From NCBI GenBank assembly GCA_013359135.1, contig JABWCN010000014.1, positions 1 through 64,000 of the forward strand: 64,000 nt of DNA, given 5' to 3'. Below, in pieces: positions 1-64,000 of this stretch; within the stretch, counting starts at the first letter, position 1, and each line of letters begins with the position of its first letter. The position numbers and the translations under genes were made by a program. Under the pieces are notes generated by a model, which was not told the origin of the DNA, did no database searches, and saw nothing but the letters and a program-made list of their open reading frames with translations. Origin of the DNA: Pseudobdellovibrionaceae bacterium (GTDB lineage Bacteria > Bdellovibrionota > Bdellovibrionia > Bdellovibrionales > Bdellovibrionaceae).

Positions 1-53
1 TCAGACACTTCTTTAATTATTTGCTCTTTGAATTCAGGTGTATATTGCTTCAT
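1..53 (-). CDS. IS3-family OrfA transposase, N-terminal end (partial)
   Basis: Reading leftwards from an ATG at 53, the first residues are MKQYTPEFKEQIIKEVS. This is the typical start of the helix-turn-helix OrfA protein of IS3-family elements, and the reading frame runs off the left edge. Only 17 codons are visible, so the family call rests on this signature and on the terminal-repeat-like sequence behind it. An SD-like AAGGGAG precedes the ATG (plus-strand ctcccttg). The body of the element must lie to the left of the window. Confidence 0.6.
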   Translation of the reverse strand, partial: MKQYTPEFKEQIIKEVS

Positions 54-128
54 AAAATAACTCCCTTGTTAGTTTATCTACCACACTTAGTCGACGTAGC
101 AAATGTGTCCAACCTATATCAGGGGCTA
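54..128. mobile_element. Probable terminal region of the IS3-type element
   Basis: Between the orfA start and the HNH remnant lies about 70 bp of non-coding sequence. On the minus strand it contains the string GGTTGGACAC, which resembles the inner part of IS150-group IS3 inverted repeats. The outer boundary is probably between 120 (a CA dinucleotide) and 128, where the downstream HNH frame becomes open. The opposite end and the target duplication are outside the window, so the exact end is unproven. Confidence 0.4.
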
Positions 129-129
129 G

Positions 130-315
130 AAGGGTGACAAGGAAAATGGAATTGATATTGATCATTTTATTTTCAGCAAAAATGAGGGCGGATGTTTTAT
201 CATGAGGCATAAAGATGGATACCTTATTAATAATGCGATTCCACTTTGTCGTACATGCAATCGAAGTAAATCTGACAACGACTATAAATCTTTTTTCCAG
301 ATGATGTGCTTCTGA
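130..315 (+). pseudogene. HNH endonuclease remnant, 5' part lost at the IS junction
   Basis: An open frame begins right after the IS-end-like sequence and runs to a TGA at 313-315, giving about 61 residues without a convincing start codon. It carries an HNH-type C-terminal half: IDIDHFIFSKNEGG, then NNAIPLCRTCNRSK, then a DYKSFF tail. This matches the usual DH...GG...N..LC..CN..K pattern of HNH nucleases, with the last histidine replaced by Asn as in many CNRxK variants. The N-terminal CxxC half is absent. The simplest reading is that the insertion element split the gene and the rest lies beyond the element. It is called a pseudogene because neither a start nor an RBS is visible. Confidence 0.6.
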
Positions 316-482
316 CCATTTTTCAGAAAAACCTTTTAATGACTAAACGTTTAAATGAGCGAATAATATTTATAGACAATGGAGAACTTATTAAAATAAT
401 CAAAACTGGCTAAGGTATGTAATTTAAATTTGAGGCAGACGAACTGTGACTTTGGAGCAAATTTGATAAATAATTCTACTCA

Positions 483-3116
483 ATGAGCAGTAATAATAAA
501 AAATTATTCAAAAATTATATCCACTGTGAATATAAAGCGTATCTAATTCACATTAAACAAATTGAAGAATTGAATGCGCTAGAATTTCACTTTGCAAGAG
601 AGACTGAATATTACATTTCCTCCATCCCAGATAATATTGCACATCAAAAAATATCTACTAAAAATCAACAATCGAATGTTTTTACCCCAGTTGAATATTC
701 CACAAAAAATAAGATTGATATTTCACGTAAGATTGAACTTGGATATCAGGCAATTAATTCAGGCATTCCAGAAAAAAAATTATCAAAGTATGGTGTGATC
801 ATATATGGTCTGAAATATCTTAAAACAAAAATTCAATTGAAAAAATATAGCAATTTGGCAAAAAAAATTGCTGGTGAGGTTAGTAAAATTGAAAATGAGA
901 CGAACATTCCAGTATTCCGACTGTGTTCACACTGTCGAGTTTGCCGATTTCAGTCTTTTTGTAGGCAAAAAGCAATTCAAAGTGATGATTTAAGTTTAAT
1001 ATCTGGATTATCAAAAAAAGAAATTTTAAAGCTGAACAAACGTGGTTTATTCACTGTCACTCAGTTAGGCCATAGCTTTAGTCCGCAAAAACGTAGAATG
1101 AAGGCGAATACTAAACACTTATTTTCCCTAAAGGCTCTGGCAATAAAAGATAAGAAAATTTATGTGAATCATGTGCCTAAATTACCCTCTTCTCTAGTTA
1201 ATATTTGTCTTGATGTCGAAGGTCTTTTTGAAAACGAACTTTACTATTTAATTGGATTAAAAATTATAACTCCAAATGGATTTGAGGAAAAATGTTGGTG
1301 GGCAGATGGCGCTCTTGAAGAAAGATTAATATGGCAAAATTTCCTAGACAAAGTCTTAGCGTTTAAAGATTTTACAATTTTTCATTTTGGTTCATATGAA
1401 ATAGATTTTCTAAAAAAGATGTATGGAAAGTACGGCGGCTGTCTGGCCGATGATTATGAGAAAATTTGTAAATCGATGGTCAATATTCTTACGCTTTGCC
1501 ATCTAAATATCTATTTTCCAACATACACGAATGGGTTGAAAGATGTCGCTGGCTATCTAAACTTTATTTGGAATAGACCAGAAGCATCTGGGCTCATGAG
1601 TATTATTTGGAGAAAAAATTGGGAGAAAAGCGGAGACGACCAGTTAAAGCGTACCTTGATCCAGTATAATGCCGACGATTGCAATGCCCTTAGCGTTGTT
1701 GTTGATATGATCTATAAAATTATTGCGAATGCTGAGGTCAATACGGAAGATTTCATTCGAGCTGATAAAATGAAAAAGATAAACCAATATAGGTGGGGTC
1801 GAAATACCTTTGCCTCTACTGATTTTAACTACGTGAATCAGTGTGCATATTTTGATTACCAAAAGGCCAAGATTTATTGGCGTACAGATAATCGACTGAA
1901 AAAAAGGATTAAACTGAGGGAAAGAGAAGAGCGACGAAAGTATAGGCCCAATCAGTATATTACATTTTCGCGGCCTACCATATGCCCTCACTGTTCTCAT
2001 AATAAAGTAAATGTTCATGATAAAATTTCAAGAACGGTTATCGATCTCAAATTTACAAGAACAGGTATTAAACGCTGGATAGTGAACGGATCAGGAAATC
2101 GCTATCGTTGCGTGCGGTGTTGGAAGGTCGTATATCCGGCAGATTATTTTCAATCGAGCTTTATGTATGGTAGAAATCTAATGGTTTGGGTAGTTTATTT
2201 AAGCATTGGATTAAAAATTTCCCATGAGAGTATCTTGAATTCATTAAATGAAGCATTTGGATTTCGATTTAATAATGATTTTGTTACACGGTTTAAAACT
2301 GTTTTTTCAAAATATTACAACGAAACTTATGAGGAAATAAGGGAAAATATTCAAAAAGGAAATCTTGTTCACGTTGATGAAACACGAATCAGCATTCGTG
2401 GTGCCACCGGCTATATTTGGGTTTTCTCAAATTTCAAAAATGTCTACTATGCTTATTCAGAAAGCCGAGAAGGAAAAATTCTTCAGGAAACTCTTGGTCC
2501 ATTTAAAGGGGTTTTAATTTCAGATTTTTTTGCTGCTTATGATTCAATTGAGTGTCCTCAGCAGCGATGCCTTATACATTTAATTAGAGATGTAAATGAT
2601 GATTTTTTGAAACACCAGTTCGATAAGGAATTCAAGACGCTTGTTGAAAGTTTTGGGCAATTAATGAAAACTATAATTGAGACTGTTGATAAGCGCGGTT
2701 TAAAAAAATACTTCCTTAAAAAGCATCTTCGTGATGTCGAGCGATTTTACAAAAATGTTGTTGATAAAGAAGCTACCTCAGAAATGGTTTTGAAGTATAA
2801 AACACGCTTTCAAAAGAACCGGCAAAGGCTTTTTACCTTCCTAACTTATGATGGTGTTCCATGGAATAATAATAGTGCGGAAAATGCTATCAAAGGTTTT
2901 GCTACCTTTAGAAGTCTGGTCGGTGGCCTATCCACTGAGATATCAATTAGGGAAAGCTTAATTCTTCTAAGTGTGGCACAAACATTAAAAAACAATGATG
3001 CTAGCTTTTTGAAGTTTATGAAAGCTGAGGAGAAAAGTATTAATGCTTTTTTAAGTAAGGAAAAAGGTTCAAATTTTGCATTTCGACGAATGCCAAAGAA
3101 AATAAAATCAACATGA
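483..3116 (+). CDS. TM0106-type RecB/RNase-H-like nuclease fused to an IS66-type DDE transposase
   Basis: An 877-residue protein with two halves. Residues 1-165 resemble the RecB-like part of TM0106-family nucleases, including a four-cysteine cluster (C148, C151, C154, C160). No clear PD-(D/E)xK active site is visible, and the region looks shortened. Residues 168-195 look like a helix-hairpin-helix. Residues 240-412 form an RNase-H-like exonuclease domain with LDVEG (D244, E246), HFGSYE (301-306) and YNADD (395-399). A basic linker and a zinc ribbon (C501, C504, C543, C546) lead into an IS66-type catalytic domain with VDET (D632), SDFFAAYD (D681) and NNSAENAIKGF (E800), so the DDE triad is intact. 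IS66 tnpA/tnpB partners are absent and no convincing terminal repeats flank it. Only 18 bp separate it from the convergent PIN gene. It could be a self-mobile element or a domesticated nuclease-integrase. The domain calls are firm; the function is not known. Confidence 0.85.
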   Translation: MSSNNKKLFKNYIHCEYKAYLIHIKQIEELNALEFHFARETEYYISSIPDNIAHQKISTKNQQSNVFTPVEYSTKNKIDISRKIELGYQAINSGIPEKKLSKYGVIIYGLKYLKTKIQLKKYSNLAKKIAGEVSKIENETNIPVFRLCSHCRVCRFQSFCRQKAIQSDDLSLISGLSKKEILKLNKRGLFTVTQLGHSFSPQKRRMKANTKHLFSLKALAIKDKKIYVNHVPKLPSSLVNICLDVEGLFENELYYLIGLKIITPNGFEEKCWWADGALEERLIWQNFLDKVLAFKDFTIFHFGSYEIDFLKKMYGKYGGCLADDYEKICKSMVNILTLCHLNIYFPTYTNGLKDVAGYLNFIWNRPEASGLMSIIWRKNWEKSGDDQLKRTLIQYNADDCNALSVVVDMIYKIIANAEVNTEDFIRADKMKKINQYRWGRNTFASTDFNYVNQCAYFDYQKAKIYWRTDNRLKKRIKLREREERRKYRPNQYITFSRPTICPHCSHNKVNVHDKISRTVIDLKFTRTGIKRWIVNGSGNRYRCVRCWKVVYPADYFQSSFMYGRNLMVWVVYLSIGLKISHESILNSLNEAFGFRFNNDFVTRFKTVFSKYYNETYEEIRENIQKGNLVHVDETRISIRGATGYIWVFSNFKNVYYAYSESREGKILQETLGPFKGVLISDFFAAYDSIECPQQRCLIHLIRDVNDDFLKHQFDKEFKTLVESFGQLMKTIIETVDKRGLKKYFLKKHLRDVERFYKNVVDKEATSEMVLKYKTRFQKNRQRLFTFLTYDGVPWNNNSAENAIKGFATFRSLVGGLSTEISIRESLILLSVAQTLKNNDASFLKFMKAEEKSINAFLSKEKGSNFAFRRMPKKIKST

Positions 3117-3134
3117 CATTGCTTTTGAGTAATT

Positions 3135-3674
3135 TTACTTTTTGTGTAAATTTCTTTCCGTTATACCAGAGTTGATATACTGTCTTGCATAGGCTTCAAG
3201 AAACTCATGTCTTAAGTTTTTTACGATTCCATTTTGTCCAGAATCTTTAAGAAGTTTTTCAAATGAAATGAGGTTGAAAGTTTTATTGATTACTGCCGTC
3301 GCTTTGATTGCTGACTTATCACCTGAGCAAAATAGATATTCATCAAAGCTACCGGAGTTCAAAAGTGTGATGGCGTCTCTTTCTCCTGGATCAAGACCCT
3401 TGACGAATACTTCTTTGTAATCTTGAAAGATTTTTTGAGTGTGTGATAACTCCGGATCCAGGCGCCGAATTTTTCCTTCTGATTCGGATTTTTTTAAGTC
3501 GATATCGGTTTTTATTCCGGTCTGGCTTTGAAAGTGTTTTGCCTCATCATCAATGACAATTCCAACAATGCAGACATCAAATTGATTTATTAAATGCGTC
3601 CATATTCCAAGCTCGTGAGAATGAATAATGACGTTGGCATCTAAAATAATTAACTTACGCTTGGATTGGCTCAT
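3135..3674 (-). CDS. PIN-domain protein, probable toxin ribonuclease
   Basis: The predicted 179-residue protein shows the acidic pattern of PIN-domain nucleases: LILDANVII near the N terminus, then LDPGERDAI, then FCSGDKSAI. PIN proteins are metal-dependent RNases and usually the toxin of type II pairs. The ATG at 3674 was chosen because the residues upstream of it in the longer frame do not resemble the family. This start lies inside the end of the XRE/ImmA gene (20-nt overlap), which implies translational coupling. Context supports a toxin-antitoxin-like unit, with the protease-bearing regulator made first. Confidence 0.75.
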   Translation of the reverse strand: MSQSKRKLIILDANVIIHSHELGIWTHLINQFDVCIVGIVIDDEAKHFQSQTGIKTDIDLKKSESEGKIRRLDPELSHTQKIFQDYKEVFVKGLDPGERDAITLLNSGSFDEYLFCSGDKSAIKATAVINKTFNLISFEKLLKDSGQNGIVKNLRHEFLEAYARQYINSGITERNLHKK

Positions 3675-4755
3675 TAAGGTCGTATGCTGTAAGTAGGGTT
3701 GGTAAGTCAATGAGGCTAACACCTACAATTTGCGCAAGTCGAGCCTTAGAAATTTTATCTTTTTGATAAGCAAAGAATGCAAGACGAACTAATTTTTCAG
3801 AAAACTTAATGGATGTTTCTTTTGAAACAGATTCTCTGTGAATTTCTGAAATCAATTTTTTGGCATCATCTTTTGAAAGACAACCAAAATTAAGTAATCG
3901 ATAAGCAGTAGCTTCAGTTGAAACTTTATATTTACTGCTTAAAACCATTAAGTCAGCCGGAGCAAGCTTTCCACCCTCAATAATTCGTCTGAAATCGTCT
4001 TTTAAATCTTCTGCTGGCATCAATAGGCCTGCCGCAAAATTTTCAGCAAGTTCTTCATTTCTTTTATCAAGAGCTGGATCTGATTTGATTTGTTTTAATA
4101 CAGCAGGGTCCCAAGTGATTAAATGGTACAGCTCGTGTGCCAAATTATAATTTTGCCGCCATAAACTTTCTTTTTTATTGATCATAATTGCGACAGAAGA
4201 ATCATCTCTAGTGCATGCGGCGGAACTGTCACCCAAGTCTTCATACAAAACTTTAACGTCAAAATCTTCCTCCAAGCAGCTTTGTAAAGCAGAAGAGGGC
4301 TGGCCGCCTAAATTAAGAGTTTTTCTAACCTCTTCAGCAACCTCATGGGCGTCCTCGTAGCTAGTACTAGATGGATTGAGAGAGAAAATAGGCAGCGTCC
4401 TGCGTATTTTTTTATTCTGATTCAATACCTCTTCTAAAAAGGAATAGTTTTCAATAAATGAGTGCAATTTATTTTCAAGCACAGTCTTTTGAGCCGAGGT
4501 AGGCTCTTTTCTCCAGAAGATTAATGATTTCTGAGGTTGAGTAAATTCACCCAAAAGAAATCCAATAGAAACACCAAGAGCCTCTGCAATTCTTTGCAAC
4601 TCTGTAGTTTTTAAATCTTTACGCTCTCCTCGCTCGATTTTTCCAAGAGTTTGGTAGCTTTCAATTTTTGCTTGGGATGCCAACTCGTCCTGAGTGAGAT
4701 TTCGCTTTTCTCGTTCATCCTTGATCCGAGCCCCTATTTCTAACATGTTAGACAT
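3655..4755 (-). CDS. XRE-type regulator with ImmA/IrrE metallopeptidase domain
   Basis: A 366-residue protein. Residues 6-70 form a Cro/C1-type helix-turn-helix (ERNLTQ-like helix, then YQTLGKIERGER). Residues about 150-260 form an ImmA/IrrE (DUF955) zinc-protease domain with NLAHELYHLI (H207, E208, H211) and a downstream EELAENFAAGLLMP segment supplying the third ligand. Such proteins usually bind their own operator and cleave or hold a partner. A strong GAGGTGA SD lies directly upstream of the chosen ATG. The PIN gene overlaps its 3' end. A perfect inverted repeat lies about 60 bp upstream and is the likely operator. It is probably the antitoxin/regulator of this pair. Confidence 0.8.
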   Translation of the reverse strand: MSNMLEIGARIKDEREKRNLTQDELASQAKIESYQTLGKIERGERKDLKTTELQRIAEALGVSIGFLLGEFTQPQKSLIFWRKEPTSAQKTVLENKLHSFIENYSFLEEVLNQNKKIRRTLPIFSLNPSSTSYEDAHEVAEEVRKTLNLGGQPSSALQSCLEEDFDVKVLYEDLGDSSAACTRDDSSVAIMINKKESLWRQNYNLAHELYHLITWDPAVLKQIKSDPALDKRNEELAENFAAGLLMPAEDLKDDFRRIIEGGKLAPADLMVLSSKYKVSTEATAYRLLNFGCLSKDDAKKLISEIHRESVSKETSIKFSEKLVRLAFFAYQKDKISKARLAQIVGVSLIDLPTLLTAYDLNEPIQA

Positions 4756-4815
4756 TAGTCACCTCAGATACTCTATATTGTTGTAACATATATCACTATT
4801 ATCGGAATATTTGCA

Positions 4816-4844
4816 ATAAAATACAATGAATTATTGTATTTTAT
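4816..4844. promoter_or_regulatory. Perfect 12-bp inverted repeat, candidate XRE operator
   Basis: ATAAAATACAAT and its exact reverse complement are separated by the five bases GAATT. It lies about 60-90 bp upstream of the XRE/ImmA start codon, within promoter range. XRE regulators of this kind normally bind palindromes in their own promoter, so autoregulation is inferred. Confidence 0.55.
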
Positions 4845-5015
4845 CAAATTGGGTCGCGTATATTCGATTTGAGCATGAAACTAGACTCAATTGCTCCGGG
4901 TAGGTCTTTTTGACGGCTATCAAAAAGAAAACTCAGATTTTTTTGTATAATATCAATGCCAAACAAAAATCTTGCCGAAATCTTTAAATTTTTATAGTTT
5001 CAAGTCTGTGTGGTG

Positions 5016-5032
5016 CAGGAGTTGTACTCCTG
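5016..5032. repeat. Orphan hairpin (7-bp stem, 3-nt loop)
   Basis: CAGGAGT-TGT-ACTCCTG is a perfect stem-loop. On the plus strand it is followed, five bases on, by a run of seven T (5038-5044), as in an intrinsic terminator. No plus-strand gene ends nearby, so its role is unclear. Confidence 0.35.
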
Positions 5033-5117
5033 AGCCATTTTTTTCTGACCTTCCCAATAAATTGGTTCTTCTCATTTAATCGTATATCACAGAGGGCGCT
5101 TCAGTAAAAACAAGCGT

Positions 5118-5399
5118 TTAGTTAGCTTTCTTTTTAGATGAGCATCTGTTCTTATGACAAAAAGGAACATAGCCAAATATTTTTGAAAATCCACAACTGC
5201 TTTTTAAGCAAAAACCCTCATCAGAAGCCTTATTGGATTTTACCCACTCGGTGTTCACATTAACTTCTCTGCAAAAGGAACAAATTATTTTACAATCTGA
5301 ATCGACTTTGCATGAACTCCATTCCTTTTTGACTATGTTTTCCTCATTAGCCCAAGTTGCGGTCTTGGTTAATAAAATTAATATCAACAAAATTTTCAT
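5118..5399 (-). CDS. Small secreted cysteine-rich protein
   Basis: A 93-residue product. It starts with a short signal peptide (MKILLILILLTKTATWA) and has eight cysteines in the mature part, several in closely spaced pairs such as CKVDSDCKIICSFC. This suggests a disulfide-stabilised periplasmic or secreted protein. I recognise no family. It is a stand-alone gene downstream of the S1 protease on the same strand, about 100 bp away. Confidence 0.55.
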   Translation of the reverse strand: MKILLILILLTKTATWANEENIVKKEWSSCKVDSDCKIICSFCREVNVNTEWVKSNKASDEGFCLKSSCGFSKIFGYVPFCHKNRCSSKKKAN

Positions 5400-5501
5400 T
5401 AAAGATGATCATATCTTTGCAAGATATATCAGTAAATAAAGAAAATAGTTTTTTCGGCCAATCAATACATCACACCAAATCAGTTTGGTTCAGTTTTATA
5501 G

Positions 5502-6479
5502 TTATTCCCAACTAAGAATGAGATCCTTAAGTTTTTTCAAACATTCAGGAATCAGTTTACCACTACCATCAGTACAATTTGCTAAAGGTAATATAGGACT
5601 AAAGTAAGTAAACCCGTCAACAATAAAACTGTTGACCCCAATAAGTTGTCCCAATGAATTACGAACATACCCTCCAGACATACCGCCAACCATAGTACAG
5701 TTTGTTCTTGTCGAGTCCACAGAAATATACTTTGAGTCCCAATCCAATCCAACGTTTTTCGGTTTAGTATAGTAATTTTCCTTGCTAAGGATTTTACATT
5801 CTGCTTGGTGGAAAAAAGCTGATTTGTAGAAACTATTGTTAGGAATTCCGTAAACTCGTATGTTTTCTCCAATTTTAGAAGGCTCAGTACTTAGAATTGG
5901 TGGAAGCTGCCCCTCTGGATAAATGAGATCAGCATAAGTTTGGTTCATTTCTAGAACAGCAAAATCTACAAAATCAAATGAAGCAAAAATAATTCGTTTT
6001 AGATCTATATGGGACATAGACGATAAAAACTTTTTTTGTGTTATAGGATCTTCAACCCATAATTTTCTATCGCGAGGAAAAGAAAAGAAAATTGTATTGG
6101 GCTTTAATAACTGGTCAACATAAACTTCTTTTGGCTTCAAATGTGTATGTTTAATAATATGAACACAATGTCCAGCAGTTAAAACTAAAGCTCTATCTGT
6201 TGGCTTATAGCCAGGCAAAGCAAACACACCACCTGTACAAGGATAATCATAAGCGCGTATTTCTCCGGCCCATTCAAAAGGATTATCTGAAGACATTTTC
6301 ACTACTTTTAGATTTGTTTTATGAGGAATTTCTTCACTTCTTAAACAACATGATTCCTGTTCAGGTAAGCTATTACCGGTATCATCAAAATATTGTGCCT
6401 CTGAGATTTGAATCCCAAAAAAGAAAATTATAGCTAAGTAAAATTTTGTCTTAAAAAAATTAACCACAAGTGAATTCAT
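5502..6479 (-). CDS. Secreted trypsin-like (S1/V8-type) serine protease
   Basis: Counted from the ATG at 6479, the 325-residue product begins with a signal peptide ending about ISEA-Q. It carries the S1 triad: LTAGHC (His104), VDFAVLE (Asp172) and GGMSGGYV (Ser268). The usual GDSGG motif has become GMSGG, so the Asp that pairs with the new N terminus in trypsin is missing, as in V8-like enzymes that activate differently. A TTG at 6512 would add 11 residues; neither start has a good SD. Likely an exported degradative enzyme. No operon partner is visible. Confidence 0.75.
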   Translation of the reverse strand: MNSLVVNFFKTKFYLAIIFFFGIQISEAQYFDDTGNSLPEQESCCLRSEEIPHKTNLKVVKMSSDNPFEWAGEIRAYDYPCTGGVFALPGYKPTDRALVLTAGHCVHIIKHTHLKPKEVYVDQLLKPNTIFFSFPRDRKLWVEDPITQKKFLSSMSHIDLKRIIFASFDFVDFAVLEMNQTYADLIYPEGQLPPILSTEPSKIGENIRVYGIPNNSFYKSAFFHQAECKILSKENYYTKPKNVGLDWDSKYISVDSTRTNCTMVGGMSGGYVRNSLGQLIGVNSFIVDGFTYFSPILPLANCTDGSGKLIPECLKKLKDLILSWE

Positions 6480-6611
6480 TTGATTTACAAAAAAATTGAT
6501 CAAACTTTTCAAAATACACTCATAAAAGTATAAAAAGTGATTTTAATTTTGAACATGTTTTTCACTCCATTTTTTTGCTGTATCAACTCAATTAGAATCA
6601 GTCAAGAAGGT

Positions 6612-6634
6612 AAAAGTAAAAGTCTCAAAAGACT
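6612..6634 (-). terminator. Possible intrinsic terminator after the 119-residue secreted protein gene
   Basis: On the minus strand AGTCT-TTTG-AGACT is followed by TTTTACTTTT. The stem is only five base pairs and lies about 110 bp after the stop, so the call is weak. Confidence 0.3.
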
Positions 6635-6742
6635 AAGTGCTATTCTTTTGAAGACTCTTGTTTTTCTAAAAAACTTAATAGTAAAGTACAAACATTTTGA
6701 GTATTATTTGGTTGATTTAATTTGGGTATTTATAGTTAATTT

Positions 6743-7102
6743 TTATTTAGTTGGTATGACTTTACATCCAAGATTGGTTAAACGACCTATACCAAAAATA
6801 GTTCCAACAACATTGTATTTTACCACATAAGTGCCGTCTTCTTCTATTACACCGAACTCAAGTCTATTTAGTGAAATCATTTTAGCTTCATCTTCATCTC
6901 GTGCAAAAACTTGAATAATCCGAGAAATTGTTGAATTTCCATTTGCCGTTTTTTTGTTGTAGCCGAGTTCACCAGAAATTTCACATTGATATGCTCTAAA
7001 GTTTACGTCTTTATATAAATCTGATGCACTAATTGGTCGTGCATTTAAAGTTAGAGACGATAATAACATGTTAAATAATCCAAGAATTAAGTACCTTTTC
7101 AT
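6743..7102 (-). CDS. Small secreted protein of unknown function
   Basis: A 119-residue protein with an N-terminal signal peptide (about residues 1-21, ending LNARP or a little later) and a compact mature part with two cysteines (YQCEISGELGY and NLGCKVIP) that could form one disulfide. The ATG is preceded by AGAGGAGAAACTTGT, a strong SD at normal spacing. No family is recognised. Confidence 0.6.
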   Translation of the reverse strand: MKRYLILGLFNMLLSSLTLNARPISASDLYKDVNFRAYQCEISGELGYNKKTANGNSTISRIIQVFARDEDEAKMISLNRLEFGVIEEDGTYVVKYNVVGTIFGIGRLTNLGCKVIPTK

Positions 7103-7357
7103 ACAAGTTTCTCCTCTTAGAATGTTGTTATTGCAAGCGTGCTAAGTTCAATTTAGGCCGTTAAAATGATAAAACTATAAACAACATTTCTTTTTAGATA
7201 AAATGATTAACAATATTAACTGGTTGGGGTGTGAGTTACAAAACATGCGAAGTGACAATTTAAGCACATGTAAGATTATCATCTGCAATCAGGATGTTAA
7301 ATATAAATAAAATTAAATTTATAAATTATAAAACAAAATTGTGCTATTTCTAATGCC
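7103..7357. other. Divergent promoter region, no gene seen
   Basis: About 255 AT-rich bases separate two divergently transcribed genes. Runs of A/T are plentiful but no confident promoter or operator can be singled out. Confidence 0.4.
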
Positions 7358-8011
7358 ATGAAAAAAATTGGGCTTCTGTTTGATTGTGATGGGACTTTGG
7401 TGGATTCTTTAGGACTTGCTAAAGAGTCTTTTGAATATGCTCTTAATTTTGTTGGAGAAAAACGAAGCTATGAAGAGGTGAAGAGTTTTTTTGGAGCTGG
7501 TGCTGATAGAATTTTTATGAATCTGTTGCAAGATAAAAAAAAATCCCAGATAGCTTTTGATGCCTTTTTGAATCATCAACAAAGTTTAGCGTGGAAGACC
7601 AGACTTCATAATGGAATTCGTGATTTATTAGTGAATCTAGCGTATTCAAATATAACTATGGGAATTGTTACTGGCAGACATTCTCTTGATTTGAATATTA
7701 TTTTAGAGCCACATAAAATCAAAAAATACTTTGATGTTGTGATCGCTGATAGTGATGTTCTTCACTCAAAACCTGCACCGGATGGACTTCTTTTGGCAAT
7801 AAAAAAAATGTCTCTAAAGCCGGAGGACGTGTTTTATATTGGTGATTCAGTAACAGATATGCAAGCAGCTCAGCGCGCTGGATGTAAGGCTATTGCTGCA
7901 GTTTGGGATTCCGCGACGAGCTCAAAGATAATGCTAGAAGTAAAGCCAAACTATATTGCTAATACGCCCTTTGAAGTTTTGGATTACGTAAAAAAACATT
8001 TAATGATCTAG
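7358..8011 (+). CDS. HAD-family phosphatase, phosphoglycolate-phosphatase-like
   Basis: A 217-residue HAD subfamily IA hydrolase. Motif I is FDCDGTLVDS (D9 nucleophile, D11 acid/base), motif II is VTGRHS, motif III includes the Lys of SKPAPD, and motif IV is YIGDSVTDMQAA. The cap lies between motifs I and II, as in Gph and pyrophosphatase PpaX. Substrate cannot be fixed from sequence. The stop codon abuts the end of the convergent DAC-like gene. No clear SD precedes the ATG. Confidence 0.85.
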   Translation: MKKIGLLFDCDGTLVDSLGLAKESFEYALNFVGEKRSYEEVKSFFGAGADRIFMNLLQDKKKSQIAFDAFLNHQQSLAWKTRLHNGIRDLLVNLAYSNITMGIVTGRHSLDLNIILEPHKIKKYFDVVIADSDVLHSKPAPDGLLLAIKKMSLKPEDVFYIGDSVTDMQAAQRAGCKAIAAVWDSATSSKIMLEVKPNYIANTPFEVLDYVKKHLMI

Positions 8012-9064
8012 TTAGGATAAACGATCTTCAGAGGCCCCCAATTCAATATGACCATCTTGAGACTTATACAAAACAGCAGCTAGCTCATGATTTAAATATT
8101 TACAAAGAGCACTGAAAGCTCTTTTTCTAGCCCCTCCTAAAACAGCATCTTTAGTTCTTTGAAGCTGAAGAGAGTTTTTAATAAAACAATTGTAAGCAAT
8201 GATGGAACCTTCAGTATTTAATACCGTTATCCCATCCATTCCTGTCATCATCGAAAGTAAATGATTCCAAGCGAGTAATTTTTGAAAATCTTCAATGTTG
8301 TTAGAAGCCAAAAATTGAGCAATACCAGCAGAAATTAAAATTGGCTTATCCAAAATAATTCCATCATGAAAAATTTCAGGTACTGGGTACTCTTTATTAA
8401 CAACAGCTACAAGAGTGCCATGAGTTGCATGCAAAATATTAACTCCAACACGATAATAAAATAACTCTAAATGAGACTTAATTTCTTCATTTGCTCCAGA
8501 GGTGAGATGTTTCGTAAAATTTCTAATAAGCTTGGGTGGATTTGCTGACTCATCTGAGTCACCCATTAAATTGAGATACTGAAATTCTCCATTGTTAGCC
8601 CTTAGTTCAATAAAATTTCCACCAAGCTTACTGATGCCGACAATGTTTGAGTCTTTTGATTTTGCTTGGCGAAGCCTTTCAAATGGAGTCGGACTTAGTG
8701 GAGATAAATCATTCAGAAAAATACCGTAATGCAATTGGGATTCACTATCAATAAAATAGACGGCCCATTCACGGCTTTCGGCAAGGGGTGGATCCTTAGC
8801 ACCGTGCCCAACAGGAACATTATTTTTACTGTGGGTTAGACTCATTAATTCCTTTAAGTCTTGAGCTAAGAAGACTGCTGGAAATAACTTGGTACCCTCC
8901 TCTTGATAAGAAGAAATGAGCAGGATTAATTCTGACAATAAATCTTTAATAGTTTCTGAATCTTTGAAAGATTTTATAAACGTCGCAATATTTAGCTGTA
9001 AATAACTTCTAAAGGATAAAATATGTAAAGCTCCAGGTGAAGTGGCCACAAAATCTCCAACCAT
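8012..9064 (-). CDS. Protein with a C-terminal DisA/CdaA-like (DAC-fold) domain
   Basis: A 350-residue protein. Its last 150 residues resemble the diadenylate-cyclase fold: ILHATHGTLVAVV (210-222), MDGITVLNTEGSIIAYNCFI (276-295) and GGARKRAFSAL (310-320), followed by a VLYKSQDGHIEL strand. Active c-di-AMP synthases carry DGA and RHR; here they read DGI and RKR, so catalysis is doubtful. It fits better with the predicted sensor relatives of the DAC domain (DACN-type) described for bacterial signalling proteins. The N-terminal 200 residues are unrecognised and soluble. It is monocistronic, convergent with the HAD gene and divergent from psd. Confidence 0.6.
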   Translation of the reverse strand: MVGDFVATSPGALHILSFRSYLQLNIATFIKSFKDSETIKDLLSELILLISSYQEEGTKLFPAVFLAQDLKELMSLTHSKNNVPVGHGAKDPPLAESREWAVYFIDSESQLHYGIFLNDLSPLSPTPFERLRQAKSKDSNIVGISKLGGNFIELRANNGEFQYLNLMGDSDESANPPKLIRNFTKHLTSGANEEIKSHLELFYYRVGVNILHATHGTLVAVVNKEYPVPEIFHDGIILDKPILISAGIAQFLASNNIEDFQKLLAWNHLLSMMTGMDGITVLNTEGSIIAYNCFIKNSLQLQRTKDAVLGGARKRAFSALCKYLNHELAAVLYKSQDGHIELGASEDRLS

Positions 9065-9207
9065 TCTATTTTAACATAGACAACGGTACAAACATTAAAA
9101 AATTGAGTTGAACATAATAATGCGACTTTGATCCTATACATATTCAGGATTTTTTGATGACATAAGGTGAGACTATTTCTAGCATTAGGAAACTGTAGGA
9201 TTGTAAA

Positions 9208-9999
9208 ATGTTAAAGGTATTTGCTAATTTATTTTGGGTTAAGTTATCTGCGGAGCTTCAGAAACGAATATCTTCAGTTTTTGCTTTTATGTGGACAACA
9301 AAGTTTTCACGATTTGTTATTCTTCCATATTGTTGGCTGTTCAGTCTAGACTCAGATTATTTGGAGCAATTTGAGTCCGAAGCACAGAAAAATAGATATA
9401 GTTCCTACTCTGATTTTTTTGAAAGAAGGTACAAAAAATTTCCTCAAATTAAGAGTTCACAAGTTTGGCCTTGTGAGGGATATGTATGCGATTGGGGAAT
9501 TTTTAATGAAAAAACAGATTCTTTAGTCAAAGGTCAAAGATTAGATTTAAATTCTATATTTCAATCAGACCCTAAAGACACACAAGAGCATTACTTTGTA
9601 AATATTTTCTTACATAACCACAACTATCACAGAATTCACGCTCCAATTTCAGGGAAAATATCTAAGATAAAAACCATTCCCGGTAATTTGTTCTTTTTAA
9701 GGCCATGGTTTTATAAAAAAAATGATGTTTCTTTTCCTGCCTTTAAAAATGAGAGAGTGGTTATTGAAGTAAAAGATCAATCATCACAGACTTGGTACTT
9801 AGCTATGGTCGGAGGTTTTGGAGTTGGTACTATAGAAATAAATTCCAATACTTTGGTTGGACGTAATATAGAAATAGGTCAAGAGCTTGCAAAGTTTAAA
9901 CTAGGCTCTACAGTGTGTATAGCTTCACCTAAAAGTATTACTATCGCTGCTTATCTGCAAAAAGTTCAAGCCGGTGAAACGATAAAAGTTCGAACTTAA
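9208..9999 (+). CDS. psd: Phosphatidylserine decarboxylase
   Basis: Makes phosphatidylethanolamine from phosphatidylserine at the inner membrane. The 263-residue proenzyme carries the family landmarks: NYHRIHAPISG (H141, H144), MVGGFGVGTIEI, and the LGST cleavage motif (Ser234), whose serine becomes the pyruvoyl group. The N-terminal acid motif, usually DG, reads PCEG here (E90). The first 50 residues contain a hydrophobic stretch that probably attaches it to the membrane. An SD-like AGGA lies 8-9 bp before the ATG. A DUF4337-like gene follows after 21 bp, so they may be co-transcribed. Confidence 0.85.
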   Translation: MLKVFANLFWVKLSAELQKRISSVFAFMWTTKFSRFVILPYCWLFSLDSDYLEQFESEAQKNRYSSYSDFFERRYKKFPQIKSSQVWPCEGYVCDWGIFNEKTDSLVKGQRLDLNSIFQSDPKDTQEHYFVNIFLHNHNYHRIHAPISGKISKIKTIPGNLFFLRPWFYKKNDVSFPAFKNERVVIEVKDQSSQTWYLAMVGGFGVGTIEINSNTLVGRNIEIGQELAKFKLGSTVCIASPKSITIAAYLQKVQAGETIKVRT

Positions 10000-10020
10000 T
10001 TAGATTTTATGTGAGGTTAT

Positions 10021-10626
10021 ATGTCGGAAATTTTAGAAAAAATTGATATATCAAAGGAAAAGAGTTCCATGGAAAATGCTTGGCTAAATAATGCAATAGC
10101 TGTGATTGTAGCCTTGTCAGCATCCTTTATGGCTGTTTTTAATATCAAAGATAATAACATCGTGCAATCTATGTCGCAGGCTCAGGCTCAAGTGATTGAT
10201 TCATGGACATATTTTCAGGCGAAAAGTACGAAACAAAGCATTATTGAAAATCAAATTTCTCAATTGGAAATGCAAATGCTAACAACTGCAAACCTAAGTC
10301 CTTCCTCTCAGCAAAAATTTATTGCTAAGATAGACGAAGCAAAAATTAAAGTTGATAAATATGAGAAAGAAAAAAATGAAATCAAAGCTCAAGCAGAAGC
10401 CTTCCAAAAAGAGTATGATGAGCTCAATACTCACGATGATCAGTTCGATTTGGCAGAGGCATTAATTTCATTAGGATTATCAATCTTTGGTATTACTGCA
10501 TTAACTCAAAAGAAGGTCCTATTCTATTTTGCTATAGTTTTGAGTAGTGTTGGCGTTTTCTTTGGAGTTGCTGGTTTTTTAGGATGGAGTATTCATCCTG
10601 AGGGTCTAACTAAATTATTGAGTTAA
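10021..10626 (+). CDS. DUF4337-like membrane protein
   Basis: The 201-residue protein has an N-terminal membrane segment (about residues 24-42). The family-like string SQAQAQVIDSWTYFQAKSTKQ follows, then a coiled coil (about 75-140) and two C-terminal membrane segments (about 143-160 and 163-190). This order matches DUF4337 proteins, whose function is unknown. An SD (GTGAGGTT) precedes the ATG. It is sandwiched between psd and a small membrane-anchored protein, all with short gaps. Confidence 0.7.
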   Translation: MSEILEKIDISKEKSSMENAWLNNAIAVIVALSASFMAVFNIKDNNIVQSMSQAQAQVIDSWTYFQAKSTKQSIIENQISQLEMQMLTTANLSPSSQQKFIAKIDEAKIKVDKYEKEKNEIKAQAEAFQKEYDELNTHDDQFDLAEALISLGLSIFGITALTQKKVLFYFAIVLSSVGVFFGVAGFLGWSIHPEGLTKLLS

Positions 10627-10643
10627 TCAAAAAGGACACGAGC

Positions 10644-11360
10644 GTGGGAAAAAATTGGAAAATGTACATTGGATTTTTTTTGTTGATTTTTACTGTTGTT
10701 GTCTTGAATCGTTTTTCTCAAACAAGTTCTCAGCGGGAACTTTTATTAAAAAAAGTTTTTTCAGTTGATGGAATTCCTGCTTCTGGTGAGTGGCCGTGGG
10801 GAAACCAAAAGTGGACTTTCTATAAGGAGAGTAAAAGTTTTGTTTTTAAAAATACTCTTTGGTTTATTTTAAAATCTGAAAATAATGAAACGCCAACAAA
10901 TTATTATAGTTATTCATTGATTCAATTTCAAAAAGGAGAAGTTTTATTCAAAGAAATGCCTTTTTTAAATTTTGACAAAAATTTTACACCTAAGTTTGAG
11001 CTTAGAAAGATTTCTTCTGAGGTTGAGGGTTTATTCTTGGTCCGTGAAGATTGTCAGCTTGATTTTTGTAAAGAGATACTGAGTGTGTATTCTGTTGCAA
11101 ACAATCAACTTTTAGAAATAGGGCGAATTCTTTTATCCGATAGTAATTTGAGTAACTGCAAATTACAAAACACTCAGTGTTTTGAATTTAAAGGCACCTA
11201 TCAGTTAGAAAAACACCCAGGAAGTACTTTTCAAAATATTAGGGTGATGTTTAAAGGCTTCGAAGAGAATCAAAAAAAAGAAACCCAAAAAATAGCTGAT
11301 GAAGTTTATACCTTTGAAAACGGTAAATTTGTTTCAGAGTCGTTTAAAAAATATCATTAA
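10644..11360 (+). CDS. Membrane-anchored or secreted protein of unknown function
   Basis: The 238-residue product starts at GTG (AAGGA seven bases upstream), with one N-terminal hydrophobic helix (about residues 7-22) and a soluble, mixed extracytoplasmic part. A pair of Cys (DCQLDFC) and another (SNCKLQNTQC) could form disulfides. No family recognised. It lies 17 bp after the DUF4337-like gene and probably belongs to the same transcript. Confidence 0.55.
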   Translation: MGKNWKMYIGFFLLIFTVVVLNRFSQTSSQRELLLKKVFSVDGIPASGEWPWGNQKWTFYKESKSFVFKNTLWFILKSENNETPTNYYSYSLIQFQKGEVLFKEMPFLNFDKNFTPKFELRKISSEVEGLFLVREDCQLDFCKEILSVYSVANNQLLEIGRILLSDSNLSNCKLQNTQCFEFKGTYQLEKHPGSTFQNIRVMFKGFEENQKKETQKIADEVYTFENGKFVSESFKKYH

Positions 11361-11552
11361 TAAATTCTTTAGTTTCTTGTAGCAAAAAAGTACTATTATA
11401 TTAATTTATGGACAAAATAAAAATTTGCATTGCGCTAGATAAAAAATAGATTTGAATTCATGGATAAAAAATATGTTAATTCTTTATCGGTAGGGGAATT
11501 TAAATTAATTTTAAATCATTTACAAAAGTGATTTAAGTAAGTGAGGGGTTAA

Positions 11553-12926
11553 ATGAAGTTTTTATTTGTGTTTTTTTCTTTGGTACTAGCCTGTTCTGCA
11601 TTTTCACAATCTAAGCAAGATGTTCCAGGCGAGTTTTTAGTCAGATTTCAAGGACCTTATAATCCGCAGTATGCCATGTCATCGTTGCAATCACAGGGTT
11701 TAAGAATTAAAGAAGTGATTTCTAAGTCACTAAATTTATATTTAGTTCAAGGTGCTAGATCGACAAAAGAAGGACTTGGAGCTGCGTATAGAACAAGAGG
11801 TGTGGCATATGCTCAGCCAAATCATTATGTTTTTTTAAGAAATCAAAGAAATCCTTTATTTAGAGGTTTACCTAATGATCCAGAGTCGGGAAAACTGTGG
11901 AATATGATGGAGAGCGCTCAAGGCGGTATGGCTGCTTCACAAATTTGGACTTCGACTGTAGGTGGTAAAGATAAAGGTGGTAATGAGATTGTTGTTGCTG
12001 TTATCGATGGTGGATTTGATCTGACTCACGAAGATTTAAAAGAAAATATTTGGGTTAATAGACAAGAAATCCCAAACAATGGAAAAGATGATGATGGGAA
12101 TGGATACGTTGATGATATAGTTGGTTGGAATGCTTTTGATAATACTGGAAAAATTAAAGTAGACATGCATGGAACTCATGTAATGGGAATTATTGGAGCT
12201 AGAGGTAACAATGGTAAAGGTGTTCATGGGGTTAATTGGGATGTGAAGATGATGGCTATTTCAGGTGCCTCAGGAACAACAGCTACGGTAGCCAAAGCTT
12301 ATGGATACGTTATTGATCAAAAGAAACTATGGTTTCAGTCTAAAGGACAACGAGGTGCAAATATTGTAGCTACGAATTCAAGTTTTGGAGTTGATAATGC
12401 TAATTGCACTTCAGGTGAGTTTCCGGTGTGGAATGATTTATATGAGCAAATGGGACAACTTGGAATTATATCTGCAGCAGCAACTGCAAATAATAATGTA
12501 GATGTTGACCGAGTTGGAGATGTTCCTACAGGCTGCGCGAGTGAATACATTGTAGCTGTTACCAATACCACGCAACAAAACACTAAGTATAACAGTGCTG
12601 GCTACGGATTGAAGACTATTGATATTGGAGCTCCAGGGACAAATATCTTGTCAACGCTTCCAAATAGCAAGTATGGTAATTTAACCGGAACTTCCATGGC
12701 TACTCCACACGTTGCAGGTGCTGTGGCTTTAATTCATGCTGCTGCCAATGAGGCTTTTTATCAAAGATATGTTACACAGCCTGCTGTAGCTGCTCTGGCG
12801 ATCAAACAGGTTTTACTGGCTGGTGTTGATCCTCTTCCTTCTTTGCAAGGTAAAACAGTTTCTGGCGGAAAAATGAATGTTGGTAAATCTGTTCAAATGT
12901 TAAATACTGCAAGATGGAGAAATTAG
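11553..12926 (+). CDS. Secreted subtilisin-like (S8) serine protease
   Basis: A 457-residue preproenzyme. A signal peptide (about 1-18) is followed by an I9-type propeptide (GEFLVRFQG to about residue 92). The catalytic domain has VVAVIDGGFD (Asp152), MHGTHVMG (His206) and TGTSMATPHVAG (Ser381). The oxyanion-hole region usually reads AAGN but here reads SAAATANNNVDVD, so one of the Asn near 313-315 must take that role. It is stand-alone with a GAGGGG SD and ends in a strong terminator. Such exported proteases are plentiful in predatory bacteria; a role in prey or protein digestion is inferred. Confidence 0.9.
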   Translation: MKFLFVFFSLVLACSAFSQSKQDVPGEFLVRFQGPYNPQYAMSSLQSQGLRIKEVISKSLNLYLVQGARSTKEGLGAAYRTRGVAYAQPNHYVFLRNQRNPLFRGLPNDPESGKLWNMMESAQGGMAASQIWTSTVGGKDKGGNEIVVAVIDGGFDLTHEDLKENIWVNRQEIPNNGKDDDGNGYVDDIVGWNAFDNTGKIKVDMHGTHVMGIIGARGNNGKGVHGVNWDVKMMAISGASGTTATVAKAYGYVIDQKKLWFQSKGQRGANIVATNSSFGVDNANCTSGEFPVWNDLYEQMGQLGIISAAATANNNVDVDRVGDVPTGCASEYIVAVTNTTQQNTKYNSAGYGLKTIDIGAPGTNILSTLPNSKYGNLTGTSMATPHVAGAVALIHAAANEAFYQRYVTQPAVAALAIKQVLLAGVDPLPSLQGKTVSGGKMNVGKSVQMLNTARWRN

Positions 12927-13010
12927 ATTTTTATTTATCTAAAGTAGTAGGCAATAAAAGAAAATGACATTTATCTGAGATTAAAAAGTTGATTTTAAAA
13001 AACAATCTTG

Positions 13011-13042
13011 AAGGACTAGTTTCAAACTAGTCCTTTTTTTTT
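13011..13042 (+). terminator. Strong intrinsic terminator of the S8 protease gene
   Basis: AAGGACTAGT-TTCAA-ACTAGTCCTT followed by a run of T on the plus strand. The right arm and T-run overlap the stop and last codons (KKKD-stop) of the convergent pgeF gene. Confidence 0.85.
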
Positions 13043-13713
13043 ACGATAAATGAATAGTTTCTACCACTAGTGGCTTTGTCTCTCCGATAGGAGTGATAGT
13101 TAAAGTCGTTAAAAGTATTAATTTCCAAATCTGTAAACTCAAATGTCTTATTGGGAAAATGAGTGTGTAGATGATGCAAAAGAACTAGTTTTAAATCTAT
13201 ATGGAATTTTTTTGTCTTATCGTTATAAAAAAAACAGGCTGGTCGTTCATGTTCTGTCACTGTAGCTAATATTTCGTCGCATACAGTTTGTTCGACTTCA
13301 AAAGAAGTTTGATGGATGTAGGCGCCAATATAAACATTCAATTTTTTGAAGCTTGAGAAGGTTTTTTTAATGGCCTTGATCGTAATTTGATTTTGAATTC
13401 CTCGCCAACCAGCGTGAATAGCAAGAAAGTGCTCTGAGTCTGGGTTGGTAATAAAAATAGGCATACAGTCAGCAGTTTTGATAAGTAAAGCCATGTCATG
13501 AAGTTGATGAGAATGCGCATCGCCAATCTGTTTTTCACTTACCTCAGTAGGTCTATGAGTAATTAAAATATCACTATGAGTTTGTTGGACCTCTAAGAAG
13601 TGATAGGGAAATAAATTTGTGAGATGTCTAAGATCTAAAAGTTTGTTCGCAAAAAAAACTAAGTGCCGAGTTGTTTCAATACTATGTCCATAGGGAAAAG
13701 TTTTTTCAAGCAT
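13027..13713 (-). CDS. pgeF: Multi-copper polyphenol oxidase / laccase-domain protein (YfiH/PgeF family)
   Basis: The 228-residue protein carries the conserved family pattern QQTHSD (His46), ADCMPIF (Cys83) and HAGWRG (His100), the zinc-binding triad of YfiH-type enzymes. These proteins act on purine nucleosides or proofread peptidoglycan precursors; which applies here cannot be told. Its ATG lies eight bases inside the end of rluD, implying translational coupling. The gene pair rluD-pgeF is common in bacteria. Confidence 0.85.
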   Translation of the reverse strand: MLEKTFPYGHSIETTRHLVFFANKLLDLRHLTNLFPYHFLEVQQTHSDILITHRPTEVSEKQIGDAHSHQLHDMALLIKTADCMPIFITNPDSEHFLAIHAGWRGIQNQITIKAIKKTFSSFKKLNVYIGAYIHQTSFEVEQTVCDEILATVTEHERPACFFYNDKTKKFHIDLKLVLLHHLHTHFPNKTFEFTDLEINTFNDFNYHSYRRDKATSGRNYSFIVKKKD

Positions 13714-14707
13714 AGAGCTTCCATAGATTAATTAGTTTTTTCTCTGCTTCAGGCCAATCTACCTCAAACAAAAGGTTTTCTTTAGTTATGGGATGAATAA
13801 AACCAAGTGTTTTTGCATGTAAAAAAAAGCGTTTGGAATTCTTGATCTGTTCGACAAGGTTAGGATGGAGATTTTTTTCTTTGGCTTTAGCTCCATAAGT
13901 GTAATCTCCAATTATAGGATGGCCTTTTTCACTCAGATGCACTCGAATTTGATGAGTTCTGCCGGTTTCAAGTTTAAGTTTTACTAAGGAAAGATTTCCA
14001 GCTTGAGCTAGAGTCTGATAATTTGTAATTGCAAGTTTGCCCTTATCAAAGCCTAAATCTACGTTATCTATAATGTGATTTTTATGATCTCTCAATGAAG
14101 CATATTTTTTTCGCTCATTTTCTTTTCTTGCCAGATATGAAATGATTTTTCCTTGTGCTGGATTTATTTTACCAGTGACAATGGCTTCATAAAATCTTGT
14201 TATTGTTCTATTTTTAAATTGCTCTGAAAGATGTGTGTGACTTTCGTCATTTTTTGCAACAACTAAAAGTCCACTAGTTTCTTTGTCAATACGGTGAACG
14301 ATTCCAGGACGATCTTCACCAAATTTCATAGATAAGTTCTTTGTATGATGTAAGAGAGCATTGACTAAGGTGTCATTTTGATGTCCAGCTGCGGGATGAA
14401 CAACAAGACCTGATGGCTTGTTTACAACTAGGAGATCCTTGTCCTCATAAACAATATCAAGTGCTATATCTAATTTTTCAAGGCTTGAACTCGGAGAAGC
14501 TAATGGAATATCTACTTGGATATGATCGTTGGCTTTCACTTTATATGAGGGCTTAATTATATGACCATTTACTTTTACCAATGAATTCTGAATAAGGTAT
14601 TCTGCTCTTGAACGAGTTTTAATCTCTGGATTCAGTGAAAGGAATTTATCAATACGAATAGCTTCCATTTCAGAACTAACGATAATATTAAGCAAAGCCT
14701 CTGGCAT
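13706..14707 (-). CDS. rluD: RluD-family 23S rRNA pseudouridine synthase
   Basis: Isomerises uridines in 23S rRNA. The 333-residue protein has an N-terminal S4 RNA-binding domain (about 17-75) followed by the RluA-type catalytic domain with GIVHRIDKETSG (catalytic Asp141) and the LETGRTHQIRVH and IIGDYTYG motifs. Length and order are normal for RluD. The ATG directly abuts the stop of the upstream J-domain gene, and pgeF overlaps its end, so the three form one operon. Confidence 0.9.
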   Translation of the reverse strand: MPEALLNIIVSSEMEAIRIDKFLSLNPEIKTRSRAEYLIQNSLVKVNGHIIKPSYKVKANDHIQVDIPLASPSSSLEKLDIALDIVYEDKDLLVVNKPSGLVVHPAAGHQNDTLVNALLHHTKNLSMKFGEDRPGIVHRIDKETSGLLVVAKNDESHTHLSEQFKNRTITRFYEAIVTGKINPAQGKIISYLARKENERKKYASLRDHKNHIIDNVDLGFDKGKLAITNYQTLAQAGNLSLVKLKLETGRTHQIRVHLSEKGHPIIGDYTYGAKAKEKNLHPNLVEQIKNSKRFFLHAKTLGFIHPITKENLLFEVDWPEAEKKLINLWKLYA

Positions 14708-15328
14708 TTATTTATTAAAGCGCTTCATATAAGAATCAGCAACAGTCTTAGCATCTAGGCCAAGTTCTTTAGAAATTTGCATCACATAGCCTCTTACAAA
14801 AACAGGTGCTGGCAAATTTGTCGGTTCTTCAAGTTCGATAGCTTTGATGTAGAACGGATTGACTTTGATAACATCACTAAGTCTTTCAATCGGATATTTC
14901 TTATACTCGCGAACTTTTTTAAGGAAAACACCTGTCCATTGGGTTTGTTCCGCAATTTCTTTTTCGAAAGCTTCGTCTCTGACATATACGATTTTTTTAT
15001 TTTCACCTTTGGCTTCGTTAAAAATTAAGCGGCTAGCACTTAGAATAGACTCATAGGTTAAATCTTCGGGATTAGACTTGTTATTACCAAGAAGTCTTTG
15101 GTCATAGATATTTCTCAAAGTCTTATTTCCTAGAATGGAATAAGCTTCTTCAATCAAAGTCAGCAACTCACGTGCTTCTTGTTCAGAAAAAATCGTATAT
15201 ATTGCGGGATTCTCACCCGAGTATGTGGCTCTGGCGCGCTCGTAAGCAGTTGTTATCTCATGCTGAGCTGAATTGGTATTTAACTCTAGAACTTCGTAAA
15301 AATTAAAACGTGAATTTGAAGCAAGCAT
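14708..15328 (-). CDS. J-domain-like protein with RodZ-type helix-turn-helix
   Basis: The 206-residue protein has two parts. Residues 8-80 (FNFYEVLELNTNS to LRNIYDQRLL) have the helix pattern of a DnaJ J-domain, but the HPD loop needed to stimulate DnaK is not there; the region reads SGENPAIY. Residues about 135-203 match the RodZ-type HTH (HTH_25), including PAPVFVRGYVMQISKELGL. No membrane segment follows, unlike true RodZ. It may link folding or cell-shape control to the membrane through partners. It is first in an operon with rluD and pgeF, and a 16-bp palindrome lies upstream. Confidence 0.7.
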   Translation of the reverse strand: MLASNSRFNFYEVLELNTNSAQHEITTAYERARATYSGENPAIYTIFSEQEARELLTLIEEAYSILGNKTLRNIYDQRLLGNNKSNPEDLTYESILSASRLIFNEAKGENKKIVYVRDEAFEKEIAEQTQWTGVFLKKVREYKKYPIERLSDVIKVNPFYIKAIELEEPTNLPAPVFVRGYVMQISKELGLDAKTVADSYMKRFNK

Positions 15329-15397
15329 AATTTAAATCCTATAAATTATAATTCACTCACATCCAGTGAGCTTATTCTTTTATTATATAGATTTAAG

Positions 15398-15413
15398 TAT
15401 TGAATATTCAATA
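15398..15413. promoter_or_regulatory. 16-bp perfect palindrome upstream of the J-domain/HTH operon
   Basis: TATTGAATATTCAATA is its own reverse complement and lies 70-85 bp before the operon's ATG. It is rich in A/T, so chance occurrence is possible, but the position fits a regulator site. Confidence 0.35.
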
Positions 15414-15507
15414 GGAATCATACAAGTCGAAAGTCGAGTTTTCGCAGTTCCTAGAGCTACTTACACGACTATGGCGATAGAACAGTGATGATAGTATAAT
15501 TGGAGAT

Positions 15508-16455
15508 TTAGGCGGCGACCTGAATTTCTTTGGAATCTGCTAAATATTTGCAGATTGATAGAAATTGACCAGCAACAGGGGTAAAGGGTTGAGCAATTAG
15601 AACTGGCTCCATATTTTTCACCGATTGCCATACTGAATTATCAAATTCAATGTGACCTATATAATCTACATTCAAGCCATAATATTTATTACAAACGCTT
15701 TTCATGGAATAGCCAAGATCCATCAAACTTTGACTACGAATTCCATTAATAAGTAGTTTTAATGGTTCACGATTAAGTTTATTGAATGGCTCAAGAGTTA
15801 ATCCATCATTTTCTTTTAGATAGGACTTGAAAGAAAAAGGGTTATCTAAAACGTTATGTCTAAAGTCTCTTAGGGTATTGATCAATTTGTGATAAGCTTC
15901 TGGGGTCGCTTTTGATTTTAAATTTTGGCAAATATAGCTCTCAATGAAGCGGTAGGTTTTTTCAATTGATGTTGGTTCGGGTGATGAGACTACAATACGT
16001 TGATCGCATTCAAGAAACATATTAAAAAATTTCTCGAAAGGTCCAACTCCAAAATCCACTAAAATGTAATCGTATTTTAATTTTTTAAGTTCAGCACTCA
16101 TTTTGAATTCATCAAATTTAGATAAATCAAATGGAACCCATAAATCCCAAACTCCTTGAATATAAGAAAGCTTTGGAAATGGAGTTGGAATAACTATTTC
16201 AGACAGAGATTTTTGCTCATCAAGGAAGTGTCTCATATTCAAATGAGAAGGTTTTAACCCCAGGGCTGTATGCATATTTGCGCCACTCAAATCAAGATCG
16301 ACAATTAAAACATTATAATTTAATTTTGAAAGTGTTAAGCCAAGGCTTGAAGTGATGAAGGTTTTTCCTACTCCACCTTTTCCAGAGTTAATAGCCCAGA
16401 TTTCTGGGGCCTTACCTTGATGACTATGTGTTGCTGTTTTATTCACTAATTCCAT
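15508..16455 (-). CDS. MinD/ParA-like P-loop ATPase
   Basis: A deviant-Walker ATPase of the MinD/FlhG/ParA superfamily: INSGKGGVGKT (Walker A), VLIVDLDLSGANMHTALGL and YILVDFGVGPFEKF. About 315 residues from the ATG at 16455, chosen because AAGGGG sits five bases upstream. An ATG at 16488 overlaps the tsaB stop (TAATG) and is the alternative. No C-terminal amphipathic membrane helix is evident, so it is more FlhG/ParA-like than MinD. No minC, minE or flagellar genes are nearby, so the cargo it positions is unknown. Confidence 0.8.
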   Translation of the reverse strand: MELVNKTATHSHQGKAPEIWAINSGKGGVGKTFITSSLGLTLSKLNYNVLIVDLDLSGANMHTALGLKPSHLNMRHFLDEQKSLSEIVIPTPFPKLSYIQGVWDLWVPFDLSKFDEFKMSAELKKLKYDYILVDFGVGPFEKFFNMFLECDQRIVVSSPEPTSIEKTYRFIESYICQNLKSKATPEAYHKLINTLRDFRHNVLDNPFSFKSYLKENDGLTLEPFNKLNREPLKLLINGIRSQSLMDLGYSMKSVCNKYYGLNVDYIGHIEFDNSVWQSVKNMEPVLIAQPFTPVAGQFLSICKYLADSKEIQVAA

Positions 16456-16487
16456 GTGAACCCCTTGTGATAAGCCGACTTTATTCA

Positions 16488-17237
16488 TTAAAGTGGTGAA
16501 TATAATATTCCTTTTTTATTCTCTTCGGCTTCAGAGGCTCTTAAGTAAAGGGGGGTAAATAAATTCCATTCAAAAGTCTGTGGTGAGAGGGTTAACTTAT
16601 CTAAGGCTAGTTGTCCTAGGGTAGTGCTACTCGGAAAATCTTGAAGTGAGGTACTTCTAATAATGAAATCTTTAACTTGGGTAGAGAAATATTTTTCGTA
16701 AGTTGTAAAACCATCACCCAGAAACCAAGTTTTTTCCTTAATGACTAGAGCTAGATCTTTCACAGGTATAACACTAGGCTCTTTTATTAGTTTTAAAGAT
16801 GAGGGTAAAGATTTATCATCAATAATTTCATACTGTGAGTAATAAACCATATTTTTATAGGCATTGATGGCACAAAATATTTTGTTAGTGGAGTTATCTT
16901 CTTTTGCAATTAATGGAAGATTTTGAAGAGCTAAGGTACTTAGCGAATCAACTCCTACGAGGGGTTTTTTAAAAATATAGGAGTAGGTTTTACATGTGTT
17001 TACGGCTACTCTAATGCCAGTAAAACTTCCAGGCCCAGAGGTTGTCGCAAATAAGTCTATATCATTCAGTGACCAGTTTAACTCATTCAATCCGGATTCG
17101 ATGAATTGGTGAATTAACTCACTATGGCTTTTTTGAGCTGTTGATGATTTGGAAAAAACACAAAGGTTATCTTCAAGGAAGGAAACCCCACCTAGGTTGG
17201 TAGAGGTTTCTATAGCTAAAATTTTTAACTTTTTCAT
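16488..17237 (-). CDS. tsaB: tRNA threonylcarbamoyladenosine biosynthesis protein TsaB
   Basis: Partner of TsaD in making t6A at position 37 of ANN-decoding tRNAs. The 249-residue protein shows the TsaB signature at its N terminus (LAIETSTNLGGVSF) and the conserved SGPGSFTGIRVAVN segment near residue 68. It lacks the TsaD metal-binding HxxxH. It sits 41 bp after rseP and overlaps the following ATPase start by one base, consistent with operon membership. Confidence 0.9.
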   Translation of the reverse strand: MKKLKILAIETSTNLGGVSFLEDNLCVFSKSSTAQKSHSELIHQFIESGLNELNWSLNDIDLFATTSGPGSFTGIRVAVNTCKTYSYIFKKPLVGVDSLSTLALQNLPLIAKEDNSTNKIFCAINAYKNMVYYSQYEIIDDKSLPSSLKLIKEPSVIPVKDLALVIKEKTWFLGDGFTTYEKYFSTQVKDFIIRSTSLQDFPSSTTLGQLALDKLTLSPQTFEWNLFTPLYLRASEAEENKKGILYSPL

Positions 17238-17278
17238 AAATAATCCATTGGCTTTTTATTCATCTGATCTCTTGAGAT

Positions 17279-19015
17279 TTACATGAAACCAAACATTCTC
17301 TTAAAGTCATTAAATAAGGCGAAAATCATTAAGCTAAAAAGTAAAATCATTCCTACTTTGTGTGCTATTTCCATTTTATTTAAACTTAGTGGAGATCCCT
17401 TAATCGCTTCTATACAGTAAAAAACTATATGTCCACCGTCTAACATAGGAATGGGTAATAAATTCAATATAAATAAATTTATGGAAATAAGACCCATCAT
17501 CTGCAAAAAGGCACTTAAACCTAACTTAAAGGTTTCATTCGCGGCTTGGGCAATAGAAAAGATACCACCTATGTTTTTGGGCGAAATTTGGTTTTGAATC
17601 AATCTCACAAAGCTAAGAATAGTCATCACACTAACATCCCAGGTTTTGACAAAACTTCTTTGAATCATTGCTGAAAAGCTTTTCTCAGAGATCACAACAA
17701 CTTCTGGTTGGGCATACATAAGTAAAGGGCTAATGCCAATAGTGTATCGCTTTTCTTCTGTGCCATGAAGAGTATCATGAGTTGTCATTTGTGGAGTTAT
17801 TTGTAATTTTAACTGTTCTTCGTCACGTAAAATTCCTACAGACAGAGTGTTATCTTTTTCGGAAAAACTTTTCACATTTGTTAGAATATCATCCCAAATA
17901 TTTAATGATTTATTATTAATAGAAATGATTTTATCACCTCTCTTGATGCCAGCCTTTTCAGCTGGAGAGTCTGGCATCACTCTATCTACATATAGTTGTG
18001 TGGATTCAAGCCCTAAGTTTTCCATTGTGAAAATGCTAGGCTGAGCAGCATTTGTGGAGTTGCCTGAAATCAGGTCTTGTGATTTTAAAATAAGTTCGAA
18101 GGTATGTTGACTTGTATTTTTTTTGTCTATTTCATTTCTAACAACTTTAAAAACTAATTTAGGCTCTATGTCGTTCCTTTTTAAGGACTCTTCTCTCCAT
18201 TTTGTTAAGTAAGGATTTATATCTCTAAAGTTTAAAATCTTTACTCCGTTGATAGAATCAATACGATCACCATAACGAAGGCCCAATTGATAAAGAGATG
18301 ATTTTTTATTTATAGCAACGACTGGGGCATAAGAAAGTGGAGTTAAGCCAGAAATTTCTCCTATGTGTTTTTTTAATGTGACAACATTGGGATTAACTTT
18401 TGAATTAATTCTGGTTTCAATGACTTTTTCTTCTTTAGAGGTTTCTTTTTGTAAAGTAATTTTTAAATTTTTTTCAATATTACTATCTAAAATGTCTTGA
18501 AATTGATCCCAAGTTGAAATGGCTGTGTTGTCGACTTTTAAAATTTTGTCTCCAGAGGAAAACCCAGCGATTTCGGCCTGAGAGCCAGGATTTACTTCGC
18601 CAATAAATGGAGCCTTAAAAGTTTCTCCAGAAAAAGCTACCACAATAAAAACTAGAAAAGCAAAAAATAAGTTCATTATTGGACCAGCTAAAACTATAGC
18701 AAGGCGCTGACTTACTTTTTTATGAGTGAAAGACACTTTCTTTTGATCTTCTGGGATTTCATCACCGGGTTGTTCCCCAAACATTTTCACATAACCACCT
18801 AAGGGAATTAATGAAATGCAATAATTGGTATCTCCCTTTTGATATTGGAAAATTTTTTTTCCGAATCCAAGGCTGAATACTTCTACTTTAACTCCGCACC
18901 AAACAGCGACCAAAAAATGTCCCAGCTCGTGAACGAAAACAAGTACCCCAAGAAGGATGACAAAAGAAAATGCATGCGTAAAACCTGAATGTAAATAATT
19001 TAATAATATGTCCAT
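17279..19015 (-). CDS. rseP: RIP metalloprotease RseP (site-2 protease)
   Basis: A membrane protease that cleaves transmembrane segments such as anti-sigma factors. The protein has HELGH (H29, E30, H33) in its first membrane helix, a GPIMNLFFAF helix, two periplasmic PDZ domains (roughly 130-210 and 335-415) and the C-terminal LLPIPMLDGGH motif. At 578 residues it is longer than the usual 450, mainly through a spacer between the PDZ domains. The order cdsA-rseP is the standard one. The 80-bp gap to cdsA shows no terminator. Confidence 0.93.
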   Translation of the reverse strand: MDILLNYLHSGFTHAFSFVILLGVLVFVHELGHFLVAVWCGVKVEVFSLGFGKKIFQYQKGDTNYCISLIPLGGYVKMFGEQPGDEIPEDQKKVSFTHKKVSQRLAIVLAGPIMNLFFAFLVFIVVAFSGETFKAPFIGEVNPGSQAEIAGFSSGDKILKVDNTAISTWDQFQDILDSNIEKNLKITLQKETSKEEKVIETRINSKVNPNVVTLKKHIGEISGLTPLSYAPVVAINKKSSLYQLGLRYGDRIDSINGVKILNFRDINPYLTKWREESLKRNDIEPKLVFKVVRNEIDKKNTSQHTFELILKSQDLISGNSTNAAQPSIFTMENLGLESTQLYVDRVMPDSPAEKAGIKRGDKIISINNKSLNIWDDILTNVKSFSEKDNTLSVGILRDEEQLKLQITPQMTTHDTLHGTEEKRYTIGISPLLMYAQPEVVVISEKSFSAMIQRSFVKTWDVSVMTILSFVRLIQNQISPKNIGGIFSIAQAANETFKLGLSAFLQMMGLISINLFILNLLPIPMLDGGHIVFYCIEAIKGSPLSLNKMEIAHKVGMILLFSLMIFALFNDFKRMFGFM

Positions 19016-19095
19016 AGAGCCAATTATAACTAAAAAATGAAAGAGCGTAATAATGATTTTCTTAAATTAACTCAAAGTATTAAACAAACTAGACT

Positions 19096-19920
19096 CTAAA
19101 AAAGCATTTTTTCTAACAGAAGGGCACCGAATAAAACCACTGGTGCGGCAAATAAGATGCCATCAACACGGTCTAAAATTCCACCATGACCAGGCATTAT
19201 ACTTCCAGAGTCTTTAACTTCAGCTACACGCTTAAGAATTGATTCAAAGAAGTCTCCAAATTGGGCCACAATAGAAGTTGCAAAGGTTAAAACGAACAAG
19301 GAAATAAGATTAATATGTGTTAAAAAATAGGATTTGATAATTAAACTTGCTAATAAAGAAAAAACAATACCACCCAGTGATCCTTCGACAGTTTTCTTGG
19401 GTGAAATAGTTGGCATTATTTTGCGCTTCCCCATGGTTATTCCAGTAAGATAGGCACCAATGTCTCCAGCGAAAACAACAGCCATTAAAAAATTAATCCA
19501 CACTAAACCATTGGGAAGATCTAAAATGCGAATCATGAAAGAAGGTAAAAGACCCATATAGAAAAAACCCAAGACGCTTTTTGCCTGAAATAAATTAAGC
19601 TCATTTAAATCTTCAAACTTGTGAAGAATAAGCATGCTAAAAAGCATGTAAGAAATAGAAAAAAAAGCAAAAATAATAGCCGCATTTGCGGGGAAAAAAC
19701 TAGAAAGAATAAACACACTGACTAACAGAATATAAAAGACAAATTTATTTGATTTCGAATCAGACTCTTTAAATAGAATCTTCATTAATTCAAAACTACC
19801 AATGAAAGCTCCAATTGCAATAAGGATTTTAAAACCATTACTATGAAAAAAAAAGTAAAGTAAGTAGATGGTTAAAACGGCAATAATAGCAGATATAGCC
19901 CTAGTGAGTAGCGACTTCAT
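19096..19920 (-). CDS. cdsA: Phosphatidate cytidylyltransferase
   Basis: Makes CDP-diacylglycerol, the precursor of phosphatidylserine used by the psd product encoded elsewhere in the window. The 274-residue protein is almost entirely membrane helices and carries the family signature near the C terminus: SPKKTVEGSLGG, then KDSGSIMPGHGGILDRVDG. It overlaps the end of uppS by 20 bases, giving coupled translation. Confidence 0.93.
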   Translation of the reverse strand: MKSLLTRAISAIIAVLTIYLLYFFFHSNGFKILIAIGAFIGSFELMKILFKESDSKSNKFVFYILLVSVFILSSFFPANAAIIFAFFSISYMLFSMLILHKFEDLNELNLFQAKSVLGFFYMGLLPSFMIRILDLPNGLVWINFLMAVVFAGDIGAYLTGITMGKRKIMPTISPKKTVEGSLGGIVFSLLASLIIKSYFLTHINLISLFVLTFATSIVAQFGDFFESILKRVAEVKDSGSIMPGHGGILDRVDGILFAAPVVLFGALLLEKMLF

Positions 19921-20665
19921 TTGATCCTGAATTGAGTTCTAAACTGTTTTCTAAATTTTCAGAAACTCCCCCAAAGCGTCTTTTCCTCAAAGAGAAAGAA
20001 TCTAACGCTTGCATTAGATCGTCTTTTGTAAAATCTGGCCAAAGCTTATCAGTAAAGTAAAACTCTGAATAAGCTGCTTGCCACAAAAGAAAGTTTGAAA
20101 GTCGTTTCTCTCCGCTAGTTCTAATAATTAGATCAGGAGCTGGAGTTGGATAGCTAGACAAAAAGCGATTAAAAACTTCTGGTGTGACCTCATCTAGTTT
20201 TAAGTTTCCATCAAGTAAAGCTTTACCAAGATTTTTTGCGGCCTGAGTAATTTCTTGCTGAGAACCATAACTGATGGCAAATACTAAGTGAAGTCCAGTA
20301 CAATGAGAAGTAGCCAACATCGATTCCTTTACTGTCTCAACAACGTCTTTTGGAAGACGGTTCATATCACCTATAATCGAAAATTTAATATTTTCTTTGA
20401 TTAGATTAGAAGTTTCTCGCTTTAAGTATCTTCTTAAGATGTTCATCAAGAAGGAAACCTCAGCTTGAGGTCTAAACCAATTTTCAGTACTGAAGGCGTA
20501 TAAAGTTAAATGCTTAATACCAAGACGAGAACAATCTGTGATGATCTGCTTAGCAACTTTGGTGCCTTTAACATGACCATAAACTCTAGGCTTGCGCTTC
20601 AAGCTAGCCCAGCGTCCATTTCCATCCATAATTATTGCTAAGTGTTCAAGAGGTTTTAAATTCAC
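19901..20665 (-). CDS. uppS: Undecaprenyl diphosphate synthase (cis-prenyltransferase)
   Basis: Builds the C55 lipid carrier for peptidoglycan and other wall polymers. The 254-residue protein has the catalytic MDGNGRW (Asp14), the RTSGEKRLSNFLLWQ region and the YSEFYF motif of the family. The start is a GTG at 20665, because no ATG fits before the catalytic motif. It lies 23 bp downstream of frr. Confidence 0.93.
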   Translation of the reverse strand: MNLKPLEHLAIIMDGNGRWASLKRKPRVYGHVKGTKVAKQIITDCSRLGIKHLTLYAFSTENWFRPQAEVSFLMNILRRYLKRETSNLIKENIKFSIIGDMNRLPKDVVETVKESMLATSHCTGLHLVFAISYGSQQEITQAAKNLGKALLDGNLKLDEVTPEVFNRFLSSYPTPAPDLIIRTSGEKRLSNFLLWQAAYSEFYFTDKLWPDFTKDDLMQALDSFSLRKRRFGGVSENLENSLELNSGSNEVATH

Positions 20666-20688
20666 TATCTACCTAATTAAATTTGGTT

Positions 20689-22893
<2,205 letters not shown>

Positions 22894-22955
22894 GAAATCT
22901 CCTATAGATAATTATTAAATAAATATTTAGATATAATAGAAAAGATAATTTTATG

Positions 22956-22987
22956 AAAAAAACCCTAGTGGTTTAGACTAGGGTTTT
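22956..22987 (-). terminator. Intrinsic terminator or attenuator between rpsB and tsf
   Basis: On the minus strand, AAAACCCTAGT and ACTAGGGTTTT form a perfect stem around a 7-base loop, and the T-run extends to seven T. It lies ten bases after the rpsB stop. Since tsf has no obvious separate promoter, partial read-through is likely, as in other rpsB-tsf operons. Confidence 0.8.
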
Positions 22988-22997
22988 GTGAATTTAA

Positions 22998-23951
22998 TTA
23001 TTCAGACTCTGTAGCATCAGCAACAGGCTCTGTGTTTTCAAGTTCAGCTTGGATCTCAACTTCTTCAGCTAATCCAGCGGCAACAAGTTTTCTTTGTTTT
23101 TGAACTTTAACAACTTCAGGTCCAGCAGCTTTTTTAGGAGCTTCAGTTTTAGCACCAGCTCTTGTTTTTCTTGGTCTAGCTTCCTTCTCTGTTCTATCTG
23201 TTTTTTCAACTTTGTCTGTTTTTTCAACATCAGACTGCTTATCTGTCATAGTTCTAAGTTTTTGTTCCCATAACTTAGCACCTTCGATAAATGAGTCAGC
23301 TATCAAAGTAGAAAATAACTTGATGGATCTGATAGCATCATCATTGCCAGGAATTGGATATTCAATAGCTTCAGGATCAGAGTTAGTATCAGCAATACCA
23401 ACAACTGGAATACCAAGAGTTTTAGCTTCAGCAACAGCAATATGTTCTTTAGGAAGATCTACTACGAACATTACAGAAGGCTTTTCCTTCATGTCTTTAA
23501 TACCATTAAGGTACTCTGAAAGTTTCAAATATTCTTTGTCTAATTTAGCGCGTTCTTTTTTAGTTAAAAAATTGATTTCGCCTTTTTCTTTCATTTGATC
23601 GATTTTTCTTAAGCGGTCGATTGAAGATTTGATCGTTTCGAAGTTAGTTAACATTCCGCCTAACCATCTTTTAGTTACGAAATATTGTCCTGATCTGTTG
23701 GCAGCTTCTTGAATAGGTTCAATAGCCTGCTTCTTTGTTCCAACAAGAATCATTTTTCCACCGTTAGCAGCAACTTCTTTCACAAAATCAGCAGCCTTAT
23801 TGGCTTTAACTACGGTTTTTTGAAGATCTATAATATGGATACCACCTCTAGCAGTGTATACATAGTTCTTCATCTTAGGGTTCCAACGTTGCGTTTGATG
23901 TCCGAAATGAACACCTGCGTCAAGCATTTCTTTCATGGTCACTTGAGCCAT
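22998..23951 (-). CDS. rpsB: 30S ribosomal protein S2
   Basis: The 317-residue protein shows the S2 signatures [14 protein letters not shown] and, near residue 170, [32 protein letters not shown]. About 75 residues beyond the usual C terminus form a Lys/Glu/Ala-rich tail ([14 protein letters not shown] then an acidic end), a lineage-specific extension. The start has a clear AAGGAG SD. A structured leader precedes it. Confidence 0.95.
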
Positions 23952-23992
23952 TTTGTTCTCCTTTGTCTGGTTAATCCTCCTTCCAGTCAGAG

Positions 23993-24031
23993 CTTTAGGG
24001 CGATAGCAAGGCTATCTGGGACTACCTAAAG
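23993..24031 (-). ncRNA. Folded leader of the rpsB mRNA
   Basis: On the minus strand CTTTAGG pairs with CCTAAAG, enclosing a second hairpin GATAGC-CTT-GCTATC. Both stems are perfect. The structure lies about 40 bases before the rpsB ATG, within a roughly 200-base leader with higher G+C than its surroundings. S2 commonly represses its own operon through a leader structure; that role is inferred here. No clear promoter was identified. Confidence 0.5.
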
Positions 24032-24151
24032 AGTACCCCTTTCTCAGGGACCAGTTAGTAACCGGAAGTGTGTATTTGGAGTTTGTGTTAACACGGGATA
24101 TCACCCTAGGCAAGCTTTTTACAGTAGAAATCAAGACTTACCTAGTGAGAA

Positions 24152-25198
24152 CTAGAATTTTCCAAGGAGACGATAAACCATTTTTTGAAGAGCCACAATT
24201 TGAGAGCCATGTCTATTGGCATAGTTAGATCCTGTGTATCCCCACCAATCCCAGCAGGCATAAGGATTCGAGTTGGCAATTTTACCATCTTGCGGATAAA
24301 GAACCACGATGTTATTTGCTTCGGCCCAAGAGTTCAAGCCAGAGTTTAGGGCAAACTGGTCTTGAACGTAATCAGGATTCATTTGGCAACCATGCAAGGC
24401 TAAATGAAGTCGGCATTTTTGAGTATTTATACCTTTACGTGCAGCACACTGTTGAGGGACAAAAATCCAACCATAATCATAAAGGCCAGCCTGTGAGTCA
24501 GTGAATTCTTTTTGATCGAAAACAAATAATCTAGAGTCTCTGCTACCCCCTTGAGTGGAGTGAAAACTGAGTTTATTTTGCAGAGATGATGTCGGGTTTT
24601 TGGTGCGAAGAGGACCATAAAGATGAGTTAAAATTTCACCAGCCATATCAAATTGGCAGTTGCTAATCCAAGGAATAGACTCTGTGCCACAAGTAGTCCC
24701 ATAAAAATTAGTGACCCAACCATGGCCAGAAGGAATATTGGTGCGAGTTTTAATGTTTTCTGCAGGAGTGAATTGAGAATAAAACTCTAAAGTTTTGTTT
24801 GTATTAGAATTGCCAATTACAGTGTCTTTTTGGCCAGCAAAAATATAAAGACGAGAGGTTTTTAAATTTGCTAAAGCGTCGATATTGTTATTAGCTTCTT
24901 CCTGTTGTGCTTTTTTGATTTTAGCTGAGACATTTATAGAACTTGGCTTTTTCATGCAACCAAGCTGAGCTTTTAAAACGTTGCCTTCAGCACACCAGTA
25001 TACGCCACCAGCTACAGAGGCAGCACCTCGAAAAACCGAAGATAATGCTACATTTAGTTGAATGGCCATAAAGCCTCCAGCAGAGACGCCAGAAACAGTA
25101 ATGGATGTGGGGTCTATATTTAAGGGGGCTAGTCTTGGCACGGATTGAGCGCTAAGCTGAAAGGCCACGAGCATTGAAAATAATAAAATACGAAACAT
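24152..25198 (-). CDS. Secreted PHB-depolymerase-like esterase
   Basis: A 348-residue exported alpha/beta hydrolase. After a signal peptide (ending LSAQS) comes the nucleophile box VSGVSAGGF, then a GQKDT acid region and SGHGW with the likely catalytic His. The C-terminal half repeats features of a PHB depolymerase (CRLHLALHGCQ, WAEANNIVVLYPQ). The ATG at 25198 is chosen because GGAGGG sits five bases upstream; a GTG six bases earlier would lie on the SD. Expected to hydrolyse polyhydroxyalkanoate or similar esters outside the cytoplasm. Confidence 0.8.
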   Translation of the reverse strand: MFRILLFSMLVAFQLSAQSVPRLAPLNIDPTSITVSGVSAGGFMAIQLNVALSSVFRGAASVAGGVYWCAEGNVLKAQLGCMKKPSSINVSAKIKKAQQEEANNNIDALANLKTSRLYIFAGQKDTVIGNSNTNKTLEFYSQFTPAENIKTRTNIPSGHGWVTNFYGTTCGTESIPWISNCQFDMAGEILTHLYGPLRTKNPTSSLQNKLSFHSTQGGSRDSRLFVFDQKEFTDSQAGLYDYGWIFVPQQCAARKGINTQKCRLHLALHGCQMNPDYVQDQFALNSGLNSWAEANNIVVLYPQDGKIANSNPYACWDWWGYTGSNYANRHGSQIVALQKMVYRLLGKF

Positions 25199-25246
25199 AT
25201 ACACCCTCCTTCGTCAGTATTAACACTAGGTTGCGTTAGTCTTAAA

Positions 25247-26500
25247 TCACAATGTTGCTTCGGTTGCCATCTCCAAATTAGATTCTGTATTAATTTCTTC
25301 CTCTACGGCCGGTGAAGAGTCTAACGAGGGTGTTTCTAAAGATAGCTCATCAATAGCTCCATCACTAGAGTTTCCCTGCTGACTTATTGCTGATGGCGAT
25401 TTCAAATCGTCAAGATTATATCCTAGGCTAGTAACAACTAATTTAGCTTGAGAAATAGAGCTAATTAGATTTTTTTGTGAGTTTTGAGTTCCACAGGCAA
25501 TCCAAAGATTCTCAATTCCAGGTAAAGACTGATTCGCCGTTAGTTTAATAATACCCTCACCTGAGTAATTTGAGTGTACAAAAATTCTTTCCAGAAGAAG
25601 TCCCTCTAAAGCTTGAGGATAGGCTCGCTTAATTTGCCGTTTCATTTTTTTTAAAGCACTAGCTGCAACCTCACTGTCATCAGAAAGTTCTTCATCAACG
25701 AAAGTAATCCATTGAGAATACTGACACTCTGGTTTTTCTACTGAATTAAAAAAACGACCAACACAAGGACCAATTTCATCTTGAGTGGTCCCATTTAAGA
25801 CATTGATGGCATCATCTTCGGCAATTTTTTGTTTGTGGCAGAGATCAAGGCAAATAGCAGTCCAATAAACTGATTTGTTTAATTTGGATTTAGCTTTAGA
25901 TGAAAGGTAATCATTGGGAAGCAAAACACTAAGGTCCTTGAATGTACCGCAAAAGATAAACTGCTTAGCTTCTATAGTTTTCGTTCCGTTTATTGTAACA
26001 CTTTTTATTTTCTGAGAAGACTCGTTTTCGGCGACAAATTTGGTAACAATAGAGCGAGTATAAAGCTGACCTTTAAATTGACTAAGAAGCCTTTGTGTCC
26101 ATTCGTAGGTGGGTGTATTTAATAAAAACTCTTCAGAGCTTAAAAAGTAAGAAAGCTCTTCATAAAAATCAACTGTTTGCTCACCAAAACCTAGAAATTT
26201 TTTGAATTGTCCATTTTCATAGGTGCGAGGATTGGTCTCTTGAGTGGATTTAATTAACTTTAATTGAAGTACATCCTCAAGAAATAAAAGTGCTTGCTCA
26301 GTGGCTTCAGTTTTTGGAAAAAAACGAAGGCCATTTTCTAAAGGGCCAAGTGGAGTTGCTATTTTTTTATGACAGCCACCTGTCTGCTCTTGACCTTCAA
26401 TCAAAGCAATATTGGAAGTCCAACGACTAAGAGCTGAAGCGAGGATTAAACCAGGAAGGCCACTTCCTACAATTGCAAAATCAAATGTTTTAGAACTCAT
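25247..26500 (-). CDS. FAD-dependent amine-oxidase/desaturase-like oxidoreductase
   Basis: A 417-residue flavoprotein. It has a Rossmann FAD-binding motif at the N terminus (DFAIVGSGLPGLILASALSR, then the acidic IEGQEQTGGC) and a C-terminal LPGIENLWIACGTQ segment typical of phytoene-desaturase-like enzymes. The last 60 residues are an acidic Ser/Glu-rich tail without family similarity. No SD stands out and the substrate is unknown. It lies between a secreted esterase and a CFI-box protein on the same strand but with gaps, so co-transcription is uncertain. Confidence 0.7.
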   Translation of the reverse strand: MSSKTFDFAIVGSGLPGLILASALSRWTSNIALIEGQEQTGGCHKKIATPLGPLENGLRFFPKTEATEQALLFLEDVLQLKLIKSTQETNPRTYENGQFKKFLGFGEQTVDFYEELSYFLSSEEFLLNTPTYEWTQRLLSQFKGQLYTRSIVTKFVAENESSQKIKSVTINGTKTIEAKQFIFCGTFKDLSVLLPNDYLSSKAKSKLNKSVYWTAICLDLCHKQKIAEDDAINVLNGTTQDEIGPCVGRFFNSVEKPECQYSQWITFVDEELSDDSEVAASALKKMKRQIKRAYPQALEGLLLERIFVHSNYSGEGIIKLTANQSLPGIENLWIACGTQNSQKNLISSISQAKLVVTSLGYNLDDLKSPSAISQQGNSSDGAIDELSLETPSLDSSPAVEEEINTESNLEMATEATL

Positions 26501-26595
26501 TAAAAATATCCCATCTAGTACTTTAAGGTTATGCCTGCCGAGAATTATCTCGCGGGTTGGATTTTAAGATGCTATTTTTTAAATTCAATTGGCAA

Positions 26596-27441
26596 TTAAT
26601 AAATCATTCTGATGCGTTTGATCAGTGCTATTAAAAGCTTTCTGCTTAAGGATCTTAACTTTGGCGAGGTGTCCAAAATACCAGCTAAGGGGGGAGACAG
26701 AAGATAATATAACTTGATGAAAACTCTACCCCATCGAGTTGTATTTAGCTGGTAATCTCTGAATAAACGCAAGAAAACTACCTCTTGGCAAAACTCATTT
26801 TGAAAACTAGCAGTGGCTATAAAGCAGCGGGGTCTTTCTTGAGACGCTAACTTAAGGAAACCTTTCACAATATGTGGATTCTTTGCTGATTTAACAAAGG
26901 CTTCCGCTTTTTTGATAATGTCAGGGTACATAGGAGAGTACTGTAAAAAGGATGCCAATTGTCTTGCGGCTTGTTGCTGGCGATCGTGATACTTCTCATT
27001 AGTATCGTAAATTCTAAATAAGTCCCAGTAGACAGAAGTTACTACTGTGATTTCTGTTGTTCGAGCCGAGTCTTTGAAATGACTTGGATTTAATGATTCA
27101 CCCTTTTTTAGACCAAAAACAATATCAAGTACTTTAAGATATTTTTCATAGGAAACAGCTGCCTGTGCGTAATTTTTTGCGCTCATGTAGGCTCGCGCTT
27201 GTTTAATCATTGAAACACGGTTTTTCCAAAGCTCTAGCCGGTATTTTTCCTTTGCTTTTTCCTGAGCAAACAACACCCCGCCTTTACTTTGTGAAAGAAT
27301 TTTTCTTAAATCAGACGCGCAGCCAGCGCAAATCGGTCCAGAGATCTCTTCTCCAGCAGCTTGTAATTGACTAAGCATTTCAGGCTCGAGAGCGTGAAGT
27401 TCTGTTACGGTTAAACTACAGCGTGGGCAAGTTATAGTCAT
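26596..27441 (-). CDS. Zinc-ribbon protein with a C-terminal CFI-box
   Basis: The 281-residue protein opens with a zinc ribbon (C5, C8, C38, C41). It continues with a helical, TPR-like middle (about 80-200) and ends with CFIATASFQNEFCQEVVFLRLFRD followed by a hydrophobic LYYLLSPPLAG stretch. The CFI-box-CTERM module is a recurring C-terminal domain of unknown function. The whole protein looks like a membrane-linked adaptor. It is monocistronic. Pro-rich and aromatic residues in the CFI part suggest membrane insertion. Confidence 0.6.
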   Translation of the reverse strand: MTITCPRCSLTVTELHALEPEMLSQLQAAGEEISGPICAGCASDLRKILSQSKGGVLFAQEKAKEKYRLELWKNRVSMIKQARAYMSAKNYAQAAVSYEKYLKVLDIVFGLKKGESLNPSHFKDSARTTEITVVTSVYWDLFRIYDTNEKYHDRQQQAARQLASFLQYSPMYPDIIKKAEAFVKSAKNPHIVKGFLKLASQERPRCFIATASFQNEFCQEVVFLRLFRDYQLNTTRWGRVFIKLYYLLSPPLAGILDTSPKLRSLSRKLLIALIKRIRMIY

Positions 27442-27678
27442 GATTATTAATGATGACTTTGATTTCTTGTAAAGACAAGCATGAGTTTAATATAGGATTG
27501 ATATTTAGAAGAACTGACATCTGATAACTATGATAATTCTACTGTACAAAACAAAAACACTATAAAAAGTTTGAACTATATTCTAGGATCGCCGGAAATT
27601 AACGGTACCGTTTCAATGAAATATCAAGGTAAATTAATTCCAAGATTTTTGTCATGGTACCTAACAAAAGGGAGAAAT

Positions 27679-28272
27679 ATGAAAGCATTATTGATGACTG
27701 TGGCAATGTTTACAGCAGGAGCTCAGGCCGCTAAAATTGAAACTTGCCGTAAGGAAGTTAGAAAAGCTTGTGCGGGTTCAAGCTATCTTATTAATCACGC
27801 TGATAAAATGACTGATGGTGATGAGTGTAAAATGATTCAGCGTCATCTACGAGAAGGATCAGCGAATGATTATTCAGCTGAAAGAGCTGTATTTTTTGAT
27901 AAAGAAGTTTTGTTTTCAGTAGTGACTTCAAACGAAGGTCCAGGAGAAGCTCAGGTTTGTTCATTCAAGGAGATTAACTTAAAAAATTCTTCTTTCTTAG
28001 AAACTAAAGTTGCAGATGGAAGAATGTATGCAGTTACTTCTACAGGTCATGTTGCTGTAATCACTCGTACTAATTCAGTTCAGTGGTTAGTAAACACAGA
28101 GAGTGGGCCTAATCAAGGTAAACGATTCTTTGATGTTAAAGATATCGCTATTGATCAAAAAAATGATTTAATAAAGTTAACATATAAAAACGGAATCAAA
28201 GAAAACGTGAGTCTAAAGGAAGCTTTAGATGGATTGAATAAGTATAAGCAATTCGTTTCTGGTGGACAATAA
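27679..28272 (+). CDS. Secreted protein of unknown function
   Basis: A 197-residue exported protein. It has a signal peptide (MKALLMTVAMFTAGAQA) and a mature domain with five Cys (TCRKEVRKACAG, DECK, QVC). The ATG at 27679 was chosen because GGGAG lies directly upstream and the signal peptide starts there; a longer in-frame ORF begins at 27571 but would hide the signal. The stop lies one base from the convergent priA stop. No family recognised. Confidence 0.6.
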   Translation: MKALLMTVAMFTAGAQAAKIETCRKEVRKACAGSSYLINHADKMTDGDECKMIQRHLREGSANDYSAERAVFFDKEVLFSVVTSNEGPGEAQVCSFKEINLKNSSFLETKVADGRMYAVTSTGHVAVITRTNSVQWLVNTESGPNQGKRFFDVKDIAIDQKNDLIKLTYKNGIKENVSLKEALDGLNKYKQFVSGGQ

Positions 28273-28273
28273 T

Positions 28274-30313
28274 TTAAAGTAAATTTTGTGGGTCTACATC
28301 GATAATGATTCTTGTTGTTGATGGGACCCATTTTTCGTCATGAAGTAGTTGTCTCACGAATTGATTAATAAGATTTTTTTCTTTTGATTTTACCAACAGC
28401 TGATATCTAAAGTCTCCTCTAATTTTAAAAATAGGAGATTCAGCAGGTCCCAATATTTCAATAGGTTCATATTTTGGATTAGAGTCTTTGAGCGTGAAAC
28501 TTCTGTGAGCTAATTTTTTAGCTATCTGTTGAGCTTGATCCAAATGTTTGGACTGAATTCTAAATGAGATTATTTTTCCAAAGGGTGGGTAATCAAGCAT
28601 TTTTCTATTGTTAAGATCATACTCAGCATAACCTTCGTAATTAGCCTGCAGAGCAAACTGAATACTTTCATTCTCTGGGTTGAAAGTTTGAAGAATGACT
28701 TTTCCCGGTTTTTCATTCTCTTTGACATGCCTGCCAGAGCGTCCACTCATTTGTGTTAAAAGCTGAAAACTTTTTTCGCCGGACCGAAAATCAGGCATGT
28801 TAAAACCAATGTCAGCAAGTAACAGACCAACTAATTTTAATTTAGGAAAATCGAGTCCTTTGGAGATCATTTGGGTGCCAATAAGAATATCAATTTCATG
28901 ATTTTCCATTTTTTCAATAATAGATTCCATATCTAAGCGATTCTGAATTTCATCTCTGTCAACCCGAGCGATACGCGCTTTAGGAAATTGTTTTTTAATC
29001 TCTATTTCTACAGCCTCTGTGCCTACTCCTAAGGGTTCCATTTCGCCCTCTTTGCAATCACTGCATTTTTTTTTGAAACTTTCATGGTAATCACAATAGT
29101 GACAAGTTAAATGATTGTGAGCATGAAGAGTTAATTTGATATCGCAATTAGGGCATTCTTTAGTATGACCACAGGCTGGGCATATCACTGTTTGTGACAT
29201 TCCACGACGATTAAGAAAAAGTGCTATTTGACTCCCTTCTTCAAGATGAATTTGCATTTCGTTGAATAAAGATTCACTTAGCCAAAAAGGAAAACCTAGT
29301 TCTTTAGAGCGGTCTTTGCTTATTTTTAAATCAACAACTTCAACATCAGGAAGAACTGCTGTGCCCACTCGTTTAGTTAAGCGGTGAATTTGAAATTTAT
29401 GTTGTAGGCCATTTTGCCAGCTTTCAAAGCTAGGAGTGGCAGAGCCCAAGATTACTGGACAATTCAGAAATTTTCCCAGCATGATGGCTGTGTCTCTGCC
29501 ATGATATTTTAGCTTTTCATCTTGTTTAAAGCTTGCTTCGTGTTCTTCGTCTACCACAATTAAACCTAAATTTGGAATAGGACAAAACATCGCCGACCTA
29601 GCTCCAATTAAGATGGACTTATCACCTTCGACGATATCCCACCAGAACTGAGTTCTTTCCCTATCTGTAAGTTGTGAATGAATAAGAGAAAGTTTGTCGC
29701 CAAAGCGTTTGGCAAAACGTGAAACTAATTGTGGTGTTAGCGAGATTTCTGGTAGAAGAAATAAGCCCTTTCTTCCCTCTTGCATGATTTTATCAAAAAG
29801 CTGTAAATAAACCTCTGTTTTTCCTGAACCAGTGATCCCGTACAGTAAGTGTACAGAGAAATTCATATTTTGTGAAATAGCTTGGTAAATTGTTTCTTGC
29901 TCAGGATTCATTTTAAAAGGAATTTCTTTTTCCACTAAGGGAATTGCAGATTTTTTCCTACTTGTTTTTTTTGCTTTTTTTTCCAACGGAGGAAAAAGTA
30001 AACTTGCCACCAAACCAATAGGATAAAAATAATATTCAGCAATCCAGCTAATCCACGGGAGATAATTTTTTATCATGGCTGCAGAATATTCCTGATCAAT
30101 TCCAGAAACTTCTTTTAGTTGAAAAGAGTTATCATCCTTTTCAATTTTTTCACTAACAGTTGTATTGATCTCAAATACAACTCCACGAGCTTGACGTCGT
30201 CCTAGCGGAACACTTACTATGGACCCTATTTCTATAAACTGAAGTTCTTCAGGAATAATATAACTTAAAAGTGTCTTTAATGGAGCTTCAACAGCTATTT
30301 TTGCAATTTTCAA
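28274..30313 (-). CDS. priA: Primosomal protein N' (PriA helicase)
   Basis: Restarts stalled replication forks. The 679-residue protein has the DNA-binding N-terminal domain, a Walker A GITGSGKTEVYLQ, a DEEH box (VVDEEHEASFKQDE), and eight zinc-binding cysteines in the PriA pattern (CPACGHTKECPNCD, then CHYCDYH, CSDC). The SF2 helicase motifs QMSGRSGRH and IGTQMISKGLDFP follow. Length and motifs are normal. The next gene upstream on this strand ends eight bases away. Confidence 0.94.
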   Translation of the reverse strand: MKIAKIAVEAPLKTLLSYIIPEELQFIEIGSIVSVPLGRRQARGVVFEINTTVSEKIEKDDNSFQLKEVSGIDQEYSAAMIKNYLPWISWIAEYYFYPIGLVASLLFPPLEKKAKKTSRKKSAIPLVEKEIPFKMNPEQETIYQAISQNMNFSVHLLYGITGSGKTEVYLQLFDKIMQEGRKGLFLLPEISLTPQLVSRFAKRFGDKLSLIHSQLTDRERTQFWWDIVEGDKSILIGARSAMFCPIPNLGLIVVDEEHEASFKQDEKLKYHGRDTAIMLGKFLNCPVILGSATPSFESWQNGLQHKFQIHRLTKRVGTAVLPDVEVVDLKISKDRSKELGFPFWLSESLFNEMQIHLEEGSQIALFLNRRGMSQTVICPACGHTKECPNCDIKLTLHAHNHLTCHYCDYHESFKKKCSDCKEGEMEPLGVGTEAVEIEIKKQFPKARIARVDRDEIQNRLDMESIIEKMENHEIDILIGTQMISKGLDFPKLKLVGLLLADIGFNMPDFRSGEKSFQLLTQMSGRSGRHVKENEKPGKVILQTFNPENESIQFALQANYEGYAEYDLNNRKMLDYPPFGKIISFRIQSKHLDQAQQIAKKLAHRSFTLKDSNPKYEPIEILGPAESPIFKIRGDFRYQLLVKSKEKNLINQFVRQLLHDEKWVPSTTRIIIDVDPQNLL

Positions 30314-30321
30314 CAGAAAGC

Positions 30322-31161
30322 CTATCTAAAACGGGTGTAAAAATCCTCTATCTGAGATTTTAACGGGTGATTAAATAAAATATCAGATTGGTTATTACTG
30401 TCTAAGCTTTGTGAGGAGAAAAGGGAAGCAGAGTTTGAAGGTTTAGAACTAACTGAAAGAGTTTTGATTTGAACAGAGTTGCTGCCCCATTTTAAAAGAC
30501 GCTCTCTTGGAAAGTGTAAATCTTTGCTGTAAGTTTTATAATTATCAAAATAAACCTCTGTTCCAGAGTTAAATCTTAATTTTCTTATCACGAAAAAATC
30601 TTGCTCAATCCACAGACGCCCAGGACTTTGCTCATAGTTTTTATTATCCCCCAATGAATAGGCTATCACTCCTTGAGTACGAGACAGTTTTAGAAAAGCA
30701 TCTTCATTAGCTGATTTTGGTTTTAATTCTTTTTTTTGAAAGAAATCTTCTGGTAAAATTTTAAAGTTTAAAAGGGAGCTAAGGAGAGCATCTCCTGTGC
30801 GAAAGTGATTCCACTTTTCAATAAACTCTTCTGGGATCGCAATTTGTTCTTTCTGATTATTTTTCTTAGTCCACTTTTGGGCATTAAGGTATAAATAAGT
30901 AAGATTAAGACCTTTTAGCTCTTTTAATCCTTGAACATGAACTTTCATAGTACGTTCATTTTCAATAAACCAAGATTCTTTGATAAGAGCATCTTGATTG
31001 CCATCAGTGAATTTCACTTCTTGCTCGATACTGTAGACCCCAAGTCCAGAGTTATCTGCGGTTCTTGAAAGAATCATCTTTAATGGGGGAATAAAAGCTA
31101 ACACAGTAGAGCTCATTAATTGAAGAGCTAGACAAAACCAGAAAATATTTTTAGATCTCAT
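30322..31161 (-). CDS. Exported protein, possibly LolA/LppX-like
   Basis: A 279-residue protein with an N-terminal signal peptide (about 1-22) and a beta-rich mature part. It resembles outer-membrane-lipoprotein carriers in style (KFTDGNQDALIKESWFIENERTMKVHVQG, then RLWIEQDFFVIRKLRFNSG) but shows no diagnostic motif. It overlaps the end of galU by four bases and is eight bases from priA, so galU, this gene and priA form one transcript. Function unknown. Confidence 0.5.
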   Translation of the reverse strand: MRSKNIFWFCLALQLMSSTVLAFIPPLKMILSRTADNSGLGVYSIEQEVKFTDGNQDALIKESWFIENERTMKVHVQGLKELKGLNLTYLYLNAQKWTKKNNQKEQIAIPEEFIEKWNHFRTGDALLSSLLNFKILPEDFFQKKELKPKSANEDAFLKLSRTQGVIAYSLGDNKNYEQSPGRLWIEQDFFVIRKLRFNSGTEVYFDNYKTYSKDLHFPRERLLKWGSNSVQIKTLSVSSKPSNSASLFSSQSLDSNNQSDILFNHPLKSQIEDFYTRFR

Positions 31162-32090
31162 GAAAAAGTCCCTTTAGTTAAAGATTGCGCTAATTTTATA
31201 ACATAATTTTTGAGCTCTTCGTTGAGTTCAGGATTTCTAAGAGCAAACTCTATGTTGGCTTGTAAATAACCTATTTTATCTCCAGCATCGTAACGTAAAC
31301 TGTTACTTGGGTAAACATCAATTCCTTCCAGAGAAATCAGTTGATCCAGAGCATCGGTTAATTGAATTTCGTTATTTTTTGTGGGTTTTTGATTTTCTAA
31401 AATCTCGAAAATTTTGGCGGTAAGGACATAGCGCCCTGTAATCGCCCAGCGAGAATTTGTTTCAGAAGCTTTTGGTTTTTCCAATAATTTTGAAGCATTA
31501 TAGTATGAGAAGCGCTCTTGGTTTGAACCAATAATAAACTTTGGGGTGGAGTTTGATACTTCGGCAATACCATATTTTGAAACTAAGCTGTCTTCAACAT
31601 TCAAAACTCCTAAAGAGCTGCGTCCAGTTTGAGCAAAGCCATCAACTAACTGTTGAGTCAGTGAAATTTGTTGCTGAGTTTTAACCGTAATTTCATCACC
31701 CAACAAAACAGCAAATGGCTCATTACCAATAATTTTTTTTCCACACCAAACTGCGTGGCCCAGACCAAGGGCTTGCTTTTGTCTAATAGAAATAATGTTG
31801 GCCATGTTTCTAATATTTTCTAGACGTTCTAAAATTTCTGTTTTTCCGTCTTTTAGTAGTCGATCTTCGAGTTCATAGGAGGTATCGAAAAAGTCTTCAA
31901 TGGCATGTTTGCCTCTACCAGCAATAAGTACGATATCCTCAATTCCTGATTTTACAGCTTCCTCTACAACATAGAAAATGATAGGGGCGTCGACAATGGT
32001 GAGCATTTCTTTGGGGACCGTCTTGGTTGCGGGTAAAAAACGTGTTCCTAGACCTGCTGCTGGAATTATGGCTTTTCTGATTTTTTTCAT
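31158..32090 (-). CDS. galU: UTP-glucose-1-phosphate uridylyltransferase
   Basis: Makes UDP-glucose for polysaccharides. The 310-residue protein opens with KKIRKAIIPAAGLGTRFLPATKTVPKEML, the GalU nucleotide-binding loop, and keeps FAVLLGDE and the GRYVL region. The ATG at 32090 is adjacent to this motif; a TTG at 32126 would add 12 residues with no support. The following secreted-protein gene overlaps by four bases. Confidence 0.9.
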   Translation of the reverse strand: MKKIRKAIIPAAGLGTRFLPATKTVPKEMLTIVDAPIIFYVVEEAVKSGIEDIVLIAGRGKHAIEDFFDTSYELEDRLLKDGKTEILERLENIRNMANIISIRQKQALGLGHAVWCGKKIIGNEPFAVLLGDEITVKTQQQISLTQQLVDGFAQTGRSSLGVLNVEDSLVSKYGIAEVSNSTPKFIIGSNQERFSYYNASKLLEKPKASETNSRWAITGRYVLTAKIFEILENQKPTKNNEIQLTDALDQLISLEGIDVYPSNSLRYDAGDKIGYLQANIEFALRNPELNEELKNYVIKLAQSLTKGTFS

Positions 32091-32188
32091 GGAGTTAAAA
32101 ATCTCAAACGTTTTAAAATGAGGCAAGAAATAATCCCATTAGAGATTAAAGACAAAATGTGTTATTCTGTCGCAACGGGGGAGAATTC

Positions 32189-33805
32189 ATGCTCGTAAGG
32201 TCCTTTGCTGAAAAATTAAAGCGCAGGAAGCTTCTAACCACTTCTGGTTTTGCTCTTGTTTTAACCTTATCTTTTTTATTACTGTTTCAAAATTGCGGTA
32301 AAGCGGGCTTTGACTCCTCTGCCGATGGATCTACCAATACATATAACCCTTCAACAGCAGCTCCGTTTGCCTTCTCTGCAAGCGTTGATATGATCACTTA
32401 TAATTCTTGTAATAGCCAATCTTCCCAAGGGCAGACCTTCACTTTTAAGATTGGCAGTTATGAGAAGAGCTCCTCTTCTTCAACTTCTTTAACTGCAAAT
32501 TCATCACCAAAATCTGGAGTGAAATTAACTAAAGAATTTTTGGACTATACAAAGTCTAAATTGAAGCCTGATTATCCCAACAACGATTTAACTACAGAGC
32601 AAATTCAAATGTTTTTGAAAGAGTCACCAGGAAATAAGGGAGTTCAACCACAAATTTCCCTTAGATCAATTAATAAAGGTAATCGTTTGGGTAATGTTTA
32701 CTATAAGGGTTCAAGTCCTTCTATTGGAATTGATATTTTAACCCAACTTGGTGATTTGACAGATATCAGATGGGCTAAATCGTTAATCGAGTCATCTTAT
32801 GGACAAAGCAAGATTAACTATGTTCAATTTTTTCCAGATGCGGCGGGCGATGCGCGTAACATAGAAGCTGTTCTGCACTTTAACTCTAACGAGCAAACGG
32901 CCGAGGCCTATAGAAATGCTTTTAATAAAAATGGAAGTTGTGGTGGTTCTGCTTGTGATGCTCAGATTGTTGTTGGTTTTTCTTATCCTGATCAGGGAGG
33001 TCTTATTTCTCCAGAGGCAACTCAGACAGATCTTCTGACAACTGCTTACGGAAGAGGTTATCAATTAACCTTTCAAATTCCCACATCCAGTGCTGGAAGC
33101 TGGCCTTATCAACCAAACAACCAAGTGGCTCGAGTGGATGAAACAGATTTACTCACTGGCAAAGTTATTACTGATGAGCTCTGGGATTGTGGCGCCAAGT
33201 TTCGTATCGTTAGGTCAGAAGATGCCTATTTTCTATGGTCTAATTTAGATGCTGTTGTCAATCAAGCTGTCACAAATGATGGAAATATAGATTCTGCCAA
33301 CAAGGAAACAGTTAAAGCTTCTGTGAAGTTGAACTTGGCGCAATACTATCAGTACTATAATACTGATGGGAATTTGAATATAAACGTAAGTGGCGCTGTT
33401 GTTAACTCGGCAGTTACAACTGCAGGTTTGTGTCCTAAAATGAGTTATACGAAACTGAGTGAAGTCCCTAATCAGAATTCGATTTATGGAGTAGGAATAT
33501 ATGCTGGAAAAACCTACGGTGAATTGTTAGAAATTTTTCGACGACATTTACCTGATAACGAATGGGACATCAATCTTGAGTATGGGTGTGTTGTTCCAAA
33601 GAAGTTTAGCTGTTATCCAGATGAGACTCGAAGTATGACTGAGGGGGGAACTTTTTTTAATAAGTATAAAGTCTCTTATCAAACAAACTTGTCTTGTCAT
33701 CATAAGTTTGACTCTGGTTATTATAAAGCAAATAAATTAGATGCTTCCAATTTGCCTCCAACTGATTATTGTACAGAATATGTAACAGTCTGTAATAAAC
33801 GGTAA
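32189..33805 (+). CDS. Secreted or lipid-anchored protein of unknown function
   Basis: About 538 residues from the ATG at 32189, which has a strong GGGGGAG SD six bases upstream. A hydrophobic N-terminal segment ends in LLLFQNCGKAGFDSS, a lipobox-like cysteine with non-canonical flanks, followed by a Ser/Thr/Asn-rich linker. The long mature part contains many cysteines toward the end (CVVPKKFSCYPDE, CHHKFDS, CTEYVTVC). This order suggests a surface lipoprotein. No enzyme motif is visible. It is divergent from galU. Confidence 0.55.
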   Translation: MLVRSFAEKLKRRKLLTTSGFALVLTLSFLLLFQNCGKAGFDSSADGSTNTYNPSTAAPFAFSASVDMITYNSCNSQSSQGQTFTFKIGSYEKSSSSSTSLTANSSPKSGVKLTKEFLDYTKSKLKPDYPNNDLTTEQIQMFLKESPGNKGVQPQISLRSINKGNRLGNVYYKGSSPSIGIDILTQLGDLTDIRWAKSLIESSYGQSKINYVQFFPDAAGDARNIEAVLHFNSNEQTAEAYRNAFNKNGSCGGSACDAQIVVGFSYPDQGGLISPEATQTDLLTTAYGRGYQLTFQIPTSSAGSWPYQPNNQVARVDETDLLTGKVITDELWDCGAKFRIVRSEDAYFLWSNLDAVVNQAVTNDGNIDSANKETVKASVKLNLAQYYQYYNTDGNLNINVSGAVVNSAVTTAGLCPKMSYTKLSEVPNQNSIYGVGIYAGKTYGELLEIFRRHLPDNEWDINLEYGCVVPKKFSCYPDETRSMTEGGTFFNKYKVSYQTNLSCHHKFDSGYYKANKLDASNLPPTDYCTEYVTVCNKR

Positions 33806-33895
33806 AAGTTGCGCCTAGACTCTTTCTGCAAATTAATAATATCTTATGCTAAAACTTTGTCTTATGCTGAAATCTCGTGCTAAAGTTGAGTGAAG

Positions 33896-34708
33896 ATGAA
33901 AGTATTTATTTTTATAATTATTTCCTTAAGTTCATTAAGGCTACTGGCCTCTATAGGCACCACAGCTCAAAAGAATAGTAGTGTTTCTTCGGCGCTAGGA
34001 GGTGCTGGTGTTGCAGCTGTTTCTGCTGGGGATATTAGCAGTCTTAATCCTGCGAGTTTAGTGTTCTTATTTGGTTATAATTTTTATTCTAAGTACCAGC
34101 CAGGAGAGATGGCTATTGGTATTTCAGATAATACAATGGATGCAGCTGTTCCTGCGGCAGTGTATACCTATCAAAAAAAGGATTTCAAAAATTTTAAACT
34201 GACTTTTGCAGAACCGTTGGCTAAGCGTGTCGCTTTGGGTGTTTCTTTGAGTTATTATCAAATCATGCAAAATCAAAAAAGCTCCAACCTTGCGAGTGCT
34301 GATGTTGGGTTAACCTATTTGCTGAGAAGTAATAAAGCACTAGCATTAGTGCTTTATGATGTGAATAAATCTCCAGACACTTGGCCGGAAGACTTTCAAG
34401 TTCATTCGAAGATAGGTTTGGGTTACCATTATGTTTATAAAGGCTTTTTGCGCACTCGAATTGATTATTTAAGTGGAAAGAATTTTCAGTTTAATTCTGG
34501 AAGCTGGATGCTTGGCGTGGAAAACTATTTAAATAGATGGACGATTGTACGTCTTGGATACCAAGAAAACTCAAATAATATTAATGACTTATATACTATT
34601 GGTTTGGGATTTGATTTGCCAAAATTTAAACTCAACTATGCGTATTTAACCGAGACTATAGATAATTCTCAAGTGAGGCATTCCGTTGACTTAACGGTTC
34701 CTTTTTGA
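33896..34708 (+). CDS. Outer-membrane beta-barrel-like protein
   Basis: A roughly 270-residue exported protein. After a signal peptide (about 1-19) comes SSVSSALGGAGVAAVSAGDISSLNPASL, which matches the start of OmpP1/FadL/PorV-like barrels, followed by alternating amphipathic strands and an aromatic C terminus (VDLTVPF). It is expected to sit in the outer membrane. The ATG at 33896 is preferred over a GTG six bases earlier because the signal peptide begins there. It is followed by a small basic ORF after 36 bp. Confidence 0.6.
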   Translation: MKVFIFIIISLSSLRLLASIGTTAQKNSSVSSALGGAGVAAVSAGDISSLNPASLVFLFGYNFYSKYQPGEMAIGISDNTMDAAVPAAVYTYQKKDFKNFKLTFAEPLAKRVALGVSLSYYQIMQNQKSSNLASADVGLTYLLRSNKALALVLYDVNKSPDTWPEDFQVHSKIGLGYHYVYKGFLRTRIDYLSGKNFQFNSGSWMLGVENYLNRWTIVRLGYQENSNNINDLYTIGLGFDLPKFKLNYAYLTETIDNSQVRHSVDLTVPF

Positions 34709-34744
34709 TAGTTCCTATTGCTCTTGTACAATTAGGAGAAATAA

Positions 34745-34873
34745 ATGGCATCAAAAACTAGAAAAACAAAGATCATCAGAAAAAGAAAATTAGCTAGAAA
34801 AGGCGTTAAAAGAAAAGCTAAATTAAGAACACAAGGTACTTCTAAATCAGATAAAGTTTTATTTGGTGAATAG
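34745..34873 (+). CDS. Small highly basic protein, 42 residues
   Basis: An ORF with an excellent AGGAG SD seven bases upstream. The 42-residue product begins MASKTRKTKIIRKRKLAR and carries 18 Lys/Arg; its C terminus is TQGTSKSDKVLFGE. It is preserved in frame in a region with no other use. The composition is that of a ribosome- or nucleic-acid-associated protein, but I recognise no family. It lies between the barrel gene and the convergent tonB-like gene. Confidence 0.6.
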   Translation: MASKTRKTKIIRKRKLARKGVKRKAKLRTQGTSKSDKVLFGE

Positions 34874-34885
34874 TATTTAGTTGAT

Positions 34886-36328
34886 TTATTTGCGTTTTAA
34901 AAGGGTGGGTTTTTGAGAAACTTCACCCTTTAAGTCCCATATAAAGGGCAATTCTACCCAGCCTTCTTGTCCAGGATAAAACTTCCATTTTTTCAAAGCT
35001 TGCAGAGTTTTTGCATCTAGGGATCTGTGTCCTGAGGACTTGACTAGTTTGAATTCAGTTAATCTGCCTTCTTTACTTACAAACCCATTAAAAACCACAG
35101 TACCAGAAATTTCTTGCAGTCTTTCTTCATCGCTGTATTGAGGTTTAATATTGCCTGGGGCTTGTCTTAGATCTTCTAATTTTCTGATTTGTTCCTGTCC
35201 TTGGCTGCCACTTCCAGTTCCTTTTTCCCCAGAACCATTACCATTAGTTATTTCTGATCCACTTCTAGAAGTTGATTTTTGTTTTTGAATTGAGATCTGT
35301 GCTTGTCTAACTAGTTCATTTTGTCTGGCTTGAGCTAGAGAGGCTTTTTCATTTTTTAGATTTTGAATTCTTTCATTAGCTTTAGAATCAAGGTTGGAAA
35401 GATCTTCGGTTAAAGCAGACGATTTATCACTAATATCTTTCAAATTGGATTCAGACAAATCAGAAAATTCTTTTTCAGTATTGTTAATATGTGAGTCATC
35501 TGAATTTTTTAAAGTATCTAAGTCTTGGTTTAGATCTTCAAGTAGCACATCTGAAGCGACAGGAGCTGTGCCATCAACTATACTTGGATTCAATTCAGGA
35601 TCTTTGATGTCAGCTAAAGATAAATTCTCTGCTTTTAGATTTACATTGTTATTTTGCGAAGCTGTTGCTTTATTAATAGAAAACTCAGAAACAGGGCTTT
35701 TATGAGGAAGTACTTTTTTTATAGCTACTTTGCTATTAGTAGTAGTTGCTGCCACTTTACTTGGTTGAGATAGTTGTTTTAGTTGATTTTTCACTACAGG
35801 ATTATCTACGACTGAGTTTGTTGAATCTTCAAGTGTAGAAATTGGAAGGTGTTTCTCTGATTTACTAGAGGAATCAACTAAAGACGTTGGTGATATTTGA
35901 GAGGAGGAATTTCCTTCAAAGCTAACGCTAATAGGGATTAATTCTTTTTTTTCATCCTTTTGAGGAAGATCCATTTCAGCTTTAACGATAAACAAAACTA
36001 ATAAAGAATGTAATAAAATAGAACCCGATAAATAGCGCTTAAAACGAGGAGGTGAAATAAAAATATTGTTATTAAGAACTTCAACTGTTGGAATCTTCGC
36101 TAGAATATTATTGTTAAAAGAAGAGTTGTTGAATAAATCTTCAAAACTAAGTTGTCTTTCATCAATATTGTCGCTGCTATCGATAAACTCTGGAGGTTTG
36201 GTATCAGATTTAACTCTAAAAGAATTAGAATTTAGAGAAGTTTCTTTGGGTAGACTAAATGAAAATTTTTCTCGAGACGATGCTTTTTCAACAAGGTGAT
36301 TACTTTCCAATTCCATTCGCATTAGCAT
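34886..36328 (-). CDS. TonB-like energy-transduction protein
   Basis: The 480-residue protein has a single membrane segment (about residues 96-117, YLSGSILLHSLLVLFIVKA), a long Ser/Asn/Lys-rich periplasmic linker and a C-terminal TonB domain (ISGTVVFNGFVSKEGRLTEFKLVKSSGHRSLDAKTLQALKKWKFYP). This architecture serves energy transfer from an ExbB/ExbD-like motor to outer-membrane receptors. The cytoplasmic N-terminal part of nearly 100 residues before the membrane is unusually long. No exbB/exbD lies beside it; the only pair in the window is the TolQ/TolR pair at 60-61 kb. Confidence 0.75.
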   Translation of the reverse strand: MLMRMELESNHLVEKASSREKFSFSLPKETSLNSNSFRVKSDTKPPEFIDSSDNIDERQLSFEDLFNNSSFNNNILAKIPTVEVLNNNIFISPPRFKRYLSGSILLHSLLVLFIVKAEMDLPQKDEKKELIPISVSFEGNSSSQISPTSLVDSSSKSEKHLPISTLEDSTNSVVDNPVVKNQLKQLSQPSKVAATTTNSKVAIKKVLPHKSPVSEFSINKATASQNNNVNLKAENLSLADIKDPELNPSIVDGTAPVASDVLLEDLNQDLDTLKNSDDSHINNTEKEFSDLSESNLKDISDKSSALTEDLSNLDSKANERIQNLKNEKASLAQARQNELVRQAQISIQKQKSTSRSGSEITNGNGSGEKGTGSGSQGQEQIRKLEDLRQAPGNIKPQYSDEERLQEISGTVVFNGFVSKEGRLTEFKLVKSSGHRSLDAKTLQALKKWKFYPGQEGWVELPFIWDLKGEVSQKPTLLKRK

Positions 36329-36781
36329 TACAAAATAAGTGCCCAGTATAAAGATATCTATTAACTATGAGGTGTGGCTTCTAGGAATTACTTTCATAAA
36401 GGTCAAAAAAAGTGACACTATGGAAATGTGACCTTTAATTTAGGTAAAGTTATAGGTGAGACGAAGATTGCATTGTTTGGGATGGGGATGTTCACAAGTG
36501 ATGAAATTAATGATGCAAATCAAATTCGAGCTGAGATTCGAAGGCTAAAAAACATATTTCCAAATTTATAATAAATTACTCATAGTAACGACACCCCCAT
36601 GAAAATTTCACTGGTGCAACAATTTACTTGTAAAACAGCTAACATACTCATTTTAAAAGCTAAATAGTGTCTCATTTTGAAAATTTAGGGACTAAGTTGA
36701 GATGCTTCTAAAGTTTGTTCAAAATGTTGACGATAGATGTACTGTGATTAAACAGGATCAAAGAACAAATAAGGAGTCTAT
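36329..36781. other. Intergenic region upstream of the sigma-54 activator gene
   Basis: About 450 bases between divergent genes. It contains one short possible ORF (36428-36571) and is otherwise AT-rich with no recognisable RNA. Part of it must hold the promoters of the tonB-like and activator genes. Confidence 0.4.
36428..36571 (+). CDS. Possible 47-residue protein or gene fragment
   Basis: An open frame from GTG at 36428 reads VTFNLGKVIGETKIALFGMGM and continues TSDEINDANQIRAEIRRLKN to a TAA. The composition is protein-like, but the start is weak and no family is recognised. It could be a small gene or the tail of a decayed one. Confidence 0.25.
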   Translation: MTFNLGKVIGETKIALFGMGMFTSDEINDANQIRAEIRRLKNIFPNL

Positions 36782-38350
36782 ATGTCATTAATTAACTGGA
36801 ATGAGTTTGAACACATCCATGTAATCAAAAAGTTGAAGCACATTTTGAGTTCATGGTGGAATATTGATGTGGTTTTTACTGATGAAAGAGGAGAGCTAAA
36901 AGGGTTTGATAATAGTAAAAATATTTTTCACAATCCAGCAATTGGTTATCTAATTGAAAAAGAGTCAGGTAAGACAAACCTTGGGGAGTTAGTTTCTAAA
37001 GCACTAGATGATTTGCGAACGACAAATAATAAGTATTCACTCAGAAAGTGGGAAATGACTGGTTTTGATGTCGGTGTATTCCCAATTATGATTGAAAATG
37101 ACTGTGTTGGTACAGTTGTTGGAATTGGCTATTTTAAAGATGAGCAAGTAGTTCAAAGATTACCAGAAGTCAGAGAGCGTTTGGCAGCCTTTGGGGTCCC
37201 TTCAGATTTTATTGAAAAATTAGTAGTTAGAATGAAATATCTTGATGATCAAGAAAGACAACATTTTTGTGAATTATGTGAGCTTGTTGCACAAGAGGTT
37301 GTGACACTTCATTTAGAGATTACTAGAAGAGATGATAGAATTAGAGAACTTAATAATGAATTAGGAAAAAGATTTAAATACGATTCTATGATTGGAAAAT
37401 CTAAACCCATGCAAGAGATGTACAGCCTCTTGGATAAAATCAAAGGCTCTGACACAACCGTTCTGATTCAAGGTGAGAACGGAACAGGAAAAGAGTTAAT
37501 TGCTAAGTCAATTCACTATCATTCATCTAGAAAAGACAAGGCATTCATTGCTCAAAACTTTACGGCGATTAATGATAACTTATTGGAAGCTGAGTTGTTT
37601 GGCGCTATTAGAGGTGCCTATACTGGTTCTGTAAAAGACAGAAAAGGTTTATTTGAAACTGCTGATAAGGGTACTCTTTTCTTGGATGAGGTTGGAGATA
37701 TTTCACCTTCGATGCAAGTAAAATTATTGAGAGTTATTCAAGAAGGTACTTTTATGCCTGTGGGATCTACAGAAACTAAAAAAGTAGATGTGAGAATTTT
37801 GGCAGCGACGAATAAAAATTTAAAAGAAATGATTGAGCAAGGAACGTTTAGAGAAGATTTGTTCTATCGTTTAAATATCATCAATATCCGTGTTCCACCT
37901 CTTCGTGAAAGAAAAGAAGATATTCCATATTTGGTTGATTTTTTCTTGAAAAAAACTTCAGAGCAAAAACACGCCGGAGGTGTTGCGAAGGTTCTTACCT
38001 CTAGAGCTTTAGAGAAACTATATGATTATGCATGGCCAGGTAATGTCAGAGAGTTGCAAAATGAAATTGAAAGAGTTTATGTTTTATCAGGAACAGAAAC
38101 TAAGATCACTGCTGAAAGCTTATCGCCAAAAATTCTAGAATCGGCTGAAACGAATAAAGTTCAAGGAGCAAGAATTCATGGCAGACTTAAAGATGCCATC
38201 CAAGAACTTGAGCGAGAGATGATTCGTGAGGGTTTGCGACGAACTGGTTGGAATAAATCAAAGTTAGCGAAAGAACTAGGTATTAGTAGAGCTAATTTGA
38301 TTGATAAAGTACAGCAATTTGGTTTAGATAAAAGAAAAATTGCAAGATAG
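36782..38350 (+). CDS. Sigma-54-dependent transcriptional activator
   Basis: An NtrC-type bacterial enhancer-binding protein of 522 residues. Residues 1-185 are an input domain without a recognised fold name, perhaps GAF/PocR-like. Residues 200-430 form the AAA+ domain with GENGTGKE (Walker A), GTLFLDEVGD (Walker B) and FREDLFYRLN. A Fis-type HTH forms the C terminus. The sigma-54 contact loop normally reads GAFTGA but here reads GAYTGS. An SD (AAGGAG) lies seven bases upstream of the ATG. A terminator follows, then a gene resembling its input half. Confidence 0.88.
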   Translation: MSLINWNEFEHIHVIKKLKHILSSWWNIDVVFTDERGELKGFDNSKNIFHNPAIGYLIEKESGKTNLGELVSKALDDLRTTNNKYSLRKWEMTGFDVGVFPIMIENDCVGTVVGIGYFKDEQVVQRLPEVRERLAAFGVPSDFIEKLVVRMKYLDDQERQHFCELCELVAQEVVTLHLEITRRDDRIRELNNELGKRFKYDSMIGKSKPMQEMYSLLDKIKGSDTTVLIQGENGTGKELIAKSIHYHSSRKDKAFIAQNFTAINDNLLEAELFGAIRGAYTGSVKDRKGLFETADKGTLFLDEVGDISPSMQVKLLRVIQEGTFMPVGSTETKKVDVRILAATNKNLKEMIEQGTFREDLFYRLNIINIRVPPLRERKEDIPYLVDFFLKKTSEQKHAGGVAKVLTSRALEKLYDYAWPGNVRELQNEIERVYVLSGTETKITAESLSPKILESAETNKVQGARIHGRLKDAIQELEREMIREGLRRTGWNKSKLAKELGISRANLIDKVQQFGLDKRKIAR

Positions 38351-38382
38351 GCAGTTAGTTAAAAAATTATATTTTATATAAA

Positions 38383-38416
38383 AAAATCCTGGGCTTAAAA
38401 CTCAGGATTTTTTATT
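38383..38416 (+). terminator. Intrinsic terminator of the sigma-54 activator gene
   Basis: AATCCTGGG, a short loop, then CTCAGGATT followed by TTTTTATTTTTT. The stem is nine base pairs with one G-T pair. Confidence 0.8.
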
Positions 38417-38623
38417 TTTTACAAGACAGTCTTTTTATAAGTCAAAGTGTAATTAAGAAACAATTATATTAAATTGATCAATAACTGAACGTAGAAAAAA
38501 TTCATTTTCCAAAAAACTAGTAATTATTAAGACTTAATTAACCTTTTTAGCGTTACTTTTTTTCATATAGATAGTAGCGAAGAACGGCATAGGATTTGTA
38601 ATATCAAGCTGTGGGGGTGTTGT

Positions 38624-39442
38624 ATGTGGGAAGTAGATGAACTTTCATCTATTAATAAGCTGAAATCTTTGATTAAAAAAAGATACGGTAAGGGGTTAGA
38701 AATAAGTCGCTTGACTGAGTTAAATTCAGTTTCATCAAAAACTGATTATTTTTTTAAAAAATCAAATATGATAATTCCAATTGTACACGATGAGGCGTAC
38801 TTAGGAACTGCTATCATTGAGCAAGCAAGTGATATTGATAAAGAGCAATTATATACATTGTCATTGCTTGTAAAAATGACTTTAACTCCAGCATTGTTTT
38901 CAAAATATCAACAGCTATATGAAAATAATGCGAATGCTTTAGATGAGTCATTTTGTGAAAATTTAGTTTTTTCTTCCAAAGCGGAATTAGAAAGCCAGAC
39001 AAGTGCTGAAGAGTGTGGAGTGATTTCACAGGTATTACACCTCAATGGACTTCCTGAAATTGTTTTAAAGGTAGCTCATCAAATTCATGAGTTAGATCGT
39101 CGCTGGGGTTTTGTGCCTTTAGAGGATTTAAACATTCAAATTGCTAGTGTTGAAGATATTATGAAATTGGGGGCAATGACTATTTTTATTCGAGATATTC
39201 TTACTCTTGATATTGAAAAACAAAAAATACTAACCCAGTATCAAAAACAATTCGTTAAAGGAAACTCAGCCTACCCCTTGGTGATTATAGGTTCAAACCT
39301 TCATTTGTCAGCTTTGGCAAGTCATCATAAAATCAGTGAAGGGCTAGTTGAGTGTCTCGATGAATATACATTTGAAGTAGATAAAGCGCCGTTAACTTAT
39401 AAAAAATTGAAAGAAGTGACTGAGTTAATGTTTTTTAAATAG
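38624..39442 (+). CDS. Input-domain-only protein resembling the upstream activator
   Basis: The 272-residue protein has no AAA+ or HTH domain. Its first half aligns in style with the input domain of the activator 270 bp upstream: a KLKSLIKKRYG start, then IIPIVHDEAYLGTAII against VFPIMIENDCVGTVVG. The C-terminal part is unrecognised and helical. It may be a partner that modulates the activator, or a diverged relative that lost the output domains. It has its own promoter region after a terminator. Function inferred only from resemblance and position. Confidence 0.5.
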   Translation: MWEVDELSSINKLKSLIKKRYGKGLEISRLTELNSVSSKTDYFFKKSNMIIPIVHDEAYLGTAIIEQASDIDKEQLYTLSLLVKMTLTPALFSKYQQLYENNANALDESFCENLVFSSKAELESQTSAEECGVISQVLHLNGLPEIVLKVAHQIHELDRRWGFVPLEDLNIQIASVEDIMKLGAMTIFIRDILTLDIEKQKILTQYQKQFVKGNSAYPLVIIGSNLHLSALASHHKISEGLVECLDEYTFEVDKAPLTYKKLKEVTELMFFK

Positions 39443-39470
39443 TTTCCTAGACTTGAGTCTTGTGAATTTT

Positions 39471-39494
39471 AAATATTTTTTTAAAAAAATATTT
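39471..39494. repeat. 24-bp perfect A/T palindrome
   Basis: AAATATTTTTTT is directly followed by AAAAAAATATTT. It lies 28 bp after the preceding gene. As a hairpin it is A/T only, so it could be a weak terminator or an operator. Confidence 0.35.
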
Positions 39495-39587
39495 GGGTTG
39501 TTACAACTTGTGAGACATAATTTACTAAGATCTGGCATCTTTAGTGTAATAGCTGGTGCCAGCATTTTATAAAATTAAAGGAAAACA

Positions 39588-40604
39588 TTGTTGGATAAGG
39601 ACCAGGTTGTGCAAATTTTTTTAGAAAAAACCTTGAAGAACTCATCTTTTAAAATTCTTCCCCTTGCTGGGGACGCTTCAACAAGAAAGTATTATCGTGT
39701 AGTGCTAGATAACACATCATGGGTTTTGATGTCATGGGATCCTTTTGACCCAATTAAATACCCTTTTACTAGTGTTCTAGAGCATTTTCACCAAAGCCAT
39801 GTACATGTTCCTCAGATTGTGGCTATGTCTCCAGAGGATGGTTTAGTTCTTTTAGAAGATTTGGGAGATCTGACTCTTGAGAGAAAGTTTTGGGAGCAGC
39901 AAAACCCTGAAGGAGCCTTTCTATTCTACAAATTAGCAATAGATGAGCTTATTAAGATTCATTTTGAGGCTAGCAAAAGTAAGAAGCCATGTACTGCTTT
40001 TGATATCGAGTTTAATGTTGAAAAGTTTGTTTGGGAAATGAATTATGGAAAAGATAACTTAATCAAAGGAGTTTTAAATTTTAAGTTAAATGAAAAGGTA
40101 GATTTAGAAATTCAGAATGTTTTTCATAAAATATCAACGGAATTGCATTTACAACCAAAATTTATTTCTCATAGAGATTATCACTCAAGAAATCTGATGA
40201 TTAAGTTAGATAAAATGTACGTCATAGATTTTCAAGATGCTAGAATGGGGCCTGTTCAATATGATCTTGTGAGTTTGATTAAAGATTCCTATGTGGATAT
40301 CACCGAGGATTTTGGGGAAAAGATTCTGAATTACTACTTACAGGGAGCCAAAACAAGTTTAAAAAATTTTTCAGAAGATGAATTTTATCATATCTACGAA
40401 TTACAAAGCATTCAGAGATGCTTTAAGGCTTGTGGCAGCTTTGCTAGTTTTTTCCATCAAAGACAAGACCGAAGATATTTGAAATATTTGAATGGAACTT
40501 TGAAAAAAGTTATGAAAAGCCTAACAGCTTTTCCAGAGTACAAAGTTTTTTCTGATATCATTATTGATTCAGGAGCGCTTGAGAAAAAATTTGATTTATT
40601 ATGA
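39588..40604 (+). CDS. amgK: Sugar kinase of the aminoglycoside-phosphotransferase family, AmgK-like
   Basis: The 338-residue kinase carries the APH-type catalytic loop ISHRDYHSRNLM and the metal-binding VIDFQDARMGPVQYDL. Its ATG-overlapping partner is a MurU-like nucleotidyltransferase, the arrangement known for AmgK-MurU, which phosphorylates N-acetylmuramate at C1 for direct reuse as UDP-MurNAc. The start is a TTG at 39588 with AAAGGAAA upstream. Assignment rests on family and neighbour together. Confidence 0.8.
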   Translation: MLDKDQVVQIFLEKTLKNSSFKILPLAGDASTRKYYRVVLDNTSWVLMSWDPFDPIKYPFTSVLEHFHQSHVHVPQIVAMSPEDGLVLLEDLGDLTLERKFWEQQNPEGAFLFYKLAIDELIKIHFEASKSKKPCTAFDIEFNVEKFVWEMNYGKDNLIKGVLNFKLNEKVDLEIQNVFHKISTELHLQPKFISHRDYHSRNLMIKLDKMYVIDFQDARMGPVQYDLVSLIKDSYVDITEDFGEKILNYYLQGAKTSLKNFSEDEFYHIYELQSIQRCFKACGSFASFFHQRQDRRYLKYLNGTLKKVMKSLTAFPEYKVFSDIIIDSGALEKKFDLL

Positions 40605-41587
40605 AAATCATGTTGCTAACTGCGGGTCAAGGTACGCGACTAAGACCCCATACAGAGAGAATTCCTAAGCCAGCAATTCCTTTTTTGAATATGCCATTGT
40701 TTTTGTATTCAGTGAATTTGCTGGCAGAGTTAAGTCCTAGGCAATTGGTTTTTAATACTTTTCACCTGGCAGAAGAGCTTAAAAAGACGGTTTTGTCCTC
40801 TCATTTGCAACAAAAAATTACTTTTAGTGATGAAACTATTTTACTTGGAAGTGGTGGTGGAATTGGCTTTGCTAGAGATCATTTTCAAGAAGATCCAGAT
40901 TTTATTTTAGTTAATGGTGATGAGGTTATAATTCCCAAGGAGAATCAGCAATTATTAAAAGCTATGGAGCAACATCGTAAGAGCCGAGCTATAGCTACAA
41001 TTTTAGTAACCGATCACGCAGGGGTCGGTACTAAGTTTGGTGGGGTTTGGTTAGACTCAGATAATAATGTACTAGGATTTGGAAAAACCCCTATTACTGG
41101 AGCTATAAGAGCAAAGCATTTTATTGGTGTGATTATTTTTTCAAAAGAAATTTTTAAATATATTCCTCAAGGTGAATCAAACATTTTGTATGACAATATT
41201 ATGTCAGCAATAAGGCAAGGTAGTATTTGTAAAACATTTGATTTTAAGTGTGAATGGTTTGAAACGGGAAGTGAAAAGGATTTTCTTCATGCAACTGAAA
41301 ATTGTTTAAAAATAATTTCAAGGAACAATGAAGGAGCTGATTATTTGCAAAAGATGTTAGAAATATATGCTCCTGACTCGAAACTGATCATCCAAAATGA
41401 CGGCATTTTTCTTGTAGATAACTCGAGTGAAGTTATTATGTCGCAGTTAAGTGGTAATGTAATAGTTGGTCATCACAGTCAGTTATCACCAGCTTGCCAG
41501 ATTTTTAATAGTGTGATTGGACATCAGATTACAGTAACTCGTCAAAAAAATGGAGTTACTGTGCAAGACAAATTGATATTATTTTAA
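40601..41587 (+). CDS. murU: MurU-like nucleotidyltransferase
   Basis: A 328-residue sugar-1-phosphate nucleotidyltransferase with the loop TAGQGTRLRPHTERIPKPAIPF and a following FILVNGDE. It overlaps the amgK stop by four bases (ATGA). MurU makes UDP-MurNAc from MurNAc-1-P, bypassing de novo synthesis. It is longer than a minimal MurU by about 100 residues, and its last 90 residues look like an added hexapeptide-repeat-type domain. The 3' end overlaps the convergent S9 peptidase gene by nine bases. Confidence 0.8.
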   Translation: MKIMLLTAGQGTRLRPHTERIPKPAIPFLNMPLFLYSVNLLAELSPRQLVFNTFHLAEELKKTVLSSHLQQKITFSDETILLGSGGGIGFARDHFQEDPDFILVNGDEVIIPKENQQLLKAMEQHRKSRAIATILVTDHAGVGTKFGGVWLDSDNNVLGFGKTPITGAIRAKHFIGVIIFSKEIFKYIPQGESNILYDNIMSAIRQGSICKTFDFKCEWFETGSEKDFLHATENCLKIISRNNEGADYLQKMLEIYAPDSKLIIQNDGIFLVDNSSEVIMSQLSGNVIVGHHSQLSPACQIFNSVIGHQITVTRQKNGVTVQDKLILF

Positions 41588-43522
41588 ATGTTTATTGAAG
41601 AAGCCAAAAGTGTGGCCCCACTCCATCATTTTATTTTCTTTTTTAATAGTTCCATGCCCTTCGTCAGCAAAAATAATAAGTTGAGTAGGAAGGCCTTTTT
41701 TCTCCATAGCTTCAAACATTTGAATAGCTTCACCAGCTGGAACCCTAGGGTCGTTGGCTCCTTGGATAATTAGTAATGGTCCTTGAACTTTAGAGATATA
41801 ATTAATAGGCGATAAGCGTTTTAAACTTTCTAAGTCTGTATTCAAGTAGCCATACTCTTTTTCTCTTAGAATTCGACGATAAGGTGCTGTGTTTTCTAAA
41901 AAGGTAACAAGATTACTCATCCCAACGTTAGCTACTCCTGCATCATAGGCTCCGGCAAAATAGGTCATTCCCATTAATGTTGAATAACCACCGTAACTAC
42001 CCCCAAAAATACCGATCTTTGGTATTTTCCCTTTTTGGCTCCAATTTTTTTTAATCCAGATAGAGCAATCTTCAATATCGGTAATTACTTTTTCTCTTAA
42101 AGGCCCATTATCAGCTTCTAGCCATTTCTTTCCATAGCCAGTACTACCACGGACATTAGGTTCAACAAAGATGAAATTGTTTTCTACAAATAATTGAGCG
42201 AAAGGGCTAAATCCAGGAAGACTTTGACCTTCTGGCCCTCCATGGAAATGAACAACAACGGGACAAATGTTCTTTTCACAAAAAGTTGATCTCCTAACGA
42301 ACATAGGAATAGGAGTATTGTCTCTTGCTGTATAATATTCCAATTTAGCCGGCGAGTTTTTGGAGATATCTATTTCAGGCACAAATGGAATATTCCACTG
42401 TTGTAATCTCATTTGTGGAATTTCAAGAGAGTAGATTGTTCTAGGTGACTTGTAGCTTGAAGTACTTAGCATAGCAAAGTCATTTGATTTTCCAAATGAC
42501 AAGCGAACATGATCAACTTCTTTGAACCTTGGAAGAGCAAGAGCTTTCAGCTCACCGCGATTTGAAACATTAAACAGTTTAGTTATGGTAAAACCATCTT
42601 TATTTAGTTCATAACTTAGCAAAGTTCTTTCTTTATTTACAGAAAATGATTCTATATCGAAATTATTTTCATTAGCAATAATGGTTAATTTATTGTTTTT
42701 TAAAGTATAAAGTGCCTTTGCGTCACCTAATTCTGCTGTAAGCACCAGGTAGCTGTCCTTTTCTTTTAAAAAATTAACATTATAGAAATTATCTTTGCCT
42801 TGTCCTATAACTGCTTTTTTTTCTTTCGTTGCTAAGTTGAATTCGAAAATTTCATACGCTGAATTACCTTTAATATTAGCTAAAAGAATTCGATCATCTT
42901 CATGATCATTGATAATCCAATAGCCTTTTTCTGCAAAAATTTTTTCAATTTCTTTTGTTTCTAAATTCATTTTGTAAACGTAGAAGCTGTCAGCGCTTTC
43001 TTCGTTGGAGGTAAAAAATAAAAACTTTGAGTCGTCACTTACAAATTGTACAGAGGCTTTGACTTTTGGCTTGTGATAAAGCTTTTCTAAAGGACCGCCA
43101 ATTGTTGGCTGTCTATAAATACCAGGATTTTCTTGGCCATCCACGTCTCTTTCTAAGAGTAAATATTTTCCATCGGAGGTGATGTCTGCAAGCATGGTAG
43201 CATCTTTTCCCCCCGTGAGCTGAACTGGAAAAGATTTAGATCCAGACATTTTCCAAACCTGGCGATTACCGCTAATGCCCCAATTAAAGAAAAATTCGTT
43301 TTTATTTTTTGGATTAAATGCGCCAGCACCAAGTGATTGAATATCAGTGATTAGGGAAATTTTTCCCTTAAGTTCAGAATTTAACTCTGGAGGAGTAAAG
43401 CGCTTTAAAGTCTCTTTACTTACAGAATCAATCCCAAAGCTTTTATAGCCATCATTGTTTTTTAAATTTTTCTGGCTACATGAAATTAAAAACAAAAAAA
43501 AGAACAAACGTATTGTTTTCAT
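41579..43522 (-). CDS. S9-family prolyl-oligopeptidase-like lipoprotein
   Basis: The 647-residue peptidase begins with a lipoprotein signal (FLFLISCSQK, Cys16), so it is likely anchored to the outer membrane. A beta-propeller-like N-terminal domain with repeated D-G-K-Y and FTSNEES strands precedes the alpha/beta hydrolase with GGSYGGYST (nucleophile Ser), GANDPRVPAGEA (Asp) and DEGHGT (His). It would cleave short peptides in the periplasm. Its neighbour on the same strand is a secreted protein gene 58 bp upstream. Confidence 0.85.
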   Translation of the reverse strand: MKTIRLFFFLFLISCSQKNLKNNDGYKSFGIDSVSKETLKRFTPPELNSELKGKISLITDIQSLGAGAFNPKNKNEFFFNWGISGNRQVWKMSGSKSFPVQLTGGKDATMLADITSDGKYLLLERDVDGQENPGIYRQPTIGGPLEKLYHKPKVKASVQFVSDDSKFLFFTSNEESADSFYVYKMNLETKEIEKIFAEKGYWIINDHEDDRILLANIKGNSAYEIFEFNLATKEKKAVIGQGKDNFYNVNFLKEKDSYLVLTAELGDAKALYTLKNNKLTIIANENNFDIESFSVNKERTLLSYELNKDGFTITKLFNVSNRGELKALALPRFKEVDHVRLSFGKSNDFAMLSTSSYKSPRTIYSLEIPQMRLQQWNIPFVPEIDISKNSPAKLEYYTARDNTPIPMFVRRSTFCEKNICPVVVHFHGGPEGQSLPGFSPFAQLFVENNFIFVEPNVRGSTGYGKKWLEADNGPLREKVITDIEDCSIWIKKNWSQKGKIPKIGIFGGSYGGYSTLMGMTYFAGAYDAGVANVGMSNLVTFLENTAPYRRILREKEYGYLNTDLESLKRLSPINYISKVQGPLLIIQGANDPRVPAGEAIQMFEAMEKKGLPTQLIIFADEGHGTIKKENKMMEWGHTFGFFNKHLK

Positions 43523-43580
43523 TGTTATTTTCTCCTGAAGTTACAAGAGTATGAGAATCAATAACGTTTGCAATGTTTTT

Positions 43581-44606
43581 TTATTGAGGGATTGGAATCA
43601 TCTGAGAGGGGTCAAAGAAAGCATCTTGTTTTTCTTTTGTTTTGTAGCGCCTTGTCATCATATTGAAAATGTTTTCAGCAGCTACACCAATGCGCTCTCC
43701 ATTAAAATTCTTAGTTAATCCAGCGACTTTACTTCCAGAGCTAGCTGGGTTTCTATTTCTAATAGCGGCCAAAGAATTTCTTGAACTTTCTGCAGAGCTA
43801 GCGGAACTGTATTTAGGTCCTGCACCGCCATCACTAAATCCATTTTCAGCTGTCGCTGCTCCAATTCCAACCACGTCGTCTTTTTTAAGACCCAATTTTT
43901 TTAAAGCCTCTGCTTCAAACTTAGCGTTAGCCTCCAAGGCACTACCTACGTCTTGGCCAGAAAAACCAGCTTTAGAAAGACTATCTTTATCAGTCAGTGA
44001 ATCAGCACTATAGCTTTTTCCATTAGGTGTAGTTAGAATTCCTGACTTAGAATCAAACTTAAATCCTTTAAGACCATTTCCACTTGAAAGAGCTGTTTTT
44101 ATTTGATTCAGTTTTTTTGTATCAGCAATTTTAGAAAGCCCTTCGTCTTTTGTAGAGTCCACCTTTGAATCTAAATGATCTATCTCTGCCCCAGGATCAC
44201 CAAAAGGATTTGTCGAGCTAGTGTCCATACCAGTTAAACCCGCATCATAAGCAGCGCCACCATTTGATTTAGCTTGAGAAAATGACTGAGCTCCCATTAT
44301 AAAATGTAGAGCGGCTAAAGCACAGGCAGTGGCGTGGTGTGGACCACATTGACTTGCATACATAGCTCCAACTCCCATGTTTACAACACCAATAACTTTA
44401 CTCAGGGTCTGTGAACTTTTATTCTGACTTTGTGCTTTATTAGCACTTTCGTTTAATTTTGCGCCACTACTAGATTCGACTTTCACAACAGCACTCTCTC
44501 CATTACCTGCCGTAGACGTTGAAGTCGAGGTATCAGCAGCACTCGCCGTAAATGAAATCAAGAGACTAAGTGCAAGAGTTAAAAAAGTTTTATAAGTTAC
44601 AGTCAT
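43581..44606 (-). CDS. Secreted low-complexity protein
   Basis: The 341-residue protein has a signal peptide (about 1-24, ending ASA-AD) and a Ser/Ala/Gly/Lys-rich mature part with one hydrophobic segment around CALAALHFIMG. No family recognised. It lies 33 bp downstream of a similar Ala/Gly/Ser-rich gene on the same strand and follows a TadG-like gene, which suggests a secreted or surface-structure cluster. Confidence 0.5.
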   Translation of the reverse strand: MTVTYKTFLTLALSLLISFTASAADTSTSTSTAGNGESAVVKVESSSGAKLNESANKAQSQNKSSQTLSKVIGVVNMGVGAMYASQCGPHHATACALAALHFIMGAQSFSQAKSNGGAAYDAGLTGMDTSSTNPFGDPGAEIDHLDSKVDSTKDEGLSKIADTKKLNQIKTALSSGNGLKGFKFDSKSGILTTPNGKSYSADSLTDKDSLSKAGFSGQDVGSALEANAKFEAEALKKLGLKKDDVVGIGAATAENGFSDGGAGPKYSSASSAESSRNSLAAIRNRNPASSGSKVAGLTKNFNGERIGVAAENIFNMMTRRYKTKEKQDAFFDPSQMIPIPQ

Positions 44607-44639
44607 TTTAAATTTTCTCCTCTAGGAAGCGGGCTCTAT

Positions 44640-46292
44640 TTAGCGGTTTAAAAAAGTAGATTTGTTTTCATTGTATCGAACTTTGATTTTATCAAAATTC
44701 GATTTACCAGCATTTGAAGTCACTTGATTTTTCCAGTCCTGGCCAGCCATTTTTTTTCCCGCGTTAATTTGTGCTAAATTTCTTAACTGACTTTTTTGCG
44801 CGGAATTACTTGAGAAAGGAAAGCGAAATCCCCCACCGCCACCACCACCGCCAGAATCTCCACTAAGAATATCTGCTTTAGCTGTGGCAGCGTTATTTTC
44901 AAGCTTATCACCATTTCCAGCACTACCGCTAGAAGAACCACTTAAGCCCGCACTACTTGCTCCACCACCGGCACCAAGGCCACCCGTTCCAGAGCCATCA
45001 TTTTTATTATTTTTTGTTAGGTCACCTGGAAATTGTGAACCACTGTTGGTATTAGCTGCTGTAGTTAATCCACTGGTTGCTCCATTTAAACTAGAGCCAC
45101 CAGAACCACCTGCTGAAAGTTTTGAGTTAGTGGCAAGCGTAGTATCTACCCCAGAACAGCCTTGAATTCTAGGGTTAGCTTTACATATACATATAGGCTT
45201 GTCTGCATTTGCTGATAAGCCACAATCAACAATGGTGCTCGCTACTTTACACTCTGTTTTTTGTTTGTTTTCATCCTTAGTACAATCTACCGCTGTTGGT
45301 GTTTTGGTCGCAGCAGTATCTTTCTTACATTGTTCAGCCATAGCTTGTGACTGAGCTAATGTCCCTAAATTGATAATCGACATACCTAGTAAGGTTGCAA
45401 TATCCACTTTACAAACACTGGCTTTTGCAACAAGTGTGCTTCCAGTAGTTGCGAGTTCTTTTTTTACAAGAGGCTCAATATTTCCTTGAAGAAACATCAA
45501 ATCTTGTGAACAAAGTGAAGCCATTGGACTCATCACTTCACCTGCGCAGGCAGTTAATTTTGCTTGTACAGAAGCTACTGCCGATTGGAATTTAGTCAGT
45601 TCTGCCGAAGATTTAGAGCAGCTTAAATCGCAAGTTTTTTGTAGAATTCCACAAGTCGTTGTATATGCAGCCATTCCCATTTTAGCAACATTCATGGCCT
45701 TACTAAAGTTGTTACAAGAGTTTGTAATACCTTGGGCAACTCCCATTAGGCCTTGTATTTGTGATAAGGTAGATATTAATGAAGGACTTGTTTCTGTATT
45801 GCAAGCGCTTGCAGTTGTAGCAAACTTACCAGTGCAAGATATAGCGGCTTCTTGTAAGCTTGCACAGAGTGGGGTCAGAGAACCTTTGGCTATGGGACTA
45901 AGTAGTGCGCTACAAAGCTCTGCAAGAGTTTCCAAGCCCGTTGGGCCATCAGCAGTTAAAATTTTGGCATTCTGAGCAGAGCCTGCAACGGCAGCCGCTG
46001 GTTCGGCAGTGGATGCAGCTGTGGTCACGGGAGCGGCTACGGATGTGTCACTCGCTGTTGGAGCTGGTTCTACAGAACGAGGAGGTGGGGTTGTTGTCGT
46101 TGGAACGGCAGATTTTGTATTTATTGGAAGCCCAGAGTTTTTCAACCCAGCTTCATAGTTATCACCAGCTGTTTTGCTAGAAATCGCACCAAATTCCGCT
46201 GCAAAACTGAGGTGATCAACAAATAACAAAAAAGAAATCAGTAGCATCTTTTCGACAGAGAATTTTTTTAAAATTTTTCCACGTCTATACAT
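44640..46292 (-). CDS. Secreted Ala/Gly/Ser/Thr-rich protein
   Basis: About 550 residues from the ATG at 46292, which has GGGGGAAA six bases upstream. A signal peptide follows (LLISFLLFVDHLSFA). The mature protein has Thr/Pro/Ala-rich linkers, a Cys-rich segment (CGLSANADKPICICKANPRIQGC) and a Gly/Ser-rich C-terminal region with GGGGGGFRFPF. A longer in-frame start at 46373 would place 27 extra residues before the signal and is not preferred. No catalytic motif is visible. Neighbours suggest an exported structural component. Confidence 0.5.
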   Translation of the reverse strand: MYRRGKILKKFSVEKMLLISFLLFVDHLSFAAEFGAISSKTAGDNYEAGLKNSGLPINTKSAVPTTTTPPPRSVEPAPTASDTSVAAPVTTAASTAEPAAAVAGSAQNAKILTADGPTGLETLAELCSALLSPIAKGSLTPLCASLQEAAISCTGKFATTASACNTETSPSLISTLSQIQGLMGVAQGITNSCNNFSKAMNVAKMGMAAYTTTCGILQKTCDLSCSKSSAELTKFQSAVASVQAKLTACAGEVMSPMASLCSQDLMFLQGNIEPLVKKELATTGSTLVAKASVCKVDIATLLGMSIINLGTLAQSQAMAEQCKKDTAATKTPTAVDCTKDENKQKTECKVASTIVDCGLSANADKPICICKANPRIQGCSGVDTTLATNSKLSAGGSGGSSLNGATSGLTTAANTNSGSQFPGDLTKNNKNDGSGTGGLGAGGGASSAGLSGSSSGSAGNGDKLENNAATAKADILSGDSGGGGGGGGFRFPFSSNSAQKSQLRNLAQINAGKKMAGQDWKNQVTSNAGKSNFDKIKVRYNENKSTFLNR

Positions 46293-46461
46293 TAATTTCC
46301 CCCATAGATACATTATCGGTGAAATCGGCAGTTTTCTTATAGGAAAAAGCTTAAGATTCTCATCTTGAAACATTTTGATGATAGGATGTTGAAAAGTTAA
46401 TTATCAGCTGAAACCTTTTTGATGAAAAAAAATCTCAAAATAGAGCAAAATCGCATAAATA

Positions 46462-48753
46462 CTAAAAACCATCAGGAGGATTTAAAATGGTAGATTCTCC
46501 ACCATTAAGACCAGAAGCTTTCATGTTGCTAAACAAAAAATCTTTAGAAATGATTTTTACCGAGTAACCAGTTCGCCCACCAGTAATACATTCTCCAGGA
46601 ACTGATTCTCCAGCTTTTAAAAATTTGTTGTCTTCTTGAGGGTCTTTATAATCAGAGCTTGAAATCACTGGGGCCTGACAACTTCCAAAAAAACCAGAGG
46701 GAACTTCTTCATAATTAAATAATGATTTGTTGGTCCATGAAGTCAGCAGATGCACTGGATTTAAAACACTATAAGTCAGTTTTTCTTTAAAGTTTAAAAG
46801 TGCTGGTGAAATATCTGCTGCTAATTTGATTTGATCTTTTATTGAAAATTTCTCTAGTGTCGGATGTCCAATTCTAGCTCCTAGGTCTGGTCTTAGAAAA
46901 CTTTGATCAAGTCCAACTTGCTTGAGTAAGCCATCTTTTAATTTCTTGTAATAGTTTTCATAGAAATTGGGTTCAATGGAATAATAGGTAAGGTCAAATT
47001 GATCGGGAGCAAGACCCGCGATTTCAAGGGCACGCATTCCAGGGAACTGATCTTCAAAATTATTCCAAGCTAGAATGTCTTTAGTTGTGTTAAGATCGAT
47101 TCCTTCAGAAATTTTATACCAATCCTCTAGTCTTGGAGCTGGGTAGGCACCAGCGTTCAGAATAATATTGTCAGTAGTCGTTATCCCAGTATTAACCGTG
47201 CGATATATAGCTTTTGGTGATAAATTATAAAAAGCTTTGGTCATATAGGCTAAGGTTCGCCAAGAAGTTAGTCCATAGGGATCACCAACATATTTAGAGT
47301 AATTAGCAATTCTTAGAGGGTTTGCAAAAACACTAGGGTCACTACTTAAAGTTGCAAAATCTTTAATTCTTAAAGGCAACTGAGTGTCTATGCGATCGTT
47401 CGGACCACCTGTAGACTCGGGAGAGCTTTTAGGCCAGTTTTTATAATACCATGGCCCAACACTACCACCGAATGGTTTTGCATAGGCCGAAGCGGTGAGA
47501 GTGACATCTTCTGGAGCAAAAGGAATTTTTGGTTTTGAGCTTGCTTTTGCTCCAACATAAGCTTGGCACCAAGGGTTTTTTTCCACTCCTAAAATAAAAC
47601 GATAAGTGTCGTTATAAAGCGATAGAGTTTCAGCGATATATTTGATTCTAGCTTTTAAGTTGGGTTTATCGTTTAGTTTTCCATTGTGATATGAAAATGG
47701 CATAGAGGCATTGTTACGGACATCATCAATGTTACTAATGTTCACTAAATCAAAATTTTTTGGTGTGTAGTTAATTTGAGTTGTCACTGGATTTTCGCAG
47801 TTAGCAAGATCTAGATAATAAATAGCAGGAAAGACACGAATTTCAGAGAGCCAGGGAGCTGGAGTATTAGTATCAGATCCAAGAGAGCCACAGCCATTGT
47901 GAGAGAGGCTATTATACATTTCAAAACTTAGATCTTTGGATTCACGATTTGCTTCGGTTAGATTTCTTTTAAATGTTTCCTCGGCCCCTTTTTTAACTGA
48001 CTCGCCATTGATGTCTAAAAAATCATTTTTTTCTTTGCTCATACTTCTTGAAATTCTTGCGATAGTAATTCGACGCACATATTGATCTAACTGGTATGCC
48101 AACATAAAATCACCGACTGTCATGTAGTTATATGGACCAACAATGTGACAACGATTTAGGGCTGAGTTTTTCATTTGTTCAGTAATTGCTTTAGTCACTG
48201 ATGCAAAACTAATGAATCCAGCGATGACCGCTGGTGGTTTAAAAAGACGAATGATTTCTGAGTCAACACGTGGGTCTAAGGTTTTTTTGCAAGTTGTTTC
48301 ACCTTCGGGGACGATAGTTTCATTGAAAGGGTTATAAGTAATACAAAAAGGAGGTCTTAAAAAGTTTCCTCTATTTGGATCCGTATTGGGATCATTTGAA
48401 AACTCAAGATCCATATCAGGCTTGATGGTTTTATGTAAAAAATCATAGGGATGGAAGTGAGTATCACCAGCAGAACCTAGAACACGATAGCGCCAGGCTA
48501 ATAATTTCCAACTTTGTCTCATTTGATAATTGATATGACCAATACTGTTTAATAATTCAGCTTGTTTCATGGCTCCATAATAGGCAGCCATGTCGACAGA
48601 GTTTTGTAAATTAATTTTATGGTGCACCACAAGACCCACATTAACAATCATAGCAAAGAAAAGAAACAAGACTTGAAAGATCAAAGCGACAAAGAGAGCC
48701 ACTTGACCTTTCTTGCCAGTTATTAAACTCGTGTTACTTTTCAATAACTTCAT
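46462..48753 (-). CDS. TadG-like pilus-assembly-related protein
   Basis: The 763-residue protein opens with KKGQVALFVALIFQVLFLFFAMIVNVGLVVHHKINLQNSVDMAAYYGAM, the single hydrophobic segment and start of the mature domain seen in TadE/TadG-like proteins. It then has a long extracytoplasmic part. No tad ATPase, secretin or prepilin genes are in the window, so this may be a specialised paralog. The two genes downstream on the same strand encode secreted proteins. Confidence 0.6.
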   Translation of the reverse strand: MKLLKSNTSLITGKKGQVALFVALIFQVLFLFFAMIVNVGLVVHHKINLQNSVDMAAYYGAMKQAELLNSIGHINYQMRQSWKLLAWRYRVLGSAGDTHFHPYDFLHKTIKPDMDLEFSNDPNTDPNRGNFLRPPFCITYNPFNETIVPEGETTCKKTLDPRVDSEIIRLFKPPAVIAGFISFASVTKAITEQMKNSALNRCHIVGPYNYMTVGDFMLAYQLDQYVRRITIARISRSMSKEKNDFLDINGESVKKGAEETFKRNLTEANRESKDLSFEMYNSLSHNGCGSLGSDTNTPAPWLSEIRVFPAIYYLDLANCENPVTTQINYTPKNFDLVNISNIDDVRNNASMPFSYHNGKLNDKPNLKARIKYIAETLSLYNDTYRFILGVEKNPWCQAYVGAKASSKPKIPFAPEDVTLTASAYAKPFGGSVGPWYYKNWPKSSPESTGGPNDRIDTQLPLRIKDFATLSSDPSVFANPLRIANYSKYVGDPYGLTSWRTLAYMTKAFYNLSPKAIYRTVNTGITTTDNIILNAGAYPAPRLEDWYKISEGIDLNTTKDILAWNNFEDQFPGMRALEIAGLAPDQFDLTYYSIEPNFYENYYKKLKDGLLKQVGLDQSFLRPDLGARIGHPTLEKFSIKDQIKLAADISPALLNFKEKLTYSVLNPVHLLTSWTNKSLFNYEEVPSGFFGSCQAPVISSSDYKDPQEDNKFLKAGESVPGECITGGRTGYSVKIISKDFLFSNMKASGLNGGESTILNPPDGF

Positions 48754-48987
48754 AGTATTGTTTCTTTCTGCGGTTACAATTTAATGGAAGGGTTATTAAA
48801 TAACTCTTTTCTTAGTCTAAAAACATTCAAGAAAACTTGCAAATAGTGATTGATAATTTTTTACACTCTAAATACATTTGCTTGATTAAAATTAAGCTCA
48901 TAGAGAAAATATACAAGAGGTCTGTTCTTTAGTCAGTTATAGGATTTACGAATTAAAGAACTAATAATCAAGGAAGAGGATGATTTA

Positions 48988-49980
48988 GTGATTCAAAAAA
49001 GAAGATCATGGAAGAAAATAGCCCTTATTTTTAATCTGATACTGTACTCAAGTCTAGATGTCTGGGCTCAAAAAGACGTTTTATTTGAAGGTTTTTTTAA
49101 GGTATTAATTAATAAGCAACATATAGGTTACTCGATTACACGTTACGAGTATGATCCGAAAAGTAAAAACTTTTACTGCACTGTCTTTACAAGAACTGGG
49201 GCTTTGGGGGGAAATATTATTGAAAGCCTTAAAGCTGTCAGTGATGCTAATCTGGTTCCCTTGAACTATGAATACACCACCCTTATTACTGATAATCAAA
49301 AAAGCACATCAAAAAAAATTGAAGCTAAGTTTATAGTTCCTACAAAAAATAAAAAAAACAGTAAAAAAATAAAAATGATAGCTAGTGTTTTTCAAGATGG
49401 AAAGTTGACTAAGATAGAAAATGACTTACCAAATGATGAAGTTTTTTTAAGTTATTTTTTAGTATATAAGATGCTTAAAAGTAAGGTTGGGATTCAAACA
49501 GAGTCGCGATACACCTATGATTCTATTGCTGAAGAAAAAGCTGCTGTGATTAAAAAATCAGTGGCTACTGTGACAGGAGTTGAAGATGTCAATGGCGTTA
49601 AAGCGTATCGTGTAGAAAATAAATTTGATGAAAATCCATTTTTGAGTTTTATTACTGATAAGGGTGAATTGATAAAAGTAGTAACACCTACAACGGGAGT
49701 TGTTGCTGAGTTAGTTGCTAAACCTAATGAAGCTGTAGGAGAGTTTCCTTTTCCAACTAATACACTTAAAGAGTTGTATGGAGAAGTTCCCCTTGGGACG
49801 GCCAATATTCAATCTAAAAAATTGAAAGAAGAGGCATTTAAGTCTGTTACAGAGCCTCCAGGTGATAAAAAATTTGGGACGCCCGCTGGTGCCGAAATTC
49901 AGAGTAAAATAGAGACAATACAAAAACCAATTCCTAAACTAGATAAAGAATTAGTTTCACCAAAATCAAAGGAAAAATAA
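48988..49980 (+). CDS. Exported protein, DUF3108-like in style
   Basis: The 330-residue protein starts at GTG (AGAGG eight bases upstream) and has a signal peptide (about 1-26, ending VWAQ). The mature part is beta-rich (FEGFFKVLINKQHIGYSITRYEYDPKSKNFY) and the C-terminal tail is Lys/Pro-rich. Its stop TAA shares an A with the ATG of nagZ, so the two are coupled. Family not certain. Confidence 0.55.
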   Translation: MIQKRRSWKKIALIFNLILYSSLDVWAQKDVLFEGFFKVLINKQHIGYSITRYEYDPKSKNFYCTVFTRTGALGGNIIESLKAVSDANLVPLNYEYTTLITDNQKSTSKKIEAKFIVPTKNKKNSKKIKMIASVFQDGKLTKIENDLPNDEVFLSYFLVYKMLKSKVGIQTESRYTYDSIAEEKAAVIKKSVATVTGVEDVNGVKAYRVENKFDENPFLSFITDKGELIKVVTPTTGVVAELVAKPNEAVGEFPFPTNTLKELYGEVPLGTANIQSKKLKEEAFKSVTEPPGDKKFGTPAGAEIQSKIETIQKPIPKLDKELVSPKSKEK

Positions 49981-51083
49981 TGAGTAAGAGTTTTGGTCAG
50001 TTGATGATCATTGGCATAGAAGGTAAATCATTAACAGCAGATGAGAAGAAGTTTATTGTAAATAATAATATTTCTGGTGTTATTTTAATGGGAAGAAACT
50101 GTGAAAGTCCTAAGCAAATTTCTGAACTTTGTCATGATATTCAATCTTTAAGATTCAAGATGCCAGATAAGGCTCCTCTCTTTATAGGTATTGATATGGA
50201 AGGGGGAAGAGTTCAGAGGTTGAAATCTCCATTTACTATCTGGCCTCCAGCAAAAAAATTAGGAGACTTAGATAATGCCACTGTAAGTTTTTTGTTAAGT
50301 CAAAAAATGGGCCAAGAGTTAAAAAGTGTAGGAATCAATTTGGATTTTGCTCCTTGTGTGGATATTTTTTCTAATCCTCAAAATACAGTTATTGGAGATA
50401 GGTCTCTTGGAGAGGATCCAGAGCTTGTTGGTAAGCATGCATCAGCTCTTGTTAGAGGTTTCATTAAATCTGAAGTTATTCCATGCGTGAAACATTTTCC
50501 AGGGCATGGTAATACATTAATAGATTCTCATGAAGATTTGCCTAAAGAAAATTCGGATTTAAAAAGACTAGAAGAGTTTGAAATGATTCCCTTTAAAAGA
50601 GCTTTCAAGGCAAGAGTTGATATGTGTATGACCTCACATATTTTATTTCCACAAGTCGATCCTAAATATCCAGCCACATTATCTGAAATTTTTGTGAAAA
50701 AACTACTTAAAGAAAATAACCGCTTTAAGGGTTTAGTGATTACTGATGACCTTGATATGAAGGCATTAACTAAAAATTATTCTCCAGAGGAAATACCAGT
50801 ATTAGCGTTGAAGGCTGGATGTGATTTATTGCTTTATTGTAATGAGCCTCTATCTCCACCTAGAGCTTTAGAGGCTATTCTTAATGCTACTATTCAAGGA
50901 AGTCTTGATGAGAATTATCTTGAGAAGCTATCGCAAAAAGTGATCGCTTATAAGAAGGAAAAAATTCCTAACCCTGATCCGCTATCTTTTGAAGAAGCGA
51001 TTCAGATTATTGGATGTCAGGAGCACCAGTCACTGGCTCAGGCAATTAAAGAAGGAAAAGTTCCAGAGGGAATTACTTCCTAA
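49980..51083 (+). CDS. nagZ: Beta-N-acetylhexosaminidase (NagZ, GH3)
   Basis: Removes GlcNAc from muropeptides during wall recycling. The 367-residue protein has FIGIDMEGGRVQR, KHFPGHGNTLIDSHEDLP and VITDDLDMKAL (catalytic Asp), all signatures of the family. It begins where the previous stop ends (TAATG). No signal peptide, so it acts in the cytoplasm. Together with amgK-murU 9 kb away it gives a salvage route for wall sugars. Confidence 0.9.
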   Translation: MSKSFGQLMIIGIEGKSLTADEKKFIVNNNISGVILMGRNCESPKQISELCHDIQSLRFKMPDKAPLFIGIDMEGGRVQRLKSPFTIWPPAKKLGDLDNATVSFLLSQKMGQELKSVGINLDFAPCVDIFSNPQNTVIGDRSLGEDPELVGKHASALVRGFIKSEVIPCVKHFPGHGNTLIDSHEDLPKENSDLKRLEEFEMIPFKRAFKARVDMCMTSHILFPQVDPKYPATLSEIFVKKLLKENNRFKGLVITDDLDMKALTKNYSPEEIPVLALKAGCDLLLYCNEPLSPPRALEAILNATIQGSLDENYLEKLSQKVIAYKKEKIPNPDPLSFEEAIQIIGCQEHQSLAQAIKEGKVPEGITS

Positions 51084-51086
51084 GCA

Positions 51087-52253
51087 TTAGTCTTCATTAA
51101 CCTTAAGGACTCCTTTGCAGGCTTCACAGTTTTGCTCTTTCCCCTTCCAGTCAGAAAGATCAAATTTGGTTTCAAAAGAATCCTGGACTTCTTTGGAGTA
51201 CTTATCTTCAAAGAAGTTTATCCCAGTTAAACTTTCCAGTTCACGAATGGAGAGAGCTCTACTTTCGTAGGGGTCATTATCAATAGCATTATCAGTTTGA
51301 GGATAAAGAAATGCTATTCCATAGTGTTTACCTTCTTTGAAATAAGAAAGTACTTTGAAGTATTTTCTAGGAATGCTTGCGCACGACTTTAAACGATGTA
51401 AATTTTTTTCTAGTACTGGACCAGTATAAACTTCTAACTCTTCAACGCCACAAGCCCAGCGTCGAATATGACTTTCAAGTTTTTGCCAAGTTTTTTGATT
51501 CAGTCCAGGAGTTTGAGGAGACATATTTGTCATGTAAAAAGATTCTTTATTGATAGATTGATTCCAAACAAAATCTCCAGATGGAGCCATGTGTCCTCTG
51601 TCAAAACCAGACCCCTTAAAGCCACTGTCCGTAAGTATAAAGCTTGCGGGAATTCTTAGATTTTTAAGTGTCTCATCGGCGTAAAAACCATTAGATCTTT
51701 TACCACAGCTATTTTGTAGATTGCTTTTATGGATACGATGGAAAACATAGTTAGGGTTAAGGTGATAAAAGTTGTATGAAATATCATAGGCACTATGCTT
51801 GATTTTAAAGTCATAGGGGTTAAAACCTATCGTTTTAGTTTTCTTATCTTCATTGAAAATTTCTGGAAGAGTGTTAAAATTTTCAAGGCATTTTGTTTGA
51901 ACATCATTTTGATCTTCAGGAATAGCAATTTTTCTACCTGCGAGAGCACCTTTTGAAATATTATTTACAAAAGTGTTTACATCTTCAAGCTGTGAAGTAA
52001 TTTCTTTAAGACCAAGATTTTTATCATATTTAACTTCTAAAGGGCTAGAGATATCGTTTGATTGAGTAGCAACAAAAGTTGTTTGAGTAGCTTGCTGTGG
52101 AGGTTCATAAACTTGAGCTGTAGCCACATTTCTAGAATCGTAGAGTGTTACATCTTTATTTGCTGAGCGTGAGAGGGTATCGATTTCCTTAACACTGCAA
52201 CTTTGTATGAGAAATCCAAAAAATAATAGCAACAACAATAACCTGTTTTTCAT
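51087..52253 (-). CDS. DNA/RNA non-specific endonuclease, lipoprotein
   Basis: The 388-residue protein has a lipoprotein signal (FGFLIQSCSVKE, Cys19) and the NUC1 active site GFDRGHMAPSGDF, with NMSPQTPGLNQKTWQKLE downstream, as in Serratia-type nucleases. A spacer of about 100 residues separates anchor and domain. It is expected on the outer membrane or periplasm, digesting nucleic acid. Its 3' end is four bases from the convergent nagZ stop. Confidence 0.87.
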   Translation of the reverse strand: MKNRLLLLLLFFGFLIQSCSVKEIDTLSRSANKDVTLYDSRNVATAQVYEPPQQATQTTFVATQSNDISSPLEVKYDKNLGLKEITSQLEDVNTFVNNISKGALAGRKIAIPEDQNDVQTKCLENFNTLPEIFNEDKKTKTIGFNPYDFKIKHSAYDISYNFYHLNPNYVFHRIHKSNLQNSCGKRSNGFYADETLKNLRIPASFILTDSGFKGSGFDRGHMAPSGDFVWNQSINKESFYMTNMSPQTPGLNQKTWQKLESHIRRWACGVEELEVYTGPVLEKNLHRLKSCASIPRKYFKVLSYFKEGKHYGIAFLYPQTDNAIDNDPYESRALSIRELESLTGINFFEDKYSKEVQDSFETKFDLSDWKGKEQNCEACKGVLKVNED

Positions 52254-52496
52254 AGGTAAATCCTTTCAAGTGCAAAACTATATTCTATAAAAAGTAATTA
52301 ACCATCACAAGTCTAGTATGAGGACTGTTAAAAAATCAGGAAAGAAGTCTATTTTAAACTGAACAAAAAAATGACGGAGTATTAGCAATTTTTGTCTTAT
52401 TTCACTTTGAGACACAGTTTCATTTTTTAAGTGATTGAAATCTAACTAATAAATGTGGTTTCGGTATTGCTCACTTGAGTTAATAAGAGGAATCAT

Positions 52497-55400
52497 ATGA
52501 AAAGCTATCTACATTTGATTTTTAAAGTTTTTATTTCTTGGAATCTGATTTTTACTCATCATTTGGCAGTGGCCCAGGAAGCTGGTGCTTCAGGGAGATT
52601 GTCCTCGCAACAAGCTGGAGAAAGCTCACCTGAAGAATCTGTGGGTGGAACTTCAATTAATGTAAATGCTCATATTGGGCAAGATAAAGATGGCAAGACG
52701 GTGGCAGAAGTTGGAAGTGCTTCTGTAGAAGGAAAACTCACCACAGACCCTCAATTTAATCCATCAAATATTCGTCAGCTTTATATGATAGACAAAGAAA
52801 ATTTTATCCGAAATTCTCAAATGCAAAAAGAATATATGCGTACTCAAAATGCAACAGCAGAGTGGCAAAAAACTATTTGGGGTTCTCAACTTAAAAGATT
52901 TCCTATGGAATCATTCTTGTTTTTTGTGGCTATTGGTGCTGTTAATATGGCCACTTTGATGGCGAGCTATGCCAATAATCCTCTGATTATGGAGCAGCAC
53001 TTACAATCACTGACAGATCCTATCGGAAATTTATCATTCTTGGCATTTATGGTTGCTAATGGTTACACCACCCATTTTTTAGATAATCCACGCCTAACTG
53101 TTAGATTTCCAAAAGAAATAGAAAAGGTATTAAATGTTTCTTTGATGTATGGCCCAATGCTATCTCCTGGAGCGACCAAAGAACAAATCATTGCTGGTGC
53201 CAAACCTTACTTTGATTCAAAAGCAGTTTCCGCTGCGAAAAAAGCATATGGACATTTGCTGCCATATTTATCTATGACAGCTGGTTCTATGGCATCACAT
53301 CTTGTAGGAGACATTTTACATTCTTTGCAAGCTTGCGTGAAAAGTATTACTCCCCCCGCTGGCGAGCAAGCAAACAAAGTGAGTGGTAAAGTAAAAGATC
53401 CATTGAATACATTAAGCCAAGATGCGTGTGATGTTGCATGGAGAGAATGGACTATAGAAAAAAAATACAATACATATGCACCAGCTTTAGCGACAATGAT
53501 TGTTTCACAAGCTTTATCTACAGCCGTGTCTTGGGGGCTTGAAAAAGCGAAAACAGGAGCTTTTGATAATGGGGCAGCTGAAGGTTTGTCTTTGCTTGAA
53601 GCTAAGGGAAAAAAATCTTTAACTTTCAAATTTTTAGGAGCTGCTTTGTTTGATATGAATCCCTACGGTATGGGAGGCAAAGCTTATCGCCTTATCGCTC
53701 ATGTCTCGAACCTTGCCATGTTCACATGGTTAGATCAGTTGGTTCATCATTGGGTTGATGATAAAATATCAAATATTAACTATGGTAATTATAATATTGC
53801 TTATAAGTCAGATGCTATCCCTAGAAAAGCAGAGATACTTTATGATCTTATTAATAAAGAGAAAGTCGACAAATATCAGAAGATGAGTCCTGCCTGTCAA
53901 AAGGATATTCAAAGTTACGAGTGTCAGTCACAAGATATTTTAGGATTTTTGCATAATTTCTCTGAGACCATGACCAAATGGAGAGATTTTAATAAGTCTA
54001 AGCCTTTGATGGCTCATCAGAATTGGTTGCAGTTAGTGAATAACTTTCAAGCCACTGAAGCAGCCACAAAATCATTTTATTCAGAATTTTTAAATGATCT
54101 ACAGCAAACTGAATTTTACAGAAAAAATCCAACTCCTATAGATCCAAAGGCTTCAAGTAGAACAGCTGAAGAGAATCTTGAAAAGATTTTTGCAGACATG
54201 GAAAACATGCCTAAGGATGAAAATGGAGAAATTATTTTAGATAATACAAAGTTAAGAAATTTACCCAATAGTTTAAATTACATTCAGTTTCCACTTTATG
54301 GAGTAGAGCCCATATTAGAAGAAAAAGAAAAGTTTAGTTTTCAGTGGCGTAATATGTATATGGATAATCCATTTTTGTTAGAAAAACAACAGATGGAAAA
54401 AGTTAAGTTAATTGCAAAAGAGTTTACGGCATATATAAAATCTAGAGGACTAGATTCAGCAGAGCCCAAGAAAAATGCAGACATAGTAACTCGAGTCTTA
54501 AAAGGAATTAATTCAGAAAAACCAAATGAAATCGGACATGCTTTGAACTTAATGAAGTTTTATTCTTCAGAGCGAACAGCCGGTGCCACAGAGGTAACAC
54601 AGAATATTTTTAAACTCTATTTAGATAAATTAGGAAACCCATCACCTTTATTGTATCAAGGAATGGGCTTCTCTTACGCGTTTGAAAATTCAGATAATCG
54701 TAAAGGAGCTTTAAAAGACATGGTTCTTCCACACTTTCTTAGTAACATGGGTGTAGCTTCAAGTTTTAGATTCAATAAAAAAACTGATTATATTTATTAT
54801 CATATGTTGTGTGGCCCAGAGGCAGAATCTGAAAATATTATTAGTAAAAAATATTTAGATATTTTTGGTATAGAAACTTCTTTTAAATCAGGGATGCAAT
54901 CCCACTTTATTCCACCAGCAATAGTTAAGAGTAATTTTAAAGCTGATCTATGTAGTCAATTTTTAAAATTTAAAAATTCTTCAATGATTTATACCGAAAG
55001 AGTAAAAAATACGGAAACTGGTGAGGTCTATGGCGGTATTTTTCCAGCTATTTATAAGAACTTAAGACCAGAGTTGCAACAAATAGTAGATTCAAAACCG
55101 ATTTTTGTACTTGAAAGTAAAGTCAAAGTTAAGAACCCATTTGAAACTTGGTGGGAAAAAAATATAGAACCAAAAGTTATAAAGAAGTTAGATGAGTTTA
55201 AAGAAGATTATCATGAGATTGCAGTTGAATTGTTTCGAACCTACTTCAAAGAAGACTCAAGTTTGAGTGATGGTGTAGTGATGAACTCTGTGGTGTATTC
55301 AACCATGCAAGAGGCAAGGGTTTATTCCATGATATTAGAGCAAATCATGAAGCAGACATTGGCGCCAGAGGTGTATAGCAAAATGGTGGTTAAGAAAGCT

Positions 55401-55988
55401 TTTAATCAGAAACCGTTTAAGATTGCTTACAAACAAGATATCGTGTCTTTCCAAAAAGGTGCTTATTATCAAGATTTTGATGCTATAGAAAAGGGTCAAG
55501 TTCCTAAAGTTTTAAGTTTCCAGGAAAAAATTGAAGAAATTCTTATGATTTATCATAACACAGTAAAAGCCTTCCAAGTTGAGAAAGCCACTAATAGCAG
55601 GGGTCAGAGTATCGAGGTTATTAACCCTAAAATTAGCGAGATGGATATGAGTAAACTAGCCAATAGAGTGGATGACTTGGTTAAAAGTATTGATGCCGAT
55701 CTTGATGGTGTGATCAAGCACTTATCGCAGTTCAATGATAAATATGCCAAAGCTATCAGTGCGATTGTTTTTATTAAACTTCAACTCGAGAGATTATCTA
55801 AAGAGCTTACGTTAAATTTTGAGATGGTAAATCTAATGACTCAGAAAACGACAGATTACGTTAAGAAAGAGCTTTCAGAGGAAGAAAAGAATATGAAGTT
55901 AGAAAGAGCTAAACGCGAAAAAGAAATGCTTAAAAACAAATGTGATCAACTTAAAGCTCAAGGAGGTCCAAAAATGGCTGGATGTTAA
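52497..55988 (+). CDS. Large exported or membrane protein of unknown function
   Basis: A 1163-residue protein with an N-terminal signal peptide (HHLAVAQEAG cleavage region), at least one hydrophobic stretch (about 141-160, MESFLFFVAIGAVNMATLMA) and another around 254-265. Most of the remainder is soluble and alpha-helical. The C-terminal 180 residues look coiled-coil-like, with many Lys/Glu heptads. No catalytic motif or known domain. It is monocistronic, with a weak hairpin after the stop. Size and topology suggest a lineage-specific envelope protein. Confidence 0.55.
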   Translation: MKSYLHLIFKVFISWNLIFTHHLAVAQEAGASGRLSSQQAGESSPEESVGGTSINVNAHIGQDKDGKTVAEVGSASVEGKLTTDPQFNPSNIRQLYMIDKENFIRNSQMQKEYMRTQNATAEWQKTIWGSQLKRFPMESFLFFVAIGAVNMATLMASYANNPLIMEQHLQSLTDPIGNLSFLAFMVANGYTTHFLDNPRLTVRFPKEIEKVLNVSLMYGPMLSPGATKEQIIAGAKPYFDSKAVSAAKKAYGHLLPYLSMTAGSMASHLVGDILHSLQACVKSITPPAGEQANKVSGKVKDPLNTLSQDACDVAWREWTIEKKYNTYAPALATMIVSQALSTAVSWGLEKAKTGAFDNGAAEGLSLLEAKGKKSLTFKFLGAALFDMNPYGMGGKAYRLIAHVSNLAMFTWLDQLVHHWVDDKISNINYGNYNIAYKSDAIPRKAEILYDLINKEKVDKYQKMSPACQKDIQSYECQSQDILGFLHNFSETMTKWRDFNKSKPLMAHQNWLQLVNNFQATEAATKSFYSEFLNDLQQTEFYRKNPTPIDPKASSRTAEENLEKIFADMENMPKDENGEIILDNTKLRNLPNSLNYIQFPLYGVEPILEEKEKFSFQWRNMYMDNPFLLEKQQMEKVKLIAKEFTAYIKSRGLDSAEPKKNADIVTRVLKGINSEKPNEIGHALNLMKFYSSERTAGATEVTQNIFKLYLDKLGNPSPLLYQGMGFSYAFENSDNRKGALKDMVLPHFLSNMGVASSFRFNKKTDYIYYHMLCGPEAESENIISKKYLDIFGIETSFKSGMQSHFIPPAIVKSNFKADLCSQFLKFKNSSMIYTERVKNTETGEVYGGIFPAIYKNLRPELQQIVDSKPIFVLESKVKVKNPFETWWEKNIEPKVIKKLDEFKEDYHEIAVELFRTYFKEDSSLSDGVVMNSVVYSTMQEARVYSMILEQIMKQTLAPEVYSKMVVKKAFNQKPFKIAYKQDIVSFQKGAYYQDFDAIEKGQVPKVLSFQEKIEEILMIYHNTVKAFQVEKATNSRGQSIEVINPKISEMDMSKLANRVDDLVKSIDADLDGVIKHLSQFNDKYAKAISAIVFIKLQLERLSKELTLNFEMVNLMTQKTTDYVKKELSEEEKNMKLERAKREKEMLKNKCDQLKAQGGPKMAGC

Positions 55989-56156
55989 CTCAAAAAAAGT
56001 CCCCCTGTCAAAATTCAAGACAGGACATTCAGCTAATAAGAAATAGGTATGAGTTACCACTTCGAAAAGCTGGCATATAAAGTGAATATTTAGAAAAGTA
56101 TAAGTAATAAAAATAAAGATAATTTTAACAAAAATTAAATAATAAAAGGAGAAACA

Positions 56157-56816
56157 ATGAAAAAATTATTAGTGATCACTCTAGCAACATTAGCTATGGC
56201 GTTCCAAGCATCTGCAGGTATCAAGGCCGCTGAAGTTCCTGAAAAAGCAAAAGAATTTGCAGCTAAATTAGAATCAATGAAACCAGAAGATAAAGAAGCT
56301 GAAATTGCTAAAGTTCTTTCTAGTGCTAACAACAAATATGGTATTAAAAGTGCTGATGTTAAATCAATGCTTGCGTTTCTTAATGAAGTTGGAGTTGCTG
56401 ATTCTAACAAATTAGTTTCCTACATAATGAAGGTTGCCGAAGTAGAAGCTACAGGAGACAAAAGTGCAGTTAATTTGAAAAGTGCCGCTTTACAAGTAAC
56501 TAAAGCCCTTATTGAAGCTTCTAAATTTACTGGTGATGCAAAAACAGATGCAAAAACTGTTTTGAATCCTTTCATTGGCGCTTCTGGAGTATTATTTGAG
56601 CATGCGAGTACAGATGGTGCTGCTTTAAATAAACTTGCTAATCAAATTTATTCAATGAATGTTGCTATTAATGCTAAGGCAAGAGGTGAGACTGTTAACC
56701 TAGAGGACGTTTCAAAAAAAGCATTTAAAAGATTCTTATTAGGAACTGATTCTAAACTTACTGAAGCAGAAATTGAAGCTCAATACAGAAAATGGAAAGA
56801 AGACTGTAAAGCTTAA
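56157..56816 (+). CDS. Secreted helical protein of unknown function
   Basis: The 219-residue protein has a signal peptide (MKKLLVITLATLAMAFQASA) and an almost wholly helical, Lys/Ala/Glu-rich mature domain. An AAAGGAG SD precedes the ATG and a perfect terminator follows the stop, so it is a well-formed single gene. No family recognised. Codon use looks like that of a highly expressed gene. Confidence 0.65.
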   Translation: MKKLLVITLATLAMAFQASAGIKAAEVPEKAKEFAAKLESMKPEDKEAEIAKVLSSANNKYGIKSADVKSMLAFLNEVGVADSNKLVSYIMKVAEVEATGDKSAVNLKSAALQVTKALIEASKFTGDAKTDAKTVLNPFIGASGVLFEHASTDGAALNKLANQIYSMNVAINAKARGETVNLEDVSKKAFKRFLLGTDSKLTEAEIEAQYRKWKEDCKA

Positions 56817-56834
56817 TGCTTAAAGTCCAATTGC

Positions 56835-56869
56835 AAAAAAGGCTAAGTTAAATAACTTAGCCTTTTTTT
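56835..56869 (+). terminator. Strong intrinsic terminator (usable on both strands)
   Basis: AAAAAAGGCTAAGTTA-AA-TAACTTAGCCTTTTTTT is a long perfect stem with T-runs on both strands. It ends the secreted-protein gene and can also end the Tol-operon transcript from the other side. Confidence 0.88.
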
Positions 56870-56925
56870 ATTTGTGTTGAGCTTTGTATTTTGTCTAAAT
56901 TTAAAAAAAGTATTCAAATTTGTAT

Positions 56926-57429
56926 TTAAATCACTTTTACAGATAAAATTTTTATTTCCTCAACAGGCCTATCAGCAATACCAGTCCTTACAAGAGATAT
57001 TTTTTCAACGATATCATAACCTTCTATAACCTCTCCTAAAACAGAGTGTTTTCCATTTAAAAAGGGAGTAGGAGCAACGGTAATAAAAAATTGAGAACCA
57101 TTAGTATTTGGTCTGCTAACATTGGCACTAGAAAGAATACCCACTTTGTTGTGAGTTAACTCAGGATGATATTCATCATTTACATTGTACCCAGGTCCAC
57201 CAGTTCCATTACCTAAAGGACAACCAAACTGAACCATAAAATTAGGAATGACTCTGTGGAAAATGATTCCATCATAAAAAGGTCTTTTTACTTTTTCTCT
57301 AGTTTTAGGATCAACCCACTCTTTAGTACCGTTAGCAAGTCCAGCAAAATGTTCAACCATGTTTGGCACTTTATCTTTGAATAATTTGATTTTGAAGTTT
57401 CCAGCTGTGGTCTCAAAATGAGCGATCAT
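56926..57429 (-). CDS. Cyclophilin-type peptidyl-prolyl isomerase
   Basis: The 167-residue single-domain cyclophilin carries FHRVIPNFMVQFGCPLGNGTGGPGY, NTNGSQFFIT and LNGKHSVLGEV. No signal peptide, so it is cytoplasmic. An AAGGAG SD precedes the ATG. It follows tolB and a small membrane ORF on the same strand, and is probably a late gene of the Tol transcript. Gene symbol ppiA/ppiB cannot be chosen from sequence. Confidence 0.9.
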   Translation of the reverse strand: MIAHFETTAGNFKIKLFKDKVPNMVEHFAGLANGTKEWVDPKTREKVKRPFYDGIIFHRVIPNFMVQFGCPLGNGTGGPGYNVNDEYHPELTHNKVGILSSANVSRPNTNGSQFFITVAPTPFLNGKHSVLGEVIEGYDIVEKISLVRTGIADRPVEEIKILSVKVI

Positions 57430-57487
57430 CTTTTCTCCTTAAATTTCATGAAAGTCTGTAGTATTTGAAACTATAGACCGTAGTTAA

Positions 57488-57637
57488 TTACTTGAGTTTA
57501 TAAATTTGAGTTTTTTTGAAAGAAAATTTATTTCTACTTTTTCCAGAATGAAAACTAAACGCCACCAGAAAAAAAGCAAGAATATAAATGCCTAGAATTC
57601 GTTGCCATGGAGAGGTATTTGATTTTCTGTTTTTCAT
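57488..57637 (-). CDS. Small single-span membrane protein (49 residues)
   Basis: An ORF between tolB and the cyclophilin gene. The product starts MKNRKSNTSPWQRILG and has one hydrophobic helix (about 14-29, ILGIYILAFFLVAFSF), then a basic tail. AAAGG lies two bases before the ATG, closer than usual. It is too short for standard calls and may be real or a chance ORF; operon position and composition favour real. No known family. Confidence 0.45.
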   Translation of the reverse strand: MKNRKSNTSPWQRILGIYILAFFLVAFSFHSGKSRNKFSFKKTQIYKLK

Positions 57638-57702
57638 AGCCTTTCTAGATATAGAGATAGCTTCCTAAGGGCAAGACGCAGCGAGACGTCAAAGCTTAAA
57701 AA

Positions 57703-59109
57703 CTAGTCAATATTAGAGGACCATTTGGGTTTATAATAGTTATAGTTATCCTGAGTCACAGAACGTTCTTCGGTTCCAGAAATGTTGGAAAAATAGATCT
57801 GATTTTTACCACTACGATTACTAGTATAAATCACAAATCGTCCGTCGGGAGAGAAGCTTGGGTCCTCATTATCAGCAGCTTTGCCATTTTTTTTCTTTGC
57901 AGAGGTGAGTCTAATCATTTCACTGCCATCAGCATTCATTACAAAAATGTCAAAGTTGCCTTCCGTTTGTCCTGCAAAAGCGATCTTTTTGCCATCTGGA
58001 GACCAAGTAGGGGAAGAGTTAAAAACTCCTGCCGTTGTAATTCTTTTCACATTGGAACCGTCAATGTCCATGATGTAAATCATAGGACGTCCATGTCGGT
58101 CGGAAGAAAAAGCAATCTTTTTTCCGTCTGGACTGACTGCTGGCTCAACGTTCATGGCGCTATTAGGACCATTAGTTATTTTACCTTGTAAGGTTCCATC
58201 AAGAGAAATTTTAAAAATATCTGGTGAAACGCCCTGTGAAATAGTCAGAAAAATAGATTTTCCATCAGGTGAAAAACTAGCACCAGAGTTGATTCCTTGG
58301 CGATTTGAGATGTTGGTACGTTTACTAGTCTCTAAGTCGAATAAAAATAAATCAGCGTTTCGCAATTTAGTGACTTTTCTTTGCACGTAAGCCGTATAAG
58401 CAATTTTTTTAGCATCTTTTGACCAGTTAGGAGAAATGGCAATAGAATTATGATTAGTCAGCTTTTCAGAGTTTACGCCATCCCAATCCATAATATAGAT
58501 CTCTCTGAATTTTCCGCCACCTTTATCACTAGAAAAAACTAAGCGAGAATTAAATGGGCCTTCATTATCTGTTAAATTTTTTAAAACATCGTTAGAAAAT
58601 GTGTGAGCTATTTTTCTGGCCGCAGCCACTGGTCCCTTATATTTTTTCCCAAAAACTAAGCCTTTTTTAGGAACATGATACAAATAAACTTCCAATTCAA
58701 TTTCATTGTTTGTAACTGCATAGGAAGCTCTAATCAAGAAGTCAGCCTTCAAACTTTGTTCATTCCAACTTTCAAATTTGAAACCACTTGGGTCAGTTGG
58801 AAAAGGTTTAATTGATGTTTTTTTAGTGTCTTCTAGAAAGGCCTTTTGTTGGATGAACTCGAAATAACCAGAGACATCTAAATCATTAGAAATCACGCGA
58901 TGAATTTCAGCACCAACATTCAGGTTGGCAGAGGCCATGGTCGGCGAGCCTTGATAAAGAAAAGGAGGGAAGGCTAATAGACTACGTTTGGTTTTGGCTT
59001 CACCAACTTTAATGTAAACTTGTTCTGCTTGGGTTGCAGAAGCGAAATTTAATATAATTCCAATCAATGAAAATAAAATAAGCTTTAATGAATTTTTTTT
59101 TAACTTCAT
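57703..59109 (-). CDS. tolB: Tol-Pal system beta-propeller protein TolB
   Basis: A periplasmic partner of Pal in outer-membrane constriction and integrity. The 468-residue protein has a signal peptide (ending ATQA-E), an N-terminal alpha/beta domain and a C-terminal propeller with repeats of the form [29 protein letters not shown]. It is the fourth gene after tolQ-tolR-tolA. pal is not next, which is unusual; a small ORF and a cyclophilin gene follow instead. Confidence 0.93.
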
Positions 59110-59173
59110 AGTCTACTTTCTGTTATGTGTGTTACAACTACTATGTCGATTTATTATATCAAAATTAGCAAAA

Positions 59174-60037
59174 TCACTCTGGAAAACCAATTAATATTCC
59201 TTTGACGCCAACGATTGCCAGAAATTTCTCTGGGGGTTTGGGAAATGGAGAAGATCTTGTAATCGTATCTAAGACAATGTCATCATAGGCCGCGTGACCA
59301 CTAGACTTATAGATTTGATTATAAACTACCACTCCACTTTCATCGATTTTAATTAAGGCCTGAGCTTTTAAGTCTTTATTAGTCAGCCATTGTGGTAAGG
59401 TCCAGTTCTCTTTGATTTTACGATCAATTTCGGAAACATAATTTTCATGTTGAATTTTGTTTAGCCCCGTAAGTTCTGTACCGGGATTAATTACATTCCC
59501 TTTGTATTGAAAAGAGTTTTTATTATTGTTTGCATTGCTGGATTTCTTTTCTAAATCATGCGCTAACTCAGACTTAATTTTATCAATGGCAGATAGTTTT
59601 TTAATTTTTTCTATTGCTTCCGTTTGTTTTTTTTTGAGTTTATCGCTATTTTTTGCATCCGGTTTTTCTTTTAGTAATTTAATAGCTTCCACGTCTTTAG
59701 GGGGTTGCTTTTCAGGTAGTTTGTTTTTGATTTCAGTTGCCTCTGCAGGAGGATTGTTTTCAGGCTCTGGACTTTTTTCTTCAATTTTTTTTTCTAATTG
59801 TGGCTCATCAGATGGATTTTGGTTGGGTTTTTCAGTTGGTAATTTGTCAGGAAGTCCAACGATATCAACGCGAATAGCAGAATCAAAGTCAATTCTTTCC
59901 TGACTCCAAAATACATTCTGAAGGATAATTAATGAAAAAATAAAGAAATGAATAGCTAATGAAATCCAAAGACCGTTATCATTGTCTCTAGGCTTGAGCT
60001 CTTCTTCTTTAGTTACTTCTGAGATCGCTTCATTCAT
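59174..60037 (-). CDS. tolA: TolA-like energy transducer
   Basis: The 287-residue protein has one N-terminal membrane helix (about 24-44), a Pro/Glu/Lys-rich and Lys/Ser-rich rigid linker (about 60-170) and a C-terminal TonB/TolA-type domain with LKAQALIKIDESGVVVYNQIYKSSGHAAYDDIVLDTI. It lies five bases after tolR and upstream of tolB, so it is assigned to the Tol system and not to TonB. Confidence 0.85.
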   Translation of the reverse strand: MNEAISEVTKEEELKPRDNDNGLWISLAIHFFIFSLIILQNVFWSQERIDFDSAIRVDIVGLPDKLPTEKPNQNPSDEPQLEKKIEEKSPEPENNPPAEATEIKNKLPEKQPPKDVEAIKLLKEKPDAKNSDKLKKKQTEAIEKIKKLSAIDKIKSELAHDLEKKSSNANNNKNSFQYKGNVINPGTELTGLNKIQHENYVSEIDRKIKENWTLPQWLTNKDLKAQALIKIDESGVVVYNQIYKSSGHAAYDDIVLDTITRSSPFPKPPEKFLAIVGVKGILIGFPE

Positions 60038-60042
60038 GTTGA

Positions 60043-60471
60043 CTATTTCTCTCTTGGTAAAGTCACTAGACCCAAGTTGTGTATACCCGCAGCCTTTGTT
60101 TCTGCCATCGCTTCTGCCACAACTCCATAATCTACGCGACGATCAGCTTGTATATAGACTTGTTTATTTTTCCTAGTTTTAAAAATGGCTGTTAGTTTTT
60201 CTTTTAGTTGATTCAAAGGAATAGGATGCTTGGCAATGGAAATCTTTTGATTTGCCTCTATGACAATTAATAGAGGTTCTTCTTTTAGCTCAAGGCCCGT
60301 GGCTGAAGTTTTTGGAAGATCAACTTGAATTCCTTGCTGCATTAGGGGAGTTGTCACCATAAACATAATTAATAAAACAAGCATCACATCAACCAAGGGC
60401 GTGACGTTGATCTCACTCAGTACGGCTTTAGAGCTTCCACCACTTCTTGCTGAACCACTATTCATTCCCAT
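60043..60471 (-). CDS. tolR: TolR/ExbD-family motor subunit
   Basis: The 142-residue protein has a short N-terminal tail, one membrane helix with the conserved Asp (VTPLVDVMLVLLIMFMVTTPLM, Asp26-28 region) and a periplasmic C-terminal domain. It lies 16 bases after tolQ. It forms the proton-driven motor with TolQ. Confidence 0.92.
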   Translation of the reverse strand: MGMNSGSARSGGSSKAVLSEINVTPLVDVMLVLLIMFMVTTPLMQQGIQVDLPKTSATGLELKEEPLLIVIEANQKISIAKHPIPLNQLKEKLTAIFKTRKNKQVYIQADRRVDYGVVAEAMAETKAAGIHNLGLVTLPREK

Positions 60472-60487
60472 GATTTACCCAAGATCC

Positions 60488-61252
60488 TTATTGATTAAAA
60501 AAATTTCTTTTTACAATATTTAAAAAATCAGCAGAAAAATTATTTAATTCTATTTCTTCTTTTCTGACCTGAGAAACAAAATGATTATAAAGAACAACAG
60601 CTGGAATGGCTGCGGCTAATCCAATAGCTGTTGCAATAAGTGCTTCAGAAATACCGGGTGCTACAACAGCTAAGCTAGCATTACCAGTGGCTCCAATTTT
60701 TTGAAAAGAAGACATAATTCCCCAGACAGTTCCAAAAAGACCGATGAAGGGGCCAGTGCTTCCAGTAGTAGCTAACACATTTAGTTTAGCTTCCATTTTA
60801 GCAAGTTCATTTTCTGTAGCTTTCCTAACAACACGTTCAAGATTGTCAATACTTGTCAGTTGAGGTCTTTGTGGATCATTTTGAGACGGGGTCGCACTAT
60901 GAGTTGGAGTTGTTCCATGGGGAGCTTGACTTTGAATTAATGAGGTTAGATGAGAGCTCATGTCAGCTAATTTTTTCATTTCTAAGTAAGAAGATTTAAA
61001 TACCCGAGCCAGGGGGCTATCACGAAACTTATCAAGTTCATCGTTAAGATGATCTAAGGAGCTGCTTTTCCAGAACTGAACTAAAAAAAGTTCATTCATC
61101 AATTTAATCTTTTTAAATAACTTCCACTTATTAAAAGCAATACCCCAGCAAGTAATGCTCAAACCCACCAAAATAAGAAGTGTGAATTGAACCACGGGAG
61201 AAGCTTGCATAACAGCATCAAAGGCTCCTGTATTAACACTTATTTTTTCCAA
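60488..61252 (-). CDS. tolQ: TolQ/ExbB-family motor subunit
   Basis: The 254-residue protein has three membrane helices, with the family motif region GPFIGLFGTVWGIMSSFQKIG and SEALIATAIGLAAAIPAVVLYNHF near the C terminus. It starts with TTG at 61252, with GGAGGG six bases upstream. An in-frame shadow ORF across its 5' end is discarded. The 6S RNA gene lies directly upstream on the same strand. Confidence 0.92.
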   Translation of the reverse strand: MEKISVNTGAFDAVMQASPVVQFTLLILVGLSITCWGIAFNKWKLFKKIKLMNELFLVQFWKSSSLDHLNDELDKFRDSPLARVFKSSYLEMKKLADMSSHLTSLIQSQAPHGTTPTHSATPSQNDPQRPQLTSIDNLERVVRKATENELAKMEAKLNVLATTGSTGPFIGLFGTVWGIMSSFQKIGATGNASLAVVAPGISEALIATAIGLAAAIPAVVLYNHFVSQVRKEEIELNNFSADFLNIVKRNFFNQ

Positions 61253-61367
61253 ATACCCTCCAACCTCACATAGTCATGAAAATATAAAATCTCGTAAACT
61301 TTTCTTAATATAGGATTATAGACATTCAAGTGGAAGCAGGCCAAGAAAATTATGAAGTGATAAAGGC

Positions 61368-61541
61368 AAAAAAAAAGGCCCGAAGACAACTCTGAAATAA
61401 ACCTCAAATCTAAGGTGGGTGGCCATGATAACAACTTTAGGCTTCCCAGTACGAGCTGGGCTTGCACACCATTGTCAGGGACAGCCCCCAAATTCTTTGC
61501 TTGTAAGGTTTATTTTCGATGAGCTTTACGCCGTCGAACCC
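61368..61541 (-). ncRNA. ssrS: 6S RNA (sigma-70 holoenzyme-binding RNA)
   Basis: A roughly 174-nt RNA that mimics an open promoter and sequesters housekeeping RNA polymerase. Diagnostic sequence on the minus strand includes GGGAAGCCTAAAGTTGTTA and CACCCACCTTAG, matching the conserved 3' half of proteobacterial 6S. The 5' segment AAATAAACCT pairs perfectly with AGGTTTATTT near the 3' end. The terminal GGTTCGACGGC pairs with the 3' GTTGTCTTCGGGCC, giving the closing stem. The middle has a GGGGGCTGTCCC region and a CCCAG-CTCGTA-CTGGG hairpin. A T-run ends the gene and a promoter fits its 5' end. A coding-looking frame at 61240-61491 is only its shadow. Confidence 0.88.
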
Positions 61542-61547
61542 AAATTC

Positions 61548-61576
61548 AGTGTAAAACATTATCTTTGAATTTTCAA
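61548..61576 (-). promoter_or_regulatory. Promoter of the 6S RNA gene
   Basis: On the minus strand, TTGAAA at 61571-61576 and TACACT at 61548-61553 are separated by 17 bases, the sigma-70 layout. The predicted start, seven bases on, falls at 61541 on the first G of the closing stem. Confidence 0.7.
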
Positions 61577-61892
61577 TAGAGCAGGACTGAAAACAAAAAA
61601 AATTGTATAAATAAACACGGTTCTAGAGTGGAACCAGCCTAACAGCCACGCTACTAATGAGAAATTTTGAAGAAGCGACTATCTACGATTCATCTGAAAA
61701 AAGTTTTGGCAGTTAAAAAGAGAAACTTTTGTGTTAAATTTGCTTTTTAACTTTTTTTATGCTGCTTTTTCTAGTACTATTAATGACCTTACTGGGCGTT
61801 CAGCCTGAGCTCTGAGCTCGACAAGCGAACTAAAGCTTCTTTTCGTTTTATTATCCTATTAAGAAAAATAATAGTTATCCGAAAGCTAAGGT
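61577..61892. other. Divergent upstream region of the xse operon
   Basis: About 316 bases between the 6S promoter and the small membrane-protein gene. It contains a GGTTC-tagagtg-GAACC hairpin (about 61619-61635) and a GAGCTC-t-GAGCTC direct/inverted element near 61812. No ORF, tRNA or known RNA is recognised. Confidence 0.4.
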
Positions 61893-62117
61893 ATGGATTT
61901 AAAAACCTTAGATTTTATATTTCCTTTTGTGTCTTTTTTTTATGGAAGCCTTGTATTGTTTGTACTAGAGATTCCTTTATTAAAAAAAATCACGCACAAT
62001 GGGGAAAAGTCATTACTAGCAATTTCTCTTAGAGAGCAATTGCTAGTGCATAAACCACTGGCATGGATTTGTTTTTTTGTCGGAGGTCTGTGGTCGTTAC
62101 AAAATTTGTTAATTTAA
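61893..62117 (+). CDS. Small two-helix membrane protein
   Basis: A 74-residue protein with two hydrophobic helices (about 9-28 and 54-73) joined by a short polar loop. AAGG lies directly before the ATG, closer than usual. It opens the transcript of xseA-xseB-ispA with a 40-bp gap. No family recognised; the regular length and membrane pattern support a real gene. Confidence 0.6.
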   Translation: MDLKTLDFIFPFVSFFYGSLVLFVLEIPLLKKITHNGEKSLLAISLREQLLVHKPLAWICFFVGGLWSLQNLLI

Positions 62118-62162
62118 GTTCTCAGTTTGACTTAATTAAGCCCTCCAGTTAGGGTCTTGCCC

Positions 62163-63554
62163 ATGAGCGACCCAACAATAGTTAACACTAAAAGTGCAGC
62201 CTTAAACACAGAAACAGTGAAATCTTTAACTAAAGAAGACGCTAAAGTTTTATCTGTTGAACAGTTAAATTTGCAAATTAAACAACTTCTTGAGGGGCAA
62301 ATCGCTTCAGTTTGGATTCGAGCAGAGATTTCAAACTTCAAGGCCCATACTTCGGGGCATTACTATTTTTCATTGAAGGATGACAAATCTCAAATATCTG
62401 CGGTGATGTTTCGTGGGTTTAATTCTAAGTTGCGTTTTAAGTTGGTTGATGGTCTAGAGGTTTTGGTTAAGGGGCGCATAAGTGTTTATGAACCTCGAGG
62501 AAGTTACCAAATTTTATGTGAAGCTATGGAGCCTGTCGGTGCTGGGGCTTTGCAGAAAGCCTTTGAAGAACTCAAGCAAAAACTAAAGGCTGAGGGGTTG
62601 TTTGATTCAGCACGAAAGCGGTCTATTCCAACATTACCTCAAAAAGTAGTTTTAGTGACTTCACCAACGGGTGCTGCGATCCAAGATATGAGGCAAATTA
62701 TTACCCGCCGCGCACCTTATTTAGAGGTCATTTTGATTCCCACTTTGGTTCAAGGCGAAGGAGCAGCCGAAAAAATTACAGAAGCTTTAAAAAAAGCATG
62801 GTTGTTGAAAAATGTTGATGTGATTATTGTTGGTCGTGGCGGTGGATCCATAGAAGATTTGTGGGCTTTTAATGATGAAAATTTAGCGCGAGCTATTGCC
62901 GCCTCACCTGTTCCAGTGATTTCTGCTGTTGGCCACGAGATTGACTTTACTATTGCAGATTTTGTCGCTGATTTGCGGGCACCAACTCCTTCAGCGGCTG
63001 CGGAGCTGGTAGCAAAAAGCGCAAAGGAGCTTACGGAAAGATTGGTATCAGTAAATCGTATGTTGAATATGATCCTTGAGCGTCAGTTTAAAAAGTGGGA
63101 TCAGCGATTAGAAAACTTAAAAATTCGATTGATTGATCCAAAGAAAAAGCTTCAAGATTTAATTCTTAAAAATGATGATTTGTTTAATCGTCTTGAAAAA
63201 GCACTAGATAGAAAAATTTTAACTTATAAGCATAAAGCAGAGTTGTTGTTACAGAAGCTTAAAGACCCGGCAGTCAAAATAAAATTAGCTAGTGAGGAAG
63301 TACATTTTTTACACAAAACATTGATTGCTAAAATCCAAGAGTTACTTAAGGCGAAACAGATAGATGTTAAAAATAAAATGCAATTGTTAGATTCTTTTAG
63401 TCCACTAAAAGTGGTTGAACGTGGTTATGTGATTGTTACTAAAGATGATCAGGTTATTAAAGAAAGATCGCAGCTAGCAGAAGAAGACCAAATTCAGCTT
63501 AGGTTCGCTGATGGGCCTTTGCAGGTTAAAATTAAAGAATTGAAATTAAAATAA
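62163..63554 (+). CDS. xseA: Exodeoxyribonuclease VII large subunit
   Basis: The catalytic subunit of a single-strand exonuclease used in repair. It is about 463 residues from the ATG at 62163 (an upstream TTG adds two residues). It has the OB-fold domain (VWIRAEISNFKAHTSGHYYFSLKDDKSQISAVMFRG), the VVLVTSPTGAAIQDMRQIITRRAP segment and GRGGGSIEDLWAFNDENLARAI, followed by a long coiled coil. xseB follows after 18 bp. Confidence 0.94.
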   Translation: MSDPTIVNTKSAALNTETVKSLTKEDAKVLSVEQLNLQIKQLLEGQIASVWIRAEISNFKAHTSGHYYFSLKDDKSQISAVMFRGFNSKLRFKLVDGLEVLVKGRISVYEPRGSYQILCEAMEPVGAGALQKAFEELKQKLKAEGLFDSARKRSIPTLPQKVVLVTSPTGAAIQDMRQIITRRAPYLEVILIPTLVQGEGAAEKITEALKKAWLLKNVDVIIVGRGGGSIEDLWAFNDENLARAIAASPVPVISAVGHEIDFTIADFVADLRAPTPSAAAELVAKSAKELTERLVSVNRMLNMILERQFKKWDQRLENLKIRLIDPKKKLQDLILKNDDLFNRLEKALDRKILTYKHKAELLLQKLKDPAVKIKLASEEVHFLHKTLIAKIQELLKAKQIDVKNKMQLLDSFSPLKVVERGYVIVTKDDQVIKERSQLAEEDQIQLRFADGPLQVKIKELKLK

Positions 63555-63572
63555 ACTTAAAAGGACAGAGCT

Positions 63573-63797
63573 ATGGAGTTTGAAAAAAAGTTATCTCGGT
63601 TAGAAGAAATTGTACATAAAATGGAAAAAGGTGAAGTTTCATTAGAGGACTCTTTAAAGTTATTTGAAGAAGGTGTAAAATTATCTAGAGAATGTCATCA
63701 AAAACTTACAGATGCAGAGTTAAAAGTAAAAAAGTTAGTAGGATTTGATCCCCAAGGAGAGGCTATCATAGAGCCTTTTAACGAGGACGAGAAATAA
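63573..63797 (+). CDS. xseB: Exodeoxyribonuclease VII small subunit
   Basis: The 74-residue partner of XseA. The family pattern is FEKKLSRLEEIVHKMEKGEVSLEDSLKLFEEGVKLSRECHQKL, a helical hairpin. An AAAAGGACAG SD precedes the ATG. ispA begins two bases after its stop. Confidence 0.93.
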   Translation: MEFEKKLSRLEEIVHKMEKGEVSLEDSLKLFEEGVKLSRECHQKLTDAELKVKKLVGFDPQGEAIIEPFNEDEK

Positions 63798-63798
63798 A

Positions 63799-64000
63799 TT
63801 GAGTGTTGTAATGGTGTTGGAATCTAATAAGTATCTTCAAAAATTTGAAGACTTTGCTAAAAAAGAATTAACTGCAATTTACCCAGAAGATATATTCAAT
63901 AAAACATTATTGGAATCGATGCTTTATTCTTTTCAAAGTGGAGGGAAAAGATTTCGACCTTCCCTAGTTTTTGCTGCTACAGAGGCTCTGGGGTTAGCTT
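63799..64000 (+). CDS. ispA: Geranyl/farnesyl diphosphate synthase, N-terminal part
   Basis: The visible 67 residues start at TTG 63799 or ATG 63811 and include the trans-prenyltransferase motif SFQSGGKRFRPSLV. The rest lies beyond the right edge. It follows xseB, the usual xseB-ispA order, and would supply the farnesyl diphosphate that UppS extends. Confidence 0.9.
   Translation, partial: MSVVMVLESNKYLQKFEDFAKKELTAIYPEDIFNKTLLESMLYSFQSGGKRFRPSLVFAATEALGLA

Follow-up and report, generated by a model that had tools for sequence, protein, structure and literature searches.

The window, a stretch of 64,000 nucleotides that begins a contig of a Pseudobdellovibrionaceae genome, carries at positions 483 to 3,116 of the plus strand one uninterrupted open reading frame (ORF) of 877 amino acids (aa) in which a nuclease half is followed by an IS66-type transposase half. 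A search of the genome's contigs found no other gene of either family, and the fusion is present there in a single copy. In Pfam, the protein matched PF13482 (RNase_H_2) at aa 241 to 410 (1e-22) and PF03050 (DDE_Tnp_IS66) at aa 561 to 816 (1e-29; 104.3 bits versus a cut-off of 23.1), together with a weak match to Cas4 at aa 10 to 160. In NCBIfam, TIGR03491 (TM0106) matched at aa 43 to 408 (9e-50) with 170 bits versus a curated cut-off of 97.45, and NF033517 (transpos_IS66) matched at aa 483 to 847 (1.5e-52), its 178.9 bits narrowly missing the cut-off of 180. The two model collections thus bear out an earlier note, made from the letters alone, that had read the locus as a nuclease and an IS66-type transposase in one 877-residue frame.

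An AlphaFold2 model of the window protein was built on a 51-sequence alignment. Its mean pLDDT is 86, and a floppy linker of low pLDDT at about aa 433 to 484 (positions 1,779 to 1,934, plus strand, as are all domains given here) parts the two halves, near the place where identity drops among relatives. The N-terminal domain (aa 1 to 217; positions 483 to 1,133) is Cas4-like by alignments and by its Foldseek match to the CRISPR Cas4 structure 8d3l (E = 2e-3), which was also the only match in a profile search of PDB sequences. It is followed by a predicted DEDD-type 3′–5′ exonuclease domain of RNase H fold (aa 238 to 427; positions 1,194 to 1,763), which holds the PF13482 match; with VIA-align, aa 236 to 435 superposed on the proofreading exonucleases of family B DNA polymerases with Z values of about 14 to 16. 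Behind the linker lie a zinc ribbon formed by C501, C504, C543, and C546 (positions 1,983 to 2,120), which falls inside the IS66 model match, and an IS66-type DDE core with D632, D681, and E800 (positions 2,163 to 2,930), which holds the PF03050 match. The C-terminal part is matched by Foldseek to the fold of the ISCth4 transposase (6xgx; E = 5.7e-8). The modeled architecture is, in order, Cas4-like domain, DEDD 3′–5′ exonuclease, zinc ribbon, and DDE core.

Conservation of the active sites was assessed in 69 sequences. The exonuclease residues D244, E246, and D399 and the DDE triad are essentially invariant, position 306 is either E or D, and the four cysteines of the zinc ribbon are conserved in 61 to 69 of the 69. 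Because both active sites are invariant across this set, both activities appear to be under selection. The earlier note had described the acidic motifs and the DDE triad as intact, and they are so throughout the family; its four-Cys cluster is likewise present, as the Fe-S-type cysteines C15, C151, C154, and C160 that the alignments show to be kept in the Cas4-like part. Its description of the nuclease as RecB/RNase-H-like stands for the RNase H-like portion, whose DEDD 3′–5′ exonuclease residues are intact, but not for an active RecB-like portion, since that part has a Cas4-like fold from which the PD-(D/E)XK catalytic residues have been lost. Stand-alone and helicase-fused TM0106 proteins keep the D..(D)xK residues that are missing from the fusion clade, and the loss is therefore specific to that clade. 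Given this loss, the working nuclease is most likely the DEDD exonuclease, as judged from the alignments. The Cas4-like domain of the window copy is about 36 aa shorter than those of its relatives.

On the left, the contig starts with a fragment of an IS3-like element (positions 1 to 133), read by eye as an element end with the start of a minus-strand orfA-like frame, MKQYTPEFKEQIIKEVS; the genome has related copies of this fragment on its contigs C39, C66, and C89. Next to it is the remnant of an HNH nuclease gene (positions 130 to 312, plus strand; PF01844, E = 0.0019, below the curated cut-off), which belongs to the left flank and is not an element end. On the right, positions 3,135 to 4,755 of the minus strand hold a pair of genes for a small PIN-like protein (identified by eye) and an HTH-IrrE regulator, recognized with Pfam and by comparison with congeners. 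This flank is common to two congeners from position 3,135 onward, 19 bp past the fusion stop, and in both of them the PIN-like/IrrE block adjoins a tRNA fragment (also labeled by eye). An empty site was not found in the congeners, which have the PIN/IrrE block alone in common with the window, and the search of the window copy found neither direct repeats bounding it nor element ends. Farther to the right, the intergenic stretch at positions 5,011 to 5,121 is repeated on contig C85 of the genome and in genome G012 (contigs C65 and C90); it is not a tRNA according to ARAGORN.

Two cyanobacterial plasmids encode relatives that share the architecture over more than 90% of its length, each annotated after one half only, and database entries for proteins of the family are generally titled after just one of the two halves. 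When GTDB genomes were scanned with an alignment of three sequences, 99 relatives came up, 80 of which were fetched. They are rare and scattered over about a dozen phyla, including Nitrospirota, Nitrospinota, Acidobacteriota, Planctomycetota, Verrucomicrobiota, several proteobacterial lineages, Cyanobacteria, Bacteroidota, and KSB1, with one Parcubacteria metagenome-assembled genome (MAG) and one Thermoplasmatota MAG as further hosts; binning of MAGs may be wrong in single cases. Among these, the copies in the Thermoplasmatota MAG (L059) and in an Akkermansia muciniphila MAG (L078) sit on short contigs, which may reflect either horizontal transfer or binning error. The full fusion is present in 1 of 100 genomes from the close circle of the window, namely, the source genome itself, in 1 of 340 genomes of its phylum, and in 6 of 245 genomes of a cyanobacterial order. 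Most other TM0106 proteins of the phylum are encoded by frames of about 1,140 to 1,240 aa, and the one inspected closely is a helicase fusion. No relatives of the fusion were found in viral and phage collections, and a full-text search of open-licence papers returned no description of the architecture.

All 51 aligned members have the same order and junction, and PF03050 and NF033517 both match every one of them at an E value of ≤0.01. Since order and junction recur in this way, a sequencing or assembly artefact at the junction is excluded; nor are the halves always separate in homologs, the other outcome that would have spoken against the fusion as first described, for they occur together in all 51 members tested. 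In a tree of the nuclease half, all fusions form a single clade at a support of 100 and are separated from TM0106 proteins that stand alone or are fused to a helicase; in a tree of the transposase half they again form a single clade at 100, with 19 stand-alone IS66 transposases outside it. That each half forms one clade implies a single fusion event; the family is an old one. Two fusion genes lie adjacent on one contig (L034 and L042), and in Bradyrhizobium barranii (L088, positions 7,701 to 11,936) an IS256-family insertion breaks the fusion gene near codon 760.

The copy number and the ends of the gene were then compared with those of insertion sequences (ISs). Genomes carry one to three fusion copies, copies within a genome share only about 63 to 79% DNA identity over long stretches, and none of the genomes compared holds near-identical ones, versus about 30 near-identical copies of an ordinary IS66 in Bradyrhizobium genome G124. 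A scan of about 80 loci with 24-bp windows for terminal inverted repeats (TIRs) with target duplication, which is 8 bp long in the IS66 family, revealed no consistent pair; matches were at chance level, except for a palindrome in the Verrucomicrobia loci L039 and L078. There, the 24-bp palindrome-like AGCCGACGTGAGGAGGCTC occurs in several copies and in both orientations, scattered around the fusion. No IS66 accessory ORF adjoins the window gene, and tnpA and tnpB are also absent from the recurrent neighbor clusters of relatives, and the lack of accessory genes and of convincing terminal repeats noted earlier was seen in the relatives compared as well. Neighbor clusters and a Pfam tally of neighbors gave no partner gene conserved across the family, Cas1 and Cas2 were absent from the recurrent clusters and from the neighbors tallied, and the fusion itself matched no known defence family apart from weak Cas4-like matches. 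Being rare, present in one to three divergent copies, and free of consistent TIRs, the fusion family does not behave like a proliferating IS.

In seven relatives (L022, L030, L032, L040, L058, L069, and L072), direct repeats of a gene 3′ end bound compact segments that contain the fusion; about 7 such loci compare with 39 whose flanks reach 1.5 kb or more on either side. In L022 and L058, both from Nitrospirota, the fusion and a HigBA pair lie, in this order, between a complete comM and a second comM 3′ end of ~150 bp, the two 3′ ends being 76 to 80% identical. The insert of L069, whose fusion lacks its first ~36 codons, is bounded by a 25-bp exact repeat at comM; once 3,604 bp, namely, the insert with one of the 25-bp copies, is taken away, comM reads in frame again. 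The L030 segment runs from an intact tRNA-Gly through the fusion and an AbiEii gene to 30 bp repeated from the end of that tRNA. In L040, a tRNA-Gly-like end stands at either side of the fusion and UPF0175/PIN genes, with a tyrosine integrase directly outside the element; L072 has a thrS 3′ end at either side of MNT-HepT, the fusion, and Uma2; and L032 has a 38-bp tRNA fragment at either side of the fusion, DUF4143, and VapC-like genes. A toxin-antitoxin pair is thus usual inside these segments, which hold, with the fusion, HigBA, AbiEii, UPF0175/PIN, MNT-HepT, or VapC-like genes. As a rule it is the fusion that adjoins the duplicated gene end, and searches of the segments revealed no recombinase of the tyrosine or serine type, no integrase, and no resolvase.

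Of the six tRNAs recognized by ARAGORN in the loci, four lie within 700 bp of the fusion and point their 3′ end toward it, more than expected (P = 0.005, at a distance chosen post hoc); with a looser motif, tRNA fragments showed no significant enrichment near the fusion (P = 0.13). The repeats of L057, L067, and L075, which resemble leftovers of other transposons or promoter regions present more than once, were left uncounted. An identical 12-bp AAAGCACTTACG stands right after the tRNA 3′ end in L030 (positions 7,477 to 7,488) and L040 (positions 2,192 to 2,203), loci of two phyla, and is possibly an element-end signal; its 68 matches in a viral scan, none in a tRNA 3′ context, were uninformative. 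Other relatives occupy different surroundings. Two are plasmid borne, with a conjugative plasmid among the contexts, and in L045 (positions 1,861 to 7,020) the gene lies within an integron cassette array, with canonical attC sites (GCCTAAC...GTTAGGC) at about 1,874 to 1,971 and 6,920 to 7,022 and a partial one at 9,918; the fusion's stop is about 50 bp ahead of an attC.

The comM site further allowed insert and host to be compared at fourfold-degenerate sites. Among the four Nitrospirota hosts (L021, L022, L058, and L069), host comM is 26 to 45% identical at these sites, versus 52 to 81% for the nuclease half and 55 to 85% for higB. Since nuclease half and higB outscore comM, the unit arrived at the same site after the hosts had diverged; in Nitrospirota, horizontal transfer has brought nuclease half and HigBA to the 3′ end of comM more than once. 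In L096 and L052, the fusion-HigBA unit is found without an intact comM beside it. The transposase half (aa 481 to 855) behaves differently, with 81% identity between L021 and L069 versus 26 to 33% in the remaining comM-site pairs, which shows it to be a module that has been exchanged, its boundary lying close to the linker. Identity in relatives drops from about aa 416 to 480, placing the linker near the exchange point, and cyanobacterial and verrucomicrobial pairs show similar dips centered on the zinc ribbon. In the pair L015 and L070, DNA similarity ends within a few bases of the fusion ORF.

The comparisons show the fusion itself, its conservation, single origin, horizontal spread, and low copy number, and the exchange of its transposase half. 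Our tentative reading, to which we give somewhat less than an even chance, is that the fusion is the recombinase of small integrative elements (about 3.5 to 8 kb) carrying a toxin-antitoxin pair. In such elements, the zinc-ribbon/DDE half would bind the element and carry out strand transfer, the DNA to be joined would have its 3′ ends trimmed by the exonuclease, and a tRNA or protein gene would receive the insertion at its 3′ end, which would be duplicated; the window copy would be one such element whose ends are lost or invisible, lying as it does at a contig start with an IS fragment on its left. A recombinase would explain why the compact elements hold no other one, why the fusion sits beside the duplicated gene end and entered one site repeatedly, and why both active sites are conserved jointly. 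The reading is weakened by the small share of repeat-bounded loci among those with good flanks, by the integron-cassette and plasmid contexts, by the shortened fusion of L069, by the nonsignificant tRNA-fragment test, and by the failure to find such repeats around the window copy. Moreover, long imperfect repeats of gene 3′ ends mark tyrosine integrases rather than DDE enzymes. An integrase may act in trans or have been lost, and a tyrosine integrase lies directly outside the L040 element. The comM site is shared by different transposase halves, so target choice may lie outside the DDE half. The fuller proposal, an undescribed recombinase in which a DEDD exonuclease and a DDE enzyme insert toxin-antitoxin elements site specifically at tRNA, comM, and thrS 3′ ends, with exchangeable DNA-binding/DDE modules and an independent, CRISPR-like "trim then integrate" strategy, is doubtful.

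Nearly as likely as a recombinase is a domesticated cargo enzyme, perhaps an anti-phage or anti-plasmid nuclease, that other recombinases move on islands, plasmids, and integron cassettes, its exchangeable zinc-ribbon/DDE half setting which DNA is attacked. The single or few divergent copies per genome, the patchy distribution, the toxin-antitoxin and defence-type neighbors, the tyrosine integrase adjoining L040, and the exchange of middle and C-terminal modules at an unchanged site all fit such a role, as do the very contexts that weaken the recombinase. However, cargo of this kind has no conserved partner gene here and no match to known defence families beyond the weak Cas4-like ones, and it leaves the compact elements with no other recombinase found inside; the fusion is usually beside the duplicated end. 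The earlier suggestion of either a new class of mobile element or a domesticated enzyme therefore stands as a pair: relatives do lie in small elements at gene 3′ ends, and cargo contexts occur too, but IS-like proliferation is not seen. An ordinary IS66-group IS of the ISBst12-like, transposase-only kind whose transposase acquired a nuclease domain, and whose normal short inverted repeats and target duplication went undetected, is improbable. The IS66 models do match all 51 members, DDE triad and zinc ribbon are kept, and the abrupt end of similarity between L015 and L070 indicates that the gene can move alone; set against this are the lack of a consistent TIR with target duplication in about 80 loci and of near-identical copies of the kind that the Bradyrhizobium IS66 displays. 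Least probable is entry of comM- or tRNA-piece segments by a single crossover in homologous recombination, with the fusion as a passenger: a complete comM with a ~150-bp 3′ end on the far side, as in L022 and L058, is what such a crossover leaves, but repeats of 76 to 80% identity are poor RecA substrates, and the repeats at other targets, in L030, L032, and L069, span just 25 to 38 bp.

If active, the fusion would be a single-chain enzyme that trims and joins DNA, of an apparently undescribed architecture, and possibly a DDE enzyme in site-specific insertion, a role thought to be reserved to tyrosine and serine integrases. It would account for genes misannotated as "TM0106 nuclease" or "IS66 transposase," and the module exchange amounts to a natural experiment on the recognition target of the transposase half.

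Among known systems, integrative mobilizable elements (IMEs) and genomic islands of tyrosine integrases at gene 3′ ends share with the fusion elements the 3′-end duplication, the usual restoration of the gene, the small size, and the toxin-antitoxin cargo, but no tyrosine or serine integrase was found inside the latter. According to a review of IMEs, gene-sparing insertion with repeats at gene 3′ ends belongs to tyrosine integrases, whereas the two DDE-type IMEs known, MTnSag1 and tISCpe8, carry inverted repeats of 25 bp and show little target specificity (PMC5704250). With IS66 TnpC (PF03050 and NF033517), the fusion shares the DDE core, the upstream zinc ribbon, and the C-terminal layout; unlike TnpC, it sits behind an exonuclease, has neither accessory genes nor recognizable ends, stays at low copy, and branches as a clade of its own, apart from the 19 stand-alone IS66 sequences compared. 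ISBst12-type members of the IS66 group also do without tnpA and tnpB. The TM0106 RecB-like putative nuclease (TIGR03491, COG2251) has the same order of Cas4-like and DEDD domains, the same cysteines, and the same DxE ... YNxDD motifs; that family is otherwise stand-alone or fused to an SF1 helicase, whereas the partner here is a transposase, in a clade that is separate at 100 and has lost the PD-(D/E)XK residues. CRISPR adaptation differs in that its integrase is Cas1 rather than a DDE enzyme, the Cas4 site of the fusion is dead, and no Cas1 or Cas2 is among the tallied neighbors. In the way it would work, however, the fusion resembles Cas4 or a DnaQ-like exonuclease acting with Cas1-Cas2, as a Cas4-like domain and a 3′-trimming exonuclease are coupled to an integrase in both.
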